64,000 nucleotides of DNA from an uncultured Oscillospiraceae bacterium (GTDB taxonomy: Bacteria > Bacillota > Clostridia > Oscillospirales > Oscillospiraceae), in NCBI GenBank assembly GCA_947169975.1, contig CAMVRT010000013.1:1-64000 (forward strand). The letters are read 5' to 3'. Position numbers and translations under genes: made by a program. Position 1 is the first letter of the stretch; every line of letters begins with the position of its first letter. A model generated the notes under the pieces. The model was not told where the DNA came from. It saw nothing but the letters and a program-made list of their open reading frames with translations, and did no database searches. This document shows, piece after piece, positions 1 through 64,000 of this stretch.

Positions 1-55
1 AGCTTTTTCTGCTTGACTGGTGCTCTTTTTTACGCGTTATTTTGCAACGCGCCCT

Positions 56-220
56 CAGATTGTAGAGAAAGGTAATTGGCCGAAAGGCTACGACACGCAT
101 GGGGGATTGTGAAGGGGGAGGGGACTCCCCCTTCACGTGAAATCCGTGCAGATGCAGGAACATTTTTCAATGTTTCTGCATCTGCCGCTCAAGCTGTCGA
201 CACTTTGTCGACAGCTTGAG
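56..220 (+). repeat. Structured dispersed repeat, copy 1 (three-hairpin element)
   Basis: About 165 nt that recur on the opposite strand at 49801-49970. Three hairpins lie at 109-136 (11-bp stem), 148-185 (15-bp stem with one G-T pair) and 188-220 (15-bp perfect stem around GTCGACA/TGTCGAC). Positions 90-119 are identical between the copies, and the linker at 137-147 differs by one base. Stem bases differ in compensating pairs, for example 151/182 and 154/179 are G-C here and A-T in copy 2. No open frame is conserved between the copies. It could be a structured RNA, a REP-like palindromic element or a non-autonomous mobile element. I do not recognise the family. It sits directly upstream of a spore-protein gene. 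Confidence 0.85.
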
Positions 221-253
221 ACCCGCCTGTTTTTTGGACAGGCGGGTCTTTTT
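220..253 (+). terminator. Intrinsic terminator at the 3' end of repeat copy 1
   Basis: An 11-bp stem (GACCCGCCTGT / ACAGGCGGGTC) is followed by TTTTT. It begins at the last base of the third hairpin of the repeat, so a plus-strand transcript of the element would end here, before the SASP gene. Confidence 0.75.
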
Positions 254-364
254 GCGTAGAAATTACCAAAGTTTTTGCTGCATATGGGGACAAATCCGGG
301 AAAAGCTATGGTTGCGATACCCAACGAGCGTATTGCTCAAATGATTTGAAAGGAGATTACCATT

Positions 365-562
365 ATGTCCAGCAAGAATACCAATCGACTGAACGTTCCC
401 GAGGCCCGCAGCGCCATGGATAAGTTCAAGATGCAGGCTGCCAACGAGGTTGGCGTGAACCTGAAGGAAGGCTACAACGGCGACCTGACCTCCCGTGAGG
501 CCGGCTCCGTGGGCGGCCAGATGGTCAAGCGCATGATCGAGTCCTACGAGAAGAGCCTGTAA
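365..562 (+). CDS. Alpha/beta-type small acid-soluble spore protein (SASP)
   Basis: This 65-residue protein coats and protects DNA in the dormant spore and is degraded at germination. The diagnostic core is NEVGVNL at 27-33 followed by GDLTSREAGSVGGQMVKRMI at 39-58, which matches the conserved DNA-binding helices of the family. The ATG follows a strong AAAGGAG site. Family knowledge predicts forespore expression from a sigma-G promoter, but I could not assign one confidently. An oddity: the usual GPR protease site E-(I/F)-A-S-E reads Q24-A-A-N-E28, so the acidic residue before the scissile bond is glutamine. A terminator follows the stop. Confidence 0.93.
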   Translation: MSSKNTNRLNVPEARSAMDKFKMQAANEVGVNLKEGYNGDLTSREAGSVGGQMVKRMIESYEKSL

Positions 563-584
563 AATACACGGAGCTTTTTGACGA

Positions 585-616
585 AACAACCCGCCGCATC
601 CCCGGCGGGTTGTTTT
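585..616 (+). terminator. Terminator between SASP and the convergent gene
   Basis: A 12-bp perfect stem (AACAACCCGCCG / CGGCGGGTTGTT) with a short loop follows the SASP stop, then a brief T stretch. Because the left arm carries A residues it may also act on the converging minus-strand gene. Confidence 0.75.
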
Positions 617-632
617 AATGATCAAATAACGG

Positions 633-1061
633 TCAAAACGGCAACGCACCGCCCACCAGCAGCCAGATTCCCGCCAGCAGCAGCCGATCCGCCGGAGAAA
701 AGCCGCCCCACGCTGCGGGGAGAGAGAGCTCCTGCTCCTCCACGGTCCGGCCCGAATGATCCGCCAGCGCACGCTGCACGCACAGCAGGTCGCGCTTGCC
801 CATACTGGAGAGGGTCAGACTGCTGCGGCCGGAGAGCCCGTAGCTTACCACCTGCCCGGCCTGCCAGACGGGGGAGAACAGGTCCTCCGGCACAAGCAGC
901 GTATCGCTGCGCAGGGGACAGTCCGCCAGACGCATGGCCTCCGGCGCCGAGAGGGCACACAGATCCCAGCGCCTGTCCTCCGGAGATGCCGGGCGCCAGA
1001 TGACTTCCGACGGGAGAGCATCCACCATCTCCCGACCGCAAAAACAGACATATGCTGCCAT
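633..1061 (-). CDS. Hypothetical protein, about 142 aa, unknown function
   Basis: I do not recognise a named family. The sequence has a cysteine-containing start (MAAYVCFCGRE), a central stretch with the pattern VVSYGLSGRSSLTLSSMGKR around residues 70-90, and a hydrophobic tail (LLLAGIWLLVGGALPF) that could be one C-terminal membrane segment. The ATG at 1061 lies 8 nt after a GAGG site. A GTG three codons upstream is also in frame but abuts that site, so I prefer the ATG. The gene converges with the SASP gene and diverges from the DUF5662 gene. Codon use resembles its neighbours, which supports a real gene, but the function is open. Confidence 0.65.
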   Translation of the reverse strand: MAAYVCFCGREMVDALPSEVIWRPASPEDRRWDLCALSAPEAMRLADCPLRSDTLLVPEDLFSPVWQAGQVVSYGLSGRSSLTLSSMGKRDLLCVQRALADHSGRTVEEQELSLPAAWGGFSPADRLLLAGIWLLVGGALPF

Positions 1062-1108
1062 TTTTTTCACCTCGCCCCTTATTTTTCTCTCCGGGTCGCA
1101 ATTTTATA

Positions 1109-1137
1109 CTGTGCATCCGGCGGAACTGTGGTATAAT
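1109..1137 (+). promoter_or_regulatory. Sigma-A-type promoter for the DUF5662 gene
   Basis: TATAAT at 1132-1137 is preceded by TGG (extended -10) and by CTGTGC at 1109-1114 with a 17-bp spacer. Start of transcription is expected near 1144, about 30 nt before the ATG. Confidence 0.6.
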
Positions 1138-1174
1138 ACATCAAACAATCATCACCACCGAAGGGGGAAAAGCC

Positions 1175-1717
1175 ATGCACGTCAGGGAACACTGGAATAC
1201 CGTCCGGCACCACCGCGCACTGGTGCGCCGCTACTGTATGAAGCTGGGCCTTGTGTGGCAGGGCCTGACCCACGATCTGTCCAAATACGCCCCGGTGGAG
1301 TTCTGGCGGGGCGCCAAATACTACCAGGGCTACCGCTCCCCCAACGACGAGGAGCGCAAGGAGACGGGGCTCAGCCTGGCCTGGCTCCACCACAAGGGAC
1401 GCAACCGCCACCATTTCGAGTACTGGATCGACTACCGCATCGGGGAGGACGGCAAGGTGTTCATGGGCGGGTGCAAGATGCCCAAGAAGTACGTGGCGGA
1501 AATGTTCTGTGACCGGATTGCCGCCTGCCGGGTCTATCAGGGCGACAAATATACCGACGCCTCGCCCTACGACTACTATCAAAAGAGCAAAGGCCATATC
1601 TGGATCCACCCGGAAACCAGCGACCTGCTGGATCGCTGGCTGCTGCTACTCAAGGAGCAGGGGGAGGCCATCGCCTTTGCCCACATCCGCCTGGAGCTGA
1701 AGGACGATAAATACTGA
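1175..1717 (+). CDS. DUF5662 family protein
   Basis: A 180-residue protein of the DUF5662 family, found in Firmicutes and phages, without an established function. Conserved pieces are HWNTVRHHRALV near the N-terminus, LTHDLSKYAPVEFW around residues 27-40 and a His-rich stretch (WLHHKGRNRHHFEYW) around 67-82. The THD pattern recalls HD-type metal sites, which is an inference only. The ATG at 1175 follows GAAGGGGG. Longer in-frame extensions upstream run through the promoter and were rejected. It appears to be a single-gene unit. Confidence 0.8.
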   Translation: MHVREHWNTVRHHRALVRRYCMKLGLVWQGLTHDLSKYAPVEFWRGAKYYQGYRSPNDEERKETGLSLAWLHHKGRNRHHFEYWIDYRIGEDGKVFMGGCKMPKKYVAEMFCDRIAACRVYQGDKYTDASPYDYYQKSKGHIWIHPETSDLLDRWLLLLKEQGEAIAFAHIRLELKDDKY

Positions 1718-1831
1718 TTACACAAAGCAAATTCCAATTCATCCGCCGGTTTTGGTTACATTTTTCTTGATTTTCTTTCCGTCCCGTTATAAAATATCGG
1801 TTGACATTTTTCGGAGAGGGCTATTGAAACG

Positions 1832-2719
1832 ATGAGCAATCCCTATAAAACCCGCAAAGGCGGCGCAACCGTGACGGTATTCGTGCCCTACGACTGCCAG
1901 AACAACTGCCCCTTCTGCATCAATAAACGCGAATATGCCGACTGCACCGGCTTCAGCCTCGACGCCATTATTGAGAGCATCCGCACCATGGACGAAATCA
2001 CGCCCTACTGCGACTTCGTCTTTACCGGCGGCGAGCCCCTGGCCAATCTGGATGCCCTGCAGCAGATGCTGGACGTGATCCCCACCACCCACAAGGTGTA
2101 TATCAACACCACCTTCCCCGTGCAGGCCCACACGACTTTGGATGAAATGCTGGCCTTTACGGAGCGGAACCGGGACAAGATCACCTGCATGAACATCTCC
2201 CGCCACCTGCAGAAGTACGTGGAGGAGTCGCCGGACGAGGTCATCGCCCGCATCGCCTGCCCCACCCGGATCAACTGCGTGCTCTACAAGCATTATCCGG
2301 CCCACAAGCTGCCGGAGTACGTGGAGCGCTTTTTGAAGTACGGCATCCCCGTTCAGTTCCGGTACGACTACACTGAGACCACGCCGGACAACCTGTACGA
2401 GGAGGAGAACGACCGCATATTGCAGGATCTGCGCAGCATGTTCACCTACAAGGGACTGGATGGCTGCCGCATGCGCAACGGCTTCCACTTCGCCTACAAG
2501 GGCCTGCACATGACCTACCACAAGACCCTGCCCTACTCCACCATCGTGGAGACCGACGAGAACGGCGTCACCTACGACATCCTGTACGATATTGTCATCA
2601 AGCAGAACGGCGAGATCCACTCCGACTGGACCGGCGTCCCCCTGGACGTGGAGGCCTACCGGAACGTGGTGTTCGAGCCCTACGATCTCCACGTCATCAA
2701 CGGAACCGTGGACTTTTGA
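1832..2719 (+). CDS. Radical SAM protein of unknown substrate
   Basis: A 295-residue radical S-adenosylmethionine enzyme. The cluster-binding motif C-X3-C-X2-C is in YDCQNNCPFC at about residues 26-34, and the SAM-contacting GGEPL is at about 66-70. The C-terminal third lacks a Cys-rich SPASM/twitch pattern, so only one Fe-S cluster is expected. The ATG follows a GGAGAGG site with about 12 nt spacing. A TATAAA box at 1788-1793 may be its promoter. No partner enzyme or precursor peptide gene lies beside it, and a MITE follows directly, so the substrate cannot be guessed from context. Confidence 0.88.
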   Translation: MSNPYKTRKGGATVTVFVPYDCQNNCPFCINKREYADCTGFSLDAIIESIRTMDEITPYCDFVFTGGEPLANLDALQQMLDVIPTTHKVYINTTFPVQAHTTLDEMLAFTERNRDKITCMNISRHLQKYVEESPDEVIARIACPTRINCVLYKHYPAHKLPEYVERFLKYGIPVQFRYDYTETTPDNLYEEENDRILQDLRSMFTYKGLDGCRMRNGFHFAYKGLHMTYHKTLPYSTIVETDENGVTYDILYDIVIKQNGEIHSDWTGVPLDVEAYRNVVFEPYDLHVINGTVDF

Positions 2720-2739
2720 CAGCATCAAGAGAATCGTTC

Positions 2740-2955
2740 AAGGGGCTGTTGCAAAATACAAGTCAACCTGTCATTCCCACAGAAAATGCCGCCCAAAAGG
2801 CGGCATTTTCTGTGGGAATCCGTCCTTTCGAACGGGAATTACGGATTGCCACGGCCCCATTGGGGCCTCACAAAAACTGAGCGTCCAAATCCCTGATTTG
2901 GCAACGCGAAGGATTCCTGAGGATGACAGAAACGGCTATTTTGCAACAGTCCCTT
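2740..2955. mobile_element. MITE-like element with 19-bp terminal inverted repeats
   Basis: The ends AAGGGGCTGTTGCAAAATA (2740-2758) and the reverse complement at 2937-2955 match at 18 of 19 positions. Inside is a perfect 21-bp stem hairpin at 2773-2819. The 216-bp unit has no credible gene and lies between the radical SAM stop and the promoter region of the DUF4358 gene. A clean target-site duplication was not seen. This looks like a non-autonomous transposon remnant. The rest of the gap, 2956-3164, shows no gene. Confidence 0.8.
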
Positions 2956-3164
2956 TTCTGCTGCGGAGGATCGAATAACAGAACGATTCTTTCATAAAAC
3001 TGTAACCGAATTGTAGTGCAAAGCGGCAACGAGAAGAGTACAGTATCAAATTGGTTTCGGGAGATTGATTTCACCGCCATCGGACCAAAAGGCATTTCCC
3101 TGCGTGGAGCCCGCCCGGGGGTAGATGACTTCTCTCAATAATATCAAACCAGGAGGTTAAGAAA

Positions 3165-3695
3165 ATGAAACACAACAAGACACTTATCTGGGTCGTCATG
3201 GCGCTGATGATCGCCTCTCTGCTGACCGGCTGCGGCAAGGCCAATCCCGCCAAGGAGCCCGGGCAGCCCCAGGAGCAGGAGCAGCCCCAGGAGCCTGTTG
3301 ACATTGAAGCTCTCTATGAACAGGGTATGGCTACTATTGCCAAGAACGCCGGCGAGGAGCTGGTGCTGTTCCCGGAGGAGGAGCCTGAGTTCATCAACGA
3401 GCTGTTCCCCGGGATCATGGATATTGAGATGACCCAGTATAAATTTGCCCTGTCCCCTGTGACCAACGGCCCTGTGGAGGTGGATATTGTTGAGGTGAAG
3501 AACCACGACGATGTGCAGAAGGTCATGGACATCTTCCAGGCCCGCGTGGACAGCCTGTCTGAAGACGACACATATCCCGAAAATGCCGCCGCGTGGAAGA
3601 ACAATTCCCGCATCACCAGCCGCGGCAATCTCGTCATCCTCGCCGTGCTGATGGACTACTGGGGCGACATTCCCGCCGAGTTCATCCTCGACTGA
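3165..3695 (+). CDS. DUF4358 lipoprotein
   Basis: A 176-residue secreted lipoprotein. A hydrophobic signal sequence ends in the lipobox LLTGC with the lipidated Cys at 23, then a Pro/Gln/Glu linker (about 28-48) and a globular domain with LSPVTNGPVEVDIVEVKNHDDV around 102-123, characteristic of DUF4358. The ATG follows AGGAGGT. In clostridia this family is often found next to DltB/AlgI-like acyltransferases, as here, so it probably acts outside the membrane with the next two genes. That role is inferred from context only. Confidence 0.85.
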   Translation: MKHNKTLIWVVMALMIASLLTGCGKANPAKEPGQPQEQEQPQEPVDIEALYEQGMATIAKNAGEELVLFPEEEPEFINELFPGIMDIEMTQYKFALSPVTNGPVEVDIVEVKNHDDVQKVMDIFQARVDSLSEDDTYPENAAAWKNNSRITSRGNLVILAVLMDYWGDIPAEFILD

Positions 3696-3708
3696 CAGAC
3701 CTCTCCGG

Positions 3709-3760
3709 AAGGAGATAACGATGATCCCATAAACGGGCGGCTTCTGCCGCCCGTTGGAGG
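3709..3760 (+). promoter_or_regulatory. Leader minigene and hairpin before the MBOAT gene
   Basis: A strong ribosome site (AAGGAGATAACG, 3709-3720) precedes a three-codon frame ATG ATC CCA TAA (3721-3732). The stop overlaps a 9-bp hairpin, AACGGGCGG / CCGCCCGTT at 3732-3755, which abuts the GGAGG site (3756-3760) of the next gene. This could couple or tune translation, or be a remnant of an eroded gene start. Confidence 0.5.
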
Positions 3761-3765
3761 TTTAT

Positions 3766-5163
3766 ATGGTATTCTCAACTCCGATCTTTCTGTTTGCTTT
3801 CCTGCCGGCTGTTCTGCTGGTGTACTATCTGACGCCGCTTCGCTGGCGAAACGGCGTGCTCTTTCTTGCTTCCCTGCTGTTCTACTTCTGGGGGGAGCGG
3901 AACTACACGATCATCATGATAGCTTCCACTGTGGTGGACTATACCCACGGCATGCTGGTGGACCGGTTCAAGCGCGCAGGAAAGATGAATGCCGCCCGGC
4001 TGGCCGTGGCGTCATCCATGTTTTTCAACCTGGGGATCCTGTTCTTTTTCAAGTACTGGGATCTGCTGGCGCTGACGCTGCAGAGTCTGGGCCTGCGTTT
4101 CGTGCCCGTGCTGGGCATCCATCTGCCCATCGGCATCTCCTTCTACACCTTCCAGACCATGAGCTACACGGTGGACGTCTACCGGGGTGACGCTGAGGTC
4201 CAGCGCAATCCCATCACCTTCGGCACTTTTGTCACCCTGTTTCCCCAGCTCATCGCCGGCCCTATCATCAAATACCGGGAGCTGGGCGATCAACTGAACC
4301 GACGCACCTATACGTTGGATCGGTTTGCCGCAGGTGTGGAGCGCTTTGTCATCGGCCTTGCCAAAAAACTGCTGCTTGCCAACAACTTCGGCCAGCTCTG
4401 GGATCTGTACAAGGCTTCCTCCGCGTTGAGCGTGGGCGGCGCGTGGCTGGGCGTACTGGCCTTCTCCCTGCAGATCTACTTTGACTTCTCCGGCTATTCC
4501 GATATGGCCATCGGTCTGGGGCGGATGCTTGGGTTTGAGTTCCCGGAGAACTTCCGGTATCCGTACATCGCCCGCTCCATCACGGACTTCTGGCACCGCT
4601 GGCATATTTCGCTGTCCTCCTGGTTCCGGGAGTATCTGTATATCCCTCTCGGCGGAAATCGCTGCGCCAAATGGAAGTGGGTGCGAAATCTGTTCCTGGT
4701 CTGGGCTGCCACGGGCTTCTGGCATGGGGCCAGCTGGAACTATCTGCTCTGGGGCCTGTACTACTTCGTGTGGCTGCTGGCGGAAAAGTTGTTTCTCGGC
4801 AAGCTGCTGGACAAGCTGCCGGGGATCGTCCGGCGGCTGTACGTCATCGTCATATTGCTGGTGGGCTGGGCTATCTTCGCCCTGGAGGACTTCGGCCAGC
4901 TGGGCAGCTATCTGGCCGTCATGTTCGGCCTGAGCGGCGCATCGCTCTGGGACAGCGGCGTGACCTATCAGCTCCTCAGCTTCCTGCCCATGCTTCTGGT
5001 GGGCATCTTTGCCTCCACGCCCGCTGCCGCGGAGCTGTTCGGCAAACTGCCGGAGAAGGGCAGAAACCTCATCAAGCCTGTTCTGCTGGCGCTTGGCCTG
5101 ATTCTCTGCACAGCCTATCTGGTGGCGGGTACATACAATCCGTTCCTGTATTTCCGGTTTTAG
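3766..5163 (+). CDS. MBOAT family O-acyltransferase (AlgI/DltB-like)
   Basis: A 465-residue polytopic membrane protein that would move acyl groups across the membrane for transfer to an extracytoplasmic polymer. It shows the family core FWHRWHISLSSWFREYLYIP (about 273-292) and the later GFWHGASWNYLLWG (about 316-329) with the presumed catalytic histidine. Many hydrophobic segments span the length, which is normal for AlgI-type proteins. The ATG at 3766 is 5 nt after GGAGG; an upstream TTG at 3754 lies inside the hairpin and was rejected. It forms one transcription unit with the DUF4358 lipoprotein and the DHHW protein. The acceptor polymer is unknown. Confidence 0.93.
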   Translation: MVFSTPIFLFAFLPAVLLVYYLTPLRWRNGVLFLASLLFYFWGERNYTIIMIASTVVDYTHGMLVDRFKRAGKMNAARLAVASSMFFNLGILFFFKYWDLLALTLQSLGLRFVPVLGIHLPIGISFYTFQTMSYTVDVYRGDAEVQRNPITFGTFVTLFPQLIAGPIIKYRELGDQLNRRTYTLDRFAAGVERFVIGLAKKLLLANNFGQLWDLYKASSALSVGGAWLGVLAFSLQIYFDFSGYSDMAIGLGRMLGFEFPENFRYPYIARSITDFWHRWHISLSSWFREYLYIPLGGNRCAKWKWVRNLFLVWAATGFWHGASWNYLLWGLYYFVWLLAEKLFLGKLLDKLPGIVRRLYVIVILLVGWAIFALEDFGQLGSYLAVMFGLSGASLWDSGVTYQLLSFLPMLLVGIFASTPAAAELFGKLPEKGRNLIKPVLLALGLILCTAYLVAGTYNPFLYFRF

Positions 5164-5175
5164 GAGGATGCACGT

Positions 5176-6300
5176 ATGGAAAAACTGAAACAAACCGGCT
5201 CCGCGGTCACTGCGGCCATGTTCTGCCTGTTTTTGTGCGCCATGGCGGGGCTGACCTTTTTGCTTCCCAAGAGAACATTCTCCCAGCAGGAGAACAGGAA
5301 TCTGGCCCTGCCGCCCAAGCTGACCGTTCAGACCATCTCCAACGGCCGATTTATGAAGGACGCGGAGAGCTGGATCTCGGATCATGTGGTCCTGCGGGAT
5401 CAGTGGGTGCAGCTGAAGGCGGTCTCCGAATGGATCAGCGGCAAACGGGAAAACAACGGCGTATTTTTCTGCGAGAAGGATACGCTGATCAAGCGGGTGG
5501 AGGAACCCGATGCCGTACAGGCGGAAAAAAACATAGGCGCCGTCCGGGGATTCCCCGCCAAGGTGGACGGCACCGTGTACTTCGGACTGATCCCCACGGC
5601 GGCCTCGGTCTGGGCGGATCGGCTCCCTGCGGGGGCGCCGACGCTGGACGAGGAGGCGTGGATCGAGAAGCTGTACGATCAGTTCCCGGGAACGACGGTG
5701 GATATTGCCGGTGCGCTGAACGGCCACCGGGATGAGGACGTATTCTACCGCACGGACCACCATTGGACGACACGGGGAGCGCGCTACGCCGCTGACGCCA
5801 TTCTGGAGGCCATGGGTCTGCCTGCCCTGCGGGAGGAGGAACTGGAGACCAAGGTGGTGTCCGACGACTTTTACGGCACCGTCTACTCCCGATCCGGCGC
5901 GTGGTGGGTCCATCCGGACAAGATCGAGACCATGGTGTCCCCGGAGGGAACGGACGTGACCTCCAACTTCCGCGGCAAGGATGAGGAGGGCTCCCTCTAC
6001 GTTTCCTCCTGGCTGAATGAAAAGAACAAATATGCCTATTTCCTCGGCGGCAATCAGCCTGTCTGCGTCATCCGCACCCAGAACGATGGACCGAAGATCC
6101 TTCTGGTACGGGACTCTTATTCCGACAGTCTTGCCCCGTTCCTGAGCCTCCGATTCTCGGAGATTCATCTGATCGATCTGCGTTACTACCGTCTCGCCAT
6201 ACCTGCGTATATGAAGGAGCATGATATCGATTCGGTATTGGTGCTGTACGGCCTGTCATCCTTCCTGGAGGATTCGAACCTCTATCTGCTCAAGCGCTGA
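5176..6300 (+). CDS. DHHW family protein (AlgJ/AlgX-like acyl-transfer partner)
   Basis: A 374-residue protein with an N-terminal signal-anchor (about 8-30) and an extracytoplasmic domain. The signature YRTDHHWTTRGA lies at about 190-201, and a Ser-containing block LLVRDSYSDSLAPFL at about 311-325 fits the SGNH-like catalytic site of AlgJ/AlgX relatives. These proteins receive the acyl group from the MBOAT partner and place it on a polysaccharide. It starts 12 nt after the MBOAT stop behind AGGAGG, so the two are translated together. Family assignment is firm; the substrate is not known. Confidence 0.9.
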   Translation: MEKLKQTGSAVTAAMFCLFLCAMAGLTFLLPKRTFSQQENRNLALPPKLTVQTISNGRFMKDAESWISDHVVLRDQWVQLKAVSEWISGKRENNGVFFCEKDTLIKRVEEPDAVQAEKNIGAVRGFPAKVDGTVYFGLIPTAASVWADRLPAGAPTLDEEAWIEKLYDQFPGTTVDIAGALNGHRDEDVFYRTDHHWTTRGARYAADAILEAMGLPALREEELETKVVSDDFYGTVYSRSGAWWVHPDKIETMVSPEGTDVTSNFRGKDEEGSLYVSSWLNEKNKYAYFLGGNQPVCVIRTQNDGPKILLVRDSYSDSLAPFLSLRFSEIHLIDLRYYRLAIPAYMKEHDIDSVLVLYGLSSFLEDSNLYLLKR

Positions 6301-6320
6301 CAGGCGTCACTGAAAGAATG

Positions 6321-6374
6321 AACCGCCCTGCGGGAGCGTGCGCTGAAGAAGCGGCCTCCGCAGGGCGGTTTTTT
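6321..6374 (+). terminator. Terminator after the acyltransferase cassette
   Basis: A 13-bp stem (AACCGCCCTGCGG / CCGCAGGGCGGTT) encloses a 24-nt loop and ends in a run of six T. It separates the cassette from the convergent luxS gene. Confidence 0.85.
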
Positions 6375-6396
6375 ATATATTTATGGATCGGTGCGT

Positions 6397-6864
6397 TCAG
6401 GCCTCGGGATAGGCCAGATCGGCCTCCGTCCAGTCCCGAATCAGCCGGGCGTACCAGGCGCAGCAGGCCTTGCCCAGGTTCAGATCCAGATTGCGGTAGT
6501 TGCCGCATTCGGCGGCGCTCTGACCGGGCATGGGACCGGGATAGACGGCGGCGGCATCAAAGCAGCGGCGCAGCAGGCCGATGGCTTGGGCACAGGTGAG
6601 CTGTGAGCCGTCAAAGAGGAAGTAGAAGCCCGTCTGGCAGCCCATGGGGCCGAAGTAGATCACGGCGTCCTTTTCCGGGCTGTTGCGCAGAAGGGTGGCC
6701 ATGAGATGCTCCACAGAGTGCATCTGGGCATTGGTCAGCAGATCCCCGGTGTTGGGGCGCTTGAAGCGCAGATCAAAGGTGACCACGCTGCCGTCCCGGC
6801 GGCTCAGGTACAGCCCCGGCACCAGTACGTTGTGATCCACGGTAAAGCTGGCGATCCGTTCCAT
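6397..6864 (-). CDS. luxS: S-ribosylhomocysteine lyase
   Basis: LuxS splits S-ribosylhomocysteine into homocysteine and DPD, the precursor of autoinducer-2. The 155-residue length is typical. The metal site is visible as HSVEH (H49, H53) with C120 in ECGNYR, and the catalytic Cys is C76 in MGCQTG. The gene starts one base after the mtnN stop, so the enzyme that makes its substrate is translated just ahead of it. Together they form the two-step SAH detoxification and methyl-cycle route. Nothing is missing from the active site. Confidence 0.97.
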   Translation of the reverse strand: MERIASFTVDHNVLVPGLYLSRRDGSVVTFDLRFKRPNTGDLLTNAQMHSVEHLMATLLRNSPEKDAVIYFGPMGCQTGFYFLFDGSQLTCAQAIGLLRRCFDAAAVYPGPMPGQSAAECGNYRNLDLNLGKACCAWYARLIRDWTEADLAYPEA

Positions 6865-6865
6865 A

Positions 6866-7543
6866 TCAGCCCTCCAGTCTGTCGATAAAGTCCATCACCA
6901 CGGCGTCCAGCTTCTCCATGGCGGCGGGGAAGTTGAAGTTGAAGTCGTTGTCGCCGAAGAGACAGTCGGACACGGACTTGACGGCCATAAAGGGCACCTC
7001 GTTGCGCAGGCACACATGGGCTACGGCGCCGCCCTCCATCTCGCACAGCAGGGGGTGGAACTTCTCGGCAATGTGGCGGGCCCGGGGCGTGTCGGTGGCG
7101 AACCAGTCGCCGGTGGCCACCAGACCGGTGCGGTAGGGGTGGCCGGTGGCGTCCATGGCAGCCTTGGCCCTCTCCAGGTCGGAGGTGGGGAAGACGGTGC
7201 GGTGGACGGTGGCCACGAAGCCCTCATACTCCGGGCCGTCGATGGCGCTGGTGTCAAAGTCGTGCTGGCAGAAGCCCTCGGCCAGCACCAGCGTACCGAT
7301 GGGCACGTTTTCAAAGCAGCCCGCCACGCCCACGTTGATAATGAGGTCGGGGTGATAGAGGTTGATGAGCAGCTGGGTGGACATGGCGGCGTTCACCTTG
7401 CCCACGCCGCCGCAGCAGGCGATCACATTGGGGCGGATGCGGTAGAACTCCACCCCCGCCACCGACTGCAGCAGGGGCGTTTCGTCGCCCCGGAGCATGC
7501 TGGCGATCTCGGCGCGCATGGCGTACATCAAGGCAATGTTCAT
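6866..7543 (-). CDS. mtnN: 5'-methylthioadenosine/S-adenosylhomocysteine nucleosidase
   Basis: The 225-residue enzyme removes adenine from SAH and methylthioadenosine. Key residues line up with the family: E12 near the N-terminus, the GVAGC loop (72-76), CEMEGGAVAHVC (167-178) with catalytic E170, and D193 in SVSDCL. It is the middle gene of a minus-strand operon: radical SAM, mtnN, luxS, with gaps of 25 and 1 nt. A GGAGAGT site precedes the ATG. Confidence 0.96.
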   Translation of the reverse strand: MNIALMYAMRAEIASMLRGDETPLLQSVAGVEFYRIRPNVIACCGGVGKVNAAMSTQLLINLYHPDLIINVGVAGCFENVPIGTLVLAEGFCQHDFDTSAIDGPEYEGFVATVHRTVFPTSDLERAKAAMDATGHPYRTGLVATGDWFATDTPRARHIAEKFHPLLCEMEGGAVAHVCLRNEVPFMAVKSVSDCLFGDNDFNFNFPAAMEKLDAVVMDFIDRLEG

Positions 7544-7568
7544 GGATACTCTCCTTTATGATATGAAT

Positions 7569-8435
7569 TTACAGGGACCGCAGACAGGACGGCCGCAGGC
7601 CGTGGCCCAGCATGCCCTGGTGGACGCGGGCCAGCAGAGCGGGCTTATCGGCGTTCAGCGTTCCCTTTAAGGTCAGATAGTTGCTGGCGTGGTTCATGCG
7701 AAAGACGCTGCCCTCGCTGTCGATGTGGCGGAGGAAGATCTCCGTCTCCCGCAGGATGTCCGGGGCGTCCGGCACCACAAAGCTGCCCTCCCGGACCCAG
7801 CGCTCCAGCGGTGTGCCCGGCTCCACCATCAGCGTCAGCAATCCGATATACTCCGGCTTCATGGCGGAGAGGGCCTGAGCTGTGCCCACGGCGTGATCGG
7901 CCAGCAGGTCAAGGCTGCCCAGACCGGAGATGGCGGTGACGCTGAGGGCCAGGCCGCAGCGCCGTGCCTTTTGCCCCGCGGCAATGATGGAGGCGGCGTC
8001 GTGTCCCTTGTTCATCCGCTCCAGCACGGCGTTGCAGCCGGATTCCAGCCCCATATAGACCATGGTGAGACCGGCGGCGCGGAGAGCGCGCAGCTCCTCC
8101 TCGGTGCGGATGTGGAGACTGGTGGGGGAGGCGTAGCAGGTGACCCGCTGACATTCCGGGAACAGCTCATACACCCAGCCCAGAATGTCCAGCAGCTGCC
8201 CGGCAGGCCGGATCAGCGCGTCGCCGTCGGCCAGAAACACCCGCTCCACGGAGCGGTAGACCTGCCGGGCCAGCTCGAAGTCCTCCCGGATCTCTGCCAT
8301 AGGCCGCAGGGCAAAATGCTTGTCGTCGTACATGTCGCAGAAGGCGCAGCCGTTGTGGCTGCAGCCGTAGGTGACCTGCACGATAAGACTGTACGCCTCG
8401 CTGGGCGGACGGTAAACCTTCCCCTTATATCGCAT
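7569..8435 (-). CDS. Radical SAM protein with C-X4-C-X2-C motif
   Basis: A 288-residue radical SAM protein of a clostridial family annotated only as radical SAM or YgiQ-like. The cluster motif is GCSHNGCAFC at about 25-34, where four rather than three residues separate the first two cysteines; this spacing is, to my recollection, shared by relatives reading GCSHNKCTFC. The barrel continues with YMGLESG around 133-139. No B12-binding or SPASM domain is present. The ATG follows AAGGAGCG. Being first in an operon with mtnN and luxS suggests a link to SAM by-product recycling, since radical SAM enzymes yield 5'-deoxyadenosine, which MtnN-type nucleosidases can also cleave. That link is inference. 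Confidence 0.85.
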   Translation of the reverse strand: MRYKGKVYRPPSEAYSLIVQVTYGCSHNGCAFCDMYDDKHFALRPMAEIREDFELARQVYRSVERVFLADGDALIRPAGQLLDILGWVYELFPECQRVTCYASPTSLHIRTEEELRALRAAGLTMVYMGLESGCNAVLERMNKGHDAASIIAAGQKARRCGLALSVTAISGLGSLDLLADHAVGTAQALSAMKPEYIGLLTLMVEPGTPLERWVREGSFVVPDAPDILRETEIFLRHIDSEGSVFRMNHASNYLTLKGTLNADKPALLARVHQGMLGHGLRPSCLRSL

Positions 8436-8554
8436 GGCGGCGCTCCTTTTTCTCTGTTGGCTACCATTATGACACAGATCCCGCCGTTTGAAAAGGGCAT
8501 ATTTTCCGCCGTGATCTCATACCATGTTCCATCTTTACCCAATGAGGTGGAACC

Positions 8555-9178
8555 ATGGAGCAGAATTTCAACCGAGTGATCCTGTGCGGCACGGCGGTAG
8601 GGGAGCCGTACCTCTCCCATATCAATCACGCCGAGAGTTTTTATAAATTCCCCCTGGAAGTGCCGCGGCTCAGCGGCCAGTGCGACCGCCTGTCGGTGGT
8701 GGCCAGCGGCGCGCTGCTGGAGCAGACGCCCATCAACCTGGGCGACACGGTGCGCCTGATCGGGCAGCTGCGCTCCTTCAACAACAAAAGCGGCCAGGGC
8801 CGGCGGCTGGTGATCTCTGTATTTGCCCGGCAAATGACCGTGGGCGAAGGGGAACCGGAAAACTGCATCCAGCTCTCCGGCGTGATCTGCAAGCAGCCCA
8901 TTCTCCGGCGCACACCCCTGGGTCGGGATATCTGCGATATCATTCTGGCGGTGAACCGCCGGTACGGCAGGGCGGACTATCTGCCCTGCATCGCCTGGGG
9001 CGCCGTGGCTCAGCAGACGGCGGACATGGGCGTGGGACGGCGGCTGACGGTGGAAGGACGTGTCCAGAGCCGGGTCTACACCAAGGTGATCCCCGGCGGC
9101 ACCGAGGAGCGGGTGGCCTATGAGGTCAGCATCATGCGCCCGGCGGAGATCGAGGAGTTTTTAGAGGATATGGAGTGA
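8555..9178 (+). CDS. Single-stranded DNA-binding protein-like, two OB-fold regions
   Basis: A 207-residue protein with two successive OB-fold-like halves. Residues about 5-97 contain NRVILCGTAVGEP and GDTVRLIGQLRSFNNKSG; residues about 103-195 contain NCIQLSGVICKQPILRRTPLGRD, ILAVNRR and YLPCIAWG, the pattern of SSB/PriB proteins. A typical SSB is one OB fold with an acidic tail ending DDDIPF. Here the tail is EEFLEDME, so the usual partner-binding tip is absent. It is therefore likely a specialised paralogue rather than the main replication SSB. It diverges from the radical SAM operon and ends at a strong hairpin. Confidence 0.8.
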   Translation: MEQNFNRVILCGTAVGEPYLSHINHAESFYKFPLEVPRLSGQCDRLSVVASGALLEQTPINLGDTVRLIGQLRSFNNKSGQGRRLVISVFARQMTVGEGEPENCIQLSGVICKQPILRRTPLGRDICDIILAVNRRYGRADYLPCIAWGAVAQQTADMGVGRRLTVEGRVQSRVYTKVIPGGTEERVAYEVSIMRPAEIEEFLEDME

Positions 9179-9180
9179 AA

Positions 9181-9210
9181 GAAGGCCTCCGGCTGCAGCC
9201 GGAGGCCTTC
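9181..9210. terminator. Bidirectional terminator hairpin
   Basis: A perfect 30-bp palindrome (arms GAAGGCCTCCGGCTG) lies 2 nt after the SSB-like stop and between it and the convergent phospholipase gene. It lacks a long T tract on the plus strand but is placed to stop both transcripts. Confidence 0.65.
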
Positions 9211-9226
9211 TAATATGCCTGGTGTG

Positions 9227-10210
9227 TTACGGGATCAGATTCGTGTCGATCACCGCTCTGGCCAGCCTGGCGTCGGCGAAGTCGAAGAGAATGACGCCGT
9301 AGCGTTCCCCGGCGGTGAGGGGCTCTGCCAGAAACAGCCCGTTCAGCTCCTCTGCATATTTCCGGGGATGGGGGATCTTGTCCGGCGAGGTGCTGAGGAA
9401 GTTGAGACAGAAGGTATTTTCTGTGGCGGTGGTGTTGCGCAGGGTGTACTGGACGGCGGCCCACTTGTCGGCCACACCGTAGTGGAAGCGATCCTGCACC
9501 GCCAGAGTAAAGGCGTCCTTGCCCTCTATGGCAATGGGATTGTCCAGCACCGTGGGATCCTTTTGCTCCGCCCACTTGAAGTTGAGGCCAAGACCCTCCT
9601 CATACCGGCGGCACAGCACAATGCGGCTGCGTGCCTCGCCCAGAGTGGGAATGCGGTTCTCGGTGAACCACCGATCCGGCGCCTGGGCAACCTTCTGCTC
9701 CACCAGAGCGCGCACGGTGTTCACATCGTCGCTTTCCCGTTCCGGTTTCACGCAGAAGATCACCGTTTCTCCGGGGTGGGCGTCCAGAAAGGCCAGAGTG
9801 TCGGCCACCATGCTGTCAAAGGTCAGCGGCGCGCTCCATACGGCGCTGCCGGTGCGGCATGTGCCGAAAGCGTGGATGATCACCAGATCGTCCCCTGCCT
9901 TGTTCAGCGCCACCCGCACGTCCAGATACCGGTAGCCGTTCTCCAGCTGCCGGGTGACGGAGGTGTTCTGGGTCTGGAAGATGTAGGAGGGGAGGATGAA
10001 TCGGGTGCCGCTGTCGTGGGTGCCGGGGATGTTGATGAGGGACAGAGGCCTGTCGTCATCCAGCTGTGCCATCCAGTCGGCGTTGGCGCTGTCGCCCCCG
10101 TCGCTGCCGGAGGGATAGAGCAGCCCCGTGCAGTACAGTACGGCGGCCAGCAGAAGGATCCCGCAGATCAGCAGAAGGACGCGGCCACGTTTTTTCTTCT
10201 TTCTTTTCAT
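9227..10210 (-). CDS. Phosphatidylinositol-specific phospholipase C, X domain
   Basis: A 327-residue protein with a strongly basic start (KRKKKKRGR) and a membrane anchor or signal (about 11-31), so the catalytic domain is outside the cell. PI-PLC X-domain residues are visible: H65 in NIPGTHDSG, D97 and R99 in YLDVRV, and the second catalytic His, H113, in IIHAFGTC. The family cleaves phosphatidylinositol or GPI anchors, although bacteria often lack PI, so host lipids or other phosphodiesters are possible. The ATG at 10210 sits 6 nt after AGGAGGT; an ATG two codons earlier abuts that site. It follows the MATE gene by 31 nt, in the same operon. Confidence 0.9.
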   Translation of the reverse strand: MKRKKKKRGRVLLLICGILLLAAVLYCTGLLYPSGSDGGDSANADWMAQLDDDRPLSLINIPGTHDSGTRFILPSYIFQTQNTSVTRQLENGYRYLDVRVALNKAGDDLVIIHAFGTCRTGSAVWSAPLTFDSMVADTLAFLDAHPGETVIFCVKPERESDDVNTVRALVEQKVAQAPDRWFTENRIPTLGEARSRIVLCRRYEEGLGLNFKWAEQKDPTVLDNPIAIEGKDAFTLAVQDRFHYGVADKWAAVQYTLRNTTATENTFCLNFLSTSPDKIPHPRKYAEELNGLFLAEPLTAGERYGVILFDFADARLARAVIDTNLIP

Positions 10211-10241
10211 AGACATACCTCCTGACGGAATAGATGGATGG

Positions 10242-11612
10242 TCACAGATCCAGCGTGCGGCGCTTGGCGGCCACCTTGTGGTAGTAGATCAGCGTCATGG
10301 CCGAGCAGAGGAGCCAGCCGGCGGGATAGCTCATAATGATGGGCAGCACGGTGTTGGAGATGTAGTGGGACATGATATAGAGGTAGATCTGCCGGAACAC
10401 CACGAAGGAGCTGAGCATGAACACCATGGGAGCGCGGCTGTCTCCGGCACCGCGGAGGGCACCGGAATAGACCTGATTGATGCAGCACAGGAGATACAGC
10501 GGGGAGATGTACCGCAGCATCATGGTACCGAAGCTGACCACCTCGGCCTTGGCGTTGAAGAAGGCGGTGAGCTGGGGGGCGAAAATCAGCACCGGCACCA
10601 TCAGCACGGCGGTCATGGCCATGGACAGCGCCAGCGCACGGCGGGTGCCGGAGTGGGCGCGGTCGGCGTCGCCGTGGCCCAGGTTCTGCCCCACGAAGGT
10701 GGTGGCGGACAGGGCCAGGGACTGCATGGGCAGGAACATGACCTGGTCGATCTTGGTATAGGCCGTCCAGCCGGACATGCAGTCGGCGCCGAAGTGGTAG
10801 ATGTATCCGGTGACGAAGATGTTGGAGAAGGCGGTGACGGCCATCTGCATGGCGGCGGGGAGACCTACCTTCAGAATGCGCTTGAGCAGATCCCAGTGGA
10901 TGGCCAGCTTTTTTACATCCAGACGGATGCAGGAGTTATAGCGCAGCAGCACCAACACCACCAGCAGGGCTGACACGCCCTGGGCGATAATGGTGGCCAG
11001 AGCCACGCCTTTTACGCCCATGTGGAGCCGCAGGACAAAGAAGAGATCCAGCCCCGTATTCAGTCCCGCGGAGACAATGAGAAAATAGAAGGGACGGCGG
11101 CTGTCGCCCACGGCCCGGAGGATGGCGGCGCCCATGTTGTAGATCAGCAGGCCCATAATGCCGGAGAAGTAAATAGAGAGATAGGCCCTGGATTCCGGCA
11201 TCACCTCCGGCGGCGTTTTCATCAGATGCAGCAGCACCGGGGCAAGGCCCAGACCGATGCCGGTAAAGGCCACGCCCAGGATCAGCGTGATGACGATGGC
11301 GGTGTGTACGGTCTGGGAGACCTTGTCGTAGAGCTTGGCACCGTAGTACTGGCTGATGACCACGCCTGCACCGCTGCTCAAACCCATGAAAAAGCCGATG
11401 AGCATATTGACGATGGGGCCCACGCTGCCCACGGCGGAGAAGGCCTCATTGGACACAAAGTTGCCCACCACCCAGGTGTCCACCATGTTGTAGAGCTGCT
11501 GGAACACGTTGCCCGCCAGCAGCGGCAGGGCAAAGAGGATCAGATGCCGGGTAATGCTGCCCGTGGTCATATCAACGTCATAGCGCCCACGGCGCGGCTG
11601 CGGCAGATGCAA
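10242..11612 (-). CDS. MATE family multidrug/toxin exporter
   Basis: A 456-residue, about 12-helix antiporter of the MATE/MOP family. The N-terminal MTTGSITRHLILFALPLLAG and FQQLYNMVDTWVVG, and the repeat-like second half starting near ILKVGLPAAMQM, are typical. I place the start at a TTG (11612) nine nt after GGAAAGGGG; an ATG at 11570 (MTTGSIT) is a shorter option. The longest frame starts at a GTG (11657) that overlaps the promoter -10 box and cannot be used. The PI-PLC gene follows in the same unit. The exported substrate is unknown. Confidence 0.9.
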   Translation of the reverse strand: MHLPQPRRGRYDVDMTTGSITRHLILFALPLLAGNVFQQLYNMVDTWVVGNFVSNEAFSAVGSVGPIVNMLIGFFMGLSSGAGVVISQYYGAKLYDKVSQTVHTAIVITLILGVAFTGIGLGLAPVLLHLMKTPPEVMPESRAYLSIYFSGIMGLLIYNMGAAILRAVGDSRRPFYFLIVSAGLNTGLDLFFVLRLHMGVKGVALATIIAQGVSALLVVLVLLRYNSCIRLDVKKLAIHWDLLKRILKVGLPAAMQMAVTAFSNIFVTGYIYHFGADCMSGWTAYTKIDQVMFLPMQSLALSATTFVGQNLGHGDADRAHSGTRRALALSMAMTAVLMVPVLIFAPQLTAFFNAKAEVVSFGTMMLRYISPLYLLCCINQVYSGALRGAGDSRAPMVFMLSSFVVFRQIYLYIMSHYISNTVLPIIMSYPAGWLLCSAMTLIYYHKVAAKRRTLDL

Positions 11613-11655
11613 AGCGGCACACCCCTTTCCAAAGCTTTTTTCTTTCCAATTCACC

Positions 11656-11690
11656 ACTATATACTAAAATCGCTGCGGTTTCAACCGCAG
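11656..11690 (-). promoter_or_regulatory. Promoter and palindromic operator of the MATE/PI-PLC unit
   Basis: On the minus strand TTGAAA (11679-11684) and TATAGT (11656-11661) are separated by 17 bp. A perfect 8-bp inverted repeat, CTGCGGTT/AACCGCAG at 11673-11690, covers the -35 box, which is where a repressor would bind. Confidence 0.65.
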
Positions 11691-11737
11691 CACGGACAAA
11701 ACCCGGGAAAAAAGTGAAAAACTGACGCATTTTTCTG

Positions 11738-11766
11738 TTGACAAACGTGACGCCTGCTGATAAACT
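11738..11766 (+). promoter_or_regulatory. Sigma-A promoter of rplU-prp-rpmA
   Basis: TTGACA at 11738-11743 and TAAACT at 11761-11766 with a 17-bp spacer. Transcription should start near 11773, leaving a leader of about 90 nt. Confidence 0.8.
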
Positions 11767-11772
11767 ATATAG

Positions 11773-11862
11773 GCCGCTTTGAATGGGCACAAAGGGCCAG
11801 CCATGGGCTGGACGCCCCCGACAGCGAGTCCGTCATAAAGGAAAGGCAGGTGCAACAAAGGT
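11773..11862 (+). promoter_or_regulatory. L21 (rplU) mRNA leader
   Basis: The 90-nt leader contains a CCAGCC/GGCTGG hairpin and runs of G and C that could fold further. Ribosomal-protein L21 leaders are known in Firmicutes and bind the gene product. I infer that type from position only and did not match a consensus. Confidence 0.45.
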
Positions 11863-12174
11863 ATGCAGGCAATCATCATGACCGGTGGTAAGCAGTATAA
11901 CGTCTCTGAGGGCGACATGCTGTTCATCGAGAAGCTGAACGCGGAGGCCGGCGAGGACGTGGTGTTCGACCAGGTTCTGGCCATCGTGGACGGTGAGAAC
12001 ACCAAGTTCGGCACTCCCGTGGTGGAGGGCGCGAAGGTGGACGCCAAGGTCGTCAAGAACGGCAAGGGCAAGAAGATCCGCGTGTTCAAGTACACCCCCA
12101 AGAAGGGTTACCGCAAACGTCAGGGCCATCGTCAGCCCTATACCAAGGTCGAGATCGGCAAGATCTCCTTCTAA
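11863..12174 (+). CDS. rplU: 50S ribosomal protein L21
   Basis: The 103-residue L21 protein binds 23S rRNA domain I. It begins [20 protein letters not shown] and carries the C-terminal signature [18 protein letters not shown]. Length is normal. It leads the conserved rplU-prp-rpmA cluster, with 9 nt to prp. Confidence 0.98.
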
Positions 12175-12183
12175 AGGACAAGC

Positions 12184-12513
12184 ATGACGAGCGTAACGTT
12201 CCTCACAGAGGAAGCCCGCATCATCGGATTTGATGCGATTGGCCACAGCGGCTATGCCGATGCAGGCGAGGACATCGTCTGCGCGGCCATCACCAGCGCG
12301 GTGCGTCTTGTGGACGCCACCGTCAACGAGGTGATGGGGCTGTGCGCCTCGGTGAAAGTGGATGAAGACACGGGTTCCATCGCGTTCCGTCTGCCGGGAG
12401 GTCTCTCCCAGACGGCGGAGAACACCTGTCAGGCATTGCTGACGGGGCTGATGGTCTATCTGGCCGAGCTTCACGACGAGTATCCGGACAACGTCGAAGT
12501 GATGGAGGCGTGA
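12184..12513 (+). CDS. prp: Ribosomal-processing cysteine protease Prp
   Basis: The 109-residue Prp protease cuts the N-terminal extension off ribosomal protein L27 in Firmicutes. The catalytic pair is visible as H21 in GHSGYADAGED and C33 in DIVCAAITSAV. Its position between rplU and rpmA is diagnostic. The substrate encoded next does carry the cleavable extension, so the pair is functional as a set. Confidence 0.95.
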   Translation: MTSVTFLTEEARIIGFDAIGHSGYADAGEDIVCAAITSAVRLVDATVNEVMGLCASVKVDEDTGSIAFRLPGGLSQTAENTCQALLTGLMVYLAELHDEYPDNVEVMEA

Positions 12514-12560
12514 GCCTCCTGTTCCCCTCGATCATCTTATAGAAAGGATGGTACTGACAC

Positions 12561-12842
12561 ATGCTGCACATTGGTCTGCAATTCTTCGCCCATAAAAAAG
12601 GTATGGGCTCCACCAAGAACGGCCGTGATTCCGAGTCCAAGCGCCTTGGTCCCAAGCGCGCCGACGGACAGCACGTCCTGGCCGGCAATATCCTGGTTCG
12701 CCAGCGCGGCACCCATATCCACCCCGGCAAGAACGTGGGCATCGGCACCGACGATACCCTGTTCGCCAAGGCGGACGGCGTGGTGCGCTTCGAGCGTCTG
12801 GGCAAGGATCGTAAGCAGGTTTCTGTTTACCCCGCCGAGTAA
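12561..12842 (+). CDS. rpmA: 50S ribosomal protein L27 precursor
   Basis: A 93-residue L27. The first nine residues MLHIGLQFF form the Firmicutes extension, and Prp should cut between F9 and A10 to expose [15 protein letters not shown], the tail that reaches the peptidyl-transferase centre. The rest ([19 protein letters not shown]) is typical. In many Firmicutes obgE follows directly; here it is about 3 kb away on the other strand. Confidence 0.98.
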
Positions 12843-12853
12843 AAAACAAAAGC

Positions 12854-12891
12854 AAACGGGAGAGCAGCTACGCTCTTCCGTTTCTTTTTTT
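12854..12891 (+). terminator. Terminator of rplU-prp-rpmA
   Basis: A 12-bp stem, AAACGGGAGAGC / GCTCTTCCGTTT (one G-T pair), is followed by C and seven T. Confidence 0.88.
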
Positions 12892-12899
12892 GTCAAGGC

Positions 12900-12942
12900 G
12901 GCCAACGGCCGCTCCTCCGGGCATGAGGAGCGGCCGCTGGCC
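12900..12942. repeat. Long hairpin between rpmA and DUF3793
   Basis: An 18-bp stem (17 of 18 paired) encloses a 7-nt loop and lacks a T tract on the plus strand. It follows the rpmA terminator and faces the end of the convergent DUF3793 gene, so it may serve that gene as a transcript end. Confidence 0.55.
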
Positions 12943-12983
12943 TGTCGGTAGGAAAGATGAGGAAATGTGGAGATCAGAAACCG

Positions 12984-13538
12984 TTACGATATCGCCACCA
13001 GCAGATCATCCATGGACGCGCCCATGGCGTACTGCCGGCAATATCGGTCGGTGCAGCTGTGGTAGTCCGCAAAGCGGCGGCGGGCCTGCTCGGCGTCACC
13101 GTATACCTTCCAGCAGCCCGCGCATTTGCAGTGGCGGCCCTTGTTTTCGATAAAGCCCCGCACGTCCTCCGGCGGGTAGCTGAGGAACAGGCCGATCTCA
13201 TGGGGGAACTCCGTGCTGCTGCGGAACCGGGCCAGCAGTCGCGGCAGACACCGTTCGGGGCGGAAGTCGTCGTACCCGGCCTGTGCCAGAATGCTCCGCG
13301 CCTCGGCGTTTTCCAGATCCCGCTGCAGCCACGCAGGGCGGTACAGGTACAGCAATGCGTCCTTGTCCGAGAAGCGCAGGGGCAGCAGCCGCAGTCCCTT
13401 CCGTCTGAGCCGGCGGTTGATGCCGCGGATATCGTCAGTAAACTGCTCCCGGGAGTCAAAGCGGCAGGGAAACAGACTGCCCGTTTTGATTCCGGCCAGC
13501 GTCGGTGCGGCACTGCGTATGATCAGCTCCTCTGACAA
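12984..13538 (-). CDS. DUF3793 family protein
   Basis: A 184-residue protein of DUF3793, common in gut clostridia and without a proven function. Visible features are SAAPTLAGIKTGSLFPCRF near the start, a central RLRRKGLRLLPLRFSDKDALLYLYRP, and a Cys-rich C-terminal part (CKCAGCWKVYGD) with further cysteines. The start is a TTG (13538) 8 nt after GGGGAGG; the longer frame to 13805 runs through the promoter and was rejected. In my recollection this family often lies near flavodoxin or ferrous-iron transport genes. Here the promoter carries an operator of DtxR/MntR type, which agrees with iron-linked control. Confidence 0.82.
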   Translation of the reverse strand: MSEELIIRSAAPTLAGIKTGSLFPCRFDSREQFTDDIRGINRRLRRKGLRLLPLRFSDKDALLYLYRPAWLQRDLENAEARSILAQAGYDDFRPERCLPRLLARFRSSTEFPHEIGLFLSYPPEDVRGFIENKGRHCKCAGCWKVYGDAEQARRRFADYHSCTDRYCRQYAMGASMDDLLVAIS

Positions 13539-13565
13539 GCCGTGTCCCTCCCCTGAATTATGATA

Positions 13566-13619
13566 GTTAGATATAACTAACTTCTGATAAGATGATACCA
13601 CAGATCTTCTGTTTGTCAA
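13566..13619 (-). promoter_or_regulatory. Promoter with DtxR/MntR-like operator for DUF3793
   Basis: On the minus strand TTGACA (13614-13619) and TATCAT (13592-13597) are 16 bp apart. Just downstream of the expected start lies GTTAGATATAACTAAC (13566-13581), a 16-bp near-palindrome with GTTAG/CTAAC arms. A second, weaker copy (ATTAGAATCAGCTAAC, 13638-13653) lies upstream. The spacing suits metal-dependent repression. Assignment to a DtxR-family regulator is inferred from motif shape. Confidence 0.65.
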
Positions 13620-13665
13620 GGGGGTTCTGATAAAATAATTAGAATCAGCTAACTCTTGGGGCGTG

Positions 13666-13842
13666 TCAGAATGCGCTGGGGCGCTGGTGAAGGCGAATAT
13701 CCTCCACGGCGCGGCGCAGCTGATCCAGAGAGCAGATATTCTGGGCGCGGAGCAGCTCTTGGGTGCGCGGAGAGAGGGAGTAAAAAAAGGTGTAGGCCGC
13801 TTCATCGCCGTTGAGCAGATCGGTCAGATCGTGAAAATACAT
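13666..13842 (-). CDS. Small helical protein, 58 aa, unknown function
   Basis: Encodes a 58-residue protein starting MYFHDLTDLLNGDEAAYTFF and continuing YSLSPRTQELLRAQ and SLDQLRRAVEDI, which predicts three short helices. The ATG follows AAAGGAG with 8 nt spacing. The frame is open upstream to 14058 but no better start or ribosome site exists there. Similar small proteins with a Y-x3-LSP-x3-Q-x-LL pattern are known to me in clostridial genomes only as hypothetical. It lies between the large orphan gene and DUF3793 and may share the second metal-type operator region. Confidence 0.6.
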   Translation of the reverse strand: MYFHDLTDLLNGDEAAYTFFYSLSPRTQELLRAQNICSLDQLRRAVEDIRLHQRPSAF

Positions 13843-13970
13843 AGTCGTCGCTCCTTTCACCCCATAGTGTGGCACGAAGCGAAATGAATATGCAAAAATG
13901 TCCTCCCACGACAAATGCCCGTAAGAAAAGTCGGTCAGCACTTGGAGATCAGAGAAACGAGCCGGGCGGA

Positions 13971-15620
13971 TCAGACGTCCTCCAGCTGCCAGACGTGCAT
14001 GGAGGAGGCGTTCAGGCTTTCTTCGCAGTAGTAGGTGATATCCTCCGTGGAACGCCACTCCGACAGGAGGACGCGGCCGTTTTCCGGGAAGACCTCCGCC
14101 AGCCTGCCCGGCACAGTGTGGCGGGATATGACCTTCCCGTCCTGGTCGAACACGGTGAGCTGATTGCCTGCGTCATTCTTTGCCAGTATTTTCCCGTCCG
14201 GCAGTACTCCGCGGACGAATAGCGGCAGCTCCAGGCGCACCGTTCTGGCGCTTCCGGTGCGAAGGTCAAGGATCTCCAGCTCGCGGTGGGAAAAAGACTG
14301 ATCCCAAATCAGGCTGCCTTTGATTTCAAAGTGAAGGATCCCGTGCGCTTTATGCCGGCGAGCCGTCTCGTGGAATGAGGCGTCGAGGACGACGACCTCC
14401 TGCTTCTCCTGGCTGTGATAGATAAAGCCGTCGATGGCGTCCACCCGGAACAAAATGTGCATATCCTCTGCTGCGGGAATCCGAACGGAGCGGAGAAGCG
14501 CGCCGGTCTCTCCGTCGACCTGATATATGTGCCCGTCGAAATATTCTGTCCCGTCTTCGTGATGGAGAGATTGGCAGGGAGAATAGAGGGTGATCGTTCC
14601 GTCAGCCGCCGTGTGAACGGCATGAAGATACTCTTGCTCCGTTTCTGCGCAGAACTTCCAGATCTCCTGACCGTCCGCGCCGAAACAGGCCAGATAGGGC
14701 TGACTGTTTTCATCCACCTCAACCGGGCCAAACCGGGTGTCTTTTACACGGGTCCGGAGAAATCGGGTGACAAGAAAAACAGGAGCGCCCGCCCTGGTGG
14801 CCCACAACGCGCCGCCGGTGAGGACGTGAACGCGGGGCAGAAAAAGCTTCGACGGCAGCCCGGAACGCTTGTTAAAGAAATATACCGTACTGTTGTGTCC
14901 GGGTATGTCGTAATCCGGGTACGCCGCGATGTGTTCACGATACGGAACAACATATCTCCATGACGCGATCTCGCTCAGAAGCTCACTCACGGAAACCTGC
15001 CGCCAATCGGGCCGCAGGATGGCGTACAGACACTGCTTGGCCTGGAATGGCTCCGGCCACTCCTCAAACGGCACTTCGGTGAGGGTGCATTGATTGGGCC
15101 GCTTGCGCAGTGCAGCCTCCCGGGCTTTGATGGCGCGCACCAGTGCGTCGCTCCGGGGAACGGTCCGTCCCTCCTCCTCCGGGAAATCCAGCAGCGCCAC
15201 GCCCAGCGTCTCCTCCAAAAGCTGCACCTGCTCGTCCAGACTGAAGCAGTGGGAGGCGTACCGCAGGGACTTGGCCGGGGCCTCGTCGCCGAACAGCAGG
15301 TTCAGCGCCTTTCCCAGCTTGGCCCAGGATTGATTGCTCTGACACTCCGCCACCCGCTTTCCGGCCTTGAACAGCTTGCAGGCGAACGCGTCTTCGTCGA
15401 AGTAGAAAAAGAGCAGAGCATAGGCGTCCTCGTGCTGCTTCGACAGCTTCTTTGCAAGCCGCTCCATCCGGGAGGGGTCGTGGCGATCTCCATCGCTTGA
15501 CGGTACGATGCTCAGCCAAGGCGGATTGACGTCCCGCAGCACGTCGTCCTCTGCCAAGAACGGGACAAGGTCTTTCCGCTCCATACCGTACAGGTGGAGA
15601 GAGGTGATGGTTGTACCCAT
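13971..15620 (-). CDS. Large hypothetical protein with repeat-like C-terminal half
   Basis: A 549-residue protein I do not recognise. Residues about 1-200 are mixed helical (MGTTITSLHLYGMERKDLVP, FFYFDEDAFACKLFKAGKR). From about 260 onward it is beta-rich with recurring blade-like units, for example YLACFGADGQEIWKF, GHIYQVDGETGALLRSVRI, LEILDLRTGSARTVRL and NQLTVFDQDGKVISRH, each with a turn of D-x-x-G type, which suggests a beta-propeller. No signal peptide or membrane segment is seen, so it is likely cytoplasmic. It appears to be a single gene with its own GCGAGGA site. Function unknown; a scaffold or immunity-like role is only conjecture. Confidence 0.75.
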   Translation of the reverse strand: MGTTITSLHLYGMERKDLVPFLAEDDVLRDVNPPWLSIVPSSDGDRHDPSRMERLAKKLSKQHEDAYALLFFYFDEDAFACKLFKAGKRVAECQSNQSWAKLGKALNLLFGDEAPAKSLRYASHCFSLDEQVQLLEETLGVALLDFPEEEGRTVPRSDALVRAIKAREAALRKRPNQCTLTEVPFEEWPEPFQAKQCLYAILRPDWRQVSVSELLSEIASWRYVVPYREHIAAYPDYDIPGHNSTVYFFNKRSGLPSKLFLPRVHVLTGGALWATRAGAPVFLVTRFLRTRVKDTRFGPVEVDENSQPYLACFGADGQEIWKFCAETEQEYLHAVHTAADGTITLYSPCQSLHHEDGTEYFDGHIYQVDGETGALLRSVRIPAAEDMHILFRVDAIDGFIYHSQEKQEVVVLDASFHETARRHKAHGILHFEIKGSLIWDQSFSHRELEILDLRTGSARTVRLELPLFVRGVLPDGKILAKNDAGNQLTVFDQDGKVISRHTVPGRLAEVFPENGRVLLSEWRSTEDITYYCEESLNASSMHVWQLEDV

Positions 15621-15720
15621 AGATAATCCTCGCTTTCTGCCGCAAATGCTTTCCGGGAGAATTGTGAGCCCCTATGAATATTACAAAGAGAAGGGCATTG
15701 CCTGCCAAACGGCCATGGGA

Positions 15721-15753
15721 AAAATGCCCTCCCGCAGCGAGAGGGCATTTTTG
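15721..15753 (-). terminator. Terminator of obgE
   Basis: A 12-bp stem (AAAAATGCCCTC / GAGGGCATTTTT) lies 9 nt past the obgE stop on the minus strand and ends in a T run. On the plus strand it also has a T run, so it may work both ways. Confidence 0.8.
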
Positions 15754-15761
15754 GCAACGGT

Positions 15762-17042
15762 TTACCGCTGATATTCAAATTCCAGGTTATACATGGAGAC
15801 GATATCGCCGTCCTGGATGCCCATCTCCTCCAGCCGGTCGAAGAGACCGGAGGCGCGGAGCTGCTTGTCGAAATACAGGCGGCTTTCGTAGTCGGAGAAG
15901 TTGATGTTGGCCATGAGCCGCTGGAGCCACGGGCCCTCCACCAGCCAGGTGTTGTCGTCCCGCTCGATGTGAAGCGGCTCGGACATATCCACCTCCGGCA
16001 TGCGGGGTACGTAATCCGGCTCGTAGACCGTCACCGGCGGCAGCTCCGCCAGACGCTGGCCGATGCGCTGCACCAGCTCCCGGGTGCCCTGATGGGTGGC
16101 GGCGGACATGGCGAAGAACTCGTAGCCAAGAGATTCCACATGTTTTTTAAACGCTTCCAACTGGGACTGGTCATACAGCAGGTCGGTCTTGTTGGCCACC
16201 GCGATCTGAGGCCGGTCCGCCAGCTCCATGCTGTACTCCTTCAGCTCGGCGTTGATGGCGTCGAAATCGGTAATGGGGTCCCTGCCCTCGCTGCCGGACA
16301 CGTCCACCAGATGCACCAGCAGACGGCAGCGGTCGATGTGGCGCAGGAAGTCGTGGCCCAGACCGGCGCCCTCGCTGGCGCCCTCGATGATGCCGGGGAT
16401 ATCCGCCATGACGAAGCTGACGCCCTCGTCCACGTACACCACGCCCAGATTGGGGTAGAGAGTGGTGAAGTGGTAGTTGGCGATCTTGGGGTGGGCCTTG
16501 CTGACCACGCTCAAAAGCGTGGATTTGCCCACATTGGGGAAGCCCACCAGCCCCACGTCGGCCAGCAGCTTCAGCTCCAGCACCACGTCGTGGGCCTCGC
16601 CGGGCAGGCCTGCCTTGGCGAACCGGGGCACCTGGCGGGTGGGGGTGGCAAAATGCTGGTTGCCCCAGCCGCCGCGGCCGCCTTTGCACAGGACGAAGGG
16701 CTCATCGTCGGACATGTCCTTGATGATCTCGTTGGTCTCGGCGTCCCGGACCAGCGTGCCCCGGGGCACCCGGATGGTCAGGCTCTCGCCGTCCTTGCCG
16801 GACTTGCGGCCGCCCTGTCCGTCCACACCGTTGGTGGCCACGTATTTGCGCTTGTAGCGGAAGTCCATCAGCGTGGACATATTGTCGTCCACCTGCAGGA
16901 TGATGGAGCCGCCGTCGCCGCCGTCGCCGCCGTCGGGGCCGCCCGCCGCCACGTATTTCTCCCGGTGAAAGGCAACGGCGCCGTTGCCGCCGTTGCCGGC
17001 CCGGCAGGTGATCCGCGCCTTGTCGATAAATCCAGTTGCCAT
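15762..17042 (-). CDS. obgE: Obg family GTPase
   Basis: A 426-residue GTPase needed for 50S ribosome maturation and stress control. All three domains are present: the glycine-rich Obg fold (1-158, with GPDGGDGGDGG), the G domain with GFPNVGKST (P loop), DIPGIIEGASEG (G3) and NKTD (G4), and the C-terminal OCT domain typical of Gram-positives (about 340-426). It is last of a minus-strand group after the serine dehydratase genes but has its own promoter. Confidence 0.97.
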   Translation of the reverse strand: MATGFIDKARITCRAGNGGNGAVAFHREKYVAAGGPDGGDGGDGGSIILQVDDNMSTLMDFRYKRKYVATNGVDGQGGRKSGKDGESLTIRVPRGTLVRDAETNEIIKDMSDDEPFVLCKGGRGGWGNQHFATPTRQVPRFAKAGLPGEAHDVVLELKLLADVGLVGFPNVGKSTLLSVVSKAHPKIANYHFTTLYPNLGVVYVDEGVSFVMADIPGIIEGASEGAGLGHDFLRHIDRCRLLVHLVDVSGSEGRDPITDFDAINAELKEYSMELADRPQIAVANKTDLLYDQSQLEAFKKHVESLGYEFFAMSAATHQGTRELVQRIGQRLAELPPVTVYEPDYVPRMPEVDMSEPLHIERDDNTWLVEGPWLQRLMANINFSDYESRLYFDKQLRASGLFDRLEEMGIQDGDIVSMYNLEFEYQR

Positions 17043-17090
17043 CTATTGTAATCCTCCTTGGATAATAGGCGTTTTCTGACAGTTTGCCCT

Positions 17091-17119
17091 ATTCTATCGG
17101 AAAAACCCGCCTGCGTCAA
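17091..17119 (-). promoter_or_regulatory. Promoter of obgE
   Basis: On the minus strand TTGACG (17114-17119) and TAGAAT (17091-17096) with a 17-bp spacer, within the 83-nt gap after sdaAA. An AAGGAGG site precedes the obgE ATG. Confidence 0.7.
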
Positions 17120-17125
17120 GGCAAA

Positions 17126-17995
17126 CTACCGCTTGCGTGCTGCCTGCATCCGCTCCTTCACGGCGCGGCCGGTGGGCGTGTTGGCAAGACCGCCCAAAGC
17201 GGTTTCCCGGAACTCCACCGGCATGCGGCGGCCCACCTGTCCCATGGCCTCTATGACCTCGTCCACGGGGATCCGGCTTTGGATGCCCGCCATGGCCATA
17301 TCTGCCGCGCTGACGGCGTTCACCGCGCCGATGACGTTGCGCTTGACGCAGGGCACCTCCACGAGGCCTGCCACCGGATCGCAGACCAGACCCATGAGGT
17401 TTTTCAGGGCCATGGCCACGGCGTGGCCGATCTGCTCTCCGCTGCCGCCTCGAATGGCTACCAGCGCGCCGGCTGCCATGGCGGAGGCGGTGCCGATCTC
17501 GGCCTGACAGCCGCCCTCGGCTCCGGCGATAGAGGCGCGGGAGGCGATGACGGCACCGATGCCGCTGGCCGTGTACAGCGCCTGCAGGATCTGATGCTGG
17601 GTCAGATCCAGCGGCAGAAGCACCGCCGGCAGCACGCCGCAGGCGCCTGCCGTGGGCGCGGCTACAATGCGGCGCATGCAGGCGTTTGACTCGGCCATGC
17701 TCAACGCCTCGGCGATGACGGCGCTGACGTAGCCGCCCAGCATGGATTCACCGCGCAGGTTGTATTGCCGCATCTTCATACCGTCGCCGCCCACCAGACC
17801 GCTGAGGCTGCTGCGCTGGCCGGTATAGGCGTCGGCGGCGTCCCGCATGGCCTGCCAGGTCAGCAGCATTTTGGCCTTGGAGCCTTCGGGACTCACCTGA
17901 CGCTCGTCCATATCGTAGGCCAGCACCACCTCCCAGAAGGCAAGATGCTGCTCGCGCATCTGATCAAAAATCTCACGCATCGAATTGAGAGCCAT
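17126..17995 (-). CDS. sdaAA: L-serine dehydratase, iron-sulfur-dependent, alpha subunit
   Basis: Converts L-serine to pyruvate and ammonia together with the beta subunit through a 4Fe-4S cluster. The 289-residue length is normal. Conserved pieces include AAPTAGACGVLPAVLL, AGAEGGCQAEIGTASAMAAG and LVCDPVAGLVEVPCVKRN, which hold the cluster cysteines. I place the start at the ATG at 17995, 9 nt after AAGGAGG; an ATG two codons upstream is also possible. The start overlaps the sdaAB stop by 23 nt, so the subunits are translationally coupled. Confidence 0.95.
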   Translation of the reverse strand: MALNSMREIFDQMREQHLAFWEVVLAYDMDERQVSPEGSKAKMLLTWQAMRDAADAYTGQRSSLSGLVGGDGMKMRQYNLRGESMLGGYVSAVIAEALSMAESNACMRRIVAAPTAGACGVLPAVLLPLDLTQHQILQALYTASGIGAVIASRASIAGAEGGCQAEIGTASAMAAGALVAIRGGSGEQIGHAVAMALKNLMGLVCDPVAGLVEVPCVKRNVIGAVNAVSAADMAMAGIQSRIPVDEVIEAMGQVGRRMPVEFRETALGGLANTPTGRAVKERMQAARKR

Positions 17996-18662
17996 CGTCA
18001 TCGTCCTCCTTGTCGTAATAGGTAATGGAGAGGATCCCATCCAGATGCCGCAGGAAATCCACCTGGTGGAGTGTAAGATGCTGATCGGTTTCAATGACCA
18101 TCAGCGCATCGCCGCCCCGCTTGTGGCGGCACAGGCTCATGTTGGCCACATTGACATGGAGCTGATTGAGGATGCCGGTGACCGCGGCAATGGCTCCGTT
18201 TTCATCCTGATTGTGGATAACAAGGGTGTTGTAGGCGCCGGTAAAGTTCACGTCGATGCCGTCCAGCTTGTTGACCATGATGCGTCCGCCGCCCAGGGAA
18301 GAGGCCTGCATCAGCAGGTGAGTGCCGCCCTCGCCGTCCACGTCGATGACGGCGGTGTTGGGGTGGGCGTCGGGCAGCTCGATCTCATCGATGGTGAATG
18401 ACAGCTCCTGCTTTTCCGCCTCTTCAAAGGAGAAGGGCAGGCGCATATCGTCGGGCTTCATGCCCAGCAGGCCGCCTACCAGTGCGCGGTCCGTGCCGTG
18501 GCCGATGCCGGTCTCGGCAAAGGAGCCGTGGAGATGGATTCGGGCCGTCAGCGGACGGCTGCCCAGCAATGTCCGGGCCATATAGCCGATGCGGGCGGCA
18601 CCGGCGGTGTGGGAGCTGGACGGGCCAACCATCACCGGGCCGAGAATGTCAAAAATATCCAC
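17973..18662 (-). CDS. sdaAB: L-serine dehydratase, iron-sulfur-dependent, beta subunit
   Basis: A 229-residue beta subunit. It begins with MDIFDILGPVMVGPSSSHTA, which holds the family SSSHTAG signature, and ends in an ACT-type regulatory domain (about 145-220, NTLVIHNQDENGAIAAVTGI). The start codon is GTG behind AAGGAGG. A 24-nt gap separates it from the DUF6472 gene upstream. Confidence 0.95.
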   Translation of the reverse strand: MDIFDILGPVMVGPSSSHTAGAARIGYMARTLLGSRPLTARIHLHGSFAETGIGHGTDRALVGGLLGMKPDDMRLPFSFEEAEKQELSFTIDEIELPDAHPNTAVIDVDGEGGTHLLMQASSLGGGRIMVNKLDGIDVNFTGAYNTLVIHNQDENGAIAAVTGILNQLHVNVANMSLCRHKRGGDALMVIETDQHLTLHQVDFLRHLDGILSITYYDKEDDDDGSQFDA

Positions 18663-18686
18663 AGTCGTAATCCTCCTTGGGACTGA

Positions 18687-18860
18687 TTATTGCTTCCGTG
18701 CGGTGCGGTACTCATCGCCGGGACGCCAGAAGGGGCAGTCGGCTGTGCGGCCGGAGAGGAAACGGGCCATATCGTCCTCATCCAGATCCATATCGCACAC
18801 CAGCTCGTCGTATTCCTCGTCGTAATTGCCGAAGACGCAGCTCTCGCATTTATCCGCCAT
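18687..18860 (-). CDS. DUF6472 family small protein
   Basis: A 57-residue acidic protein with four cysteines, C5 and C8 in KCESC, C22 in LVCDMDLDEDD and C42 in DCPFW, then the family tail GDEYRTARKQ. The spacing suggests a small metal-binding knuckle. The ATG follows GAGGTGAG. It heads the serine dehydratase unit. A possible promoter on the minus strand has TTGACA at 18902-18907. DUF6472 has no assigned function that I know of. Confidence 0.82.
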   Translation of the reverse strand: MADKCESCVFGNYDEEYDELVCDMDLDEDDMARFLSGRTADCPFWRPGDEYRTARKQ

Positions 18861-19055
18861 GGTTCTCACCTCAATGCTATTTTCCCACCGACAGGGCGGG
18901 ATGTCAAGAGCAGTTGCAATTCGGGAAATCATCGGGTAAAATGGCAGAGATAAGAATAATCTGTGGTTCACCGAAGAAAATTGGCGAAATGACCAAAGAA
19001 ACAGCAATTCTGTGTGTAGATTGTAACTATTTGTAATAGGGAGAGGGTGAATGGC

Positions 19056-20315
19056 ATGGGTGTCGTCGGTATAATATGTGAATACAATCCCCTGCATTTG
19101 GGCCATGAACGGATGCTGCGCACCCTGCGACAGCAGGGGGCGGAGGCTGTTTTGTGCGCCATGAGCGGCAACTTTGTCCAGCGGGGCGAGCCGGCTGTAG
19201 TGGGGAAAATGGCCCGGGCGGAGATGGCGCTGCGCTGCGGCGCCGACCTGGTAGTGGAGATCCCTACTCCCTGGTCTGCCGCCACGGCGGAGACCTTTGC
19301 CCGGGGCGGCGTGGAGATCCTGCGCCGCACCGGCGTGGTGGATGAGCTGGCCTTTGGCGCTGAGTGCCCCGATGTGGAGGCGCTGGAGGCGGTGGCGGCT
19401 GCGCTGGATGGGGAGGAATACCGCGAAGCACTGCGGCGGCACGAGGCGGGCAATATCACCTTTGCCGCGCGGCGGCAGGCTGCGGTGGCGGAGCTGATCG
19501 GCCCGGATCGGGCTGCGCTGCTGGAAAAGCCCAACAACATTCTGGCGGTGGAGTATCTGCGCTGCCTGCGCGGCACGCCCATGAGACCGGTGGCGATCCC
19601 ACGTCAGGGCGCCGGACACGATGAGGAATCAGCGGAGGACGGTACGGCTTCGGCCTCACAGATCCGGCAGCTTCTCCATGCCGGACGGATCGAGCAGGCT
19701 CTTGCCTATATGCCAGATGAGGCGGCACGGGTGCTGCGGCGGGAGATGGAGCGGGGCTTCGCCCCCGCGTCGCTTGACCGCTGTGAGCGCTCCGTGCTGG
19801 ATCGACTGCGGCGGATGGAGGAAGAGGATTGGGCCCGGTATGACGGCGGGGGAGAGGGACTCTGCCACCGGATGTATCGGGCGACCCGGGAGGCGACGGA
19901 TCTACAGAGTCTGCTGGAACGGGCAAAGACAAAGAGATATCCCCTGGCAAGACTGCGGCGAATGATGCTCTCGGCGTGGCTGGAGCTTCCCGCTCCGCCG
20001 GAGCAGGTGCCGTATCTGCGCCTGCTGGGGGCCAATGATGCGGGGCGGCGTCTGCTGCGGCAGATGAAGAGTGTCCCGGTGCTGACAAAGCCGGCGGATG
20101 TGGCCGGGCTGGGGAATGAGGCGGCAGGACTGTTCCGGCAGGAGTGCCGGTGGAGCGATCTGTATGCCTTGACCTGCCCGCGGGTAACTCCCTGCGGGGA
20201 GGACTGGCGCAGTGTTCCGGTTTTGTTTTCAGGTGAAGGGAAAGGGTATGACCATGAAAAAAATGCGGATATTGCCCGCGCTTCTGGCGCTGGTGCTGGT
20301 GATCGCGGGTTGTAA
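19056..20315 (+). CDS. tmcAL: tRNA(Met) cytidine acetate ligase
   Basis: TmcAL activates acetate with ATP and makes N4-acetylcytidine at the wobble base of elongator tRNA-Met. The HIGH-like nucleotidyltransferase start GVVGIICEYNPLHLGHERML is clear, followed by AMSGNFVQRGEPAVVGKMAR and KPNNILAVEYL. I choose the ATG at 19056, 8 nt after GGGAGAGGG; a GTG three codons earlier overlaps that site. The 419 residues end with about 30 that do not look conserved and overlap the next gene by 62 nt, so the true C-terminus may have been extended by loss of an earlier stop. Confidence 0.92.
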   Translation: MGVVGIICEYNPLHLGHERMLRTLRQQGAEAVLCAMSGNFVQRGEPAVVGKMARAEMALRCGADLVVEIPTPWSAATAETFARGGVEILRRTGVVDELAFGAECPDVEALEAVAAALDGEEYREALRRHEAGNITFAARRQAAVAELIGPDRAALLEKPNNILAVEYLRCLRGTPMRPVAIPRQGAGHDEESAEDGTASASQIRQLLHAGRIEQALAYMPDEAARVLRREMERGFAPASLDRCERSVLDRLRRMEEEDWARYDGGGEGLCHRMYRATREATDLQSLLERAKTKRYPLARLRRMMLSAWLELPAPPEQVPYLRLLGANDAGRRLLRQMKSVPVLTKPADVAGLGNEAAGLFRQECRWSDLYALTCPRVTPCGEDWRSVPVLFSGEGKGYDHEKNADIARASGAGAGDRGL

Positions 20316-21165
20316 AGGCCCGTCTGTTCCCGTGCCGCGGAGTGCCAGCCGCATGGATCTGGAACAGGAGGTCGTGCTGAGCGGAACGGCGTCAGACGGG
20401 GAGAATCGATGGGGGTTCCGGATCGTTACCTACACCGTTTCCGGCGAGCACTGCGCCCAGGACGGCAGCGAACGGGTGCTGACGCGCCACAGCTACCAGA
20501 CGGCGGCCATGGAGGTGTTCGCCGCAGAGGGGGGGAGTGGTATCGCCCCCGCCGCAACCCACGCCGCCGAGGAGTTTAACGCCTATTTTGACCAGATACT
20601 CCGGGAGGATGTGGCTTGGTTTGATGAAATGGCAGAGATGGCGGACGAGGATTACAGCATGTCAGGGCGTCTGCCCGACAGTGTGTGGAATGCCAAGGGC
20701 TTTGCCTACAGCGATCAGGCGGCGCTGGATTTCTGGAGCAACGGCCGTCTGGTGTGCGTTACCACCACACGCAGCAGCTATACCGGCGGCGCTCATCCGA
20801 ACACGTGGCGCACAGCCGTGACCTTTGATCTGCGCACCGGCCGGATCGTGACGCCGGCTGATTTGACCGACGATGTGGCACAGATGCAGGTCGCCGTGGA
20901 GAAGGAGCTGCTGCGCCAGGCAAAGGAGAAACAGCGCACAGCAGAGGATCTGTCGCAGGTCTATTACGACGATTATCCCGAGACGCTGCACGCCTGGATG
21001 GATCGCTCGGTGTGCTTTGACGACGGGGGTATGACAGTACTTTTCGGCGTCTACGACATCGCCTCTTATGCAGCCGGGGAGCAGTTGTTCCTGATTACAT
21101 ATGAGGATTTGGCACCGTATCTCAACGAGTATGGCCGTTCGGTTCTGGAGCTGCCGCAATCATAA
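20254..21165 (+). CDS. Secreted lipoprotein, RsiV-like (DUF3298/DUF4163)
   Basis: A 303-residue lipoprotein with lipobox VIAGC (Cys 20). The DUF3298 core is visible in SSYTGGAHPNTWRTAVTFDL and the following TGRIVTPADL, and an upstream DUF4163-like part covers about 50-150. In Bacillus RsiV this ectodomain binds lysozyme and controls sigma-V; here there is no transmembrane anti-sigma segment and no sigma gene nearby. A GH25 lysozyme gene follows after a terminator, which makes a cell-wall or inhibitor role conceivable, but this is inference. The start overlaps tmcAL. Confidence 0.82.
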   Translation: MKKMRILPALLALVLVIAGCKGPSVPVPRSASRMDLEQEVVLSGTASDGENRWGFRIVTYTVSGEHCAQDGSERVLTRHSYQTAAMEVFAAEGGSGIAPAATHAAEEFNAYFDQILREDVAWFDEMAEMADEDYSMSGRLPDSVWNAKGFAYSDQAALDFWSNGRLVCVTTTRSSYTGGAHPNTWRTAVTFDLRTGRIVTPADLTDDVAQMQVAVEKELLRQAKEKQRTAEDLSQVYYDDYPETLHAWMDRSVCFDDGGMTVLFGVYDIASYAAGEQLFLITYEDLAPYLNEYGRSVLELPQS

Positions 21166-21175
21166 TGATCCCAAG

Positions 21176-21203
21176 CCGCGGACCCGAACCGGTCCGCGGT
21201 TTT
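21176..21203 (+). terminator. Terminator after the RsiV-like lipoprotein
   Basis: A 9-bp GC stem, CCGCGGACC / GGTCCGCGG, is followed by TTTT. Confidence 0.75.
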
Positions 21204-21214
21204 GCGTTTCATGG

Positions 21215-21243
21215 TTTACGTCGGCGCAGTGATATGCTACAAT
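21215..21243 (+). promoter_or_regulatory. Promoter of the GH25-TSUP pair
   Basis: TTTACG (21215-21220) and TACAAT (21238-21243) with a 17-bp spacer, about 40 nt before the chosen start. Confidence 0.65.
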
Positions 21244-21285
21244 AATCGGGTATCTGACAAAAACACGGGGATGGCGGAGAGCAGC

Positions 21286-22161
21286 ATGGCAAAGCTTTTG
21301 GAAAAACCGAAAAGGATCCGGCGGCTGTGGCTGCTGCCCATTGCCCTTCTGCTGCTGGCCACGGCGGTGCTGGTGCTGGCCTTCTGGCAGCTGCAGCCCA
21401 TGGGACAGGCCCTTCCATCCCCCGACAGCGTGACAGTGAACGACGGCGTGCGCACGGTGAACATTCAGCCCTGGGAGGACGTGCCTGTCAGCGATCTGGC
21501 GGCGGAGGCCTTTTCTGTGGCGGACGGTCTGGTGATTTATGACGGCGCCCAACAGGGGATCGACGTGTCGGAGCATCAGGGCGAGATCGACTGGGAGGCG
21601 GTGGCCGGAAGCGGCGTGTCCTTTGTATTTGTGCGCCTGGGCTATCGCGGCGCCACAGAGGGAAAGATCTTTTCCGACCTGCGATTTGAGGAGAATCTGA
21701 CCGGCGCCAGAGCGGCGGGATTGATGGTGGGCGTTTATTTCTTTTCCCAGGCAGTGAATGAGCGGGAGGCCATTGAAGAGGCTGATTTTGTGACGGCGGT
21801 GCTGAACGGACGGAGACTGGACTTGCCTGTCATGTTCGACTGGGAACCGGTGGACCAGGAAAGCAGCCGCACCGACGGAGCGGAGAAGCGCGTGGTGACG
21901 GCGTGCGCGGCGGCCTTCTGCCGCCGCGTGGCAGCGTCCGGCTACTCCGCGGGCGTCTATTTCAACCGCCAGCAGGGGTATTACAGTTACGACCTGTCCC
22001 AACTGAAGGATTATGCGTTCTGGGTGGCTGAACCCGGCGACAGACCCAGCTTTTACTACGCGTTCCGCTTCTGGCAGTACAGCTTCTCCGGCACCGTGCC
22101 GGGAATCAACACGGTGGTGGATCGGGATTTGATGTTTGGGGAAGGGGGAACGGCCGGATGA
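21286..22161 (+). CDS. Membrane-anchored GH25 lysozyme
   Basis: A 291-residue muramidase with one N-terminal membrane anchor (about 14-34) and a GH25 catalytic domain from about 88 onward. The signature GIDVSEHQGEIDWEAV, the acidic catalytic motif in VMFDWEPV, and the closing WQYSFSGTVPGINTVVDRD are all present. It would cut peptidoglycan glycan strands outside the cell. The ATG at 21286 is 5 nt after GGAGA; the ATG five codons upstream has no ribosome site. Its stop overlaps the start of the TSUP gene by 4 nt. Confidence 0.93.
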   Translation: MAKLLEKPKRIRRLWLLPIALLLLATAVLVLAFWQLQPMGQALPSPDSVTVNDGVRTVNIQPWEDVPVSDLAAEAFSVADGLVIYDGAQQGIDVSEHQGEIDWEAVAGSGVSFVFVRLGYRGATEGKIFSDLRFEENLTGARAAGLMVGVYFFSQAVNEREAIEEADFVTAVLNGRRLDLPVMFDWEPVDQESSRTDGAEKRVVTACAAAFCRRVAASGYSAGVYFNRQQGYYSYDLSQLKDYAFWVAEPGDRPSFYYAFRFWQYSFSGTVPGINTVVDRDLMFGEGGTAG

Positions 22162-22940
22162 GCGCTGCGTTTTTCCCCATGGAGATGACGCTTCTTATGG
22201 TGCTGATCTCGGTGGCAGGCGTGTTCCTTGCCGCAGTGGTGGACGGTATCGCCGGCGGAGGCGGGCTCATCTCCGTGCCCGCCTATTTTCTGGCGGGACT
22301 TCCCGCCCATCTGACGCTGGGAACCAACAAGCTCTCCTCCTGCATCGGTACGGCGGTTTCCACCGGCCGGTTCATCCGGAGCGGATACGTGAACTGGCGG
22401 CTGGGGATCCCCTCCGTGGCGCTTGCACTGGCCGGAGCCCATTTGGGCACGCGGCTGCAGCTGATGGTGGATGAGCGGTATCTGAAGTGGGTACTGCTGA
22501 TCGTGCTGCCCATCGTGGCCCTTGTGGTGCTGCGTCAGCGGAAGCTGCCGGAGAAGCCGGGTCAGATCGCGCCGGGAAAGCAGGCTGCCATCGTGTGGGG
22601 CGCGTCACTACTGGTCGGCACATATGACGGCTTTTACGGCCCCGGCACAGGAACATTCCTCCTGCTGATTTTCTGCCAGCTGGGAAAGATGGATGTGCGC
22701 ACCGCCTCCGGCAATATGAAGCTGGTGAACCTTTCCAGTAACGTGGGCGCACTGGCGACCTCTTTGATGGGCGGAAAGGTGTTCATCGCCCTCGGCCTCA
22801 TCTGTGCCGCGGCGTCCATGGCAGGACATTATATCGGCTCCGGTCTCGCTATCAAGGACGGATCAAAGATCGTCCGGCCGGTGGTGCTGACCGTGCTGGG
22901 GATCCTGGCGGTGAAGGTGATCTGGGAACTGATTGCATAA
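22158..22940 (+). CDS. TSUP family transporter (TauE/SafE-like)
   Basis: A 260-residue membrane protein of the sulfite exporter TauE/SafE family. Family pieces are FLAAVVDGIAGGGGLISVPAY near the start and TYDGFYGPGTGTFLLLIF in the second half, the two-fold repeated motif of the family. About eight hydrophobic helices are expected. TSUP members carry sulfite, sulfoacetate or other organic anions, and the substrate here cannot be told. It is translationally coupled to the lysozyme gene, probably without functional connection. Confidence 0.9.
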   Translation: MSAAFFPMEMTLLMVLISVAGVFLAAVVDGIAGGGGLISVPAYFLAGLPAHLTLGTNKLSSCIGTAVSTGRFIRSGYVNWRLGIPSVALALAGAHLGTRLQLMVDERYLKWVLLIVLPIVALVVLRQRKLPEKPGQIAPGKQAAIVWGASLLVGTYDGFYGPGTGTFLLLIFCQLGKMDVRTASGNMKLVNLSSNVGALATSLMGGKVFIALGLICAAASMAGHYIGSGLAIKDGSKIVRPVVLTVLGILAVKVIWELIA

Positions 22941-22953
22941 TGTGAACAAAACG

Positions 22954-22987
22954 AAAGCGGATCGTCCTGTGGGGGGCGATCCGCTTT
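22954..22987 (+). terminator. Terminator between TSUP and nitroreductase genes
   Basis: An 11-bp stem, AAAGCGGATCG / CGATCCGCTTT, lies between two convergent genes with A and T runs on both sides, so it may act in both directions. Confidence 0.75.
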
Positions 22988-23002
22988 TGCAATACAAAAT
23001 CT

Positions 23003-23671
23003 TTATTCCCAGGTAAAGTTTTCCTGACCGGCGGCCTGCAGGAAGTGGTACTTGACGATACCCAGATCCAACCGGGCGTAGCCACCCCGCAGGGCTGTGG
23101 CCCGGACGGTGCGGTCCCCTGTCAGCTCCAGCAGGAACTTCTGCTGATTCACGGCGGTGGGAGCCAGCAGGGCGTATTCCGCGCCGCGCCGGAACCAGTC
23201 CGGCATGGGCCCGTCACAGCGCGTCAGCTGGGACATGGACTTGCTGCGGTGAGGCGCGCCCTGTGTGGCGCCGTAGCCCAGGGCGATGACCAGCACCAGC
23301 TTTTCCCCCTCGTCCAGGGTGAAGCGGGCCTTGCGCTTGGAGAAGGTCAGGGCCACCCAGCAGGTGTTCAGGCCCAGCTGCTGGGCCAGCAGCACCACCC
23401 GTTCACCGTAGAATCCCGCCCGCTCCTCCAGATCGGGGGCTTTGGCACCCACCACGGCAATGTAGTTCTGCACGCCGGTAAACCGTCCGTAGCGGGCCAT
23501 GGCGCCGCTGAAGGCGGCGGGCTCGTCGCAGACAAGCTGCAGATGGAGTCCACTCTCCCGGTTGCATTGGTCGATCTCTCGCTGCAGAATTTCCCGCACC
23601 TCGGAGGGGATGGGGCGATCCGTGTACTGGCGGACGCTGTGGCGCCGCTGCATGGCTTCCAGAATGTTCAT
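23003..23671 (-). CDS. Nitroreductase family protein (TM1586-like)
   Basis: A 222-residue FMN-dependent NAD(P)H oxidoreductase-like protein. The start MNILEAMQRRHSVRQYTDRP is the classic nitroreductase FMN-binding opening. The middle, LGLNTCWVALTFSKRKARF and LALVIALGYG-like VLVIALGYGATQG, matches the TM1586 subgroup. The ATG at 23671 is preceded by AGGAGG; a long upstream extension in frame runs into the divergent promoter and was rejected. Substrate unknown. Confidence 0.9.
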   Translation of the reverse strand: MNILEAMQRRHSVRQYTDRPIPSEVREILQREIDQCNRESGLHLQLVCDEPAAFSGAMARYGRFTGVQNYIAVVGAKAPDLEERAGFYGERVVLLAQQLGLNTCWVALTFSKRKARFTLDEGEKLVLVIALGYGATQGAPHRSKSMSQLTRCDGPMPDWFRRGAEYALLAPTAVNQQKFLLELTGDRTVRATALRGGYARLDLGIVKYHFLQAAGQENFTWE

Positions 23672-23755
23672 GGTGCCGCCTCCTTTCTGATGTTGACTGC
23701 ATTTTATCACATCAGCGCAGGAAAGTGGATGAATAATTTGTAAATTGCGGACCCG

Positions 23756-23784
23756 TTGCGCGGCGGGGCGGTTTGTGGTATGCT
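23756..23784 (+). promoter_or_regulatory. Promoter of the two-component operon
   Basis: TTGCGC (23756-23761) and TATGCT (23779-23784) with a 17-bp spacer, 27 nt before the GTG start of the response regulator. Confidence 0.6.
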
Positions 23785-23811
23785 GAGGAAAAAACAGGAG
23801 GTGACGGGGCT

Positions 23812-24474
23812 GTGGCACGGATCTTGCTGGTGGAGGATGATAAGGCCATTGTGACGAGCCTGCGGGAGTATCTGGCGGGCGAGGGCTTCGCCGTGGAAAC
23901 GGCTGACGGCCAGAGCCGCGCGGAAGTGCTGCTGATGGAGCAGGGCTTTGACCTGTTGCTGGTGGACATGTCCCTGCGGGATGGAGACGGCTTCGGCGTG
24001 TGCGCTGCCGCGGGTCAACGGGACGTGCCCGTGATTTTCCTCACCGCCAACAGCGATGAGAACAGCGTGGTGTCGGGGCTGGACATGGGCGCCGCCGACT
24101 ACATCACCAAGCCCTTCCGTCCCCGGGAGCTGCTGTCCCGCATACGCGGCGTTCTGCGCCGCAGCGGCCGTGACACGGTGGTTCACCTGCAAAACGCGGC
24201 GGTGGACACGGAAAAGGGCGTTGTGACAAAGAACGGCGCCGAGATCCCCCTGTCCGCCCTGGAATACCGGCTGCTGCAGGTGTTCGTCAACAACCGGGGC
24301 CGGCTGCTGTCCCGTGACCGCCTGCTGGAGGAGATCTGGGACGCAGCGGGGGACTTTGTCAACGACAACACGCTGACAGTTTACATAAAACGCCTGCGGG
24401 AGAAGATAGAGGACGATCCGCAGAATCCCACTATCATCAGGACTGTGCGGGGTCTGGGCTATCGGGTGGACTGA
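23812..24474 (+). CDS. OmpR-family response regulator
   Basis: A 220-residue two-domain regulator. The receiver domain (about 1-115) has the acidic pair E8-D9-D10, phospho-acceptor D52 in LLLVDMSLRDGDG and the Lys of ITKPFRPREL. The winged-helix DNA-binding domain (about 130-220) ends DNTLTVYIKRLREKI and IRTVRGLGYRVD. The start is GTG 8 nt after AGGAGGTG. The histidine kinase gene starts 1 nt after its stop. It probably controls the ABC exporter genes downstream, whose promoter carries a direct repeat. Confidence 0.95.
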   Translation: MARILLVEDDKAIVTSLREYLAGEGFAVETADGQSRAEVLLMEQGFDLLLVDMSLRDGDGFGVCAAAGQRDVPVIFLTANSDENSVVSGLDMGAADYITKPFRPRELLSRIRGVLRRSGRDTVVHLQNAAVDTEKGVVTKNGAEIPLSALEYRLLQVFVNNRGRLLSRDRLLEEIWDAAGDFVNDNTLTVYIKRLREKIEDDPQNPTIIRTVRGLGYRVD

Positions 24475-24475
24475 T

Positions 24476-25483
24476 ATGAGAGAACTGCGAAATCCGGACT
24501 ACCGCCGGGAGTGGATCGTCTACGGCGCGGTGACGGCTGCTTTGGCGCTGGTTGGCCTGCTGGCGGTGTCGCCGCTGTGCGGGGGATTGATCCTTCTGTG
24601 CGGCGCCGCGCTGGGCGGGGCCCACGCCGTCTTTACCCGCCGCCGCTACCGGGCCATCGGGGTGTTGAGCTGTCAGCTGGACGCCGTTCTCCACGGGCAG
24701 GAGAGCCTGCGGATCGATGAGAACGAGGAGGGGGAGCTGTCCATCCTCCGCAGCGAGGTTCAGAAGATGACGCTGCGGCTCCGGGAAAACGCCGACGCCC
24801 TGCAGTCGGACAAAAGGTATCTGACCCGTGCCATGGAGGATATTTTTCACCAGCTGCGCACGCCTCTGACGGCCATGAATCTGGAGGTTTCTCTGCTGCG
24901 GGCGGAGGAGCTGCCCTATGAGCGGCGCGTGGAGCTGACCCGGGAGCTGAAAAAGCAGCTCCGGCACGTGAGCTGGCTGGTGGAGACGCTGCTGAAGATG
25001 TCCCAGCTGGACGCGGGCACCATGTCGCTGCGAAGTGACAGCGTTGCGGTCCGGGAGCTGGTGGAAAAGGCCGCCGCGCCCCTGGCCATCCCCATGGAGC
25101 TGCGGGGCCAGACGATGTGTGTAAAAGTGGGGAAGGAGCGCTTCGCCGGGGATCTCCACTGGTCGGCGGAGGCGCTGGGCAACATCCTGAAGAACTGTGC
25201 GGAGCACACGCCGGAGGGCGGCGCCGTCACGGTAACGGCGGAGGAGACGCCTATTTTCACCCAAATCACGGTGCGGGACACCGGGCCGGGCTTCGATCCG
25301 GCGGATATTCCCCATCTCTTTGAGCGGTTTTACCGGGGTTCCACAGCGGGGGACGGCAGCATCGGCATCGGCCTGGCCATGAGCCGCATGGTGATCGCCG
25401 CCCAGAACGGCACCGTCACGGCGGACAATCCCCCGGGCGGGGGAGCGCGGTTTGTGATCCGGTTTTATAAGAGTGTGGTATAA
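24476..25483 (+). CDS. Sensor histidine kinase
   Basis: A 335-residue kinase with two short N-terminal membrane segments (about 14-30 and 34-50) and almost no extracellular loop, like kinases that sense through a partner ABC transporter. The phospho-acceptor is H125 in DIFHQLRTPLTAMN. ATP-binding motifs are NILKNCAEHTPEGG (N box), DTGPGFDPAD (G1), LFERFYRG (F box) and GIGLAMSRMV (G2). Its partner is the regulator immediately upstream. Confidence 0.95.
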   Translation: MRELRNPDYRREWIVYGAVTAALALVGLLAVSPLCGGLILLCGAALGGAHAVFTRRRYRAIGVLSCQLDAVLHGQESLRIDENEEGELSILRSEVQKMTLRLRENADALQSDKRYLTRAMEDIFHQLRTPLTAMNLEVSLLRAEELPYERRVELTRELKKQLRHVSWLVETLLKMSQLDAGTMSLRSDSVAVRELVEKAAAPLAIPMELRGQTMCVKVGKERFAGDLHWSAEALGNILKNCAEHTPEGGAVTVTAEETPIFTQITVRDTGPGFDPADIPHLFERFYRGSTAGDGSIGIGLAMSRMVIAAQNGTVTADNPPGGGARFVIRFYKSVV

Positions 25484-25496
25484 AAGGGAGAATACT

Positions 25497-26009
25497 ATGC
25501 AGAATGAGGGAAAATGGAGAAAGTATTGCGGGATCTATGCGCGCTCTGTTGCGAAAGTATGTTTTTGTATAGCGTCCCCCCTTTTTCTGCTGTTCTTCAT
25601 TGCATCGTTGTTTGCTGACACGCTCAGTTATGACACATATATCTCGTTCATTCCTTTCATCATTGCGGCTTTGATTCCTGGGGTGGCTTGGCTCCGGGGA
25701 TATGCCGGCAAAAAAGAAATAGCCTTGCAGGAGAAGATGTTAGGGGTATCGTTTTCGGATAACAATGCCGAGAGACTATATAAGAAAGGCACAAACTGGT
25801 TTCTGTCTGATGACTGGGTAATCTGCTGCGGCCGAACGGCACTGCACAGAGGCTTCATCGACTCGGTAAATATCTTTTCAAAAAAAGATGGAAGGTATTA
25901 TCAACATACCTTGAAAATCATGTGTATTGACGGGAAAACCCGTTGTTTTCGTTCGACAAGGGCTGCCGAATTCCGGAAAATTCAAAAATGGTTTCAAGAA
26001 AAGACTTGA
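25497..26009 (+). CDS. AT-rich two-helix membrane protein, unknown
   Basis: A 170-residue protein with two adjacent membrane helices (about 20-42 and 49-68) and a soluble C-terminal domain of about 100 residues rich in Lys and aromatic residues (for example RYYQHTLKIMCIDGKTRCFR), which could be a PH-like fold. No family recognised. Its base composition is visibly richer in A+T than both neighbours. It sits between the kinase and the ABC genes, 13 nt after the kinase stop, behind GGGAG, and ends at its own terminator. It may be an accessory of the signalling module or a later insertion. Confidence 0.72.
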   Translation: MQNEGKWRKYCGIYARSVAKVCFCIASPLFLLFFIASLFADTLSYDTYISFIPFIIAALIPGVAWLRGYAGKKEIALQEKMLGVSFSDNNAERLYKKGTNWFLSDDWVICCGRTALHRGFIDSVNIFSKKDGRYYQHTLKIMCIDGKTRCFRSTRAAEFRKIQKWFQEKT

Positions 26010-26018
26010 CCCACATCA

Positions 26019-26048
26019 GCGGACGGCCATCGCCGTCCGCATTTTTTT
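26019..26048 (+). terminator. Terminator of the two-component operon
   Basis: A 9-bp stem, GCGGACGGC / GCCGTCCGC, is followed by A and seven T. Confidence 0.88.
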
Positions 26049-26053
26049 CAAAA

Positions 26054-26087
26054 CTGTCACCGAGCTGTCACTTTGGGGTGCTATACT
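26054..26087 (+). promoter_or_regulatory. Operator and promoter of the ABC exporter genes
   Basis: CTGTCAC occurs twice, at 26054-26060 and 26065-26071, an 11-bp centre-to-centre direct repeat as bound by OmpR-type regulators. The -10 box TATACT is at 26082-26087. The repeat spans the place of a missing -35 box, which fits activation by the neighbouring response regulator. Confidence 0.65.
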
Positions 26088-26119
26088 GACAGCAGAACAA
26101 CCGGAAAGGGGAATGTCCT

Positions 26120-26812
26120 ATGGAAATATTGAAGATCGAGAATCTTACCAAGGTCTACGGCGAGGGGGAGAACCAGGTGCGGGCCCTGGACGGCGTGTCC
26201 TTCTCCGTGGAGAAGGGGGAGTTCCTGGCCATCATCGGCCCCTCCGGCTCCGGCAAATCCACCCTGCTGCATATTCTGGGCGGCGTGGACCGCCCCACCT
26301 CCGGCAAGGTATGGATGGACGGACAGGACGTATATGCCCAGGACGAGGAGCAGCTGGCCATCTTCCGCCGCCGCCAGGTGGGGCTGATCTACCAGTTCTA
26401 TAACCTGATCCCGGTGCTGGACGTGGTGGAGAACATGACTCTGCCGGTGCTGATGGACGGGCGGCAGGTCAATGAGGAGCGGCTTCGGGAGCTGCTGGAC
26501 ACCCTGGGCCTCACCGACCGGCAGAAGAACCTGCCCAACCAGCTCTCCGGCGGTCAGCAGCAGCGGGTTTCCATCGGCCGGGCACTGATGAACGCTCCCG
26601 CCGTGGTGCTGGCTGATGAGCCCACCGGCAACCTGGACAGCCGGAACAGCCAGGAGATCGTGGAGCTGCTGAAGCACTCCAACCGCAAGTACGGCCAGAC
26701 GCTGATCGTCATCACCCACGACGAGAGCATCGCCCTGCAGGCGGACCGTGTCATCGCCATTGAGGACGGCCGCATCGTGCGGGATGAGCGGATCCGGAGG
26801 GCGCGGGCATGA
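26120..26812 (+). CDS. ABC transporter ATP-binding protein (MacB/BceA-like)
   Basis: A 230-residue ATPase of the class that powers FtsX-type permeases. Motifs are IIGPSGSGKSTLLHILGG (Walker A), the Q-loop RRQVGLIYQFYNLIP, LSGGQQQRVSIGRAL (signature), VVLADEPTGNLD (Walker B) and ITHDESIAL (H loop). Its stop overlaps the permease start by 4 nt. With the upstream kinase and regulator it resembles antimicrobial-peptide sensing and detoxification modules. Confidence 0.96.
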   Translation: MEILKIENLTKVYGEGENQVRALDGVSFSVEKGEFLAIIGPSGSGKSTLLHILGGVDRPTSGKVWMDGQDVYAQDEEQLAIFRRRQVGLIYQFYNLIPVLDVVENMTLPVLMDGRQVNEERLRELLDTLGLTDRQKNLPNQLSGGQQQRVSIGRALMNAPAVVLADEPTGNLDSRNSQEIVELLKHSNRKYGQTLIVITHDESIALQADRVIAIEDGRIVRDERIRRARA

Positions 26813-29541
26813 ACGTATTTCATCGCTTTACCCGCGCCTCCCTGCGGCAAAACCCCAGCCGCACGCTGGTGACCGTCATCGGCATCGTGCTGAGCATGGC
26901 CCTGGTCACCGCCGTCATCCAGGGCGCCTACAGCGGCATCCAATTCCTGATCCGCTCCGAGGTGGAGCGGGTGGGCGCGTTTCACGGGTACTACTACGGC
27001 CTGACCGAGGCTGAGGCGGAGCAGGCGCAGCGCTCGGACATGGTCAAGTCCTCCGCCCTGTGGCGGACGGTGGGCTGGGCCGAGATCGGCAGCGAGAACG
27101 ATTATAAGCCCTACCTGCTGATCCGCTCCGTCAGCGGCAACTTCACCGATCTGGTGGCGGTGCATCTCACCTCCGGGCGGATGCCGGAGAACGACGCCGA
27201 GCTGCTGATCCCGGACCACCTGGTCACCAACGGCGGCGTGTCCTTTAAGCCGGGCGACACCGTGACGCTGGCCGTGGGCCGCCGCACGTCGGAGGAACAT
27301 GAGCTGAACGAGACCAACCCCTATGACCCGGAATCCGGCGAAAAACTGGTTGACATAACAGAAAAGACCTACACCGTGACGGGCACCTATGAGCGGTTCG
27401 ACAATCTGGTGGAGGACTACGGCAGCCCCGGCTACACGGCCCTTACCGGGTGGGACGAACAGGCGGCGGGGCCGGAGTCCGTGTTCTTCACGGTGAAAAA
27501 CGTGTCCCATTTCTACGAGGATATGGCAAATAAAGCCATATCCCGGAGTTGGCACGAACACGACGATCTGCTGCGATTCAACGGCGCCGTGCGTTCGGAA
27601 AACATCTCCACCTTTATCTACGGCTTTGCCGGGGTGCTGATCTTCCTCATCGCCTTCGGTTCCATCGCCCTCATTTACAACTCCTTTGCCATCTCCGTCA
27701 GCGAGCGGACACGGCAGTTTGGCATTTTAAAATCCGTGGGCGCCACGAAAAAGCAGATCCGTGACAGCGTGCTCTATGAGGCGCTGCTGCTGGGCGGCAT
27801 CGGCATTCTGGGCGGCGCCGCGGTGGGCTGCCTGGGCATCGGCGTCACCCTCTGGGCCCTGCGAGACGCCTTCGCCGCCTTCTCCATGAATACCGGCGTG
27901 CAGATGAAGCTGGTGGTGTCGCCCCTGGGGCTGGTGATCGCCGCGGCGGTGTGTATGGTCACCACGCTGATCTCCGCCTGGATCCCCGCCCAGCGGGCCA
28001 ACCGGGTCAGCGCCATCGACGCCATCCGCCAGACCGGGGACGTGAAGGCCCGGGGCAGGGACGTGAAGGTGTCCGGCCTCACCAAGAAGATCTTCGGCTT
28101 CGAGGGCATGATGGCCGCCAAGAACTTCAAGCGCAACCGCAAGCGCTACCGGGCCACCATTGTGTCGCTGTTCCTCAGCGTCACGCTGTTCATTGCCGCC
28201 TCCAGCTTCTGCGACTATCTCACCCAGGCGGTGGGGACTGTCAGGGCGGACGACAGCCGCGTGGACATCACCTATGCGGTGGTGGGGGACGACCGGGGCG
28301 ATCCCGACCGGGTGCTGGCCCTGTTGACCGGCGTGGCCGGCGTGAAGAAGGGCTGCTATCTCGAATTGGGGTATGCGGATCTGCGGGTGGCTCAGAACGC
28401 CATTACCGACGAGTATGTCCGACGCTACGGCGTGCCGGAGAGCACCGATGGGCTGACCGACGCGCGCGCCCAAGCCAACCTCATCTTTGTGGACGATGCC
28501 GATTTCCGCGCCCTCTGCGCCGACAATGGCCTTGACCCCGCCGACTATTACGATGCCGACTCACCCAAGGCTCTGCTTTACAACCGTTCCGCCGGTCGAA
28601 CCGTCGATCAGGACGGCAACAGACGGTGGTACGACGTGAAGATGATCGACGAGAGCAGGCTGCCTCTGGAAGTCTACTCCTACGAGGTGCGCCAGTTCGA
28701 CGGTTACACCCTGGCGGAGCGGGAGGACGGCAAGTACTATTACTACCCCGACGAATATATGCAGGAGATGAACGCCCCCTGGGGAGACGGCGAGAGAGAC
28801 GGCGAGAATGTGGGACTGGACCGCAGCCGCGCCATGGTGCTGACGGCGGAGGAGGCGGAGGAGCGCCGCTGCCTGACCGTGGCCGCCACGGTGAAGGAGA
28901 CGCTGTTTGCCCTGCCCGACGGCATGACCGCCCTGATCTACCCCTACGAGATGCGTCAGGCGGTGCTGGGGGAGAACGCAGCGGAGGAGTTGTTCCAGAC
29001 CGATTTCGCCCTGATCGCCCCGGACCACGCACGGGCTTTCGAGGCGATCAAGAAGGAGCTCACCGCTCAGGGAATGGACACCGGTCACCTCTTTGACGAG
29101 GCTGCCGAGAAGGAATCCATGCGGATGCTGGTGACGGTGGTGCGGGTGTTCTCCTACGGCTTCATCATTCTCATCTCCCTCATCGCCATGGCCAACGTGT
29201 TCAACACGGTTTCCACCAATGTGATGCTGCGGCGGCGGGAGTTCGCCATGCTGAAATCTATCGGCCTGGGGGAGAAGGGCTTCCGCAAAATGATGAATTA
29301 CGAGTGCATCATCTACGGCTGCAAGGGCCTCCTGTTGGGCCTGCCGGCGGCGGTGGCGCTGACGTACGTGATCTACCGCATCACCGGCAGCATCGTGGAA
29401 CGGGGCTTCTATATTCCGTGGTACAGCGTGGCCATTGCGGTGGGCAGCGTGTTCGCCGTGGTGTTTGCCACCATGCTCTATTCAACCGGCGCCATCCGCA
29501 AAGACAACCCCATTGACGCCCTGCGCCAGGAAAATATCTGA
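26809..29541 (+). CDS. FtsX-like ABC transporter permease
   Basis: A 910-residue permease. It has a first membrane segment (about 18-42), a long extracellular part, then an FtsX core (about 265-395, with TRQFGILKSVGATKKQI). A second large extracellular domain runs about 470-760, and a second FtsX core lies about 765-905 (RRREFAMLKSIGLGEKGF). Two FtsX cores with a big ectodomain fit peptide-antibiotic resistance or lipoprotein-handling permeases. It ends NPIDALRQENI, a common tail of the family. A MITE-like repeat lies 7 nt after the stop. Confidence 0.95.
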   Translation: MNVFHRFTRASLRQNPSRTLVTVIGIVLSMALVTAVIQGAYSGIQFLIRSEVERVGAFHGYYYGLTEAEAEQAQRSDMVKSSALWRTVGWAEIGSENDYKPYLLIRSVSGNFTDLVAVHLTSGRMPENDAELLIPDHLVTNGGVSFKPGDTVTLAVGRRTSEEHELNETNPYDPESGEKLVDITEKTYTVTGTYERFDNLVEDYGSPGYTALTGWDEQAAGPESVFFTVKNVSHFYEDMANKAISRSWHEHDDLLRFNGAVRSENISTFIYGFAGVLIFLIAFGSIALIYNSFAISVSERTRQFGILKSVGATKKQIRDSVLYEALLLGGIGILGGAAVGCLGIGVTLWALRDAFAAFSMNTGVQMKLVVSPLGLVIAAAVCMVTTLISAWIPAQRANRVSAIDAIRQTGDVKARGRDVKVSGLTKKIFGFEGMMAAKNFKRNRKRYRATIVSLFLSVTLFIAASSFCDYLTQAVGTVRADDSRVDITYAVVGDDRGDPDRVLALLTGVAGVKKGCYLELGYADLRVAQNAITDEYVRRYGVPESTDGLTDARAQANLIFVDDADFRALCADNGLDPADYYDADSPKALLYNRSAGRTVDQDGNRRWYDVKMIDESRLPLEVYSYEVRQFDGYTLAEREDGKYYYYPDEYMQEMNAPWGDGERDGENVGLDRSRAMVLTAEEAEERRCLTVAATVKETLFALPDGMTALIYPYEMRQAVLGENAAEELFQTDFALIAPDHARAFEAIKKELTAQGMDTGHLFDEAAEKESMRMLVTVVRVFSYGFIILISLIAMANVFNTVSTNVMLRRREFAMLKSIGLGEKGFRKMMNYECIIYGCKGLLLGLPAAVALTYVIYRITGSIVERGFYIPWYSVAIAVGSVFAVVFATMLYSTGAIRKDNPIDALRQENI

Positions 29542-29548
29542 ATGGAAT

Positions 29549-29701
29549 AAGGCGTGCTGCCAAATGCCGCAGCACGTCATTGCGAGGCCCTGACAGGGCC
29601 GCGGCAATCCGCTCCCCAAGTACATGGGACGGATTCCCACGCCAGTGACATCGGTCACTGGCTCGGAATGACGGACTGCATGGTATTTTGCGGCACGCCT
29701 T
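29549..29701. mobile_element. MITE-like palindromic element between the permease gene and glgB
   Basis: The ends AAGGCGTGCTGCCAAATGCC (29549-29568) and the reverse complement of 29682-29701 match at 17 of 20 positions. Inside are a GGCCCTG/CAGGGCC hairpin and GCCAGTGAC/GTCACTGGC at 29641-29662, plus sequence of the widespread TCATTGCGAGG...CGGCAATCC type found in dispersed bacterial repeats. No gene is present in this 153-bp stretch. No target duplication could be fixed. Confidence 0.75.
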
Positions 29702-29730
29702 TCCTTTTTTCCCCCATCTGCCACGGTTTT

Positions 29731-29772
29731 CTTGACGGTTACGGGAAAAGAAAGTATAATGATACCGTCAAG
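29731..29772 (+). promoter_or_regulatory. Promoter of the glycogen operon with flanking inverted repeat
   Basis: TTGACG (29732-29737) and TATAAT (29755-29760) are 17 bp apart, close to consensus. A 9-bp inverted repeat, CTTGACGGT (29731-29739) and ACCGTCAAG (29764-29772), brackets the promoter from the -35 box to just past the start point, as a looping or two-site repressor might need. Confidence 0.75.
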
Positions 29773-29853
29773 AATTATATCCGGCGATGGGCTTCGACGC
29801 CATTTGCGCCCGAAAGAGCGTATGCTTGGCGGATGTGGGATGGGGAGTGAATC

Positions 29854-31725
29854 ATGATCCACGAGTCTTTTTATCAGGGTACCTGGGACCGTGCCTATGA
29901 GTATTTCGGCGTGCACCGCAGCGGTGATGGCTGGGTGTTCCGCGTCTGGGCACCAAATGCCCGCCGTGTCAGGCTGGCCGGCGACTTCAACGGCTGGCAG
30001 GGGCAGGACATGGAACGCCGCGACGGGGCGTGGGAGCTGTCGGTGGAGCATGCCGATGTCTACGACGCTTACAAGTACATTGTTACCGGAGCGGACGGAA
30101 AGGAGCGCTGGAAGGCCGATCCCTACGCCTTCCACGCCCAGACGCGACCGGAGAACTCCAGCAAGGTCTACGACCTGCCGGATTACCGCTGGCATGATGG
30201 GGACTGGCTCCGTCACCGCCGGGAGAAATCCCTGCGGGACGGCGTGCTGAATATTTATGAAGTGCACCTGGGCTCATGGCGCCGCCACGAAAACGGGGCA
30301 TCCTACAGCTACCGGGACAGTGCCGATGCTCTGGCGGACTATGTCAAGGACATGGGCTTCACCGCGGTGGAACTGCTGCCCGTTACCGAGTACCCGCTGG
30401 ATGACAGCTGGGGCTATCAGTGTACCGGCTACTTTGCCCCCACCAGCCGCTACGGTACGCCGGAGGACTTCATGTACTTGGTGGACCGGCTCCACCGGGC
30501 AGGGCTTGCGGTGATCTTGGACTGGGTGCCCGCCCACTTCTGCAAGGATGACCACGGTCTTGCCCAGTTCGACGGCACCTGTCTTTATGAGTACAGCGAT
30601 CCTCTGAAGTGGGAGCACGCCGGCTGGGGTACACGGGTCTTTGACTTCGGCAAGAACGAGGTGCGCAGCTTCCTGCTGTCGTCTGCCGCCTTCTGGCTGC
30701 GGAAGTACCACATTGACGGATTGCGGGTGGATGCGGTGGCCTCCATGCTGTACCTCAACTATGACCGCAGCGACGGAAACTGGCGGCCCAACATCCACGG
30801 CGGCCACGAAAATCTGGAGGCCATCTCCTTCCTGCAGCAGCTCAACGACACGGCCCGGGCTGTAGCGCCCGGGGCCATCACCGTGGCGGAGGAGTCCACC
30901 GCCTGGCCCAAGGTGAGCTGCCCCACTGCTGACGGCGGCCTGGGCTTTGACTTGAAGTGGAACATGGGCTGGATGAACGACGTGTGCCACTATTTGAAAA
31001 TGGACCCCTTTTTCCGCCAGTACCACCACAAGGACGTCACCTTCTCCATGGTGTACGCCTTCTCCGAGCACTTTGTCCTGCCTTTGAGCCACGACGAGGT
31101 GGTCCACATGAAGGGATCCCTCCGGGGCAAGATGCCCGGCGATGAGTGGCGCCAGCTGGCGGGCGTCCGGGGTTTTTATACCTATATGCTCTGCCACCCC
31201 GGCAAGAAGCTCTCCTTTATGGGCGCCGAGCTGGGGCAGTGGCATGAGTGGGATTTCCAGGGCCAGCTGGACTGGTATCTGTTGGACTATGAGCCCACCG
31301 CCCGGACCCACGACTGCATCCGGGCACTGAACCAGTTTTATAAGAAGCATAAGCCCCTGTGGGAGAACGACGAGGACTGGAACGGCTTTGAGTGGCTGGT
31401 GGCCGATGACAATCAGAACAACGTGCTGGTGTTCCTGCGCCGGGACCGCAGCGGCCACGAGCTGATCTGCGTTGTGAACTTCTCCCCGGAGACGCTGGAG
31501 AACTACCGCTTCGGCGTGCCGCCCAAGGCCCGTTATGAGGAGGTTTTCAACACCGATGACGCCGTCTGGGGCGGCAGCGGCGTGACGAATCCCGGCCGCA
31601 TCCGCACCGAGGCCATTCCCTCCCACGGGAAGGAGCAGTCCATATCCGTCCGCATCCCGCCTCTGGGAGCAGTGATCCTTCGGGGCGACGGACATTTCAA
31701 GGCATCAAAAGAGGAAAAGCAATAA
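29854..31725 (+). CDS. glgB: 1,4-alpha-glucan branching enzyme
   Basis: The 623-residue GH13 enzyme adds alpha-1,6 branches to glycogen. It has an N-terminal CBM48 domain (about 15-110, [20 protein letters not shown]) and the catalytic barrel with DWVPAHF, nucleophile D293 in [10 protein letters not shown], acid/base E346 in TVAEEST and [10 protein letters not shown]. The length fits the short-N-terminus class. It leads glgB-glgC-glgD-glgA-glgP, which share one strong promoter. Confidence 0.97.
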
Positions 31726-31769
31726 GTTTACATAATTTATACTGTCGAGGAAGAAAGGATGAATGCACC

Positions 31770-32984
31770 ATGAAAAAAGAATGTGTGGCCATGCTGCTGG
31801 CCGGCGGACAGGGCAGCCGCCTGTACGTTCTGACCGGTGACATGGCCAAGCCCGCCGTACCCTTCGGCGGCAAGTTCCGCATCATTGATTTCCCTCTGTC
31901 CAACTGCACCAACTCCGGCATCGACACGGTGGGCGTGCTGACCCAGTACCGGCCGCTGGAGCTGAACAGCTACATCGGCAACGGCCAGCCCTGGGAGCTG
32001 GACCGGATGGACGGCGGCGTCCACATCCTGCCGCCCTACCAGAGCGCCACCGGCGCCACCTGGTACAAGGGCACCGCCAACGCCATCTACCAGAACATCG
32101 GCTTCGTGGATATGTATGATCCCGAATACGTTGCGGTGCTGTCCGGCGACCACATCTATAAGATGGACTACTCCGATATGCTCCGCCGCCACAAGGAGGC
32201 AAATGCCGCCTGTACCATCTCCGTCATGGAGGTGCCCTGGTCCGAGGCCAGCCGCTTCGGCATCATGAACGTGGACGGCGAGGACAACATTGTCGAGTTT
32301 GAGGAGAAGCCTAAGCAGCCCAAGAGCAACCTGGCATCCATGGGCATCTATATCTTCACCTGGCAGAAGCTGCGGCAGTACCTTATCGAGGACGAGGCCG
32401 ATCCCGCCTCCGCCAACGACTTTGGCAAGAACATCATCCCCAAGATGCTGCAAAGCGGCGAGCGGATGGTGGCCTACCGCTTCGAGGGCTACTGGAAGGA
32501 CGTGGGCACTCTTGACTCCCTGTGGGACGCCAATATGGACATGCTGATGCCCGGTTCCGGATTGAATCTGCTGGACAAGAACTGGCCCATCTACGGCCGT
32601 ACCCCCGTCTGCCCGCCCACTTTTGTGGGTCCCAAGGCTGACGTAGGCAACAGTGCCATCGCCAAGGGCTGCATCATCAACGGCGAGGTGAAAAACAGCG
32701 TGCTGAGCACGGAGACCTCCGTGGGTCAGGGCGCCGCCGTGACCTACTCCGTGGTAATGCCCGGCGCCGTTATCGAGGACGGGGCTCAGGTGTCCTATGC
32801 CATCATCGGCGAAAAGTGCCGCATCGGCCGGGGCGCCGTGGTGGGCGGAGCTCCGGAGAGCACCGGAGATCCGGGGCAGTGGGGCATCACCGTCCTCGGT
32901 CCCGGCACGGTGATCAAGCCGGGCGAAAAGGTGGCGCCTAAAACCATGCTGGATAAGCACCACAACGAGGAGGTGGAAGCATGA
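31770..32984 (+). CDS. glgC: Glucose-1-phosphate adenylyltransferase, catalytic subunit
   Basis: Makes ADP-glucose, the glycosyl donor for glycogen. The 404-residue protein has the nucleotidyltransferase start [20 protein letters not shown] followed by [19 protein letters not shown], and a C-terminal left-handed beta-helix (about 290-380) used for allosteric control. A 44-nt gap separates it from glgB. The stop overlaps glgD by 4 nt, as expected for a GlgC-GlgD pair that forms a mixed enzyme in Firmicutes. Confidence 0.97.
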
Positions 32985-34093
32985 AAGGTATGCACGGTAT
33001 TATCTTCTCCTATGAGAAGCCCACAGGACTGCGGGAGCTGATCGAGCACCGGGTCCACGGCTCCGTCCCCTTTGCCGGAGACTACCGGGTGGTGGATTTC
33101 ATGCTCTCCAATATGGTCAACGCCGGTATCACCGACGTGGGCGTCATCATGCACGGCAAGTGCCAGAGCATGTTGGACCATCTGGGCACCGGCAAGAGCT
33201 GGGATTTGAGCCGCAAGAACGGCGGCCTCACCCTGCTGCCGGCCTTCGCCTACGCCGAGCGGCGGGAGAGCGCCGGACAGTTCCGGGGCAAGATGGAGGC
33301 CCTGGACTGCGTCAAGGATTATCTGGAGCACATCCGCCAGGACTACGTGGTGCTCAGCGACAGCGATCTGGTGATCAACATCCCCCTGCAGGACGTGCTG
33401 CGTGACCATCTGGCCACCGGCGCCGATCTGACGGCAGTTTGCACCGCCCAGCTGGGAGACAGCAGCGACACCTACTTCAAGCTGGACGGCGATGGCCGCA
33501 TCATCGACACGGTGCGGGACATCCACACGCCGGAGGGCTACCGCTGCCTGAACATTTTTATCCTCAGCAAAACACTGCTGCTCCATCTGGTGGAAGACTG
33601 CATGGCTCACAACCAGTACAGCCTCCGGGGCGGCGTGCTGCAGCGGCTGGGGGATCAGCTGAACATCCGCGCCTGGGTGTGGGGCGGCTACGCCGCCCGC
33701 ATCGACACCATTCAAACCTACTACGCCCGGAGCATGGAGCTGCTGCGGCCGGAGCTGCGGCGTCAGCTGTTCTGCCCGGAGCGTCCCATCTTCGGCAAGG
33801 AGAACGACGCCCCCTCCAGCTATGTGGATCCCGCCGGCGAGTGCATCAACACCCTTATGGCCGACGGCTGCGATATCCAGGGCACGGTGAAGAACAGCAT
33901 CCTGTTCCGCGGCGTGCAGGTGGAGCCCGGCGCCAGCGTGGAGGGCTGCATCCTCTTCAAGGGCACCGTGGTGAAGAAGGGCGCCATATTGCGCAACGTC
34001 ATCACCGACAAGTATGTGACCATCCGGGAAAACGGCACCCTGATGGGCCACGAGACCTACCCGCTGGTGATTGCCAGAGGGGCGGAGGTATGA
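32981..34093 (+). CDS. glgD: Glucose-1-phosphate adenylyltransferase, regulatory subunit GlgD
   Basis: A 370-residue GlgC paralogue. Its N-terminus [20 protein letters not shown] lacks the GGxGxRL nucleotide loop seen in GlgC, while [20 protein letters not shown] and the C-terminal beta-helix remain. In Firmicutes GlgD raises GlgC activity rather than working alone. It is coupled to glgC by a 4-nt overlap and to glgA by a 1-nt gap. Confidence 0.96.
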
Positions 34094-34094
34094 G

Positions 34095-35525
34095 ATGAAT
34101 ATTTTGTTTGTGACCAGCGAGGCCGCCCCCTTCTGCAAAACCGGCGGTTTGGCTGATGTGGCGGGCAGTCTGCCGCCTGCCCTCGCCGCATCCGGTGAGG
34201 ATCGTGTGGCGGCCATCCTGCCGCTGTACGGCCAGATCGGGCCGGAGTGGCGGGAGAAGATGACCTTCCGCAAGTACATCTACGTGGACCTGGCCTGGCG
34301 CCATGAGTACTGCGGCCTCTTTTCCCTGGAGCACCGGGGCGTGACCTGGTACTTTGTGGACAACGAGAGGTATTTCCGCCGGGAACGGCTCTACGGCGAC
34401 TTTGATGACGGCGAGCGTTTCGCCTTCTTCAGCCACGCCGTGGCGGATCTGCTGCCCCATCTGGACCATATGCCCGATGTGGTGCACTGCAACGACTGGC
34501 AGAGCGCCGCCGTGCCGGTGTATATCAAGGATTACGCTGTGCGCGAGGAGGCCTACAAGCACGTGCGCACCGTGTTCACCGTCCACAATATCGAATATCA
34601 GGGTTGGCTGCCGCCCACCGCCGTGGCGGATCTGCTGGGCCTGGACATCGGCTGGTGGGAGAGCGGCGCCCTGCGGATGGGCGACGGCGTAAACCTGATG
34701 AAGGCAGCCCTGCTGACTGCCGACGCGGTGACTACCGTCAGCCCCACATACGCCCGGCAGCTCCATGACAGCTACTATGCCCACGGGCTGGAGGGTGTCA
34801 TCGCCGCCGTGTCGGATAAGATGACCGGCGTGCTCAACGGCATTGACGTGGAGAGCTTCGATCCCCGGAAGGACAAGGCCATCCCCGCCCAGTACAATTC
34901 CCGCAATCTGGCGGGCAAGGCGGTGTGCAAGCGGCGGCTCCAGGAGCAGCTGGGCCTTGCCCCGGAGGACAAGACCCCCGTACTGGCCATTGTCAGCCGT
35001 CTGGTAGGCCACAAGGGCATGGATCTCATCTGTCAGGTGGCCGATGAGATTATGTCAACCGGCGCGCAGCTGGTGGTGCTGGGCATGGGCGACGCCGGAT
35101 ATGAAAGCTTCTTCCGGGAGCTGCAAAACCGCTACAGTGGCCGGATGTGCGCCTGCATCACCTATTCCGACGCCCTGGCACGGCAGATCTACGCCGGAGC
35201 GGATCTGTTTCTGATGCCCTCCAAGAGCGAGCCCTGCGGCCTCAGCCAGATGATCGCCATGCGCTACGGGACGGTGCCCATTGTCCGCCAGACCGGCGGA
35301 CTCAACGACTCGGTCCGTTCCTGCCAGGTGGGGCAGAAGGACGGCACCGGCTTCGTCTTCGCCCGCTATGACGCCGGTGATATGCTGGAGGTGATCCGGC
35401 AGGCGGTGGGCCTGTACCACAGCGACGACTTTGCCGTGGTGCGCCGGCGGGACATGCTGGAGGATTTCAGCTGGAAGCGCAGTGCCGGCACGTACCGGGA
35501 AATCTACGCAAAAGCGCTGGGGTGA
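34095..35525 (+). CDS. glgA: Glycogen synthase (ADP-glucose)
   Basis: A 476-residue GT5 enzyme that extends alpha-1,4-glucan chains from ADP-glucose. It begins MNILFVTSEAAPFCKTGGLA, which contains the KTGGL substrate-binding motif, and has FTVHNIEYQGW, LNGIDVESFDP and the C-terminal donor site SKSEPCGLSQMIAMRYGT. The ATG at 34095 follows GGAGG, one nt past the glgD stop. Confidence 0.97.
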   Translation: MNILFVTSEAAPFCKTGGLADVAGSLPPALAASGEDRVAAILPLYGQIGPEWREKMTFRKYIYVDLAWRHEYCGLFSLEHRGVTWYFVDNERYFRRERLYGDFDDGERFAFFSHAVADLLPHLDHMPDVVHCNDWQSAAVPVYIKDYAVREEAYKHVRTVFTVHNIEYQGWLPPTAVADLLGLDIGWWESGALRMGDGVNLMKAALLTADAVTTVSPTYARQLHDSYYAHGLEGVIAAVSDKMTGVLNGIDVESFDPRKDKAIPAQYNSRNLAGKAVCKRRLQEQLGLAPEDKTPVLAIVSRLVGHKGMDLICQVADEIMSTGAQLVVLGMGDAGYESFFRELQNRYSGRMCACITYSDALARQIYAGADLFLMPSKSEPCGLSQMIAMRYGTVPIVRQTGGLNDSVRSCQVGQKDGTGFVFARYDAGDMLEVIRQAVGLYHSDDFAVVRRRDMLEDFSWKRSAGTYREIYAKALG

Positions 35526-35551
35526 GCCCCGGCTCTCAATAGGAGGAACCA

Positions 35552-37969
35552 ATGAATTACAGCAAGGACCAACTGAAAGAACAAATCGTACAGAAGCTGC
35601 GGCTGACCTTCGGCTGCACCGAGGAGCAGGCCACAGACGGCGACATGATGAAGGCCTGCGCCATGGTGCTGCGGGACATCATGGCCCAGCGGGGTGTGGA
35701 GACACGCAAGCGGGTGGCCGACGCCGGCGGGCGCATGGTGCACTACATGTCTCTGGAGTTCCTGATGGGCCGCAGCCTCATGAAGAACGCCTACAATCTG
35801 GGCATTGTAGGGGAACTGACAGACGCCATCAATGAACTGGGCTTTAAGGCCGGGCGCATCTTCGACATGGAGCCGGACGCGGGCCTGGGCAACGGCGGTC
35901 TGGGCCGACTGGCCGCCTGCTATCTGGACAGCCTCACCACGCTGGATATCCCCGCCGCCGGCTATTCCATCTGCTACGAGCTGGGTATTTTCCGCCAGAA
36001 GATCGTGGAGGGGCGGCAGGTGGAGCTGCCCGACGAGTGGATGGGTCTGGGCGACGCGTGGCTGCTGCCCAAGCCCCAGGACGCCGAGGAGGTTCATTTC
36101 GGCGGCCGCGTCCGCACCCGCTGGGACAACGGACACCTGATGGTGGTCCATGAGGACTATACCCGGGTCATGGCCATTCCCTGCGACATGGAGATCGCCG
36201 GCTATGAGACCGACCACGTCAACACCCTGCGCCTCTGGGAGGCCAAATCCCCCCGCCCGGTGGACATGGCTCTCTTCAACCGGGGCCAGTACCTGCAGGC
36301 CGATGAGGAGCGGGCCATGGCCGACGCCATCTCCAAGGTGCTCTACCCCGAGGACAACCACTATGAGGGCAAGTCCCTGCGGCTCAAGCAGCAGTATTTC
36401 TTCGTCAGCGCCACCGTCCAGTCCATCACCCGCAAGCACATCCAGAACTACGGCACGCTGAAGAACTTTCACGAGAAGAACGTGATCCAGATCAACGATA
36501 CCCATCCCGCCCTGGTGATCCCGGAGCTGATGCGTATTCTGATCGACGACGCCGGCATGAGCTGGGACGAGGCATGGAACATCACCACCCACTCCGTGGC
36601 CTACACCAACCATACGGTGCTGGCCGAGGCACTGGAGGTTTGGCCCCAGAGCCTGATGGAGACGCTGCTGCCCCGTGTGTGGCAGATCATCCAGGAGATC
36701 TCCCGCCGCTACCAGGAGAAGGTGGAGGCCTATTACCACGACGGCACCAAGACCGCCAAGATGGCAGTCATCTGGGACGGCCACGTGCGCATGGCCAACC
36801 TGTGCATTGCCGGCGGCATGGCTGTCAACGGCGTCAGCGCGCTCCATTCCGACATTCTGCGCCGCGACGTGTTTCGTGAGGCGGCGGAGATGGAGCCGGA
36901 CAAGTTCAAGAACGTTACCAACGGCATCGACCACCGCCGCTGGCTGTCCCAGATCAACCCGGGACTTTCCGATTTGCTGCGTGACACCATCGGCGACGGC
37001 TGGCTGCTGCACCCCCGGGAGCTGGAGCAGTTCGACGCCTATGCCGACGATGCCGCCGTGCTGGAGCGTCTGGAGAAGATCAAGGCGGACAACAAGGCGG
37101 CCTTCGCCCACTGGGCCAAGCGCCAGCAGGGCGCCGTGCTGAACACCGACGCCATCTTTGACGTACAGGTCAAGCGCCTCCACGAGTACAAGCGGCAGCT
37201 TCTCAACGTGCTGCACATCATCTACCTCTACCAGCAGCTGCGGGACGATCCCAGCCTGCCCATCCCGCCCCGCACCTTCCTCTTTGGCGCCAAGGCAGCC
37301 CCCGGTTACGCCGTGGCCAAGCGGATCATCCAGCTCATCAACTCCCTGGCCAATGAGATCAACAACGATCCCGTCTGCCGGGACAAGCTGCAGGTGGTGT
37401 TCCTGGAGAACTACCGTGTCTCCATGGCGGAGATGCTGATGCCCGCCAGCGAGGTGAGCCAGCAGATCTCCACCGCCGGCAAGGAGGCCAGCGGCACCGG
37501 CAACATGAAATTTATGATCAACGGCGCCGTGACTGTCGGTACGCTGGACGGCGCCAACGTGGAGATGCACCAGGTGCTGGGCGACGAAAACATGTTCCTC
37601 TTCGGCCTGAAGGCCGACGAGGTGGCGCGGCTGAAGGAGACCTACGATCCCCAGCTGCTCTATAACCGCGATCCCATGCTGCGCCGGGTGGTGGATCAGC
37701 TGAAAACGGGTTTCTCCGACGGCATCAGCTACGAGGATCTGTGGCGCCGCCTGCTCTACACCACGGACAGCCCCGCCGACCAGTATATGCTGCTGGCGGA
37801 TCTGCCCAGCTACTGCGAGGCCCAGCAGCGCGTAGGCCGTGCCTACCGCGACCGGAAGCGCTGGAACACCATGAGCCTCCACAACGTGGCCCGCGCCGGC
37901 ATCTTTGCCGCCGACCGCGCCGTAGCGGAGTACGCCGACAACATCTGGCACGTGCCGTACAGAAAGTAA
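35552..37969 (+). CDS. glgP: Glycogen/starch/alpha-glucan phosphorylase
   Basis: The 805-residue PLP enzyme releases glucose-1-phosphate from glycogen ends. Typical motifs are SLEFLMGRSL near the start, INDTHPALVIPELMR, and the PLP-binding lysine K653 in KEASGTGNMKFMINGAVTVG. It closes the operon and is followed by a strong terminator. Synthesis and breakdown enzymes are thus co-transcribed; no debranching enzyme is seen here. Confidence 0.97.
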   Translation: MNYSKDQLKEQIVQKLRLTFGCTEEQATDGDMMKACAMVLRDIMAQRGVETRKRVADAGGRMVHYMSLEFLMGRSLMKNAYNLGIVGELTDAINELGFKAGRIFDMEPDAGLGNGGLGRLAACYLDSLTTLDIPAAGYSICYELGIFRQKIVEGRQVELPDEWMGLGDAWLLPKPQDAEEVHFGGRVRTRWDNGHLMVVHEDYTRVMAIPCDMEIAGYETDHVNTLRLWEAKSPRPVDMALFNRGQYLQADEERAMADAISKVLYPEDNHYEGKSLRLKQQYFFVSATVQSITRKHIQNYGTLKNFHEKNVIQINDTHPALVIPELMRILIDDAGMSWDEAWNITTHSVAYTNHTVLAEALEVWPQSLMETLLPRVWQIIQEISRRYQEKVEAYYHDGTKTAKMAVIWDGHVRMANLCIAGGMAVNGVSALHSDILRRDVFREAAEMEPDKFKNVTNGIDHRRWLSQINPGLSDLLRDTIGDGWLLHPRELEQFDAYADDAAVLERLEKIKADNKAAFAHWAKRQQGAVLNTDAIFDVQVKRLHEYKRQLLNVLHIIYLYQQLRDDPSLPIPPRTFLFGAKAAPGYAVAKRIIQLINSLANEINNDPVCRDKLQVVFLENYRVSMAEMLMPASEVSQQISTAGKEASGTGNMKFMINGAVTVGTLDGANVEMHQVLGDENMFLFGLKADEVARLKETYDPQLLYNRDPMLRRVVDQLKTGFSDGISYEDLWRRLLYTTDSPADQYMLLADLPSYCEAQQRVGRAYRDRKRWNTMSLHNVARAGIFAADRAVAEYADNIWHVPYRK

Positions 37970-37996
37970 TATTGTCCGAAATCCGGAGGATGATCA

Positions 37997-38030
37997 AAGA
38001 GCCGGCGGGAGACTCCCGCCGGCTCTTTTC
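37997..38030 (+). terminator. Terminator of the glycogen operon
   Basis: A 13-bp GC-rich stem, AAGAGCCGGCGGG / CCCGCCGGCTCTT, continues into TTTT. Confidence 0.9.
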
Positions 38031-38092
38031 CTGTATTGACAGCCGTGGTATAATTATCCTGTTATACTATGTAGAAAAACGAGGAAAACGCT

Positions 38093-39256
38093 ATGGAAGT
38101 CACTCAGGGCGTGCGTTTTGAGGAGTTTGGCCTGTCGGAGGCCACGCTGCGCGCCATCCGAAACAAGCACTATGAGATCAGCACCCCGGTGCAGGCCGGG
38201 TGCATTCCCCCCATGATGGCGGGGAAGGACGTCATCGCCAAGGCCCCCACCGGCACCGGCAAGACCATGGCCTTCGGCATCCCCATCATTGAAAAGATCG
38301 ACCCGGAGAGCGAGGCGGTGCAGGCGGTGATCCTGGCTCCCACCCGGGAGCTTGCCCTGCAGATCACCGACGAAATGCGGGACGTAGCCGTGTACCACGA
38401 GGGCGTGCGGCTGGTGTGCCTCTACGGCGGCCAGCCCATCGGCAAGCAGATTAACGCCCTCAAGCGCAAGCCCCAGATCGTGGTGGCCACGCCGGGACGG
38501 CTCAGCGACCATATGAAGCGCCGCACCGTCACCTTGAACGCGGTGAAGACCGTGATTCTGGACGAGGCTGACCGGATGCTGGACATGGGCTTCATCCACG
38601 ATGTGACCCGCATCCTGGACAAGATCCCCAGCCGGGAGAATTTGGGCATGTTCTCTGCCACCATTTCCCGGGAGGTCATGGACATCTCCTGGGTCTATCA
38701 GCGTGACCCGGAGGAGATCACCGTGCAGGCCACCAAGGAGAACAAGCCTGACATTTTGCAATACCGCATCGACGTACCCTTTGACGGTAAGGTGGACGCC
38801 ATCGCCAAAATACTGGCTGCCGAGAATTACGACCGGGTCATCTGCTTCTGCAACACCAAGGGCAGCACGGAGCGGCTGACCAAGTTCCTGCAGATGCGGG
38901 GTCTGGACGCCCAGTGCATCCACGGAGACATCCCCCAGAAGAAACGGGAGGAGATCATGCAGCGCTTCCGCGACGGCAAGCTGCGGGTGTTCGTGGCCAC
39001 CGACGTGGCCTCCCGGGGCATCGACGTGGACGACGTGGACGCGGTGTTCAACTTCGAAGTGCCGGAAGAGAACGAGTACTATATCCACCGCATCGGCCGC
39101 ACCGGACGGGCGAAAAAACACGGCGTGGCCTACACGCTGCTGGGCGATTTCCCCAGCCGCATGCGCATGGATTCTCTGGTGCGGGCCACCCGCAGCAACG
39201 TGATCCCGGCCAAGCTGGAAGAGAGCGGACATGTGACGCCGCTGGAGAAGTCATAA
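38093..39256 (+). CDS. DEAD-box ATP-dependent RNA helicase
   Basis: A compact 387-residue helicase with both RecA-like domains and no long C-terminal extension. Motifs in order: FEEFGLSEATL with the Q motif STPVQAGCIP, APTGTGKT (I), PTRELALQ (Ia), DEADRMLDMG (II), FSATIS (III), ATDVASRGIDV (V) and HRIGRTGRAKKHG (VI). It probably helps ribosome assembly or mRNA turnover. TATAAT-like and TATACT-like boxes upstream (38049, 38063) are not at a clear distance from the TTGACA at 38036, so the promoter is unsettled. Confidence 0.95.
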   Translation: MEVTQGVRFEEFGLSEATLRAIRNKHYEISTPVQAGCIPPMMAGKDVIAKAPTGTGKTMAFGIPIIEKIDPESEAVQAVILAPTRELALQITDEMRDVAVYHEGVRLVCLYGGQPIGKQINALKRKPQIVVATPGRLSDHMKRRTVTLNAVKTVILDEADRMLDMGFIHDVTRILDKIPSRENLGMFSATISREVMDISWVYQRDPEEITVQATKENKPDILQYRIDVPFDGKVDAIAKILAAENYDRVICFCNTKGSTERLTKFLQMRGLDAQCIHGDIPQKKREEIMQRFRDGKLRVFVATDVASRGIDVDDVDAVFNFEVPEENEYYIHRIGRTGRAKKHGVAYTLLGDFPSRMRMDSLVRATRSNVIPAKLEESGHVTPLEKS

Positions 39257-39272
39257 TCTGAGGAGACCGCCC

Positions 39273-40877
39273 ATGAAACGATGGACAAGGATCATCACGC
39301 TTCTTTTGCTGGCCGTTCTGTTGGCGGGTCTGACCGCCTGCGGCCGGAAGGAAGAGAAGAAGGTGCAGAGCTATGCCTTCTCCGCCGCCGTGGTGGGAAG
39401 TCCCGCGGGATTTGACCCTGCTCTTGCCAGCTCTGACGCCGAGAAAACCGCCGCGGTGCATCTGTTTGAAAACCTGATGCGGCTGCAGAGCGGCAAAAAC
39501 GGCACGGATGTGGTGGGCGCTCTTGCCTCCAGCTGGGAGTGTATTGACAATCTGGACGGCACGGAGACATATGTGTTTAGGCTCCGCCAGGACGCCAAGT
39601 GGTCTGACGGACGCGGCGTCTGGGCGGCGGACTTTGTGAACGGCTGGAAGCATCTGGTGGCTGAGTCCACCGGCTCTCCCAACGCCGAGATACTGAACAT
39701 GGTGGCCGGTTACGAGGAGGCCCGTGCGGGGGATCCGGATGCGCTGCAGGTGCGTGCCAACGGCAGAAACACGCTGGAGGTGGATCTCTCCTGCCGCTGC
39801 CCCTATTTCCTGCGCAGCGTTTGCACGGCGGCTGCCACCATGCCGCGCCGGTCCGATCTTGCGGAGAAGAGCGGACTGGTGACCAACGGGCCGTATGCCG
39901 TGAAGAGCTATGAAGACGGCGTGCTGACTATGGACATCGCCGAGAACTATTACGACAGGGACCGCCTTGGACCCCGGACGATCACGCTGCATTTCTGTGA
40001 TACCGCCCAGCAGGCTGTCGCCTTATGGGACGAGGGAAAGGTGGATTTTGTCTGCGGCGTGGCGGAGGAATCCGTGGCCGAGCAGGGCGACTGGCTCCGC
40101 CAGCCCTGCCCCGAGGTGACGGTGCTGATCGTGAACCAGATGGCCCAGCAGCTGGAAAGCGTGGCATTGCGCCAGATACTGTCTCTGGCCATTGACCGTA
40201 CCGCTCTTGCCTCGCTGGCCGGCTCAGCCCTCCACACCCCGGCGGAGGGACTGGTGCCCGACGGCATCACATCCTCTGACGGCAGCGCCTTTCGCACACC
40301 GGAGGATATCCACATCGACAACAGTGACTATGCCCGCAGCTGTGAGCTGGCGAGAGAGCTGCTGGAGCAGGCCGATGCCCGCACTGCAGCAAACCGTTTG
40401 ACGGATCTGACCATTCTGTATGCCGATCAGGGAGTCTTCGGCGCTCTAGCCGAGGAGATCCGGGACGGCTGGCAGGAGGAACTGGGTATCCCCACACGGC
40501 TGCGCGGCGCCTCGCCGGAGGACATGGCGGACGCGCTGCGTGACGGTACGTTCCATATGGCGATCATCACCTGCCGGGCCGACCGGAACGACGCGGAGGC
40601 GTTTTTGCAGACGTGGCAATCCGGCTATCCGGAGAACTTCGCCCTGTTCCACTCCTCTGCCTACGACATGCTGCTTCGTGTGGCGGCGGCCTCCTCCAGT
40701 TCCGAAGCGCGGGACGCCTATCTCTCTGACGCTGAGCGGCTGCTGGTGGAGCAGGGCAATGTGATACCTCTCTACTTTACCAACCGGGTCTACCGCCTCC
40801 GAAGCGAGCTGACCGGCCTTTTCAGCGACGGACTGGGCGTGTTCCGATTTGACGCCATCCGTGCTGCGGCGGGATGA
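39273..40877 (+). CDS. Peptide-type ABC transporter substrate-binding lipoprotein
   Basis: A 534-residue family 5 solute-binding protein (OppA/DppA-like). Lipobox LLAGLTAC with Cys 23, then the conserved start YVFRLRQDAKWSDGRGVWAADFVNGWKHL (about 94-122, split motif typical of the family) and PEDIHIDNSDYARSCELARELL. It would bind oligopeptides or other ligands outside the membrane. It starts 16 nt after the helicase stop. No permease or ATPase genes adjoin, so it must share a transporter encoded elsewhere or act as a stand-alone sensor. Confidence 0.9.
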   Translation: MKRWTRIITLLLLAVLLAGLTACGRKEEKKVQSYAFSAAVVGSPAGFDPALASSDAEKTAAVHLFENLMRLQSGKNGTDVVGALASSWECIDNLDGTETYVFRLRQDAKWSDGRGVWAADFVNGWKHLVAESTGSPNAEILNMVAGYEEARAGDPDALQVRANGRNTLEVDLSCRCPYFLRSVCTAAATMPRRSDLAEKSGLVTNGPYAVKSYEDGVLTMDIAENYYDRDRLGPRTITLHFCDTAQQAVALWDEGKVDFVCGVAEESVAEQGDWLRQPCPEVTVLIVNQMAQQLESVALRQILSLAIDRTALASLAGSALHTPAEGLVPDGITSSDGSAFRTPEDIHIDNSDYARSCELARELLEQADARTAANRLTDLTILYADQGVFGALAEEIRDGWQEELGIPTRLRGASPEDMADALRDGTFHMAIITCRADRNDAEAFLQTWQSGYPENFALFHSSAYDMLLRVAAASSSSEARDAYLSDAERLLVEQGNVIPLYFTNRVYRLRSELTGLFSDGLGVFRFDAIRAAAG

Positions 40878-40914
40878 GGATTTGTGTACAATCGGTTAAT
40901 TTTCCCGGATCCTG

Positions 40915-40942
40915 TTTGATCCACCGCCTCCCGTGCTATACT
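40915..40942 (+). promoter_or_regulatory. Promoter of the PAP2 gene
   Basis: TTTGAT (40915-40920) and TATACT (40937-40942) with a 16-bp spacer, 34 nt before the chosen ATG. Confidence 0.55.
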
Positions 40943-40975
40943 GATCAGGTAAGTATGGCCATACGGAGGGACTGT

Positions 40976-41650
40976 ATGAAGACCGCTGTACATTTTATCA
41001 AGACCCATCCCCATGCCTGGTGGAGCCTGTTCATGCCCTGCTACCTGGCGGCGTTTTTCACCATTGAGCATCTCATCACCGACAACTATTGGGCCACCCA
41101 ACTGCCCATTGACGACTATATCCCCTTTTGCAAGTACTTCATCCTGCTCTATAACGCCTGGGCGCCGCTTCTGATGGCCATGGGCATTTATCTGATCCTG
41201 AAAGATCCGGAGGGGTTCCGGCGGTATATCTGGTGCCTGATTTTCACCTACGGCGTGTCCACGCTGTTCTGCGTGCTGGTGCCCAACGGACAGGATCTGC
41301 GCCCGGCGGTGGTGGAGGGCAGCGACATCTGCGCCTGGGTGGTGCGCACCACATACACGGCCGATACCAACACCAACGTGTTTCCCAGTGTCCACGTGGT
41401 GGGCGTGATGTCGGCGCTGTTTGCCGTCTACCATACCCCCGGCATGCACAGGTGGTATTGGCGTGCCGGCACAACAGCGCTGGGCCTCATTATTATCGCC
41501 TCCACGCTGCTGGTCAAGCAGCACGCGGTCATCGATATTCTGGCCGGCGCGGCGGTAGGCGTGGCAGGTTACGTGCTGATTTACGTTATTATCGGCCGCA
41601 AACGGGACAAACGGTGCAAGACGGGAATTGACGAAAACAAAACAACATGA
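40976..41650 (+). CDS. PAP2 family membrane phosphatase
   Basis: A 224-residue protein with about six membrane helices. PAP2-type active-site pieces are FPSVHVVGV (conserved PSxH) and KQHAVIDILAG (HxxxD) with an upstream Lys/Arg-poor first motif, resembling the inositolphosphotransferase-like branch. It likely removes phosphate from a lipid phosphate or transfers a lipid head group. The ATG at 40976 follows ACGGAGGG; an ATG seven codons upstream has a poorer site. A terminator overlapping the next promoter follows. Confidence 0.88.
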   Translation: MKTAVHFIKTHPHAWWSLFMPCYLAAFFTIEHLITDNYWATQLPIDDYIPFCKYFILLYNAWAPLLMAMGIYLILKDPEGFRRYIWCLIFTYGVSTLFCVLVPNGQDLRPAVVEGSDICAWVVRTTYTADTNTNVFPSVHVVGVMSALFAVYHTPGMHRWYWRAGTTALGLIIIASTLLVKQHAVIDILAGAAVGVAGYVLIYVIIGRKRDKRCKTGIDENKTT

Positions 41651-41656
41651 TACAAT
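41628..41656 (+). promoter_or_regulatory. Promoter of nfnAB inside the PAP2 3' end
   Basis: TTGACG (41628-41633) and TACAAT (41651-41656) with a 17-bp spacer. The -35 box lies within the last codons of the PAP2 gene. Confidence 0.6.
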
Positions 41657-41660
41657 ACAG

Positions 41661-41686
41661 GGCAGGTAGAGATATCTGCCTTTTTT
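41661..41686 (+). terminator. Terminator/attenuator between PAP2 and nfnA
   Basis: An 8-bp stem (GGCAGGTA / TATCTGCC, one G-T pair) with a GAGA tetraloop is followed by six T. It starts within a few bases of the predicted nfnAB transcription start, so it most likely ends PAP2 transcripts, though an attenuator role cannot be ruled out. Confidence 0.7.
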
Positions 41687-41741
41687 GCGCCCGAAAGGGA
41701 CAAAGAATAGGACGAAGAAAGGGAAAAGAGGGAACCGGAGA

Positions 41742-42584
41742 ATGTATCGAATTGTCAGAAAAGAAGCCCTGAAACCCACCGTGATCCTGTATGAGATCGA
41801 GGCCCCCATGATCGCCAAAAAGGCGGAGCCGGGCCAGTTCATCATCCTGCGTGTGGACGAGATGGGCGAGCGCATCCCCATCACCATCCACGACTTTGAC
41901 CGGGAGAAGGGCACGGTCACCATCATTGTGCAGACCATCGGCGCCACCACCGAGAAGCTGAGCCACAAGCAGGAGGGCGATTGCCTGCAGGACTTCGTCG
42001 GCCCGCTGGGCAAGCCCACCGAGACCGAGGGCAAGAAGAAGGTCTGCGTGGTGGGCGGCGGCGTCGGCTGCGCCATTGCCTACCCCGTGCTCAAGAAGTT
42101 CCACGACTGCGGCGCCGAGGTGCATGCTGTCGTCGGCTTCAAGAACAAGGATCTTGTTATTCTGGAGGACAAGTTCCGCGCCGTTTCCTCTGTGCTGAAG
42201 ATCTGCACCGACGACGGCAGCTACGGTCAGAAGGGCCTTGTCACCCAGGCTCTGCAGGAGCTGCTGGACGAGGGCAACGTCTATGACGAGATCTTCGCCA
42301 TCGGCCCCATGATCATGATGAAGTTTGTCTCCAAGACCACCGAGCCTTACGGCATCCCCACCACCGTCTCCATGAGCCCCATCATGATCGACGGTACCGG
42401 CATGTGCGGCGGCTGCCGCCTGACCGTGGGCGGTGAGACCAAGTTCGCCTGCGTGGACGGCCCCGACTTCGACGGCCATCAGGTGGATTGGGATCTGGCT
42501 GTCAAGCGCAACCAGATGTACCGTGACTTCGAGCTGCGCAAGCACGAGGAAACCTGCAACCTGTTCAAGAAGGAGGTCATGTAA
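41742..42584 (+). CDS. nfnA: NADH-dependent ferredoxin:NADP+ oxidoreductase, small subunit (NfnA)
   Basis: A 280-residue FAD/NAD-binding protein of the ferredoxin-NADP reductase type. An FAD-binding barrel (about 1-95) is followed by the NAD domain (VCVVGGGVGCAIAYPVLKKF), and a 2Fe-2S site is in GTGMCGGCRLTVGG plus the Cys of KFACVDGPDFDGH. The pair with the next gene is the electron-bifurcating NfnAB complex, which couples NADH and reduced ferredoxin to NADP+ reduction. It has also been called sulfide dehydrogenase or glutamate synthase-like; gene order supports NfnAB. Confidence 0.92.
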   Translation: MYRIVRKEALKPTVILYEIEAPMIAKKAEPGQFIILRVDEMGERIPITIHDFDREKGTVTIIVQTIGATTEKLSHKQEGDCLQDFVGPLGKPTETEGKKKVCVVGGGVGCAIAYPVLKKFHDCGAEVHAVVGFKNKDLVILEDKFRAVSSVLKICTDDGSYGQKGLVTQALQELLDEGNVYDEIFAIGPMIMMKFVSKTTEPYGIPTTVSMSPIMIDGTGMCGGCRLTVGGETKFACVDGPDFDGHQVDWDLAVKRNQMYRDFELRKHEETCNLFKKEVM

Positions 42585-42585
42585 C

Positions 42586-43977
42586 ATGCCCAACATGAGT
42601 CTGAAGAAGAACGAGATGCCCTCCCAGGACCCCAACGTTCGCAACAAGAACTTCCTGGAGGTGGCTCTGGGCTATACTGAGGAGCAGGCCCTGGACGAGG
42701 CTGCCCGCTGCCTCAACTGCAAGAACCATCCCTGCGTGGGCGGCTGCCCCGTCAACGTGAAGATCCCCGAGTTTATCAAGAAGATCACTGAGCATGATTA
42801 CGAGGGCGCCTATCAGGTGATCCACGAGACCAGCTCTCTGCCCGCCGTCTGCGGCCGCGTCTGCCCCCAGGAGAGCCAGTGCGAGAAGTACTGCGTCCGC
42901 GGCATCAAGGGCGAGCCCGTTGGCATCGGCCGTCTGGAGCGCTTTGTGGCCGACTGGCACAATGAGCACAGCACCGAGCAGCCTGCCCGTCCCGCCTCCA
43001 ACGGCCACAAGGTTGCCATCATCGGCTCCGGCCCTGCCGGCCTGACCTGCGCCGGCGACCTGGCCAAGAAGGGCTATGACGTCACCGTGTTCGAGGCTCT
43101 GCATCTGGCCGGCGGCGTGCTGGTGTACGGCATCCCCGAGTTCCGTCTGCCCAAGAGCATTGTGCAGAAGGAAGTGGACGGCCTGAAGGCTATGGGCGTC
43201 AAGGTGGAGACCAATATGGTCATCGGCCGCGTCTGCTCCATCGATGAGCTGATGGAGGAGTATGGCTTCGAGGCCGTGTTCATCGGCTCCGGCGCCGGTC
43301 TGCCCATGTTCATGCACATCCCCGGCGAGAACCTGAAGGGCGTCTATTCCGCCAACGAGTTCCTGACCCGCATCAACCTGATGAAGGCCTACCGCGCCGA
43401 CAGCGACACCCCCATCATGGATCTCCATGGCAAGAAGGTGGCCGTGGTGGGCGGCGGCAACGTGGCTATGGACGCCGCCCGCTGCTCCAAGCGCCTGGGC
43501 GCCGATGTGTACGTGGTGTATCGCCGCGGCATGGAGGAGCTGCCTGCCCGTAAGGAAGAGGTGGAGCATGCCATCGAAGAGGGCATCATCTTCAAGACCC
43601 TCAACAACCCCGTGAAGATCAACGGCGACAGCGAGGATCGCGTGTCCTCCATGACCTGCATCGAGATGGAGCTGGGTGAGCCGGACGCTTCCGGCCGCCG
43701 TCGCCCCGTGGAGAAGCCGGGCAGCGAGTTCGACCTGAGCGTGGACGCCGTCATCATGTCCCTGGGTACCAGCCCCAACCCGCTGATCAAGAGCACCACC
43801 AAGGGCCTCGAGGTCAACAAGAAGGGCGGCATCATCGTCAACGAGGACGGTCTCACCAGCCGTGAGGGCGTGTACGCCGGCGGCGACGCCGTTACCGGTG
43901 CTGCCACCGTCATCCTGGCCATGGGCGCCGGCAAGCTGGGCGCCAAGTCCATCGACGAGTATCTGATGGGCAAGTAA
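42586..43977 (+). CDS. nfnB: NADH-dependent ferredoxin:NADP+ oxidoreductase, large subunit (NfnB/GltA-like)
   Basis: A 463-residue flavoprotein related to the glutamate synthase small subunit. The N-terminal Fe-S region has two cysteine groups, CLNCKNHPCVGGCPVNV (about 45-61) and CGRVCPQESQCEKYC (about 92-106). It is followed by two dinucleotide-binding folds, IIGSGPAGLTCAGDLA and VAVVGGGNVAMDAARC. It starts 1 nt after nfnA. Glutamate synthase large subunit is absent, so the bifurcating transhydrogenase is the better reading. Confidence 0.92.
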   Translation: MPNMSLKKNEMPSQDPNVRNKNFLEVALGYTEEQALDEAARCLNCKNHPCVGGCPVNVKIPEFIKKITEHDYEGAYQVIHETSSLPAVCGRVCPQESQCEKYCVRGIKGEPVGIGRLERFVADWHNEHSTEQPARPASNGHKVAIIGSGPAGLTCAGDLAKKGYDVTVFEALHLAGGVLVYGIPEFRLPKSIVQKEVDGLKAMGVKVETNMVIGRVCSIDELMEEYGFEAVFIGSGAGLPMFMHIPGENLKGVYSANEFLTRINLMKAYRADSDTPIMDLHGKKVAVVGGGNVAMDAARCSKRLGADVYVVYRRGMEELPARKEEVEHAIEEGIIFKTLNNPVKINGDSEDRVSSMTCIEMELGEPDASGRRRPVEKPGSEFDLSVDAVIMSLGTSPNPLIKSTTKGLEVNKKGGIIVNEDGLTSREGVYAGGDAVTGAATVILAMGAGKLGAKSIDEYLMGK

Positions 43978-43992
43978 ATCCCTACATCTCCG

Positions 43993-44063
43993 AAAACGGG
44001 GACGGATGCCGATCCGTCCCCGTTTTTTCACGCGCTGCTGTCCCCGTTTTTTCACGCGCTGCT
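43993..44063 (+). terminator. Terminator with tandem 24-bp duplication
   Basis: A 15-bp stem (43993-44007 with 44012-44026) ends in TTTTTT. The right arm plus tail (44016-44039) is repeated exactly at 44040-44063, giving two direct 24-bp copies. The second copy lacks its own left arm but could pair with the first left arm as an alternative. Confidence 0.85.
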
Positions 44064-44066
44064 ATC

Positions 44067-44095
44067 TTGTGCAGAACCGGATATTATGATATAAT
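44067..44095 (+). promoter_or_regulatory. Promoter of the ABC exporter-YlmH-DUF896-XpaC group
   Basis: TTGTGC (44067-44072) and TATAAT (44090-44095) with a 17-bp spacer, beginning 3 nt after the duplicated terminator. Confidence 0.75.
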
Positions 44096-44140
44096 ACATC
44101 ATTACTGATTGTGAAATCGTGCGAAGTGAGGATATTCTGC

Positions 44141-45895
44141 ATGAAAAACAAAACCGAATCCACCGGCGCACTGATCGGGCTGTTTCTGTCCTATTTCAGA
44201 AAGCACAAGGGCCTGTTTGCGCTGGATATGGGCTGCGCTCTCCTCATCGCCCTCATTGACCTGGCGTTTCCCCTGATCTCCCGCACCGCCATGTACCAGT
44301 GGCTGCCTGATAAAAAATACACCGTGTTTTTCGTGGTCATGGCCATCGTGGTGGTGGCCTTCCTGCTGCGTGCGGTTCTGTACTTCGTGGTGGGCTACTG
44401 GGGCCATACCTTCGGCATCCGGGTGGAAGCTGATATCCGCCGGGATCTGTTCGAGCATATGCAGGAGCTGGGCTTTGATTTCTACGACCGCAACCGCACC
44501 GGCCAGCTGATGAGCCGTCTGACCACCGACCTCTTTGAGCTGACGGAACTGGCCCACCATGGCCCGGAGGATCTGTTCATCTCCTCCGTGACCATTATCG
44601 GCGCGCTGGTGGTCATGTTCACCATCCGCTGGGAGCTGGCGCTGGTGGTCATGTGCATCATCCCCCTGCTGCTGATCGTGGTAATGCACCGCCGCCGCCA
44701 GATGAGCGCGGCTGCCCGTGAGGCCAAGCAGAAGACCGGCGCCATCAACGCCGAGATTGAGTCCAGCCTCAGCGGCGTGCGCACCACCAAGGCCTTCGCC
44801 AACGAGGCCGAGCAGCAGACCCGCTTCGACGGCGCCAACAACGTGTTCAAAACCGCCAAGCGGGGCTTCCACCGGGAGATGGGCCTGTTCATGGCCAGCA
44901 TGGAGTTCTTTGTCAATATCCTGTCCGTGGCGGTTATCGCCGTGGGCGGCTGGCTCATCATGAGCGGGCGGATGAACTATATCGACCTCATCACCTTCAG
45001 CCTGTATATTTCCACCTTCGTCAGCCCTGTCCGCAAGCTGGCCAACTTTGCCGAGCTGTTCTCCAGCGGCTTCGCCGGCCTGAAGCGGTTTGCCGAGCTG
45101 ATGCACACCAAGCCCGCCATTCAGGACGCCCCCGACGCCGTGGAGCTGAAAAATGTGGACGGCCGCGTGACGGTGGATCACGTTTCCTTCACCTACGACG
45201 GCGTCACGGAGGTACTCCACAACGTGTCACTGGACGTGGCGGCAGGGGAGACCATTGCCGTGGTCGGCCCCAGCGGCGGCGGAAAGAGCACGCTTTGTCA
45301 GCTGATCCCCCGGTTTTACGAGGTGACGGCGGGCTCCGTGTCCATTGACGGGCAGGATGTGCGCCATCTGACCCAGAAGTCCCTGCGCCGCAGCATCGGT
45401 ATCGTGCAGCAGGATGTGTTCCTGTTCGCCGACACGGTGCGGGAGAACATCCGCTTCGGCCGTCCCGACGCCACCGACGAGGAGGTGGTGGAGGCCGCGA
45501 AGAAGGCGGAGATCTACGATGACATCATGGAGATGCCCAACGGATTCGACACCTACGTGGGCGAGCGGGGCACCCTGCTCTCCGGCGGACAGAAGCAGCG
45601 GGTGGCCATTGCCCGTATCTTTTTGAAAAATCCGCCCATCCTGATTCTGGATGAGGCCACCTCGGCGCTGGACAGCGTCACCGAGAGCCGGATTCAGCAC
45701 GCTTTTGACGAGCTGTCCACCGGCCGCACCACGCTGATCATTGCCCACCGCTTGAGCACCATCCGCAAGGCCCACCGCATTATGGTGGTGCAGGACGGCA
45801 TCATCGCCGAGCAGGGCACCCACGAGGAACTGCTGGCGAAAAACGGGGCCTATGCCAGGCTGTACCACACACAGAATCTGGGAGAGGTCTGCTGA
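44141..45895 (+). CDS. ABC exporter, fused permease/ATPase
   Basis: A 584-residue half-transporter of the MsbA/LmrA type. Six membrane helices fill about 20-310 and the nucleotide-binding domain runs from about 340 with VVGPSGGGKSTLCQLIPRFY (Walker A), LSGGQKQRVAIARI (signature), PILILDEATSALD (Walker B) and IIAHRLSTI (H loop). It probably works as a homodimer exporting lipids or drugs. The ATG at 44141 is 9 nt after GTGAGGA; an upstream GTG was rejected for lack of a site. It overlaps ylmH by 1 nt. Confidence 0.95.
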   Translation: MKNKTESTGALIGLFLSYFRKHKGLFALDMGCALLIALIDLAFPLISRTAMYQWLPDKKYTVFFVVMAIVVVAFLLRAVLYFVVGYWGHTFGIRVEADIRRDLFEHMQELGFDFYDRNRTGQLMSRLTTDLFELTELAHHGPEDLFISSVTIIGALVVMFTIRWELALVVMCIIPLLLIVVMHRRRQMSAAAREAKQKTGAINAEIESSLSGVRTTKAFANEAEQQTRFDGANNVFKTAKRGFHREMGLFMASMEFFVNILSVAVIAVGGWLIMSGRMNYIDLITFSLYISTFVSPVRKLANFAELFSSGFAGLKRFAELMHTKPAIQDAPDAVELKNVDGRVTVDHVSFTYDGVTEVLHNVSLDVAAGETIAVVGPSGGGKSTLCQLIPRFYEVTAGSVSIDGQDVRHLTQKSLRRSIGIVQQDVFLFADTVRENIRFGRPDATDEEVVEAAKKAEIYDDIMEMPNGFDTYVGERGTLLSGGQKQRVAIARIFLKNPPILILDEATSALDSVTESRIQHAFDELSTGRTTLIIAHRLSTIRKAHRIMVVQDGIIAEQGTHEELLAKNGAYARLYHTQNLGEVC

Positions 45896-46680
45896 TGGAG
45901 AAGCGGGAATTGCTGGATCGCGTGTCCATGAACGAGCAGGAGCGATTGCTGCTGGGCCGCGTCTGGGACAAATATGACCAGTGCCGCCGGCGGAACATCC
46001 CGGTGTGCACGGAGTTTCTCTCCCCCCAGGAGCAGGCGGCGGCGGAGCGGCTGCTGCATATGCTGGGGGCGGAGGACGGATTCGTCCTGTGGGGCGGCTA
46101 CGAGGGCGCGGAGCGATGCCAGATCCACTTTCTGCCGGACTGGGAAACAGAGCCGGACCGTGAGGCCATCTGTTGCCTGCGCTGCACGTTTTACGAGCCG
46201 GGGAAGCTGACTCACCGGGACTTTCTGGGCAGCCTCATGGGCCTGGGATTGACCCGGGAGAAGATCGGCGATATACTGGTTTCCGACCGGTCTGCCGACG
46301 TGATTGTGTCATCGACCGTGGCGGAGCATCTGCTGCGGGAATGGACAGCCGCCGGACGCACGGCGCTGCACGTGGCGCAGATCGATCCCGCGGAGCTGAA
46401 CGTGCCGGAGCAGAAGACAAAGATCCTGCGTGACACGGTGTCCTCGCTGCGGCTGGACAGCGTGCTGTCCGTGGGCTTTTCCACCAGCCGCGGAAAAGCG
46501 TCCGAGGCGGTGGAATCCGGGCGTGTCCAGGTGAACTGGACCGACTGCCAGAAGAGCGACCGTCTGCTGCGCCAGGGCGACGTCATCACCGTCCGCGGCG
46601 CGGGCAAGTGCAAGCTGACCGAGGTGGGCGGCGCCACAAAAAAAGGCCGCGTTTTTATCACTGTGGAACGCTATCTGTGA
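45895..46680 (+). CDS. ylmH: YlmH family RNA-binding protein (S4 domain)
   Basis: A 261-residue protein of the YlmH/RqcP2 family with a C-terminal S4 RNA-binding domain (about 182-245, RLDSVLSVGFSTSRGKASEA then VQVNWTDCQKSDRLLRQGD). Family members bind stalled large subunits and act with RqcH in ribosome quality control. YlmH is usually near cell-division genes; here it follows an ABC exporter with a 1-nt overlap, an atypical setting. Confidence 0.92.
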   Translation: MEKRELLDRVSMNEQERLLLGRVWDKYDQCRRRNIPVCTEFLSPQEQAAAERLLHMLGAEDGFVLWGGYEGAERCQIHFLPDWETEPDREAICCLRCTFYEPGKLTHRDFLGSLMGLGLTREKIGDILVSDRSADVIVSSTVAEHLLREWTAAGRTALHVAQIDPAELNVPEQKTKILRDTVSSLRLDSVLSVGFSTSRGKASEAVESGRVQVNWTDCQKSDRLLRQGDVITVRGAGKCKLTEVGGATKKGRVFITVERYL

Positions 46681-46697
46681 CGGATAGAGGAGATACT

Positions 46698-46916
46698 ATG
46701 GATCAGAAGAAGATCGACCGCATCAACGAGCTGGCCCGCAAGGCTAAGTCGGCAGAGGGGCTGACTCCGGAGGAACTCCGGGAGCGGGATATCCTGCGCC
46801 GGGAGTATATCGACGCGGTGGTAGGCAACCTGCGCCACGAGCTGGAACACACTTACGTGGTGGACGAGCACGGCAATAAGCGCAAGCTGCGGGGAAAGGG
46901 AGGCCTGAAGTCCTGA
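46698..46916 (+). CDS. DUF896 (YnzC-like) small protein
   Basis: A 72-residue protein with the family opening MDQKKIDRINELARKAKSAE and LTPEELRERDILRREYIDAV, forming a helical hairpin, and a basic tail. Function unknown; a relative (YnzC) is LexA-regulated in Bacillus. ATG after GAGGAGA. It overlaps the next gene by 1 nt. Confidence 0.93.
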   Translation: MDQKKIDRINELARKAKSAEGLTPEELRERDILRREYIDAVVGNLRHELEHTYVVDEHGNKRKLRGKGGLKS

Positions 46917-48250
46917 TGGCATATTATTACGGCGATGGCAACTACCAGAAGCCTAACAACAATCGGAGCAGCGGCTCGGGAGGCAACGACTGGTTCTCCT
47001 GGGTGTTGATCGCCATTTTCTTCATGACGGGTCTGTGGCCCGTCGGACTGATTATGCTGATCTCCAAGCTGTCCGACATGGGCAGCAAGAAGAAGACGGG
47101 AGACTCTGCCGCCCAGCGCGCAGCCGCCCAGCAGCGCGCTGCAGCTGCCGAGCAGCGGATCTCCGAGGCGGAGCACCGTGTCGCCGAGGCTGTAAAGCGC
47201 GCCGCCACACAGCAGCCTGTCCCCCGGCAGGCGCAGACCGGCCAAGCTGCTGCGCCCCAGCCGAAGCAGAATGCCGCCGGCACGGCCAACGCAAAAAAGA
47301 GCTTTGTGTCCAGAATGACCAAAACGCCGCAGTACAGCGAAAAGGGCACCAAGATCATGCAGATCATCGGCTGGATCCTGGCCGGCATCGGCGGTTTTGC
47401 CGTGCTGGGCAGCCTGGGCGACGCCATCGGCGCGGGCAGTCTTGCCCAGGAGCTGGGCACGCTCTTCTTCTCCACCGGCCTGCTGACCGGCGGTCTGGGC
47501 CTGCTGCTGGGCAGCTGGAAGATGAAGCGCCGGGCACGGCGGTTCACCAAATATCTGGCGGCTGCCGGCAGCAAGGACGCCATTGACATCAACCGCATGG
47601 CGGAGGTGGCCCAGGTCAGAGAGCACAAGGCCGAGCGGGACATGGAGATCATGGTGGAGAAGGGCCTGTGGGGACCGGAGGCGTATGTTGACAACACCAA
47701 CGACATGCTCTTCCGCACCCAGGAGGCCGCCGCCAAATACTTTGACCGGAAGAATCCCATGCGGGAGCGGTTTGAGACCACGCCGGTCCAGGCAGAGGAG
47801 GGCTTCTCCGGCATCCTTCGGAACATCCGCCGCGCCAACGACCGCATCGCCGATCCCGGCCTGAGCGCCAAGATCGACCGGCTGGAGGAGATTACGGGGC
47901 GGATCTTCAAGACCATTGAGGAGCACCCCGAGCGCAGGGACAAGGCCGGCACCTTCCTGAACTACTACCTGCCCACCACCCAGAAGCTGCTGGACAGCTA
48001 CGCGGACTTTGAGGAGGCGGGCGTCAGCGGCGCCAACCTCACCCAGGCCAAGGAACGGATCGAAAAGACCATGGACAACATCGTGGCCGGCTTCGAGCAT
48101 CAGCTGGATGTGCTGTATCAGGCGGATGCCATGGATGTGGACAGCGATATCCGGGTCATGGAAAACATGCTGCGCCGGGACACCGGCACCGTGGAGGACG
48201 ACTTCGGTCTGGGCGGCGGCACCGCCGTACAGGAGTGGGAGGGCGAGTGA
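46916..48250 (+). CDS. XpaC family protein with N-terminal membrane region
   Basis: A 444-residue protein. It shows a low-complexity Asn/Gly/Ser start, a hydrophobic hairpin at about 26-50, an Ala/Gln-rich helical stretch (about 62-110), a second hydrophobic pair (about 140-190) and a C-terminal XpaC-like helical domain (about 290-410, with IDRLEEITGRIFKTIEEHPE and LNYYLPTTQKLLDSY). XpaC proteins are usually encoded with TelA-type tellurite-resistance proteins, which are absent here. The name refers to an old phosphatase phenotype and the real role is unknown. Translation is coupled to DUF896. Confidence 0.85.
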   Translation: MAYYYGDGNYQKPNNNRSSGSGGNDWFSWVLIAIFFMTGLWPVGLIMLISKLSDMGSKKKTGDSAAQRAAAQQRAAAAEQRISEAEHRVAEAVKRAATQQPVPRQAQTGQAAAPQPKQNAAGTANAKKSFVSRMTKTPQYSEKGTKIMQIIGWILAGIGGFAVLGSLGDAIGAGSLAQELGTLFFSTGLLTGGLGLLLGSWKMKRRARRFTKYLAAAGSKDAIDINRMAEVAQVREHKAERDMEIMVEKGLWGPEAYVDNTNDMLFRTQEAAAKYFDRKNPMRERFETTPVQAEEGFSGILRNIRRANDRIADPGLSAKIDRLEEITGRIFKTIEEHPERRDKAGTFLNYYLPTTQKLLDSYADFEEAGVSGANLTQAKERIEKTMDNIVAGFEHQLDVLYQADAMDVDSDIRVMENMLRRDTGTVEDDFGLGGGTAVQEWEGE

Positions 48251-48326
48251 CCATACGATCTCACCGGCAATCCGCAATCCCACAGCATGATATAAAGATA
48301 CCATCCCGAGGGGAGGAAGCGACCGC

Positions 48327-49763
48327 ATGTTTTGGGCGGCTTTGATCGTTGTCATCATCAGTACTATTTCTTCCGTTATCAGCGCGCTTTACAAGTATCG
48401 CGATGTTCTGCTCTATACCGGTATTTTCTTCACGCGGAAGTTCAAGCCCGCGCAGCATCAACACAAGTACGCGATCCTCATCGCGGCGCGCAACGAGTCC
48501 GCCGTCATCGGCAACCTCATTGCCTCCATCCGCGCGCAGGACTATCCGGCGGAGCTCATTGATATTTTCGTCGCAGCCGATAACTGCACAGACAATACCG
48601 CGCAGATCGCCCGGTCCCACGGCGCATACTGTTACGAACGGTTTGACAGTGAGCACCGCACCAAGGGCTACGCGCTGCAGTTTCTGGTAGAGAATATCAA
48701 ACGGGATTTCGGCATTTATGCCTATGAGGGCTATATCATTTTTGACGCCGACAATCTGCTCAAGCGTGATTTCATGTCCCGCATGAACGACGCCTTTGAC
48801 GCCGGGGAGAAGATCGTCACCTCTTACCGCAATACCAAGAATTTTGACACCAACTGGATCAGTGCGTCCTACGGCATCCACTGGCTGCGCACGGTTCGAA
48901 ACGAGCACCGTGCCAGGTCGTTCTTCCACCTCGCTACCCGCATTCAGGGTACAGGCTTCCTCTTTGCCGCAGAGATCATCGAAAACGGCTGGAACTACAC
49001 CTCCCTCACGGAGGACCGGGCGTTCTGCGCGGATGCGGTGGCTAACGGCTACAAGATCTCCTACAACAACGCCGCGGAGTTCTACGACGAGCAGCCGGTG
49101 GATATGAAGATCGCCATGCGCCAGCGCATCCGCTGGGCGAAAGGCCATCTGCAGGCCTTTGTGGAGACAGCACCCCAGCTGTTCGCCCACATTTTTGTCA
49201 CCCACGGCATGGCAAACCGTGACGAGCCCGCCGATGCCCCGTGGTGGAAGCGCCTGTTCAACAACGTCCGTCTGCGCTTCATGAGCTTCGACATGCTCAC
49301 CATCGTCTATCCGCGGCAGCTGGTGTCATTTTTCAAAAAGATCGTTGTGATGGCCATGCGTATCGTGATGATCTGTGTCACGGGCTATGCCTTTGTCAGC
49401 GCGGGCCTTCTGCCCGGCGCAGCCCAGTGGATCATCAGAACATTCCACCTGACCTGGGTACCCTCCGGCGAGCTGCAGGCGATCCTCATGCTTCTGGCGG
49501 CAGCGATCATGTGGAGAATCAACAGCTGGCTTACAAACATGATTTTCGCAGCTTACGTGTTCATTTCGGAGTATAAGCGTATCGTGCCCATCAAGTGGTA
49601 CCGCAAGCTCTGGTACATCTTTATGTTCCCTGTGTTTGACCTGATCGGTGAGCTGTCTATGATTATCGCCCTGTTCAGCCATGTGGAGTGGAAGCCGATC
49701 CCCCACAATGCGGACGTCCGGTTGGACGAGCTTGAGCAGAAATACGAAGGCAATGCCAAATGA
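48327..49763 (+). CDS. Membrane glycosyltransferase family 2 (BcsA-like)
   Basis: A 478-residue processive-type GT2. One N-terminal helix (about 3-22), the catalytic domain with ILIAARNESAVIGNL, DADN at 140-143, the TED motif near 229 and QRIRW near 267, then about four C-terminal helices (about 330-440). The QRIRW motif is typical of synthases that extrude polymer through their own channel, such as cellulose or hyaluronan synthases. No partner such as BcsB or a PilZ domain is present. The polymer is not known. Followed by a hairpin and repeat copy 2. Confidence 0.9.
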   Translation: MFWAALIVVIISTISSVISALYKYRDVLLYTGIFFTRKFKPAQHQHKYAILIAARNESAVIGNLIASIRAQDYPAELIDIFVAADNCTDNTAQIARSHGAYCYERFDSEHRTKGYALQFLVENIKRDFGIYAYEGYIIFDADNLLKRDFMSRMNDAFDAGEKIVTSYRNTKNFDTNWISASYGIHWLRTVRNEHRARSFFHLATRIQGTGFLFAAEIIENGWNYTSLTEDRAFCADAVANGYKISYNNAAEFYDEQPVDMKIAMRQRIRWAKGHLQAFVETAPQLFAHIFVTHGMANRDEPADAPWWKRLFNNVRLRFMSFDMLTIVYPRQLVSFFKKIVVMAMRIVMICVTGYAFVSAGLLPGAAQWIIRTFHLTWVPSGELQAILMLLAAAIMWRINSWLTNMIFAAYVFISEYKRIVPIKWYRKLWYIFMFPVFDLIGELSMIIALFSHVEWKPIPHNADVRLDELEQKYEGNAK

Positions 49764-49766
49764 TTG

Positions 49767-49798
49767 CCGTTCCGCAGCCGGTATCCGGCTGCGGAACG
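49767..49798 (+). terminator. GC-rich hairpin after the GT2 gene
   Basis: A 14-bp stem (CGTTCCGCAGCCGG / CCGGCTGCGGAACG) with a 3-nt loop starts 6 nt after the stop. An almost identical hairpin recurs in the same orientation at 49965-49997, so the pair brackets repeat copy 2. It lacks a T tract on the plus strand. Confidence 0.6.
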
Positions 49799-49800
49799 GT

Positions 49801-49970
49801 CAGTGTGTCGACGCTTTGTCGACACACTGACCGGCAAATACAGAAACAGTGAAAAATGTTCCTGTATTTGCATGGATTTCACGTGAAGGGGGACTCCCAT
49901 CCCCCTTCACAATCCCCCATGCGTGTCGTTACCTTTCTTCATATTACTTTTGTCTACAGATTGAGCGTTC
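49801..49970 (-). repeat. Structured dispersed repeat, copy 2 (three-hairpin element)
   Basis: The minus strand repeats the element seen at 56-220 on the plus strand. Hairpins lie at 49883-49910, 49834-49871 and 49801-49829, with the same lengths or spacing as in copy 1. The stem at 49834-49871 carries A-T pairs (49868/49837 and 49865/49840) where copy 1 has G-C. The third stem keeps GTCGAC but changes at least three flanking pairs on both sides. The whole gap 49764-50117 otherwise holds only hairpins and the promoter of the next gene. Confidence 0.85.
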
Positions 49971-49997
49971 CGCAGCCGTCATCCGGCTGCGGAACGC
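49965..49997. repeat. Second copy of the GC hairpin flanking the repeat
   Basis: GCGTTCCGCAGCCG and CGGCTGCGGAACGC form a 14-bp stem around a 5-nt loop. Copy 1 of the large element has a shorter hairpin at the matching place, GCGTT/AACGC at 35-51, which suggests a fourth structural part of the element. Confidence 0.6.
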
Positions 49998-50005
49998 TTC
50001 ATAAA

Positions 50006-50030
50006 GGCCGTGTGGGGTTCCCACGCGGCC
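50006..50030. repeat. Short hairpin upstream of TrmH
   Basis: An 11-bp stem, GGCCGTGTGGG / CCCACGCGGCC (one G-T pair), with a 3-nt loop, 26 nt before the TrmH promoter. No T tract. Confidence 0.5.
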
Positions 50031-50055
50031 ATTACACCTATTAAAAAAGAAGGGC

Positions 50056-50084
50056 TTGCAAAACAGTCAGAAATACGCTACAAT
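50056..50084 (+). promoter_or_regulatory. Promoter of the TrmH-dprA-topA-trmFO-plsX group
   Basis: TTGCAA (50056-50061) and TACAAT (50079-50084) with a 17-bp spacer, 33 nt before the ATG. Confidence 0.7.
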
Positions 50085-50117
50085 GCAGAACATACCATAA
50101 CGTGGGAGGGGAGAACC

Positions 50118-50876
50118 ATGCCGGAGAGAATTGTCAGCCGCAGCAACCCGCTTGTCAAACGCCTGCGCGCTCTGGCTGCCTCGGCTGACTTCCGCCGGGA
50201 ACAGGGACAGTTTCTCTGCGACAGCCCCAAGCTGGTGGAGGAGGCTCTGCGCGCCGGAGCCGGTGTTTCCACAGTGGTCTGCACCGATCCCGGACTGCTT
50301 CCCAATCTGCGGTCGGGCGTGGAGATCGTCACCGTCAGCGAGGACGTGATGGCCGCCGTCTCCCCGGCGAAAACACCCCAGGGGGTGCTGTGCGTCTGCG
50401 CCTTGCCCGACACGGCGCTTCCGTCCCGCCTGGAGGGAAAGCGCTACGTGGTGCTGGACGGCGTGCAGGATCCCGGCAATGTGGGCACCGTGCTGCGCAC
50501 GGCGGACGCCTTCGGCGCCGACGGTGTGATCCTGCTGCCCGGCTGCGCCGATCCCTTCAGCCCCAAGACGGTGCGTGCCTCCATGGGCGCGGTGTTCCGC
50601 TGCCCGGTGTGGCAGTGCGATGCCGGGGAACTGAAGGAGAAGCTGATCCGCAGCGGTATTCCCCTCTACGGTGCCGCCCTGCGGGAGGATACGGTGGACG
50701 CCAGAGCGGTTGACTATCGCCGCGCAGCCATCGCCATCGGATCGGAGGGGCGCGGCCTCACGGCGGAGGTGCTGGCGCTGTGCGACGCCACCGTGCGCAT
50801 CCCCATGGAGCCGCAGTGCGAATCGCTGAACGCGGCCATCGCCGCCGCGGTGCTGCTGTGGGAGGCATATCGATAA
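50118..50876 (+). CDS. TrmH/SpoU family RNA methyltransferase
   Basis: A 252-residue rRNA or tRNA 2'-O-ribose methyltransferase. An N-terminal substrate-binding part (about 1-90) begins ERIVSRSNPLVKRLRALAAS. The SpoU knot domain has VVLDGVQDPGNVGTVLRTAD (motif 1), AIAIGSEGRGLTAEV (motif 2) and IPMEPQCESLNAAIAAAVLL (motif 3), which form the trefoil-knot SAM site. The ATG at 50118 follows GGAGGGGAG. Confidence 0.94.
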   Translation: MPERIVSRSNPLVKRLRALAASADFRREQGQFLCDSPKLVEEALRAGAGVSTVVCTDPGLLPNLRSGVEIVTVSEDVMAAVSPAKTPQGVLCVCALPDTALPSRLEGKRYVVLDGVQDPGNVGTVLRTADAFGADGVILLPGCADPFSPKTVRASMGAVFRCPVWQCDAGELKEKLIRSGIPLYGAALREDTVDARAVDYRRAAIAIGSEGRGLTAEVLALCDATVRIPMEPQCESLNAAIAAAVLLWEAYR

Positions 50877-50898
50877 ATCGGGAAGGGAGGCGCCTGCC

Positions 50899-52113
50899 TT
50901 GGCTGCATTGAGATACTGGGTCTGGCTGACGTCGGTGCCGGGATTGAGCAACCGGAGCCGGCTGCAGCTGCTGGCGCATTTTTCCTCGCCGGAGGACGTA
51001 TACTACGCAGACGCGGAGGAGGCCATGCGCGCCGGGTTGAGCCGGGAGCAGGCTACCCGCCTGGATGACCGCTCCATGGAGCGGACGGACGCGATCCTGG
51101 CCGATTGCGCAAAGAAGGATATCTTCATTGTCACCATGGACGACGCCGCCTATCCGGCCAGACTGCGCAGCATTTTTGATCCGCCTGTACTGCTGTACGG
51201 CAAGGGCGCCATGCCGCTTTTTGATGAGGAGGCCGCCGTGTCGGTGGTAGGCACCCGGGATGCCACGCCTTACGGCCGCCACTGCGCCGGGGAGTTGAGC
51301 TACGAAATGGCCAAAAGCGGCGCGCTGATCGTGTCCGGCATGGCCAAGGGCGTTGACGCGGAGGCTCACCGCGGCGCCTTGCGCGCCGGCGGCTTTACGG
51401 CGGCGGTGCTGGGCTGCGGCGTGGACATCGCCTATCCGGAGGTCAACCGCAGACTGTATGAGGATATCGCCGCCACAGGCGTGCTGCTGTCGGAGTACGC
51501 CCCGGGCACATTACCGGAGGGCTGGCGCTTTCCTGCCCGGAACCGGATCATCAGCGGCTTGAGCGTGGCCACGCTGGTGGTGGAAGCGCCGGAGAAAAGC
51601 GGCGCGCTGATCACTGCCCGGACGGCGCTGGATCAGGGACGGGACGTGTTTGCCGTTCCCGGCGCCATTGACGCCCCGGGCAGTAAGGGCTGCAACCAGC
51701 TGATCCGCAGCAGCGCCGGCCTGGTGACGTCGGCATGGGATCTGCTGAGCGAATTGGAATATCGCTTTCCCCACAAGCTGCATATGGCGGAGGGGAAGAT
51801 GCCGACCGTCCCCCATGAGACGGCGGAGGTGGTGCCCGGCACGGCAGAGCCGGTGCAGGCGCTGCCGGTACTGACAAGGGAACAACTGCGGGGCCTGACG
51901 GAAGATCAGCTCCGTGTGATGCGGGCGCTGAACGCCGACTGTCCCACACTGACGGACGAGCTGGCGGAGCAGACGCAGCTGCCGGTGCGGCGCGTGCTGG
52001 CGGCATTGACAGTTTTAGAGATCGACGGCTTTGTCCGCCCTGACGGAGCGCGGTGCTTCGTCCGCGCGGCAGAGCTGCCTCAGGAGGAGAAGGAACATGG
52101 CAAAGAAGGCTGA
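50899..52113 (+). CDS. dprA: DNA-processing protein DprA
   Basis: A 404-residue protein that loads RecA on incoming single-stranded DNA in transformation. A SAM-like N-terminal region is followed by the Rossmann core with VGTRDATPYG, SGMAKGVDAEAHRGAL and FPARNRIISGLS. A C-terminal winged-helix (about 325-390) is present. The start is TTG behind GGGAGG. topA starts inside its last codons. The dprA-topA-trmFO order is common in Firmicutes. Confidence 0.96.
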   Translation: MAALRYWVWLTSVPGLSNRSRLQLLAHFSSPEDVYYADAEEAMRAGLSREQATRLDDRSMERTDAILADCAKKDIFIVTMDDAAYPARLRSIFDPPVLLYGKGAMPLFDEEAAVSVVGTRDATPYGRHCAGELSYEMAKSGALIVSGMAKGVDAEAHRGALRAGGFTAAVLGCGVDIAYPEVNRRLYEDIAATGVLLSEYAPGTLPEGWRFPARNRIISGLSVATLVVEAPEKSGALITARTALDQGRDVFAVPGAIDAPGSKGCNQLIRSSAGLVTSAWDLLSELEYRFPHKLHMAEGKMPTVPHETAEVVPGTAEPVQALPVLTREQLRGLTEDQLRVMRALNADCPTLTDELAEQTQLPVRRVLAALTVLEIDGFVRPDGARCFVRAAELPQEEKEHGKEG

Positions 52114-54319
52114 AAAGAAACTGGTGATCGTGGAGTCCCCCGCCAAGGCAAAGACCATCGGCAAATATCTGGGCGCCGGCTATGAGGTCAAGGCCTGCAT
52201 GGGCCACCTGCGGGATCTGCCCAAGAGCACCATCGGCGTGGACGTGGACAACGATTTCGAGCCCAATTACCGCCCCATCAAGGGCAAAGAGGATATTATC
52301 CGCGATCTGCGGAAGGCGGCCCAGGCCAGCGACGTGGTCTATCTGGCAACCGACCCGGACCGTGAGGGCGAGGCCATTTCCTGGCACCTCCAGCACCTGC
52401 TGGAGCTGGACGACAAGAAGGCCCAGCGCGTCACTTTTAATGAAATCACCCCTCGTGTGGTGACGGAGAGCATTGCCAGGCCCCGTCCCATCGACCTGGA
52501 TCTGGTGGATGCCCAGCAGGCCCGCCGGGTGCTGGATCGCATCGTGGGCTACCAGATCTCTCCTCTGATGTGGAAGAAGATCCGCCGCGGCCTCAGCGCC
52601 GGCCGCGTGCAGAGCGTGGCTGCCCGCATGGTGGACGACCGTGACCGGGAGATCGAGACCTTTGAGCCCAAGGAATACTGGACGCTGGATGCCCTGCTGA
52701 AGAACCGGGAGGGTGCGGAGTTCACCGTCCATTATTACGGCAAGAACGGCAAGAAGTATGAGCCCTCCACCGAAAAAGAGGTGGAGACGCTGAAAGCGGA
52801 GCTGACTGACCTCCCCTTCACGGTGGACAGCGTCAAGCGCGCCGACAAGCAGCGCTCGCCGGCGCCGCCCTTCACCACCTCCACCATGCAGCAGGAGGCC
52901 TCCCGCAAGCTGAACATGACGCCCCGTCGCACCATGGCCATTGCCCAGCAGCTCTATGAGGGCGTGGATATCACCGGCGAGGGCACCGTTGGCCTTATCA
53001 CCTATATGCGTACCGACTCCCTGCGTGTGTCCGTCGAAGCACAGCGTGAGGCCCGTGCCTTTATTGACGGCCGTTACGGTTCCGATTACCGCCCCGGCAG
53101 CTACCGCCAGTTCAAGGCCAAGGCCGGTGCGCAGGATGCCCATGAGGCCATCCGGCCCAGCAACGTGAATCTGACGCCCGAGCAGGTCAAGGGAGACCTT
53201 TCCGGCGAACAATACCGACTCTACCGCCTGATCTGGAGCCGCTTCCTGGCCAGCCAGATGGCCAACGCCGTGTATGACAGCGTCAGCGTGGAGGTCATGG
53301 CGGGCAGGCATGCCTTTCGCGCCAGTGCCAGCACGCTGAAATTTGCCGGCTACACCGCCGTATACGAGGAGAGCCGGGACGAGGATCGGGAGGAGAAGGA
53401 GATGTCTCTGCCGGAGCTGTCCGCCGGCGAGAGCGTCACGCCGCTGGACTTCGTGTCCGGCCAGCATTTCACCCAGCCCCCCGCCCACTATACCGAGGCA
53501 ACGCTGATCCGTGCCATGGAGGAGCAGGGCATCGGCCGGCCGTCCACCTATGCCCCCACCGTGTCCACCATTCTGGACCGGGGCTACGTGAGGAAGGACG
53601 GCAAGTATCTTTGCATCACCAATCTGGGCCATGCTGTCACGGACTGGATGGAAAAATACTTCACTGATATCGCCGATATGAAGTTTACCGCCCACATGGA
53701 GCGGCTGCTGGACAGCGTGGAGGAGGGCGAAACGCCCTGGAAGGACGTGCTGCGCGGCTTCTACGGCGACTTTGCCGGCCATCTGGGCCAGGCGGAGAAG
53801 AGCGAGTATGTGAAGATTCCCGACACCGTCAGCGACGAGATCTGCCCCGTCTGCGGCCGTCAGCTGGTGGAGAAGGAGGGGCGGTTCGGTCCGTTCCTGG
53901 CCTGCCCCGGCTTCCCGGAGTGCAGCTTCACCATGCCGCTGGTGGTGCAGATGCCCGGTCGCTGCCCCAAGTGCGGCGGGCGGCTGATGAAGCGCACCGG
54001 CGTGAGCAAAAAAAGCGGCAAGCAGTACACTTACTACTGCTGCGAGTTTACCAACAACCGGGGCGGCACAGCTACCTGTGACTTCATGACCTGGGACGTG
54101 CCGGTGAAGGATGACTGTCCCGCCTGCGGCCAGACCATGTTCAAACGGGCCGGACGGGGTTATAAGCGCCCCTTCTGCATCAACCCCGACTGCAGCAATT
54201 TCACCCCGGAGGATAAGCGGGGCTACTACAAGAAAGCAGATGACGGCGCCGAAAAGACCGCCGGAAAGACAGCAAAAAAGACCACCACCCGAAAGACCAC
54301 GAAAAAGGCGGAGAAATAA
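52097..54319 (+). CDS. topA: DNA topoisomerase I
   Basis: A 740-residue type IA enzyme that removes negative supercoils. The TOPRIM start KLVIVESPAKAKTIGKYL, the DPDREGEAISWHL acidic motif and the active-site tyrosine Y303 in GLITYMRTDSLR are intact. Three C-terminal zinc-ribbon units follow, starting CPVCGRQLV, CPKCGGRLM and CPACGQTMF, and then a Lys/Thr-rich tail. The start overlaps dprA by 17 nt. Confidence 0.98.
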   Translation: MAKKAEKKLVIVESPAKAKTIGKYLGAGYEVKACMGHLRDLPKSTIGVDVDNDFEPNYRPIKGKEDIIRDLRKAAQASDVVYLATDPDREGEAISWHLQHLLELDDKKAQRVTFNEITPRVVTESIARPRPIDLDLVDAQQARRVLDRIVGYQISPLMWKKIRRGLSAGRVQSVAARMVDDRDREIETFEPKEYWTLDALLKNREGAEFTVHYYGKNGKKYEPSTEKEVETLKAELTDLPFTVDSVKRADKQRSPAPPFTTSTMQQEASRKLNMTPRRTMAIAQQLYEGVDITGEGTVGLITYMRTDSLRVSVEAQREARAFIDGRYGSDYRPGSYRQFKAKAGAQDAHEAIRPSNVNLTPEQVKGDLSGEQYRLYRLIWSRFLASQMANAVYDSVSVEVMAGRHAFRASASTLKFAGYTAVYEESRDEDREEKEMSLPELSAGESVTPLDFVSGQHFTQPPAHYTEATLIRAMEEQGIGRPSTYAPTVSTILDRGYVRKDGKYLCITNLGHAVTDWMEKYFTDIADMKFTAHMERLLDSVEEGETPWKDVLRGFYGDFAGHLGQAEKSEYVKIPDTVSDEICPVCGRQLVEKEGRFGPFLACPGFPECSFTMPLVVQMPGRCPKCGGRLMKRTGVSKKSGKQYTYYCCEFTNNRGGTATCDFMTWDVPVKDDCPACGQTMFKRAGRGYKRPFCINPDCSNFTPEDKRGYYKKADDGAEKTAGKTAKKTTTRKTTKKAEK

Positions 54320-55633
54320 ATGAGCCATGTGACCGTGATCGGTGCGGGCCTTGCCGGCAGCGAGTGTGCCTGGCAGCTGGCCCGGCGGGGTATCGAGGTG
54401 ACGCTGCGGGAGATGAAGCCCCTCAAAACCACCCCTGCCCACACAACGGAATACTATGCCGAGCTGTGCTGCTCCAACTCCCTGCGTTCGGATCAGCTGG
54501 AGAACGCCGTGGGGCTTTTGAAGGAGGAGCTGCGGCGGATGGACAGTCTCATCATCCGCTGCGCCGACGCCACCCGCGTTCCCGCCGGCGGCGCCCTGGC
54601 GGTGGACCGCCACGGCTTTTCCCGCATGGTGACGGAGGAGATCCGGAACCATCCCAACATCACCGTGATGCCCGGCGAGGTGACGGAGATCCCCGAGGGC
54701 GAGGTAGTTATCGCCTCCGGTCCCCTGACCTCCGACGCCCTGGCAGACAAGCTGACTGCCCTTTTCGGCGGCGATACCACCCTGCACTTTTATGATGCTG
54801 CCGCCCCGCTGGTGGCCTTCGACAACGTGGATATGTCCAGCGCCTACTTTGCCTCCCGCTATGACAAGGGGACGCCGGATTATATCAACTGCCCCATGAC
54901 GGAGGAGGAGTACAAGACGTTCTGGCGGGAGCTGATCTCCGCCCGGGAGGCGGAGGTCCACGGCTTTGACGATGGCGGCGTCTTCGAGGGCTGCATGCCC
55001 GTGGAGGTCATGGCCCGGCGGGGAGAGGACACCCTGCGTTTCGGACCGCTGAAGCCAAGGGGATTGCCGGATCCCAAGACAGGGCGGGAGCCCTATGCGG
55101 TGGTGCAGCTGCGAAAGGACAACGCCGAGGGCACGATCTACAACCTGGTGGGCTTCCAGACCCATCTCAAGTGGCCGGAGCAAAAGCGGGTGTTTTCCCT
55201 GATCCCCGCCCTGCGGGAAGCCCGGTTCCTGCGCTATGGCGTTATGCACCGCAACACCTATCTGGATTCCCCCCGGCTGCTGGATCGCTACTACCGTCTG
55301 CGCAGCGATCCGCGCATCTCCTTCGCCGGACAGATGACCGGCGTGGAGGGTTATGTGGAGTCCTGCGCCAGCGGCTTTCTGGTAGGCGTGGAGACGGCCC
55401 GCCGCCTCCAGGGCAAGGAACCGATCGACTTCCCGCAGGAGACGGCCATCGGCGCCCTGGGACTGTATGTCAGCGGCGGCAGTGTGGGCGACTTCCAGCC
55501 CATGAATATCAATTTCGGCATCATCCCGCCTCTGGGCTACCGGGTCAAGGGCAAGCGCAATAAAAATGCGGAGCTCTCCCGCCGGTCCCTGGAGATCATA
55601 GAGAATATAAAGAAAGAGGTTTTGAGCCGATGA
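54320..55633 (+). CDS. trmFO: Methylenetetrahydrofolate-tRNA-(uracil-5-)-methyltransferase TrmFO
   Basis: The 437-residue FAD enzyme methylates U54 of the tRNA T-loop using methylenetetrahydrofolate. The FAD-binding start VTVIGAGLAGSECAWQLARR, then ELCCSNSLRSD and the late AGQMTGVEGYVESCASGFL are family signatures. The ATG directly follows the topA stop, and its stop overlaps plsX by 4 nt. Confidence 0.97.
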   Translation: MSHVTVIGAGLAGSECAWQLARRGIEVTLREMKPLKTTPAHTTEYYAELCCSNSLRSDQLENAVGLLKEELRRMDSLIIRCADATRVPAGGALAVDRHGFSRMVTEEIRNHPNITVMPGEVTEIPEGEVVIASGPLTSDALADKLTALFGGDTTLHFYDAAAPLVAFDNVDMSSAYFASRYDKGTPDYINCPMTEEEYKTFWRELISAREAEVHGFDDGGVFEGCMPVEVMARRGEDTLRFGPLKPRGLPDPKTGREPYAVVQLRKDNAEGTIYNLVGFQTHLKWPEQKRVFSLIPALREARFLRYGVMHRNTYLDSPRLLDRYYRLRSDPRISFAGQMTGVEGYVESCASGFLVGVETARRLQGKEPIDFPQETAIGALGLYVSGGSVGDFQPMNINFGIIPPLGYRVKGKRNKNAELSRRSLEIIENIKKEVLSR

Positions 55634-56667
55634 AAATCATAATCGACGCCATGGGCGGCGACAACGCGCCACTGGAAATCGTAAAGGGCGCACTGGCAGC
55701 CCAGAAACGCTGGGGTGTGGACGTGCTGCTGACAGGCGACACGGTGGCCATCCTCAAGGCAATGGAGAGCTGCGGCGTCAAGGAGCTGCCTGCGGGTATG
55801 GAAATCGCCAACACCACCGAGACGGTGGAGATGTGCGACGATCCGGCCACGGTGTTCCGCCGCAAGAAGGACACCTCCATGGGCGTTGCCCTCCAGATGC
55901 TGCGGGACGGCAAGGGCGACGCAGTGGTCTCCGCGGGCTCCACCGGCGCGCTGCTCACCGGCGCCACGCTGATCGTAAAGCGGGTGCGGGGCATCCGCCG
56001 TGCCGCCATGGCACCCGTGATCCCCACCTCTACCGGCAAGGCGGTGCTCATCGACTGCGGCGCCAACGCCGAGTGCACGCCGGAATATCTGGTGCAGTTT
56101 GCCTATCTGGGCAACTTCTACGCCAGGCGCATTCTGGGGCTGGAGAGTCCCCGGGTGGGCCTTCTGAATATCGGCGCGGAGGACAGCAAGGGCACCGATC
56201 TCCAGAAGGAGACGCTCCACTGGCTGCAAAAAGCCGGGGAGAACGGTCACCTGAATTTCATCGGCAACATCGAGGCCAAGGAGGCCATCAAGGGCGGCTG
56301 CGACGTCATTGTGACGGACGGCTTCTCCGGCAACATCCTGCTCAAGACCATTGAGGGCACCGGCTCGCTGGCCGGCAGCGCCATCAAGTCCATTTTTATG
56401 AAGAACCCGCTGACCAAGCTGGCCGGACTAATCGTGAGGCCGGGTCTGAACGCCTTTAAAGCCATGCTGGATCCCAACAAGGTGGGCGGCACGGCGTTCA
56501 TCGGCATCTCCAAGCCGGTCATCAAGGCTCACGGCTCGTCCAACGCCGAGGCCATTGAAAACGCCGTGGGGCAGGCGAAGCAGTTTGCCGAAAGCGGCCT
56601 CATTGCCGACATCGAATCCCATGTGGAGCTGATGAAGGTGGAACGGGAAGAAACCGCCCATTCATAA
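55630..56667 (+). CDS. plsX: Phosphate acyltransferase PlsX
   Basis: A 345-residue enzyme that converts acyl-ACP to acyl-phosphate for phospholipid synthesis. The start MKIIIDAMGGDNAPLEIVKG and VSAGSTGALLTGATLIV are typical. It sits just upstream of acpP, the carrier it draws on, but acpP has its own promoter. Confidence 0.97.
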   Translation: MKIIIDAMGGDNAPLEIVKGALAAQKRWGVDVLLTGDTVAILKAMESCGVKELPAGMEIANTTETVEMCDDPATVFRRKKDTSMGVALQMLRDGKGDAVVSAGSTGALLTGATLIVKRVRGIRRAAMAPVIPTSTGKAVLIDCGANAECTPEYLVQFAYLGNFYARRILGLESPRVGLLNIGAEDSKGTDLQKETLHWLQKAGENGHLNFIGNIEAKEAIKGGCDVIVTDGFSGNILLKTIEGTGSLAGSAIKSIFMKNPLTKLAGLIVRPGLNAFKAMLDPNKVGGTAFIGISKPVIKAHGSSNAEAIENAVGQAKQFAESGLIADIESHVELMKVEREETAHS

Positions 56668-56687
56668 AAATGTTCATAAAATAGTTA

Positions 56688-56716
56688 TTGACAGAGATAG
56701 ACAATTGCCGTATGAT
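56688..56716 (+). promoter_or_regulatory. Promoter of acpP
   Basis: TTGACA (56688-56693) and TATGAT (56711-56716) with a 17-bp spacer, 38 nt before the ATG. Confidence 0.8.
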
Positions 56717-56753
56717 TGCCCCAGATAACACGGCGAAAGGAGGAAACACCCTC

Positions 56754-57002
56754 ATGACGATGGAAGAGATCTTCAAAACAATGCAGGGTCTCATTGCCGA
56801 GCAGTTTGCAATGGATGACGATGAGATCACCATGGACAGCTCTTTTGTGGATGATCTGGGCGCTGACAGCGTGGATCTGGTGGAGCTGGTGATGGCCATG
56901 GAGGAGGAGTTCGACATCGGCGAGATCCAGGAGGATGAGCTGTCTGCGCTTAAGACGGTGGGCGACTGCGTCCGCTATCTGAGCGGCAAGCTGGCCGACT
57001 GA
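56754..57002 (+). CDS. acpP: Acyl carrier protein
   Basis: An 82-residue acidic ACP. The phosphopantetheine serine is S39 in [20 protein letters not shown]. The first ATG (56754) is 9 nt after AAAGGAGG; a second ATG two codons on is less well spaced. It lies between plsX and rnc, as in many Firmicutes. Confidence 0.97.
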
Positions 57003-57029
57003 TTTGGTGATCGACGTTTGAAAAAAGTG

Positions 57030-57055
57030 ACCCCGCCTCCGGCGGGGTTTCCTTT
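57030..57055 (+). terminator. Terminator between acpP and rnc
   Basis: An 8-bp stem, ACCCCGCC / GGCGGGGT, with a TCC loop is followed by TT CC TTTTT. The rnc start is only 28 nt further, so some read-through is likely needed for rnc. Confidence 0.75.
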
Positions 57056-57082
57056 TTCAGGCGCCGGAGAAAGGAAGGCAAA

Positions 57083-57763
57083 ATGGAAACATTGGAAAAC
57101 CGGCTGGGCTACCGGTTCCGGGACAGGAACCTGCTGTGCGCAGCCATGATCCACAGCTCCTACGCCAATGAGCACCGGGGCAGCGGGTTGGAGAGCAACG
57201 AGCGTTTGGAATTTCTGGGCGACGCCGTGCTGGGCCTGGTGACGGGGGAGTATCTCTTCCGCACCCATCCCGACGCACCGGAGGGGGATCTGACCCGTAT
57301 GCGGGCGGCGCTGGTGTGCGAGGAAAGCCTGCATGAGGTGGCCGAGGCACTGGGCCTGGGCGCGTATCTCCGGCTGGGCCGGGGCGAGGAGAGCGGCGGC
57401 GGCCGCAGCAGACCGTCCATTCTGGCGGACGCCACCGAGTCCGTCTTTGCCGCGGTGTATCTGGACGGCGGCATGGAGGCCGCCAGCGCCCTGATTCACC
57501 GCGTGCTGCTGGAAAAGGGACGGGAGCAGGCGGTGGAGAGCCGCCGGCGGGACTATAAGACGGCCCTGCAGGAGGTGGTGCAGCGCAAGGCCAAGCAGGT
57601 GCTGCGCTACGAGATGATCGGCGCCTCCGGCCCGGATCACGACAAGGTGTTCACCTGCGCCGTGACGCTCAACGGCATTACGGTGGGCCAGGGCAGCGGC
57701 CACAGCAAAAAGGAGGCCGAGCAGAGTGCTGCCCGCGCCGCGCTGGAGCAGATCGGGGAATAA
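57083..57763 (+). CDS. rnc: Ribonuclease III
   Basis: A 226-residue double-stranded RNA endonuclease. The catalytic signature NERLEFLGDAVL is at 39-50 and the second acidic part DATESVFAAVYLD follows. The dsRNA-binding domain covers about 155-225 (DYKTALQEVVQ and GSGHSKKEAEQSAARAAL). No change to catalytic residues. Confidence 0.97.
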   Translation: METLENRLGYRFRDRNLLCAAMIHSSYANEHRGSGLESNERLEFLGDAVLGLVTGEYLFRTHPDAPEGDLTRMRAALVCEESLHEVAEALGLGAYLRLGRGEESGGGRSRPSILADATESVFAAVYLDGGMEAASALIHRVLLEKGREQAVESRRRDYKTALQEVVQRKAKQVLRYEMIGASGPDHDKVFTCAVTLNGITVGQGSGHSKKEAEQSAARAALEQIGE

Positions 57764-57774
57764 GGGAATCCGTA

Positions 57775-57811
57775 AGCGGAGTCGATGCCATCGGGCATCG
57801 GCTCTGCTTTT
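57775..57811 (+). terminator. Terminator of rnc
   Basis: A roughly 14-bp stem with a few G-T pairs (arms ending CGATGCC and GGCATCG, loop ATCG) is followed by TTTT. A second short hairpin, TCTGCC / GGGCAGA, comes directly after. Confidence 0.7.
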
Positions 57812-57854
57812 CTGCCGATGGGCAGAAATAGGTGTGGTAATTTTTGGCCGGTTG

Positions 57855-57863
57855 TGATATAAT
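57855..57863 (+). promoter_or_regulatory. Extended -10 promoter of uppP
   Basis: TGA followed by TATAAT (57858-57863) forms an extended -10 element; no clear -35 box. A long leader of about 65 nt follows. Confidence 0.55.
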
Positions 57864-57934
57864 CTCATGATACAGTAGAGTAGTATGGGCACGACGCCAT
57901 ATGCGGCGTGTGAATGAGGAAACGGAGGGGTTTT

Positions 57935-58765
57935 ATGTCTATCCTAACCGCCATCCTGCTGGGGCTGATCCAGGGCATTGCGGAGTTTTTGCCCATCTCC
58001 AGCTCCGGCCATCTGGCTATTGCCAAGCATCTGCTGGGGTTGAATGCCGAAGTGCCTGCGTTTTATGACGTGCTGCTTCATCTGGGCACGCTGCTGGCGG
58101 TCTTTGTGGCCTACTGGCAGGACATCAAGGACATGGTGCGGGAGTTCTTTCACGGTGTGGGTGACATTGCCCACCATCGCACGCCAACCCCGGTGCCGCC
58201 TGCCCGCCGTCTGATCCTGCTGATCATCATCGGCACGCTGCCGCTGTTTGCCGTGCTGCCCGTCCACAAGAAGATCGAAAGCCTGTCCGGCAGCATGCTG
58301 TTTGTCGGCCTGGCGCTGATTTTCACCGGCTTTTTGCTGTATATCTGCGATCTGTGGCGCAAGGGACGCAAGAACGAGCGCACTGCCACCTGGCTGGACG
58401 CGGTGGTGGTAGGCGTGGGGCAGGCCGTCGCCACCATGCCCGGCGTCTCCCGCTCCGGCATGACCATCACCGCCGGCTGCTTCTGCGGCTTTCAGCGCCG
58501 CTTCGCCGTCCGGTTTTCCTTCCTGCTGTCCATCCCCGCCATACTCGGCGCCAATATTCTCAGCCTGAAGGACGCACTTGAGAGCGGCGTTGACTGGGCT
58601 GAGGTACCTGTGTATCTGGTGGGCGTCATCGTGGCTGCCGTGGTGGGCTATCTGTGCATCCGCCTGCTGAAGTACATCGCCGACAAGGGCCGCTTCGGTG
58701 CCTTCGCCTACTATTGCTGGGCAGTGGGTCTGCTGACGCTGCTTTTGAACGTGATCATCAAGTGA
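57935..58765 (+). CDS. uppP: Undecaprenyl-diphosphatase (BacA/UppP type)
   Basis: A 276-residue membrane enzyme that turns undecaprenyl diphosphate into the monophosphate carrier for cell-wall synthesis. The family motifs are GLIQGIAEFLPISSSGHL at the start and MPGVSRSGMTITAGCFCGF in the second half, with about eight helices. The ATG at 57935 follows GGAGGGG. It can give bacitracin resistance when abundant. ftsK/spoIIIE follows after 8 nt. Confidence 0.96.
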   Translation: MSILTAILLGLIQGIAEFLPISSSGHLAIAKHLLGLNAEVPAFYDVLLHLGTLLAVFVAYWQDIKDMVREFFHGVGDIAHHRTPTPVPPARRLILLIIIGTLPLFAVLPVHKKIESLSGSMLFVGLALIFTGFLLYICDLWRKGRKNERTATWLDAVVVGVGQAVATMPGVSRSGMTITAGCFCGFQRRFAVRFSFLLSIPAILGANILSLKDALESGVDWAEVPVYLVGVIVAAVVGYLCIRLLKYIADKGRFGAFAYYCWAVGLLTLLLNVIIK

Positions 58766-58773
58766 GGGACGAT

Positions 58774-61278
58774 ATGGCTACAAAACAAAAGAAATCGGAT
58801 CCGAAAAAAAGGACGAATACCTCCCGGAAGGGCGGAGCGGATAAAGAGAAAAGGGCGGAGAAGGCGGAAATCAACCCCATGGCCCGCATGGTGGCCGGAG
58901 CTGTTTGCCTGCTGCTGGCGCTGTGCGTGGTGGTCAGCTTTTTCCGCGCGGACGCCCTGTTCGTGAAGGCCTTATCCGGGCTGGTGAAGGGCCTGTTTGG
59001 CTTCGGCTATATCTTTGCGGCGCCTGTCTTTGTTGCGGCTGCCGTGATCCTGTTTACCCACAAGGGCAGACCCGTGATCCTGCGCACCGTGTGCGTGCTG
59101 CTGCTGGCGCCGCTGGTGGGCGGTGTGCTGCACCTGCTGTTCAGCACCACGCCGGTGGGCCGACTCTGGACGGACGGTCAGGCGCTGAAAAGCGGCGGCG
59201 TCATCTCCGGCATCGTGGCGGCGGGATTAAATGCTGTGTTCGGCAAGGTCGTATCCGTCGCCATCCTTCTGGTGCTGGCCGTGGCAGCCCTGCTGGTTGT
59301 CCTGCACATGACCCCTGATGAGGCGGCCACCGCTGTGCGGGATAAGGCCACCGCCATGAAAGAGGAGCGGGAGCGCCGCCGGGAGGAGAATCCGAAGCCC
59401 CGCAGGCCGGTGAATGTGGAGGAGCCCCGCCGCCGGGCGAGACAGTGGATCGATGTCCCGCTGGATGACGAACCCGTCCGGAAGGCGGAACCGGTTGAGC
59501 CCGTTGAGATCGCGCCTCCGGAGCGAAAGGGCTTCTTTGTGAACAGAGATCCCCGCGTGCGCACACCTGCCGAGGTGTTGGCCCCTGCGGAGGAGGAGAA
59601 GGAGCCGGCTCCTGCGGAGAGACGGCCGCGCCGCCGTCGGGAGCGAGAGGTGTCCCAGGAGGAGGTCAAGACCGCGGCCCAGGAGGTCGCCCGGGAGATT
59701 GAGGAGAAGGAACCCGCGGAGAAGACGGACTACCAGTTCCCGCCCATCAACCTGCTGGAGACCAACACCACCGACAACTATGCCGAGGTAGGCGCCGAGC
59801 TGCGCAACAACTCCCGCCGTCTGGCGGACACCCTGCGCTCCTTCGGTGTAGATGCTGCCGCCGGCGAGGTGGTTCATGGCCCCAGCGTCACCCGCTATGA
59901 ATTTACATTGGATCAGGGCGTGAAGCTCAGCAAGCTCACCAATCTGTCCGACGATATTGCGCTCGCCCTGGGCGTCAGCGGCGTGCGCATCGCCCCCATC
60001 CCCAACAAGATCTCCGTGGTGGGCATCGAGGTGCCCAACCGCGCCCGTGCCACCGTGAAGATCCGGGATATCATCGAGTCCCGCACCTTCACCGAGCACA
60101 AGTCCCAGGTGGCCTTTGTGGTGGGCAAGGACATCGGCGGCAACCAGATCGTGGGCGACATCTCCCGCCTGCCCCATGTGCTCATTGCCGGTACCACCGG
60201 CTCCGGCAAGTCGGTTTGCACCAATTCCCTGATCATCAGCCTGCTCTACCGCTGCACGCCGGAGGACGTCCGGTTCATCATGGTGGATCCCAAGATGGTG
60301 GAGCTGGCGCCCTATAACGGCATCCCCCATTTGCTGATCCCCGTGGTCACCGATCCCAAGAAGGCCGCCGGCGCGCTGCAGTGGGCGGTGTTTGAGATGA
60401 TGAAGCGTTACAAGATCTTCTCCGAGACGGGCGTCAAGGATCTGAAGGGCTACAATGCTCTGGCGGAGACCAACCCGGATCTGAAGAAGATGCCCTCTGT
60501 GGTGGTGGTCATCGACGAGCTGGCCGATCTGATGATCGCGGCGGCGAAAGAGGTGGAGGAGTCCATCTGCCGCGTGGCCCAGATGGGCCGTGCCGCCGGC
60601 ATGCACCTGGTCATCGCCACCCAGAGCCCCCGTGCCGACGTCATCACCGGCCTCATGAAGGCCAATATCCCCAGCCGCATCGCCCTGACGGTTGCCTCCT
60701 CGCTGGAAAGCCGCATCATTCTCGACACCGTGGGTGCCGAGAAGCTGGTGGGCTACGGCGACATGCTGTACTTCCCCCTGGGCATGCAGAAGCCGCTTCG
60801 CGTACAGGGCTGCTTCGTCTCCCCGGAGGAAATCGAGCGGGTGGTGGACTTCGTCAAGCAGAACGGCGAGACCCGGTACGATCAGAATGTCATCGACCAG
60901 ATCGAGGCCGCCGCCCGGAAGGACGAGAAGACCAAGGGCGTCTCCGCTCCCGAGGAGAGCGGAGACGGCGACGACGGTGACGAGCTGCTGGACGCCGCCG
61001 TGGACGTGGTGCTGGAGGTGGGACAGGCCTCTGTTTCCATGCTGCAGCGCCGCCTGAAGCTGGGCTACTCCCGGGCTGCCCGGCTGGTGGATCAGATGGA
61101 GGAGCGGGGCTATGTCGGCCCCTTTGAGGGCTCCAAGCCCCGCCAGCTTCTCATCAGCAAGGCCCAGTGGCAGGAGCTAAAGATGAAGCGCAGCGGCGCC
61201 GAGCCGGAGCCGGAACCGGAGATCGACCGTTACGGCACCATCAACGATGTGTTCAACAGCCACGACGCATTGGATTAA
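58774..61278 (+). CDS. ftsK: FtsK/SpoIIIE family DNA translocase
   Basis: An 834-residue DNA pump. About four N-terminal helices (about 35-200) anchor it in the membrane, a charged linker with Glu/Arg/Pro repeats (about 200-330) follows, and then the motor: GTTGSGKSVCTNSLIISLLY (Walker A) and VVVVIDELADLMIAA (Walker B). The C-terminal gamma winged-helix (about 745-810, LDAAVDVVLEVGQASVSMLQ) reads polar DNA motifs. In a spore former it may be SpoIIIE, moving the chromosome into the forespore; FtsK and SpoIIIE cannot be separated from sequence alone. Confidence 0.96.
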   Translation: MATKQKKSDPKKRTNTSRKGGADKEKRAEKAEINPMARMVAGAVCLLLALCVVVSFFRADALFVKALSGLVKGLFGFGYIFAAPVFVAAAVILFTHKGRPVILRTVCVLLLAPLVGGVLHLLFSTTPVGRLWTDGQALKSGGVISGIVAAGLNAVFGKVVSVAILLVLAVAALLVVLHMTPDEAATAVRDKATAMKEERERRREENPKPRRPVNVEEPRRRARQWIDVPLDDEPVRKAEPVEPVEIAPPERKGFFVNRDPRVRTPAEVLAPAEEEKEPAPAERRPRRRREREVSQEEVKTAAQEVAREIEEKEPAEKTDYQFPPINLLETNTTDNYAEVGAELRNNSRRLADTLRSFGVDAAAGEVVHGPSVTRYEFTLDQGVKLSKLTNLSDDIALALGVSGVRIAPIPNKISVVGIEVPNRARATVKIRDIIESRTFTEHKSQVAFVVGKDIGGNQIVGDISRLPHVLIAGTTGSGKSVCTNSLIISLLYRCTPEDVRFIMVDPKMVELAPYNGIPHLLIPVVTDPKKAAGALQWAVFEMMKRYKIFSETGVKDLKGYNALAETNPDLKKMPSVVVVIDELADLMIAAAKEVEESICRVAQMGRAAGMHLVIATQSPRADVITGLMKANIPSRIALTVASSLESRIILDTVGAEKLVGYGDMLYFPLGMQKPLRVQGCFVSPEEIERVVDFVKQNGETRYDQNVIDQIEAAARKDEKTKGVSAPEESGDGDDGDELLDAAVDVVLEVGQASVSMLQRRLKLGYSRAARLVDQMEERGYVGPFEGSKPRQLLISKAQWQELKMKRSGAEPEPEPEIDRYGTINDVFNSHDALD

Positions 61279-61295
61279 GTTAACATAAAACAAAA

Positions 61296-61333
61296 AAATG
61301 ATCCCTCCGCACGACCGTGCGAAGGGATCATTT
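61296..61333. terminator. Bidirectional terminator after ftsK
   Basis: A long stem (arms AAATGATCCCT and AGGGATCATTT, extended by CGCACG/CGTGCG) with A and T runs on both sides, between ftsK and the convergent M56 gene. Confidence 0.85.
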
Positions 61334-61339
61334 GATTTG

Positions 61340-63490
61340 TCACGGGTTGCCCCATTTGCCCATTTCGCCGTCCTCGCCCGTGAGGACGATGTGCCCGTCC
61401 CGGACGGAGATGTCGTAGAGGTGTTCTACTCCTGCGCCGCCGACGGGGGAGATAGGGACGTCTTCCGTAAAGCAGATCTGCAGACCGTTGGGCCCCTGGA
61501 CGAAGGCGACGTGGCCCTGGTCGGGGAAATAGACGTCGTCGCCTTTTTCGTTCTGCCCCCAATGGCCGGGCATAAAGACGTCGGCGTATTTGATCTCGCC
61601 GTCCGAACGGGCCGACACGGTGAAGGTAAAGACGCCGGAGGTGGGACCGTAGCCCATTGAGCAGGCCTCCTTGACGCCATCGCCGTCGATGTCAAACCAG
61701 ACGGCGCCCAGCTCATCGGTATAGCGCATGTCCGAAAGGTATTCCGGGGCGTCATAGACGCCGTCCCACAGGCGCAGGCTGGAGCCTTCCAGGGTGGCCG
61801 TTACCGGCAGGGTATTGTTGAGGATCACCAGCTGATACGTCACGCCCACCAGCGTGCTGCCCTGATAATCCGGCGTGCCGTGCAGGTCGATGGTCAGTTC
61901 CTTGCCGTCATTCACCCCGCCGGAGAGGGCAAGGGTCATGCTGCCGGAATAGAAGCTCTTTTCCTCATCCCAGACGGGTGGCCTCCAGGTCACGAGGCTG
62001 CCGCCCAGCACCGCGGCGCTGCCGGATTGATGGGAGGTGCCGTCGGGACCCAGAATGTTGACGGGCGGCGTGCCCCGATCGAGCAGACCGTCCGTATAGT
62101 GGATGTCCACCGTATCACAGGCAAAGAGGAGATTCATGATCAGGTAGTCGGAACCGAGGGCGTTGCGGGCAAACATCCGCTGATACCATGTCAGCGTTTC
62201 GCCCGGCAGGATGCCGCGGAGAAAGTCGGCCAGCTCCCGGTCGTGAACGCGGTACACCTGTTCCCGGTACTGCAGCTCCACCTCATCGCCGGCGGCAGAG
62301 GGGAGGGAGAGATATACGCCGTACCCGGGAAAGTAGAGGCTGCAGAGCGCGTAAGGCGCCTGGCGGCTGCCGGCGTCCTCCAGCGAGGCGGCATTTACCT
62401 GCCGCAGCAGCTTGGCCAGCGTCTCCTGCTGCTCCGTCGTAAAGTGGCTGAAGGTGTATTCGGGACCCTGACCGGAGCCGTCATAGTTGAGGACGAGCTT
62501 TGCGTCCCGGAGCCGGGCGGATGTGGCAGTGCGCAGCCACTGCCCGGCGTTTTTCACCGGCGGGTCGGTGAGGAAGCACACGGCGGTGATGACAAGAGCA
62601 ATGGCGGCCAGCAGGACGATCCAGAAGGCGGGCTTCCGGTAATGGAGCACGGATTTGATCCGGCCACCCACGCCTGCCTCGCCAAAGGCCACCGGACAGG
62701 GCGCCGCAGACCGCCGCGGAGCGGCGCACCGCAGCAGGGCGGCGGAGTACCGCTGCCGGGCCGGACCGTCCAAGGTGCGGATCACCCGCTCGTCGCAGGC
62801 GTATTCCAGATCCCGGTAGAAAAGGAAGTAGGCGACCCACAGCAGGGGATGGAACCAGTAGAGCGCCAGCAGCAGAAAGGCCAGCACACGCCACACGTGG
62901 TCGCCCCGGGCAATGTGGGATTGCTCGTGGGCCTCAACCGCCGTCAGATCGTCGTCTGACAGACGGAAGGGCAGATAGATCCGGGGCCGGAGCAGCCCCA
63001 GCACAAAGGGGGAGTCCACCCACTCGCTCTGCCACAGATTGTCCCGCAGACGCACCGCCGTCCGCAGACGGAGGCGCAGGCGGAGAAAGGTGCCCAGGCA
63101 GTACAGCACCATTACCGCCGCCCCCACGATCCAAATGACGGCCAGCGTGTCGGCGGTGTGTGCTGCCGTGTGCGCCGTCGCGGAGACGCCCCCGTAGTAG
63201 ACGGATTGGAACCGACTGCTGACCGCGGCGTTGACAGCCGGGATCCCCGTTTCGATCACCGGGTGGGCCGTGTGGATGGATTCGGGCACCACGGTCTGCG
63301 CACTGGGGATCAGGCTGGCGGGACTGGGGATGGAGAAGGGCAGTGCCAGCCGCACCGCCGCCAGTCCCCACATGGCGCAAATCAGGCGCTTTGGCGCCCG
63401 GCGCAGCACCAGTCGCAGGATCAGAACCGCCAGCACCAGCCACCCGGCGGTAATGGCGCGGTTGACAAAGCCGAGAAAGAGAACGCTCAT
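61340..63490 (-). CDS. BlaR1/M56-like membrane peptidase with unusual ectodomain
   Basis: A 716-residue protein. The N-terminal M56 part has several helices and the zinc-peptidase motif HEQSH at 188-192 with the third ligand in YRDLEYACDE (E229). A final helix at about 288-307 leads to a roughly 400-residue extracellular part. In BlaR1 and MecR1 that part is a penicillin-binding domain with an SxxK motif; here I see none. It is instead beta-rich and contains DIDGDGVKE, a calcium-loop-like sequence. It overlaps the BlaI gene by 4 nt. It probably senses an unknown ligand and cleaves the BlaI-type repressor. Confidence 0.88.
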   Translation of the reverse strand: MSVLFLGFVNRAITAGWLVLAVLILRLVLRRAPKRLICAMWGLAAVRLALPFSIPSPASLIPSAQTVVPESIHTAHPVIETGIPAVNAAVSSRFQSVYYGGVSATAHTAAHTADTLAVIWIVGAAVMVLYCLGTFLRLRLRLRTAVRLRDNLWQSEWVDSPFVLGLLRPRIYLPFRLSDDDLTAVEAHEQSHIARGDHVWRVLAFLLLALYWFHPLLWVAYFLFYRDLEYACDERVIRTLDGPARQRYSAALLRCAAPRRSAAPCPVAFGEAGVGGRIKSVLHYRKPAFWIVLLAAIALVITAVCFLTDPPVKNAGQWLRTATSARLRDAKLVLNYDGSGQGPEYTFSHFTTEQQETLAKLLRQVNAASLEDAGSRQAPYALCSLYFPGYGVYLSLPSAAGDEVELQYREQVYRVHDRELADFLRGILPGETLTWYQRMFARNALGSDYLIMNLLFACDTVDIHYTDGLLDRGTPPVNILGPDGTSHQSGSAAVLGGSLVTWRPPVWDEEKSFYSGSMTLALSGGVNDGKELTIDLHGTPDYQGSTLVGVTYQLVILNNTLPVTATLEGSSLRLWDGVYDAPEYLSDMRYTDELGAVWFDIDGDGVKEACSMGYGPTSGVFTFTVSARSDGEIKYADVFMPGHWGQNEKGDDVYFPDQGHVAFVQGPNGLQICFTEDVPISPVGGAGVEHLYDISVRDGHIVLTGEDGEMGKWGNP

Positions 63491-63855
63491 CTCTCTCCCT
63501 CCCCGTATGCCTCAATCATTCGCTGCAGGGCGGCGGTGTCGTCCTCGCTGAGCTTTTCCCGCCGGGCAAAGGCCGCCACAAAAGCGGGGAGGGAGCCCTG
63601 AAACGTTTTCTCCACCAGCTCGTCGATCTCGGCAGCTTGGGCCGTCTCCTTGCTGATCAAAGAGGTAACAACGGCGTTTTCGTTTTTGATGACGCCGCGC
63701 GCTGCCAGCCGGCGGATCACCGTGTAGGTAGTGGCCTTGGACCAGCCCAGGCGATCCCGGCACAGGCGCACCAGCTCGGTGCTGTTGATGGGCTCATGCT
63801 CCCACAGGATCAGACAAAAACGGTACTCGCTCTCAAAGATCTTCGGTGTGTCCAT
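63487..63855 (-). CDS. BlaI/MecI/CopY family repressor
   Basis: A 122-residue winged-helix repressor. The DNA-binding half has INSTELVRLCRDRLGWSKAT and TVIRRLAARGVIKNE; the C-terminal half has helices for dimer formation (AAEIDELVEKTFQGSL). The ATG follows AAAGGAGG. It is cotranscribed with the M56 sensor, and two palindromes in the promoter are its likely targets. Nearby gene content gives no hint of beta-lactamase. Confidence 0.94.
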   Translation of the reverse strand: MDTPKIFESEYRFCLILWEHEPINSTELVRLCRDRLGWSKATTYTVIRRLAARGVIKNENAVVTSLISKETAQAAEIDELVEKTFQGSLPAFVAAFARREKLSEDDTAALQRMIEAYGEGER

Positions 63856-63872
63856 AGATCCTCCTTTCCAAA

Positions 63873-63932
63873 AGGTTGAATCAGTTAAACCTGTGTTACG
63901 TGAAGTTTAACAGATTAAACCTCTCTTGTCAA
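63873..63932 (-). promoter_or_regulatory. Promoter and double operator of the BlaI-M56 pair
   Basis: On the minus strand TTGACA (63927-63932) and TAAACT (63904-63909) with a 17-bp spacer. Operator 1 covers the -10 box (AGTTTAACAGATTAAACCT, 63904-63922); operator 2 is downstream (AGGTTGAATCAGTTAAACCT, 63873-63892). Both have GTT-TAA / TTA-AAC arms. This is the layout of an autoregulated BlaI-type promoter. Beyond it, 63933-64000 shows no feature. Confidence 0.78.
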
Positions 63933-64000
63933 GCCCTGGGGGCACATTTTTTCCGGCTGCGGAATAGGGTGGAGGGGACGCTGTGCGCCCCGATTCCAGA

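Follow-up and report, generated by a model that had tools for sequence, protein, structure and literature searches.

Two copies of a folded element

The window analyzed here, a stretch of 64,000 nucleotides from an uncultured Oscillospiraceae bacterium, carries two copies of an element of 165 bp. Direct reading and BLAST place copy 1 at positions 55 to 219 of the plus strand and copy 2 at positions 49800 to 49964 of the minus strand. Both copies had been recognized in an earlier note made from the sequence; they are real, and its limits (56 to 220 and 49801 to 49970) are corrected here. Copy 1 lies upstream of a gene for a spore protein (SASP; 365 to 562, plus strand). Copy 2 lies between a glycosyltransferase gene (48327 to 49763, plus strand) and a SpoU methylase gene (50118 to 50876, plus strand), in an orientation antisense to the gene before it. 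Open reading frames partly overlap the copies (133 to 324, minus strand, 63 amino acids, at copy 1; 49553 to 49900, minus strand, 115 amino acids, at copy 2). A coding function was considered and rejected: at most 13 of 38 copies have a frame open through the whole element, whichever frame is read.

The element is bounded by imperfect terminal inverted repeats, with TCAGACTGTAGACAAAGG as the left end and TCAAGCTGTCGACAAAG as the reverse complement of the right end. In the window, the left repeat reads TCAGATTGTAGAGAAAGG in copy 1 (55 to 72, plus strand) and TCAATCTGTAGACAAAAG in copy 2 (49947 to 49964, minus strand). Between the ends there follow, in order, a variable 5' part, a conserved core with hairpin 1, and hairpin 2. 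On the plus strand of copy 1, the core occupies positions 97 to 149 (inner stem, 108 to 120 with 125 to 137; outer stem, 97 to 103 with 143 to 149), hairpin 2 with its covarying stem occupies positions 150 to 183, and hairpin 3 occupies positions 189 to 219; the core of copy 2 is at 49870 to 49922 of the minus strand. Since the left end resembles the reverse complement of the right end, hairpin 3 is, as read from the sequence, the right terminal repeat made palindromic.

Both copies fold far more stably than their dinucleotide shuffles (z of -10.1 for copy 1 and -8.8 for copy 2; 0 of 200 shuffles as low). Direct reading bore out the similarities on which the earlier note was built: a block of 30 nt (90 to 119) is identical in both copies, the G-C pairs 151/182 and 154/179 of copy 1 are replaced by A-T in copy 2, and hairpin 3 keeps GTCGAC with three flanking pairs that differ on both sides, from AGC/GCT to GTG/CAC. 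Its contention that such compensating changes exceed chance also holds in a larger alignment (A1; 38 sequences, 37 of them distinct copies). Among the 37 distinct copies, 97.8% of stem cells pair, and two-sided changes are found in 22 of 46 stem pairs, against a shuffle mean of 8.5 (0 of 500 shuffles as high). Hairpins 2 and 3 account for most of the covariation; the inner stem of hairpin 1 has 8 invariant pairs out of 13.

Two explanations may account for the compensating changes: constraint on an RNA, which we discuss with the core below, or DNA mechanics, that is, template switching that corrects imperfect palindromes. The latter, to which we assign somewhat less than an even chance, would make the changes uninformative about RNA. 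It is favored by the two target hairpins flanking copy 2, which are also palindromes and have an outer pair compensated between them, and by the loop inversions seen in the target hairpins of six copies. On the other hand, it would not lead one to expect the excess of G.U over A.C on the plus strand of the element (88 versus 18, or 28 versus 12 without three dominating columns), which is weak evidence because the cells are not independent, one column being G.U in 18 of 37 copies.

At gathering score, Rfam returned no match in the window and none in seven loci of other genera. In this respect, the statement that the element belongs to no named family stands; it fails for the element as a mobile element, which is of a known kind. 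Loose-threshold Rfam matches on positions 1 to 400 (25 in all) fell below gathering scores and were taken as chance.

Duplicated target hairpins and sites without the element

The earlier note had left the existence of further copies to a search. With copy 1 as the query, BLAST found 21 pieces in the same genome, which we interpret as 13 copies. Ten of these matched for most of their length, two are split by an insert of about 110 bp in hairpin 1, and one (L014) is diverged and gave only a partial match. Matching pieces occur in 10 of 32 genomes of the genus, this one included; many of these assemblies are fragmented, which makes absence weak evidence.

Several copies have an unusual structure. 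The insert of about 110 bp sits at the same place in hairpin 1 of four copies (L012, 1501 to 1790; L015/L013; L138; and L139), and a portion of the insert is found by itself near L010 (2825 to 2881, 96%), so that it resembles a dispersed repeat of a second kind, lodged in the palindrome of the element. At L028, L044, L045, L141, and L143, the core is present with 3' parts other than hairpins 2 and 3, and matching hairpins still flank L028. L201 (1501 to 1565 and the sequence upstream of it) consists of two tandem elements; a nearly identical hairpin separates them and recurs after the second.

In the window, both copies abut terminator-like hairpins. The right end of copy 1 is followed by one at 220 to 248 (plus strand) and then by TTTTT, with no match on the left; this copy is atypical in that the contig extends only 54 bp to its left and the left hairpin differs from the right one. 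Copy 2 abuts one target copy at its left end (49965 to 49997, minus strand) and the second at its right end (49767 to 49799, minus strand). We examined 90 copies, 71 from the genus (orthologues included, and eight fetched loci without a recognizable core excluded) and 19 from other genera. The same terminator-like hairpin flanks 35 of the 90 copies on both sides; our script called a pair in 37, of which L134 and L201 were discarded because the matched hairpins were not the abutting targets. Mispaired flanks of the 71 genus copies, used as a control, gave 1 pair in 137, and that one joins the orthologous sites L164 and L160. By this comparison, the element has the target-site duplication of a miniature inverted-repeat transposable element (MITE). 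The remaining 55 copies had no accepted pair, and some of them (e.g., L006 and L010) have pairs visible by eye below the script's threshold. An example of a duplicated target is AAATGCCCGGGATTTGAGGATCCCGGGCATTT at L003, and perfect duplications were found in other genera at L197, L199, L218, L219, and L223. The terminators at the insertion sites are predicted ones.

The two hairpins of a pair need not have the same orientation. With a difference of two edits taken as decisive, the loops are direct in 26 of the 35 copies, inverted in 6, and undecided in 3. The loop of L002 is inverted with zero mismatches over 30 nt; L143 and L205 are inverted less clearly. We regard loop orientation as a trace of the mechanism.

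We classed 41 representative copies by their flanking hairpins: 23 have both, 15 the right one only, 1 the left one only (L004), and 2 neither. The difference between right-only and left-only copies (15 versus 1; binomial P = 5e-4) may be inflated, as left limits, set with a looser pattern, are known with less certainty than right limits and window copy 1, cut by the contig start, was scored as right-only. In the 23 two-hairpin copies, the right hairpin is followed within 8 nt by at least four T's in 18, and the left one is preceded by at least four A's in 15; a T run follows the hairpin in 10 of the 15 right-only copies. With their right-hand hairpins and T runs retained, old copies resemble a stretch of a 3' untranslated region (3' UTR).

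A comparison of syntenic loci, as the earlier note had proposed, supports insertion. The element at L160 (G016) has AGCGCCCCGGATAACCGGGGCGCTT on both sides. In G012 (L252) and G029 (L253), a single hairpin of this kind, without the element, follows the same gene end, and G023 (L257) has a decayed copy after the hairpin. Because the far flank of L160 lies elsewhere in the other genomes, the comparison is limited to the terminator side. For the gene before L009, we read seven orthologous places (L229 to L235), each of which has one terminator-like hairpin. In six of them, there is no further element within the approximately 200 nt read; in L232, another IS1182-type end (CAGATTGTCAAAAAAGC) stands at the foot of the stem, and its other end lies beside a different hairpin. 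At L003, a single hairpin follows the orthologous gene in L236, and none was recognized in L238. The hairpin of the L160 site is present twice at the filled site and once at the empty ones, which is not the stem-loop replacement described for IS1272.

These observations bear on two further readings. Copies often adjoin terminator-like hairpins, as would ordinary, immobile cis-acting elements beside terminators. Such elements would not explain terminal repeats shared with IS1182 elements, the duplication of different hairpins at different sites, or sites without the element, and we consider this reading hardly credible. Group II introns are also known to insert beside terminators, and one sub-threshold group II match was present among Rfam results for positions 1 to 400 (minus strand); we set them aside because the target of the element is duplicated.

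Conservation and spread of the core

For the model search of relatives that the earlier note had suggested, we built a model of 65 positions (R1) from 42 genus copies. At an E value of 0.001 or less, it matched 21 of 300 genomes of the family, representing 14 of 106 sampled genera; at the level of the order, matches were found in 6 of 394 genomes and were strong in G000 and G023 only. We read 24 loci of other genera around core matches. Ends of the element's type adjoin the core in 7 of these 14 genera (g1, g12, g34, g40, g42, g72, and g103). In the other genera, the matches are weak, and some of them (29 to 35 bits) lie beside other IS1182-type ends at L208 (TGTCGAAAAA type) and L213 (TGTCAAAGAA type), and the weak matches at L210 and L212 are partly similar to these two. 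L206, L207, L209, L211, and L214 have GCATGGGG plus a hairpin and no recognized ends; at L206, L207, L209, and L211, these units lie around 1501 to 1566, with a tandem pair in L206 and in L207. The weak matches may be homologous to the element's core.

Conservation of the core raises the possibility that the element is a functional structured RNA, transcribed in 3' UTRs, whose core is used by the host and for which mobility is the mode of spread. The mean frequency of the commonest base is 0.954 in the core, above that in the left part (0.782), hairpin 2 (0.844), and hairpin 3 (0.853), and copies were collected largely through the core, with the eight loci without a recognizable core left out, which biases this comparison. 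Orthologous copies point in the same direction. In nine orthologous groups, recognized by eye from their flanks and represented by one pair each, the core differs at 8 of 485 positions and the rest of the element at 53 of 961 (P = 4e-4). Without the group L150/L162, the difference shrinks to 8 of 431 versus 35 of 851 (P = 0.03). Over all 18 orthologous pairs, which are not independent, the core differs at 14 of 966 positions, compared with 31 of 747, 33 of 643, and 17 of 454 elsewhere. The covarying stems, the plus-strand excess of G.U relative to A.C, and the retention of the right-hand hairpin alone in 15 copies and of the left alone in 1 would also fit an RNA. Against it, hairpin 1 has a nearly invariant inner stem with little covariation, the core is broken in the orthologue L164, hairpin 2 is missing in L167, copy 2 is antisense to its upstream gene, and palindromic DNA may also keep its arms matched. 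Taken together, the evidence that the core is under selection is moderate at best, an RNA function of the core is possible, and we judge it rather unlikely that such a function, with mobility as its vehicle, is what defines the element. Should the core be under host selection, it would represent a novel structured RNA that a transposon has disseminated.

A bolder variant, which we hold to be distinctly improbable, treats the core as a module. It would be a SINE-like parasite or an exapted RNA that became attached to the ends of three or more IS1182 groups in different genera and was kept by selection after insertion into 3' UTRs, so that terminator-seeking transposases seeded structured 3' UTR RNAs across the family.

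IS1182 elements and comparison with known systems

A mobile element of 165 bp is too short to encode a transposase, as is the case for MITEs, and its ends and palindromic targets are of types found in part of the IS1182 family. One IS1182 transposase was found in the same genome, on contig C29 (NF033551, 397 bits; PF13751); its closest named relatives are from Oscillospiraceae/Ruminococcaceae metagenome-assembled genomes (MAGs). The recognizable end of this IS (TCAGCTTGTCAAAGAACC) is related to, and different from, the ends of the element, and in this incomplete assembly, no ends common to the element and an autonomous element were found. Of 11 copy-bearing genomes, 3 have a PF13751 transposase, none with the element's ends.

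Matching ends do occur in relatives. Among 80 IS1182 loci fetched, L118, L123, and L125 have ends of the element's type (TGTAGACAAA or TGTCGACAAA) at both sides. L125, from an Oscillospiraceae MAG, has the ends TCAGACTGTCGACAAAG and TCAGACTGAAGACAAAAG with GACCTCTCCTTATCGAGAGGTC on both sides; the hairpin is duplicated around L118 as well, and the right flank of L123 stops after 4 nt. Relatives of the L118 transposase (E value of 1e-20 or less) are present in 50 of 400 genomes of the family, and 30 inspected loci of these relatives included none with TGTAGACAAA-type ends at both sides. In the 51 of the 80 fetched IS1182 loci that were examined for flanking hairpins, nine of them from one genome, the same hairpin is found on both sides in 34. 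The script scored 24 as direct, 2 as inverted, 8 as ambiguous, and 17 as lacking a pair, which is an undercount of pairs, since repeats of at least 17 bp at L057, L074, and L115 were scored as "none." Full IS1182 elements at L062 and L075 have flanking hairpin loops that are inverted relative to each other. Some IS1182 members are listed in IS tables with long direct repeats. An origin of the element by internal deletion of a known IS1182 was rejected, because a search of the 80 fetched loci gave no significant match to the core (best E value, 0.25).

Given its terminal repeats, its dispersed copies, the duplicated target hairpins, the empty site, and the IS1182 elements that share its type of ends, the element is very probably a nonautonomous, terminator-inserting MITE moved in trans by a DDE transposase of the IS1182 family. 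The earlier note had left the choice between a structured RNA and a structure-dependent mobile element open, and the same evidence upholds the mobile part of that statement. As for the mechanism, the transposase would recognize the palindrome as a structure, either a hairpin or a cruciform. It would then attach the ends of the element at the outer feet of the stem, one on each strand, and the whole hairpin would be copied during repair. The upstream gene would then keep a terminator beyond the element, making the insertion little harmful, and the element would thereby end up in the 3' UTR, where the right-hand hairpin would mostly be retained and the left one would decay. The inner hairpins and the core might, at a guess, aid transposition or act in the transcript. 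This scheme suggests how a mobile element avoids harm, namely, by rebuilding the stop signal at its landing site.

The closest relatives of the element are the IS1182-family ISs at L125, L118, and L123, which have terminal repeats of the same type and, in L125 and L118, a duplication of the whole hairpin. The element differs from them in lacking a transposase and in its core, which is unmatched in the 80 IS1182 loci. In the accessible parts of the reports on IS1272/TnSha1, IS1182-family elements of staphylococci, inverted repeats are the targets, among them five confirmed terminators (PMC4923244), and the hairpin is deleted, wholly or partly, without duplication (PMC4923244, PMC5678879). Terminator targeting is therefore shared with the element described here, whereas the hairpin is deleted there and duplicated here. 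Duplication of a whole stem-loop appears in the same accessible text only as pathway b of a model (PMC5678879); the present loci provide many natural cases of it, with terminator-like hairpins, at IS1182-type insertions. Two IS1182 elements are described with 4-bp repeats in the portions available (PMC3281130, PMC3196728), indicating that hairpin duplication is not family-wide. A MITE review does not mention IS1182 in its accessible sections (PMC10969869), and in the open-licence literature, as far as its text was accessible, we found neither this element nor any IS1182 MITE described for this group. By description, the BOX, RUP, and SPRITE repeats of pneumococcus are, like the element, short, dispersed, strongly folded, and intergenic; unlike for the element, no duplication of a whole terminator is described for them in the available text (PMC3049150). 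The kind of element and its targeting thus resemble known things, and the recurring structured core is the new part.
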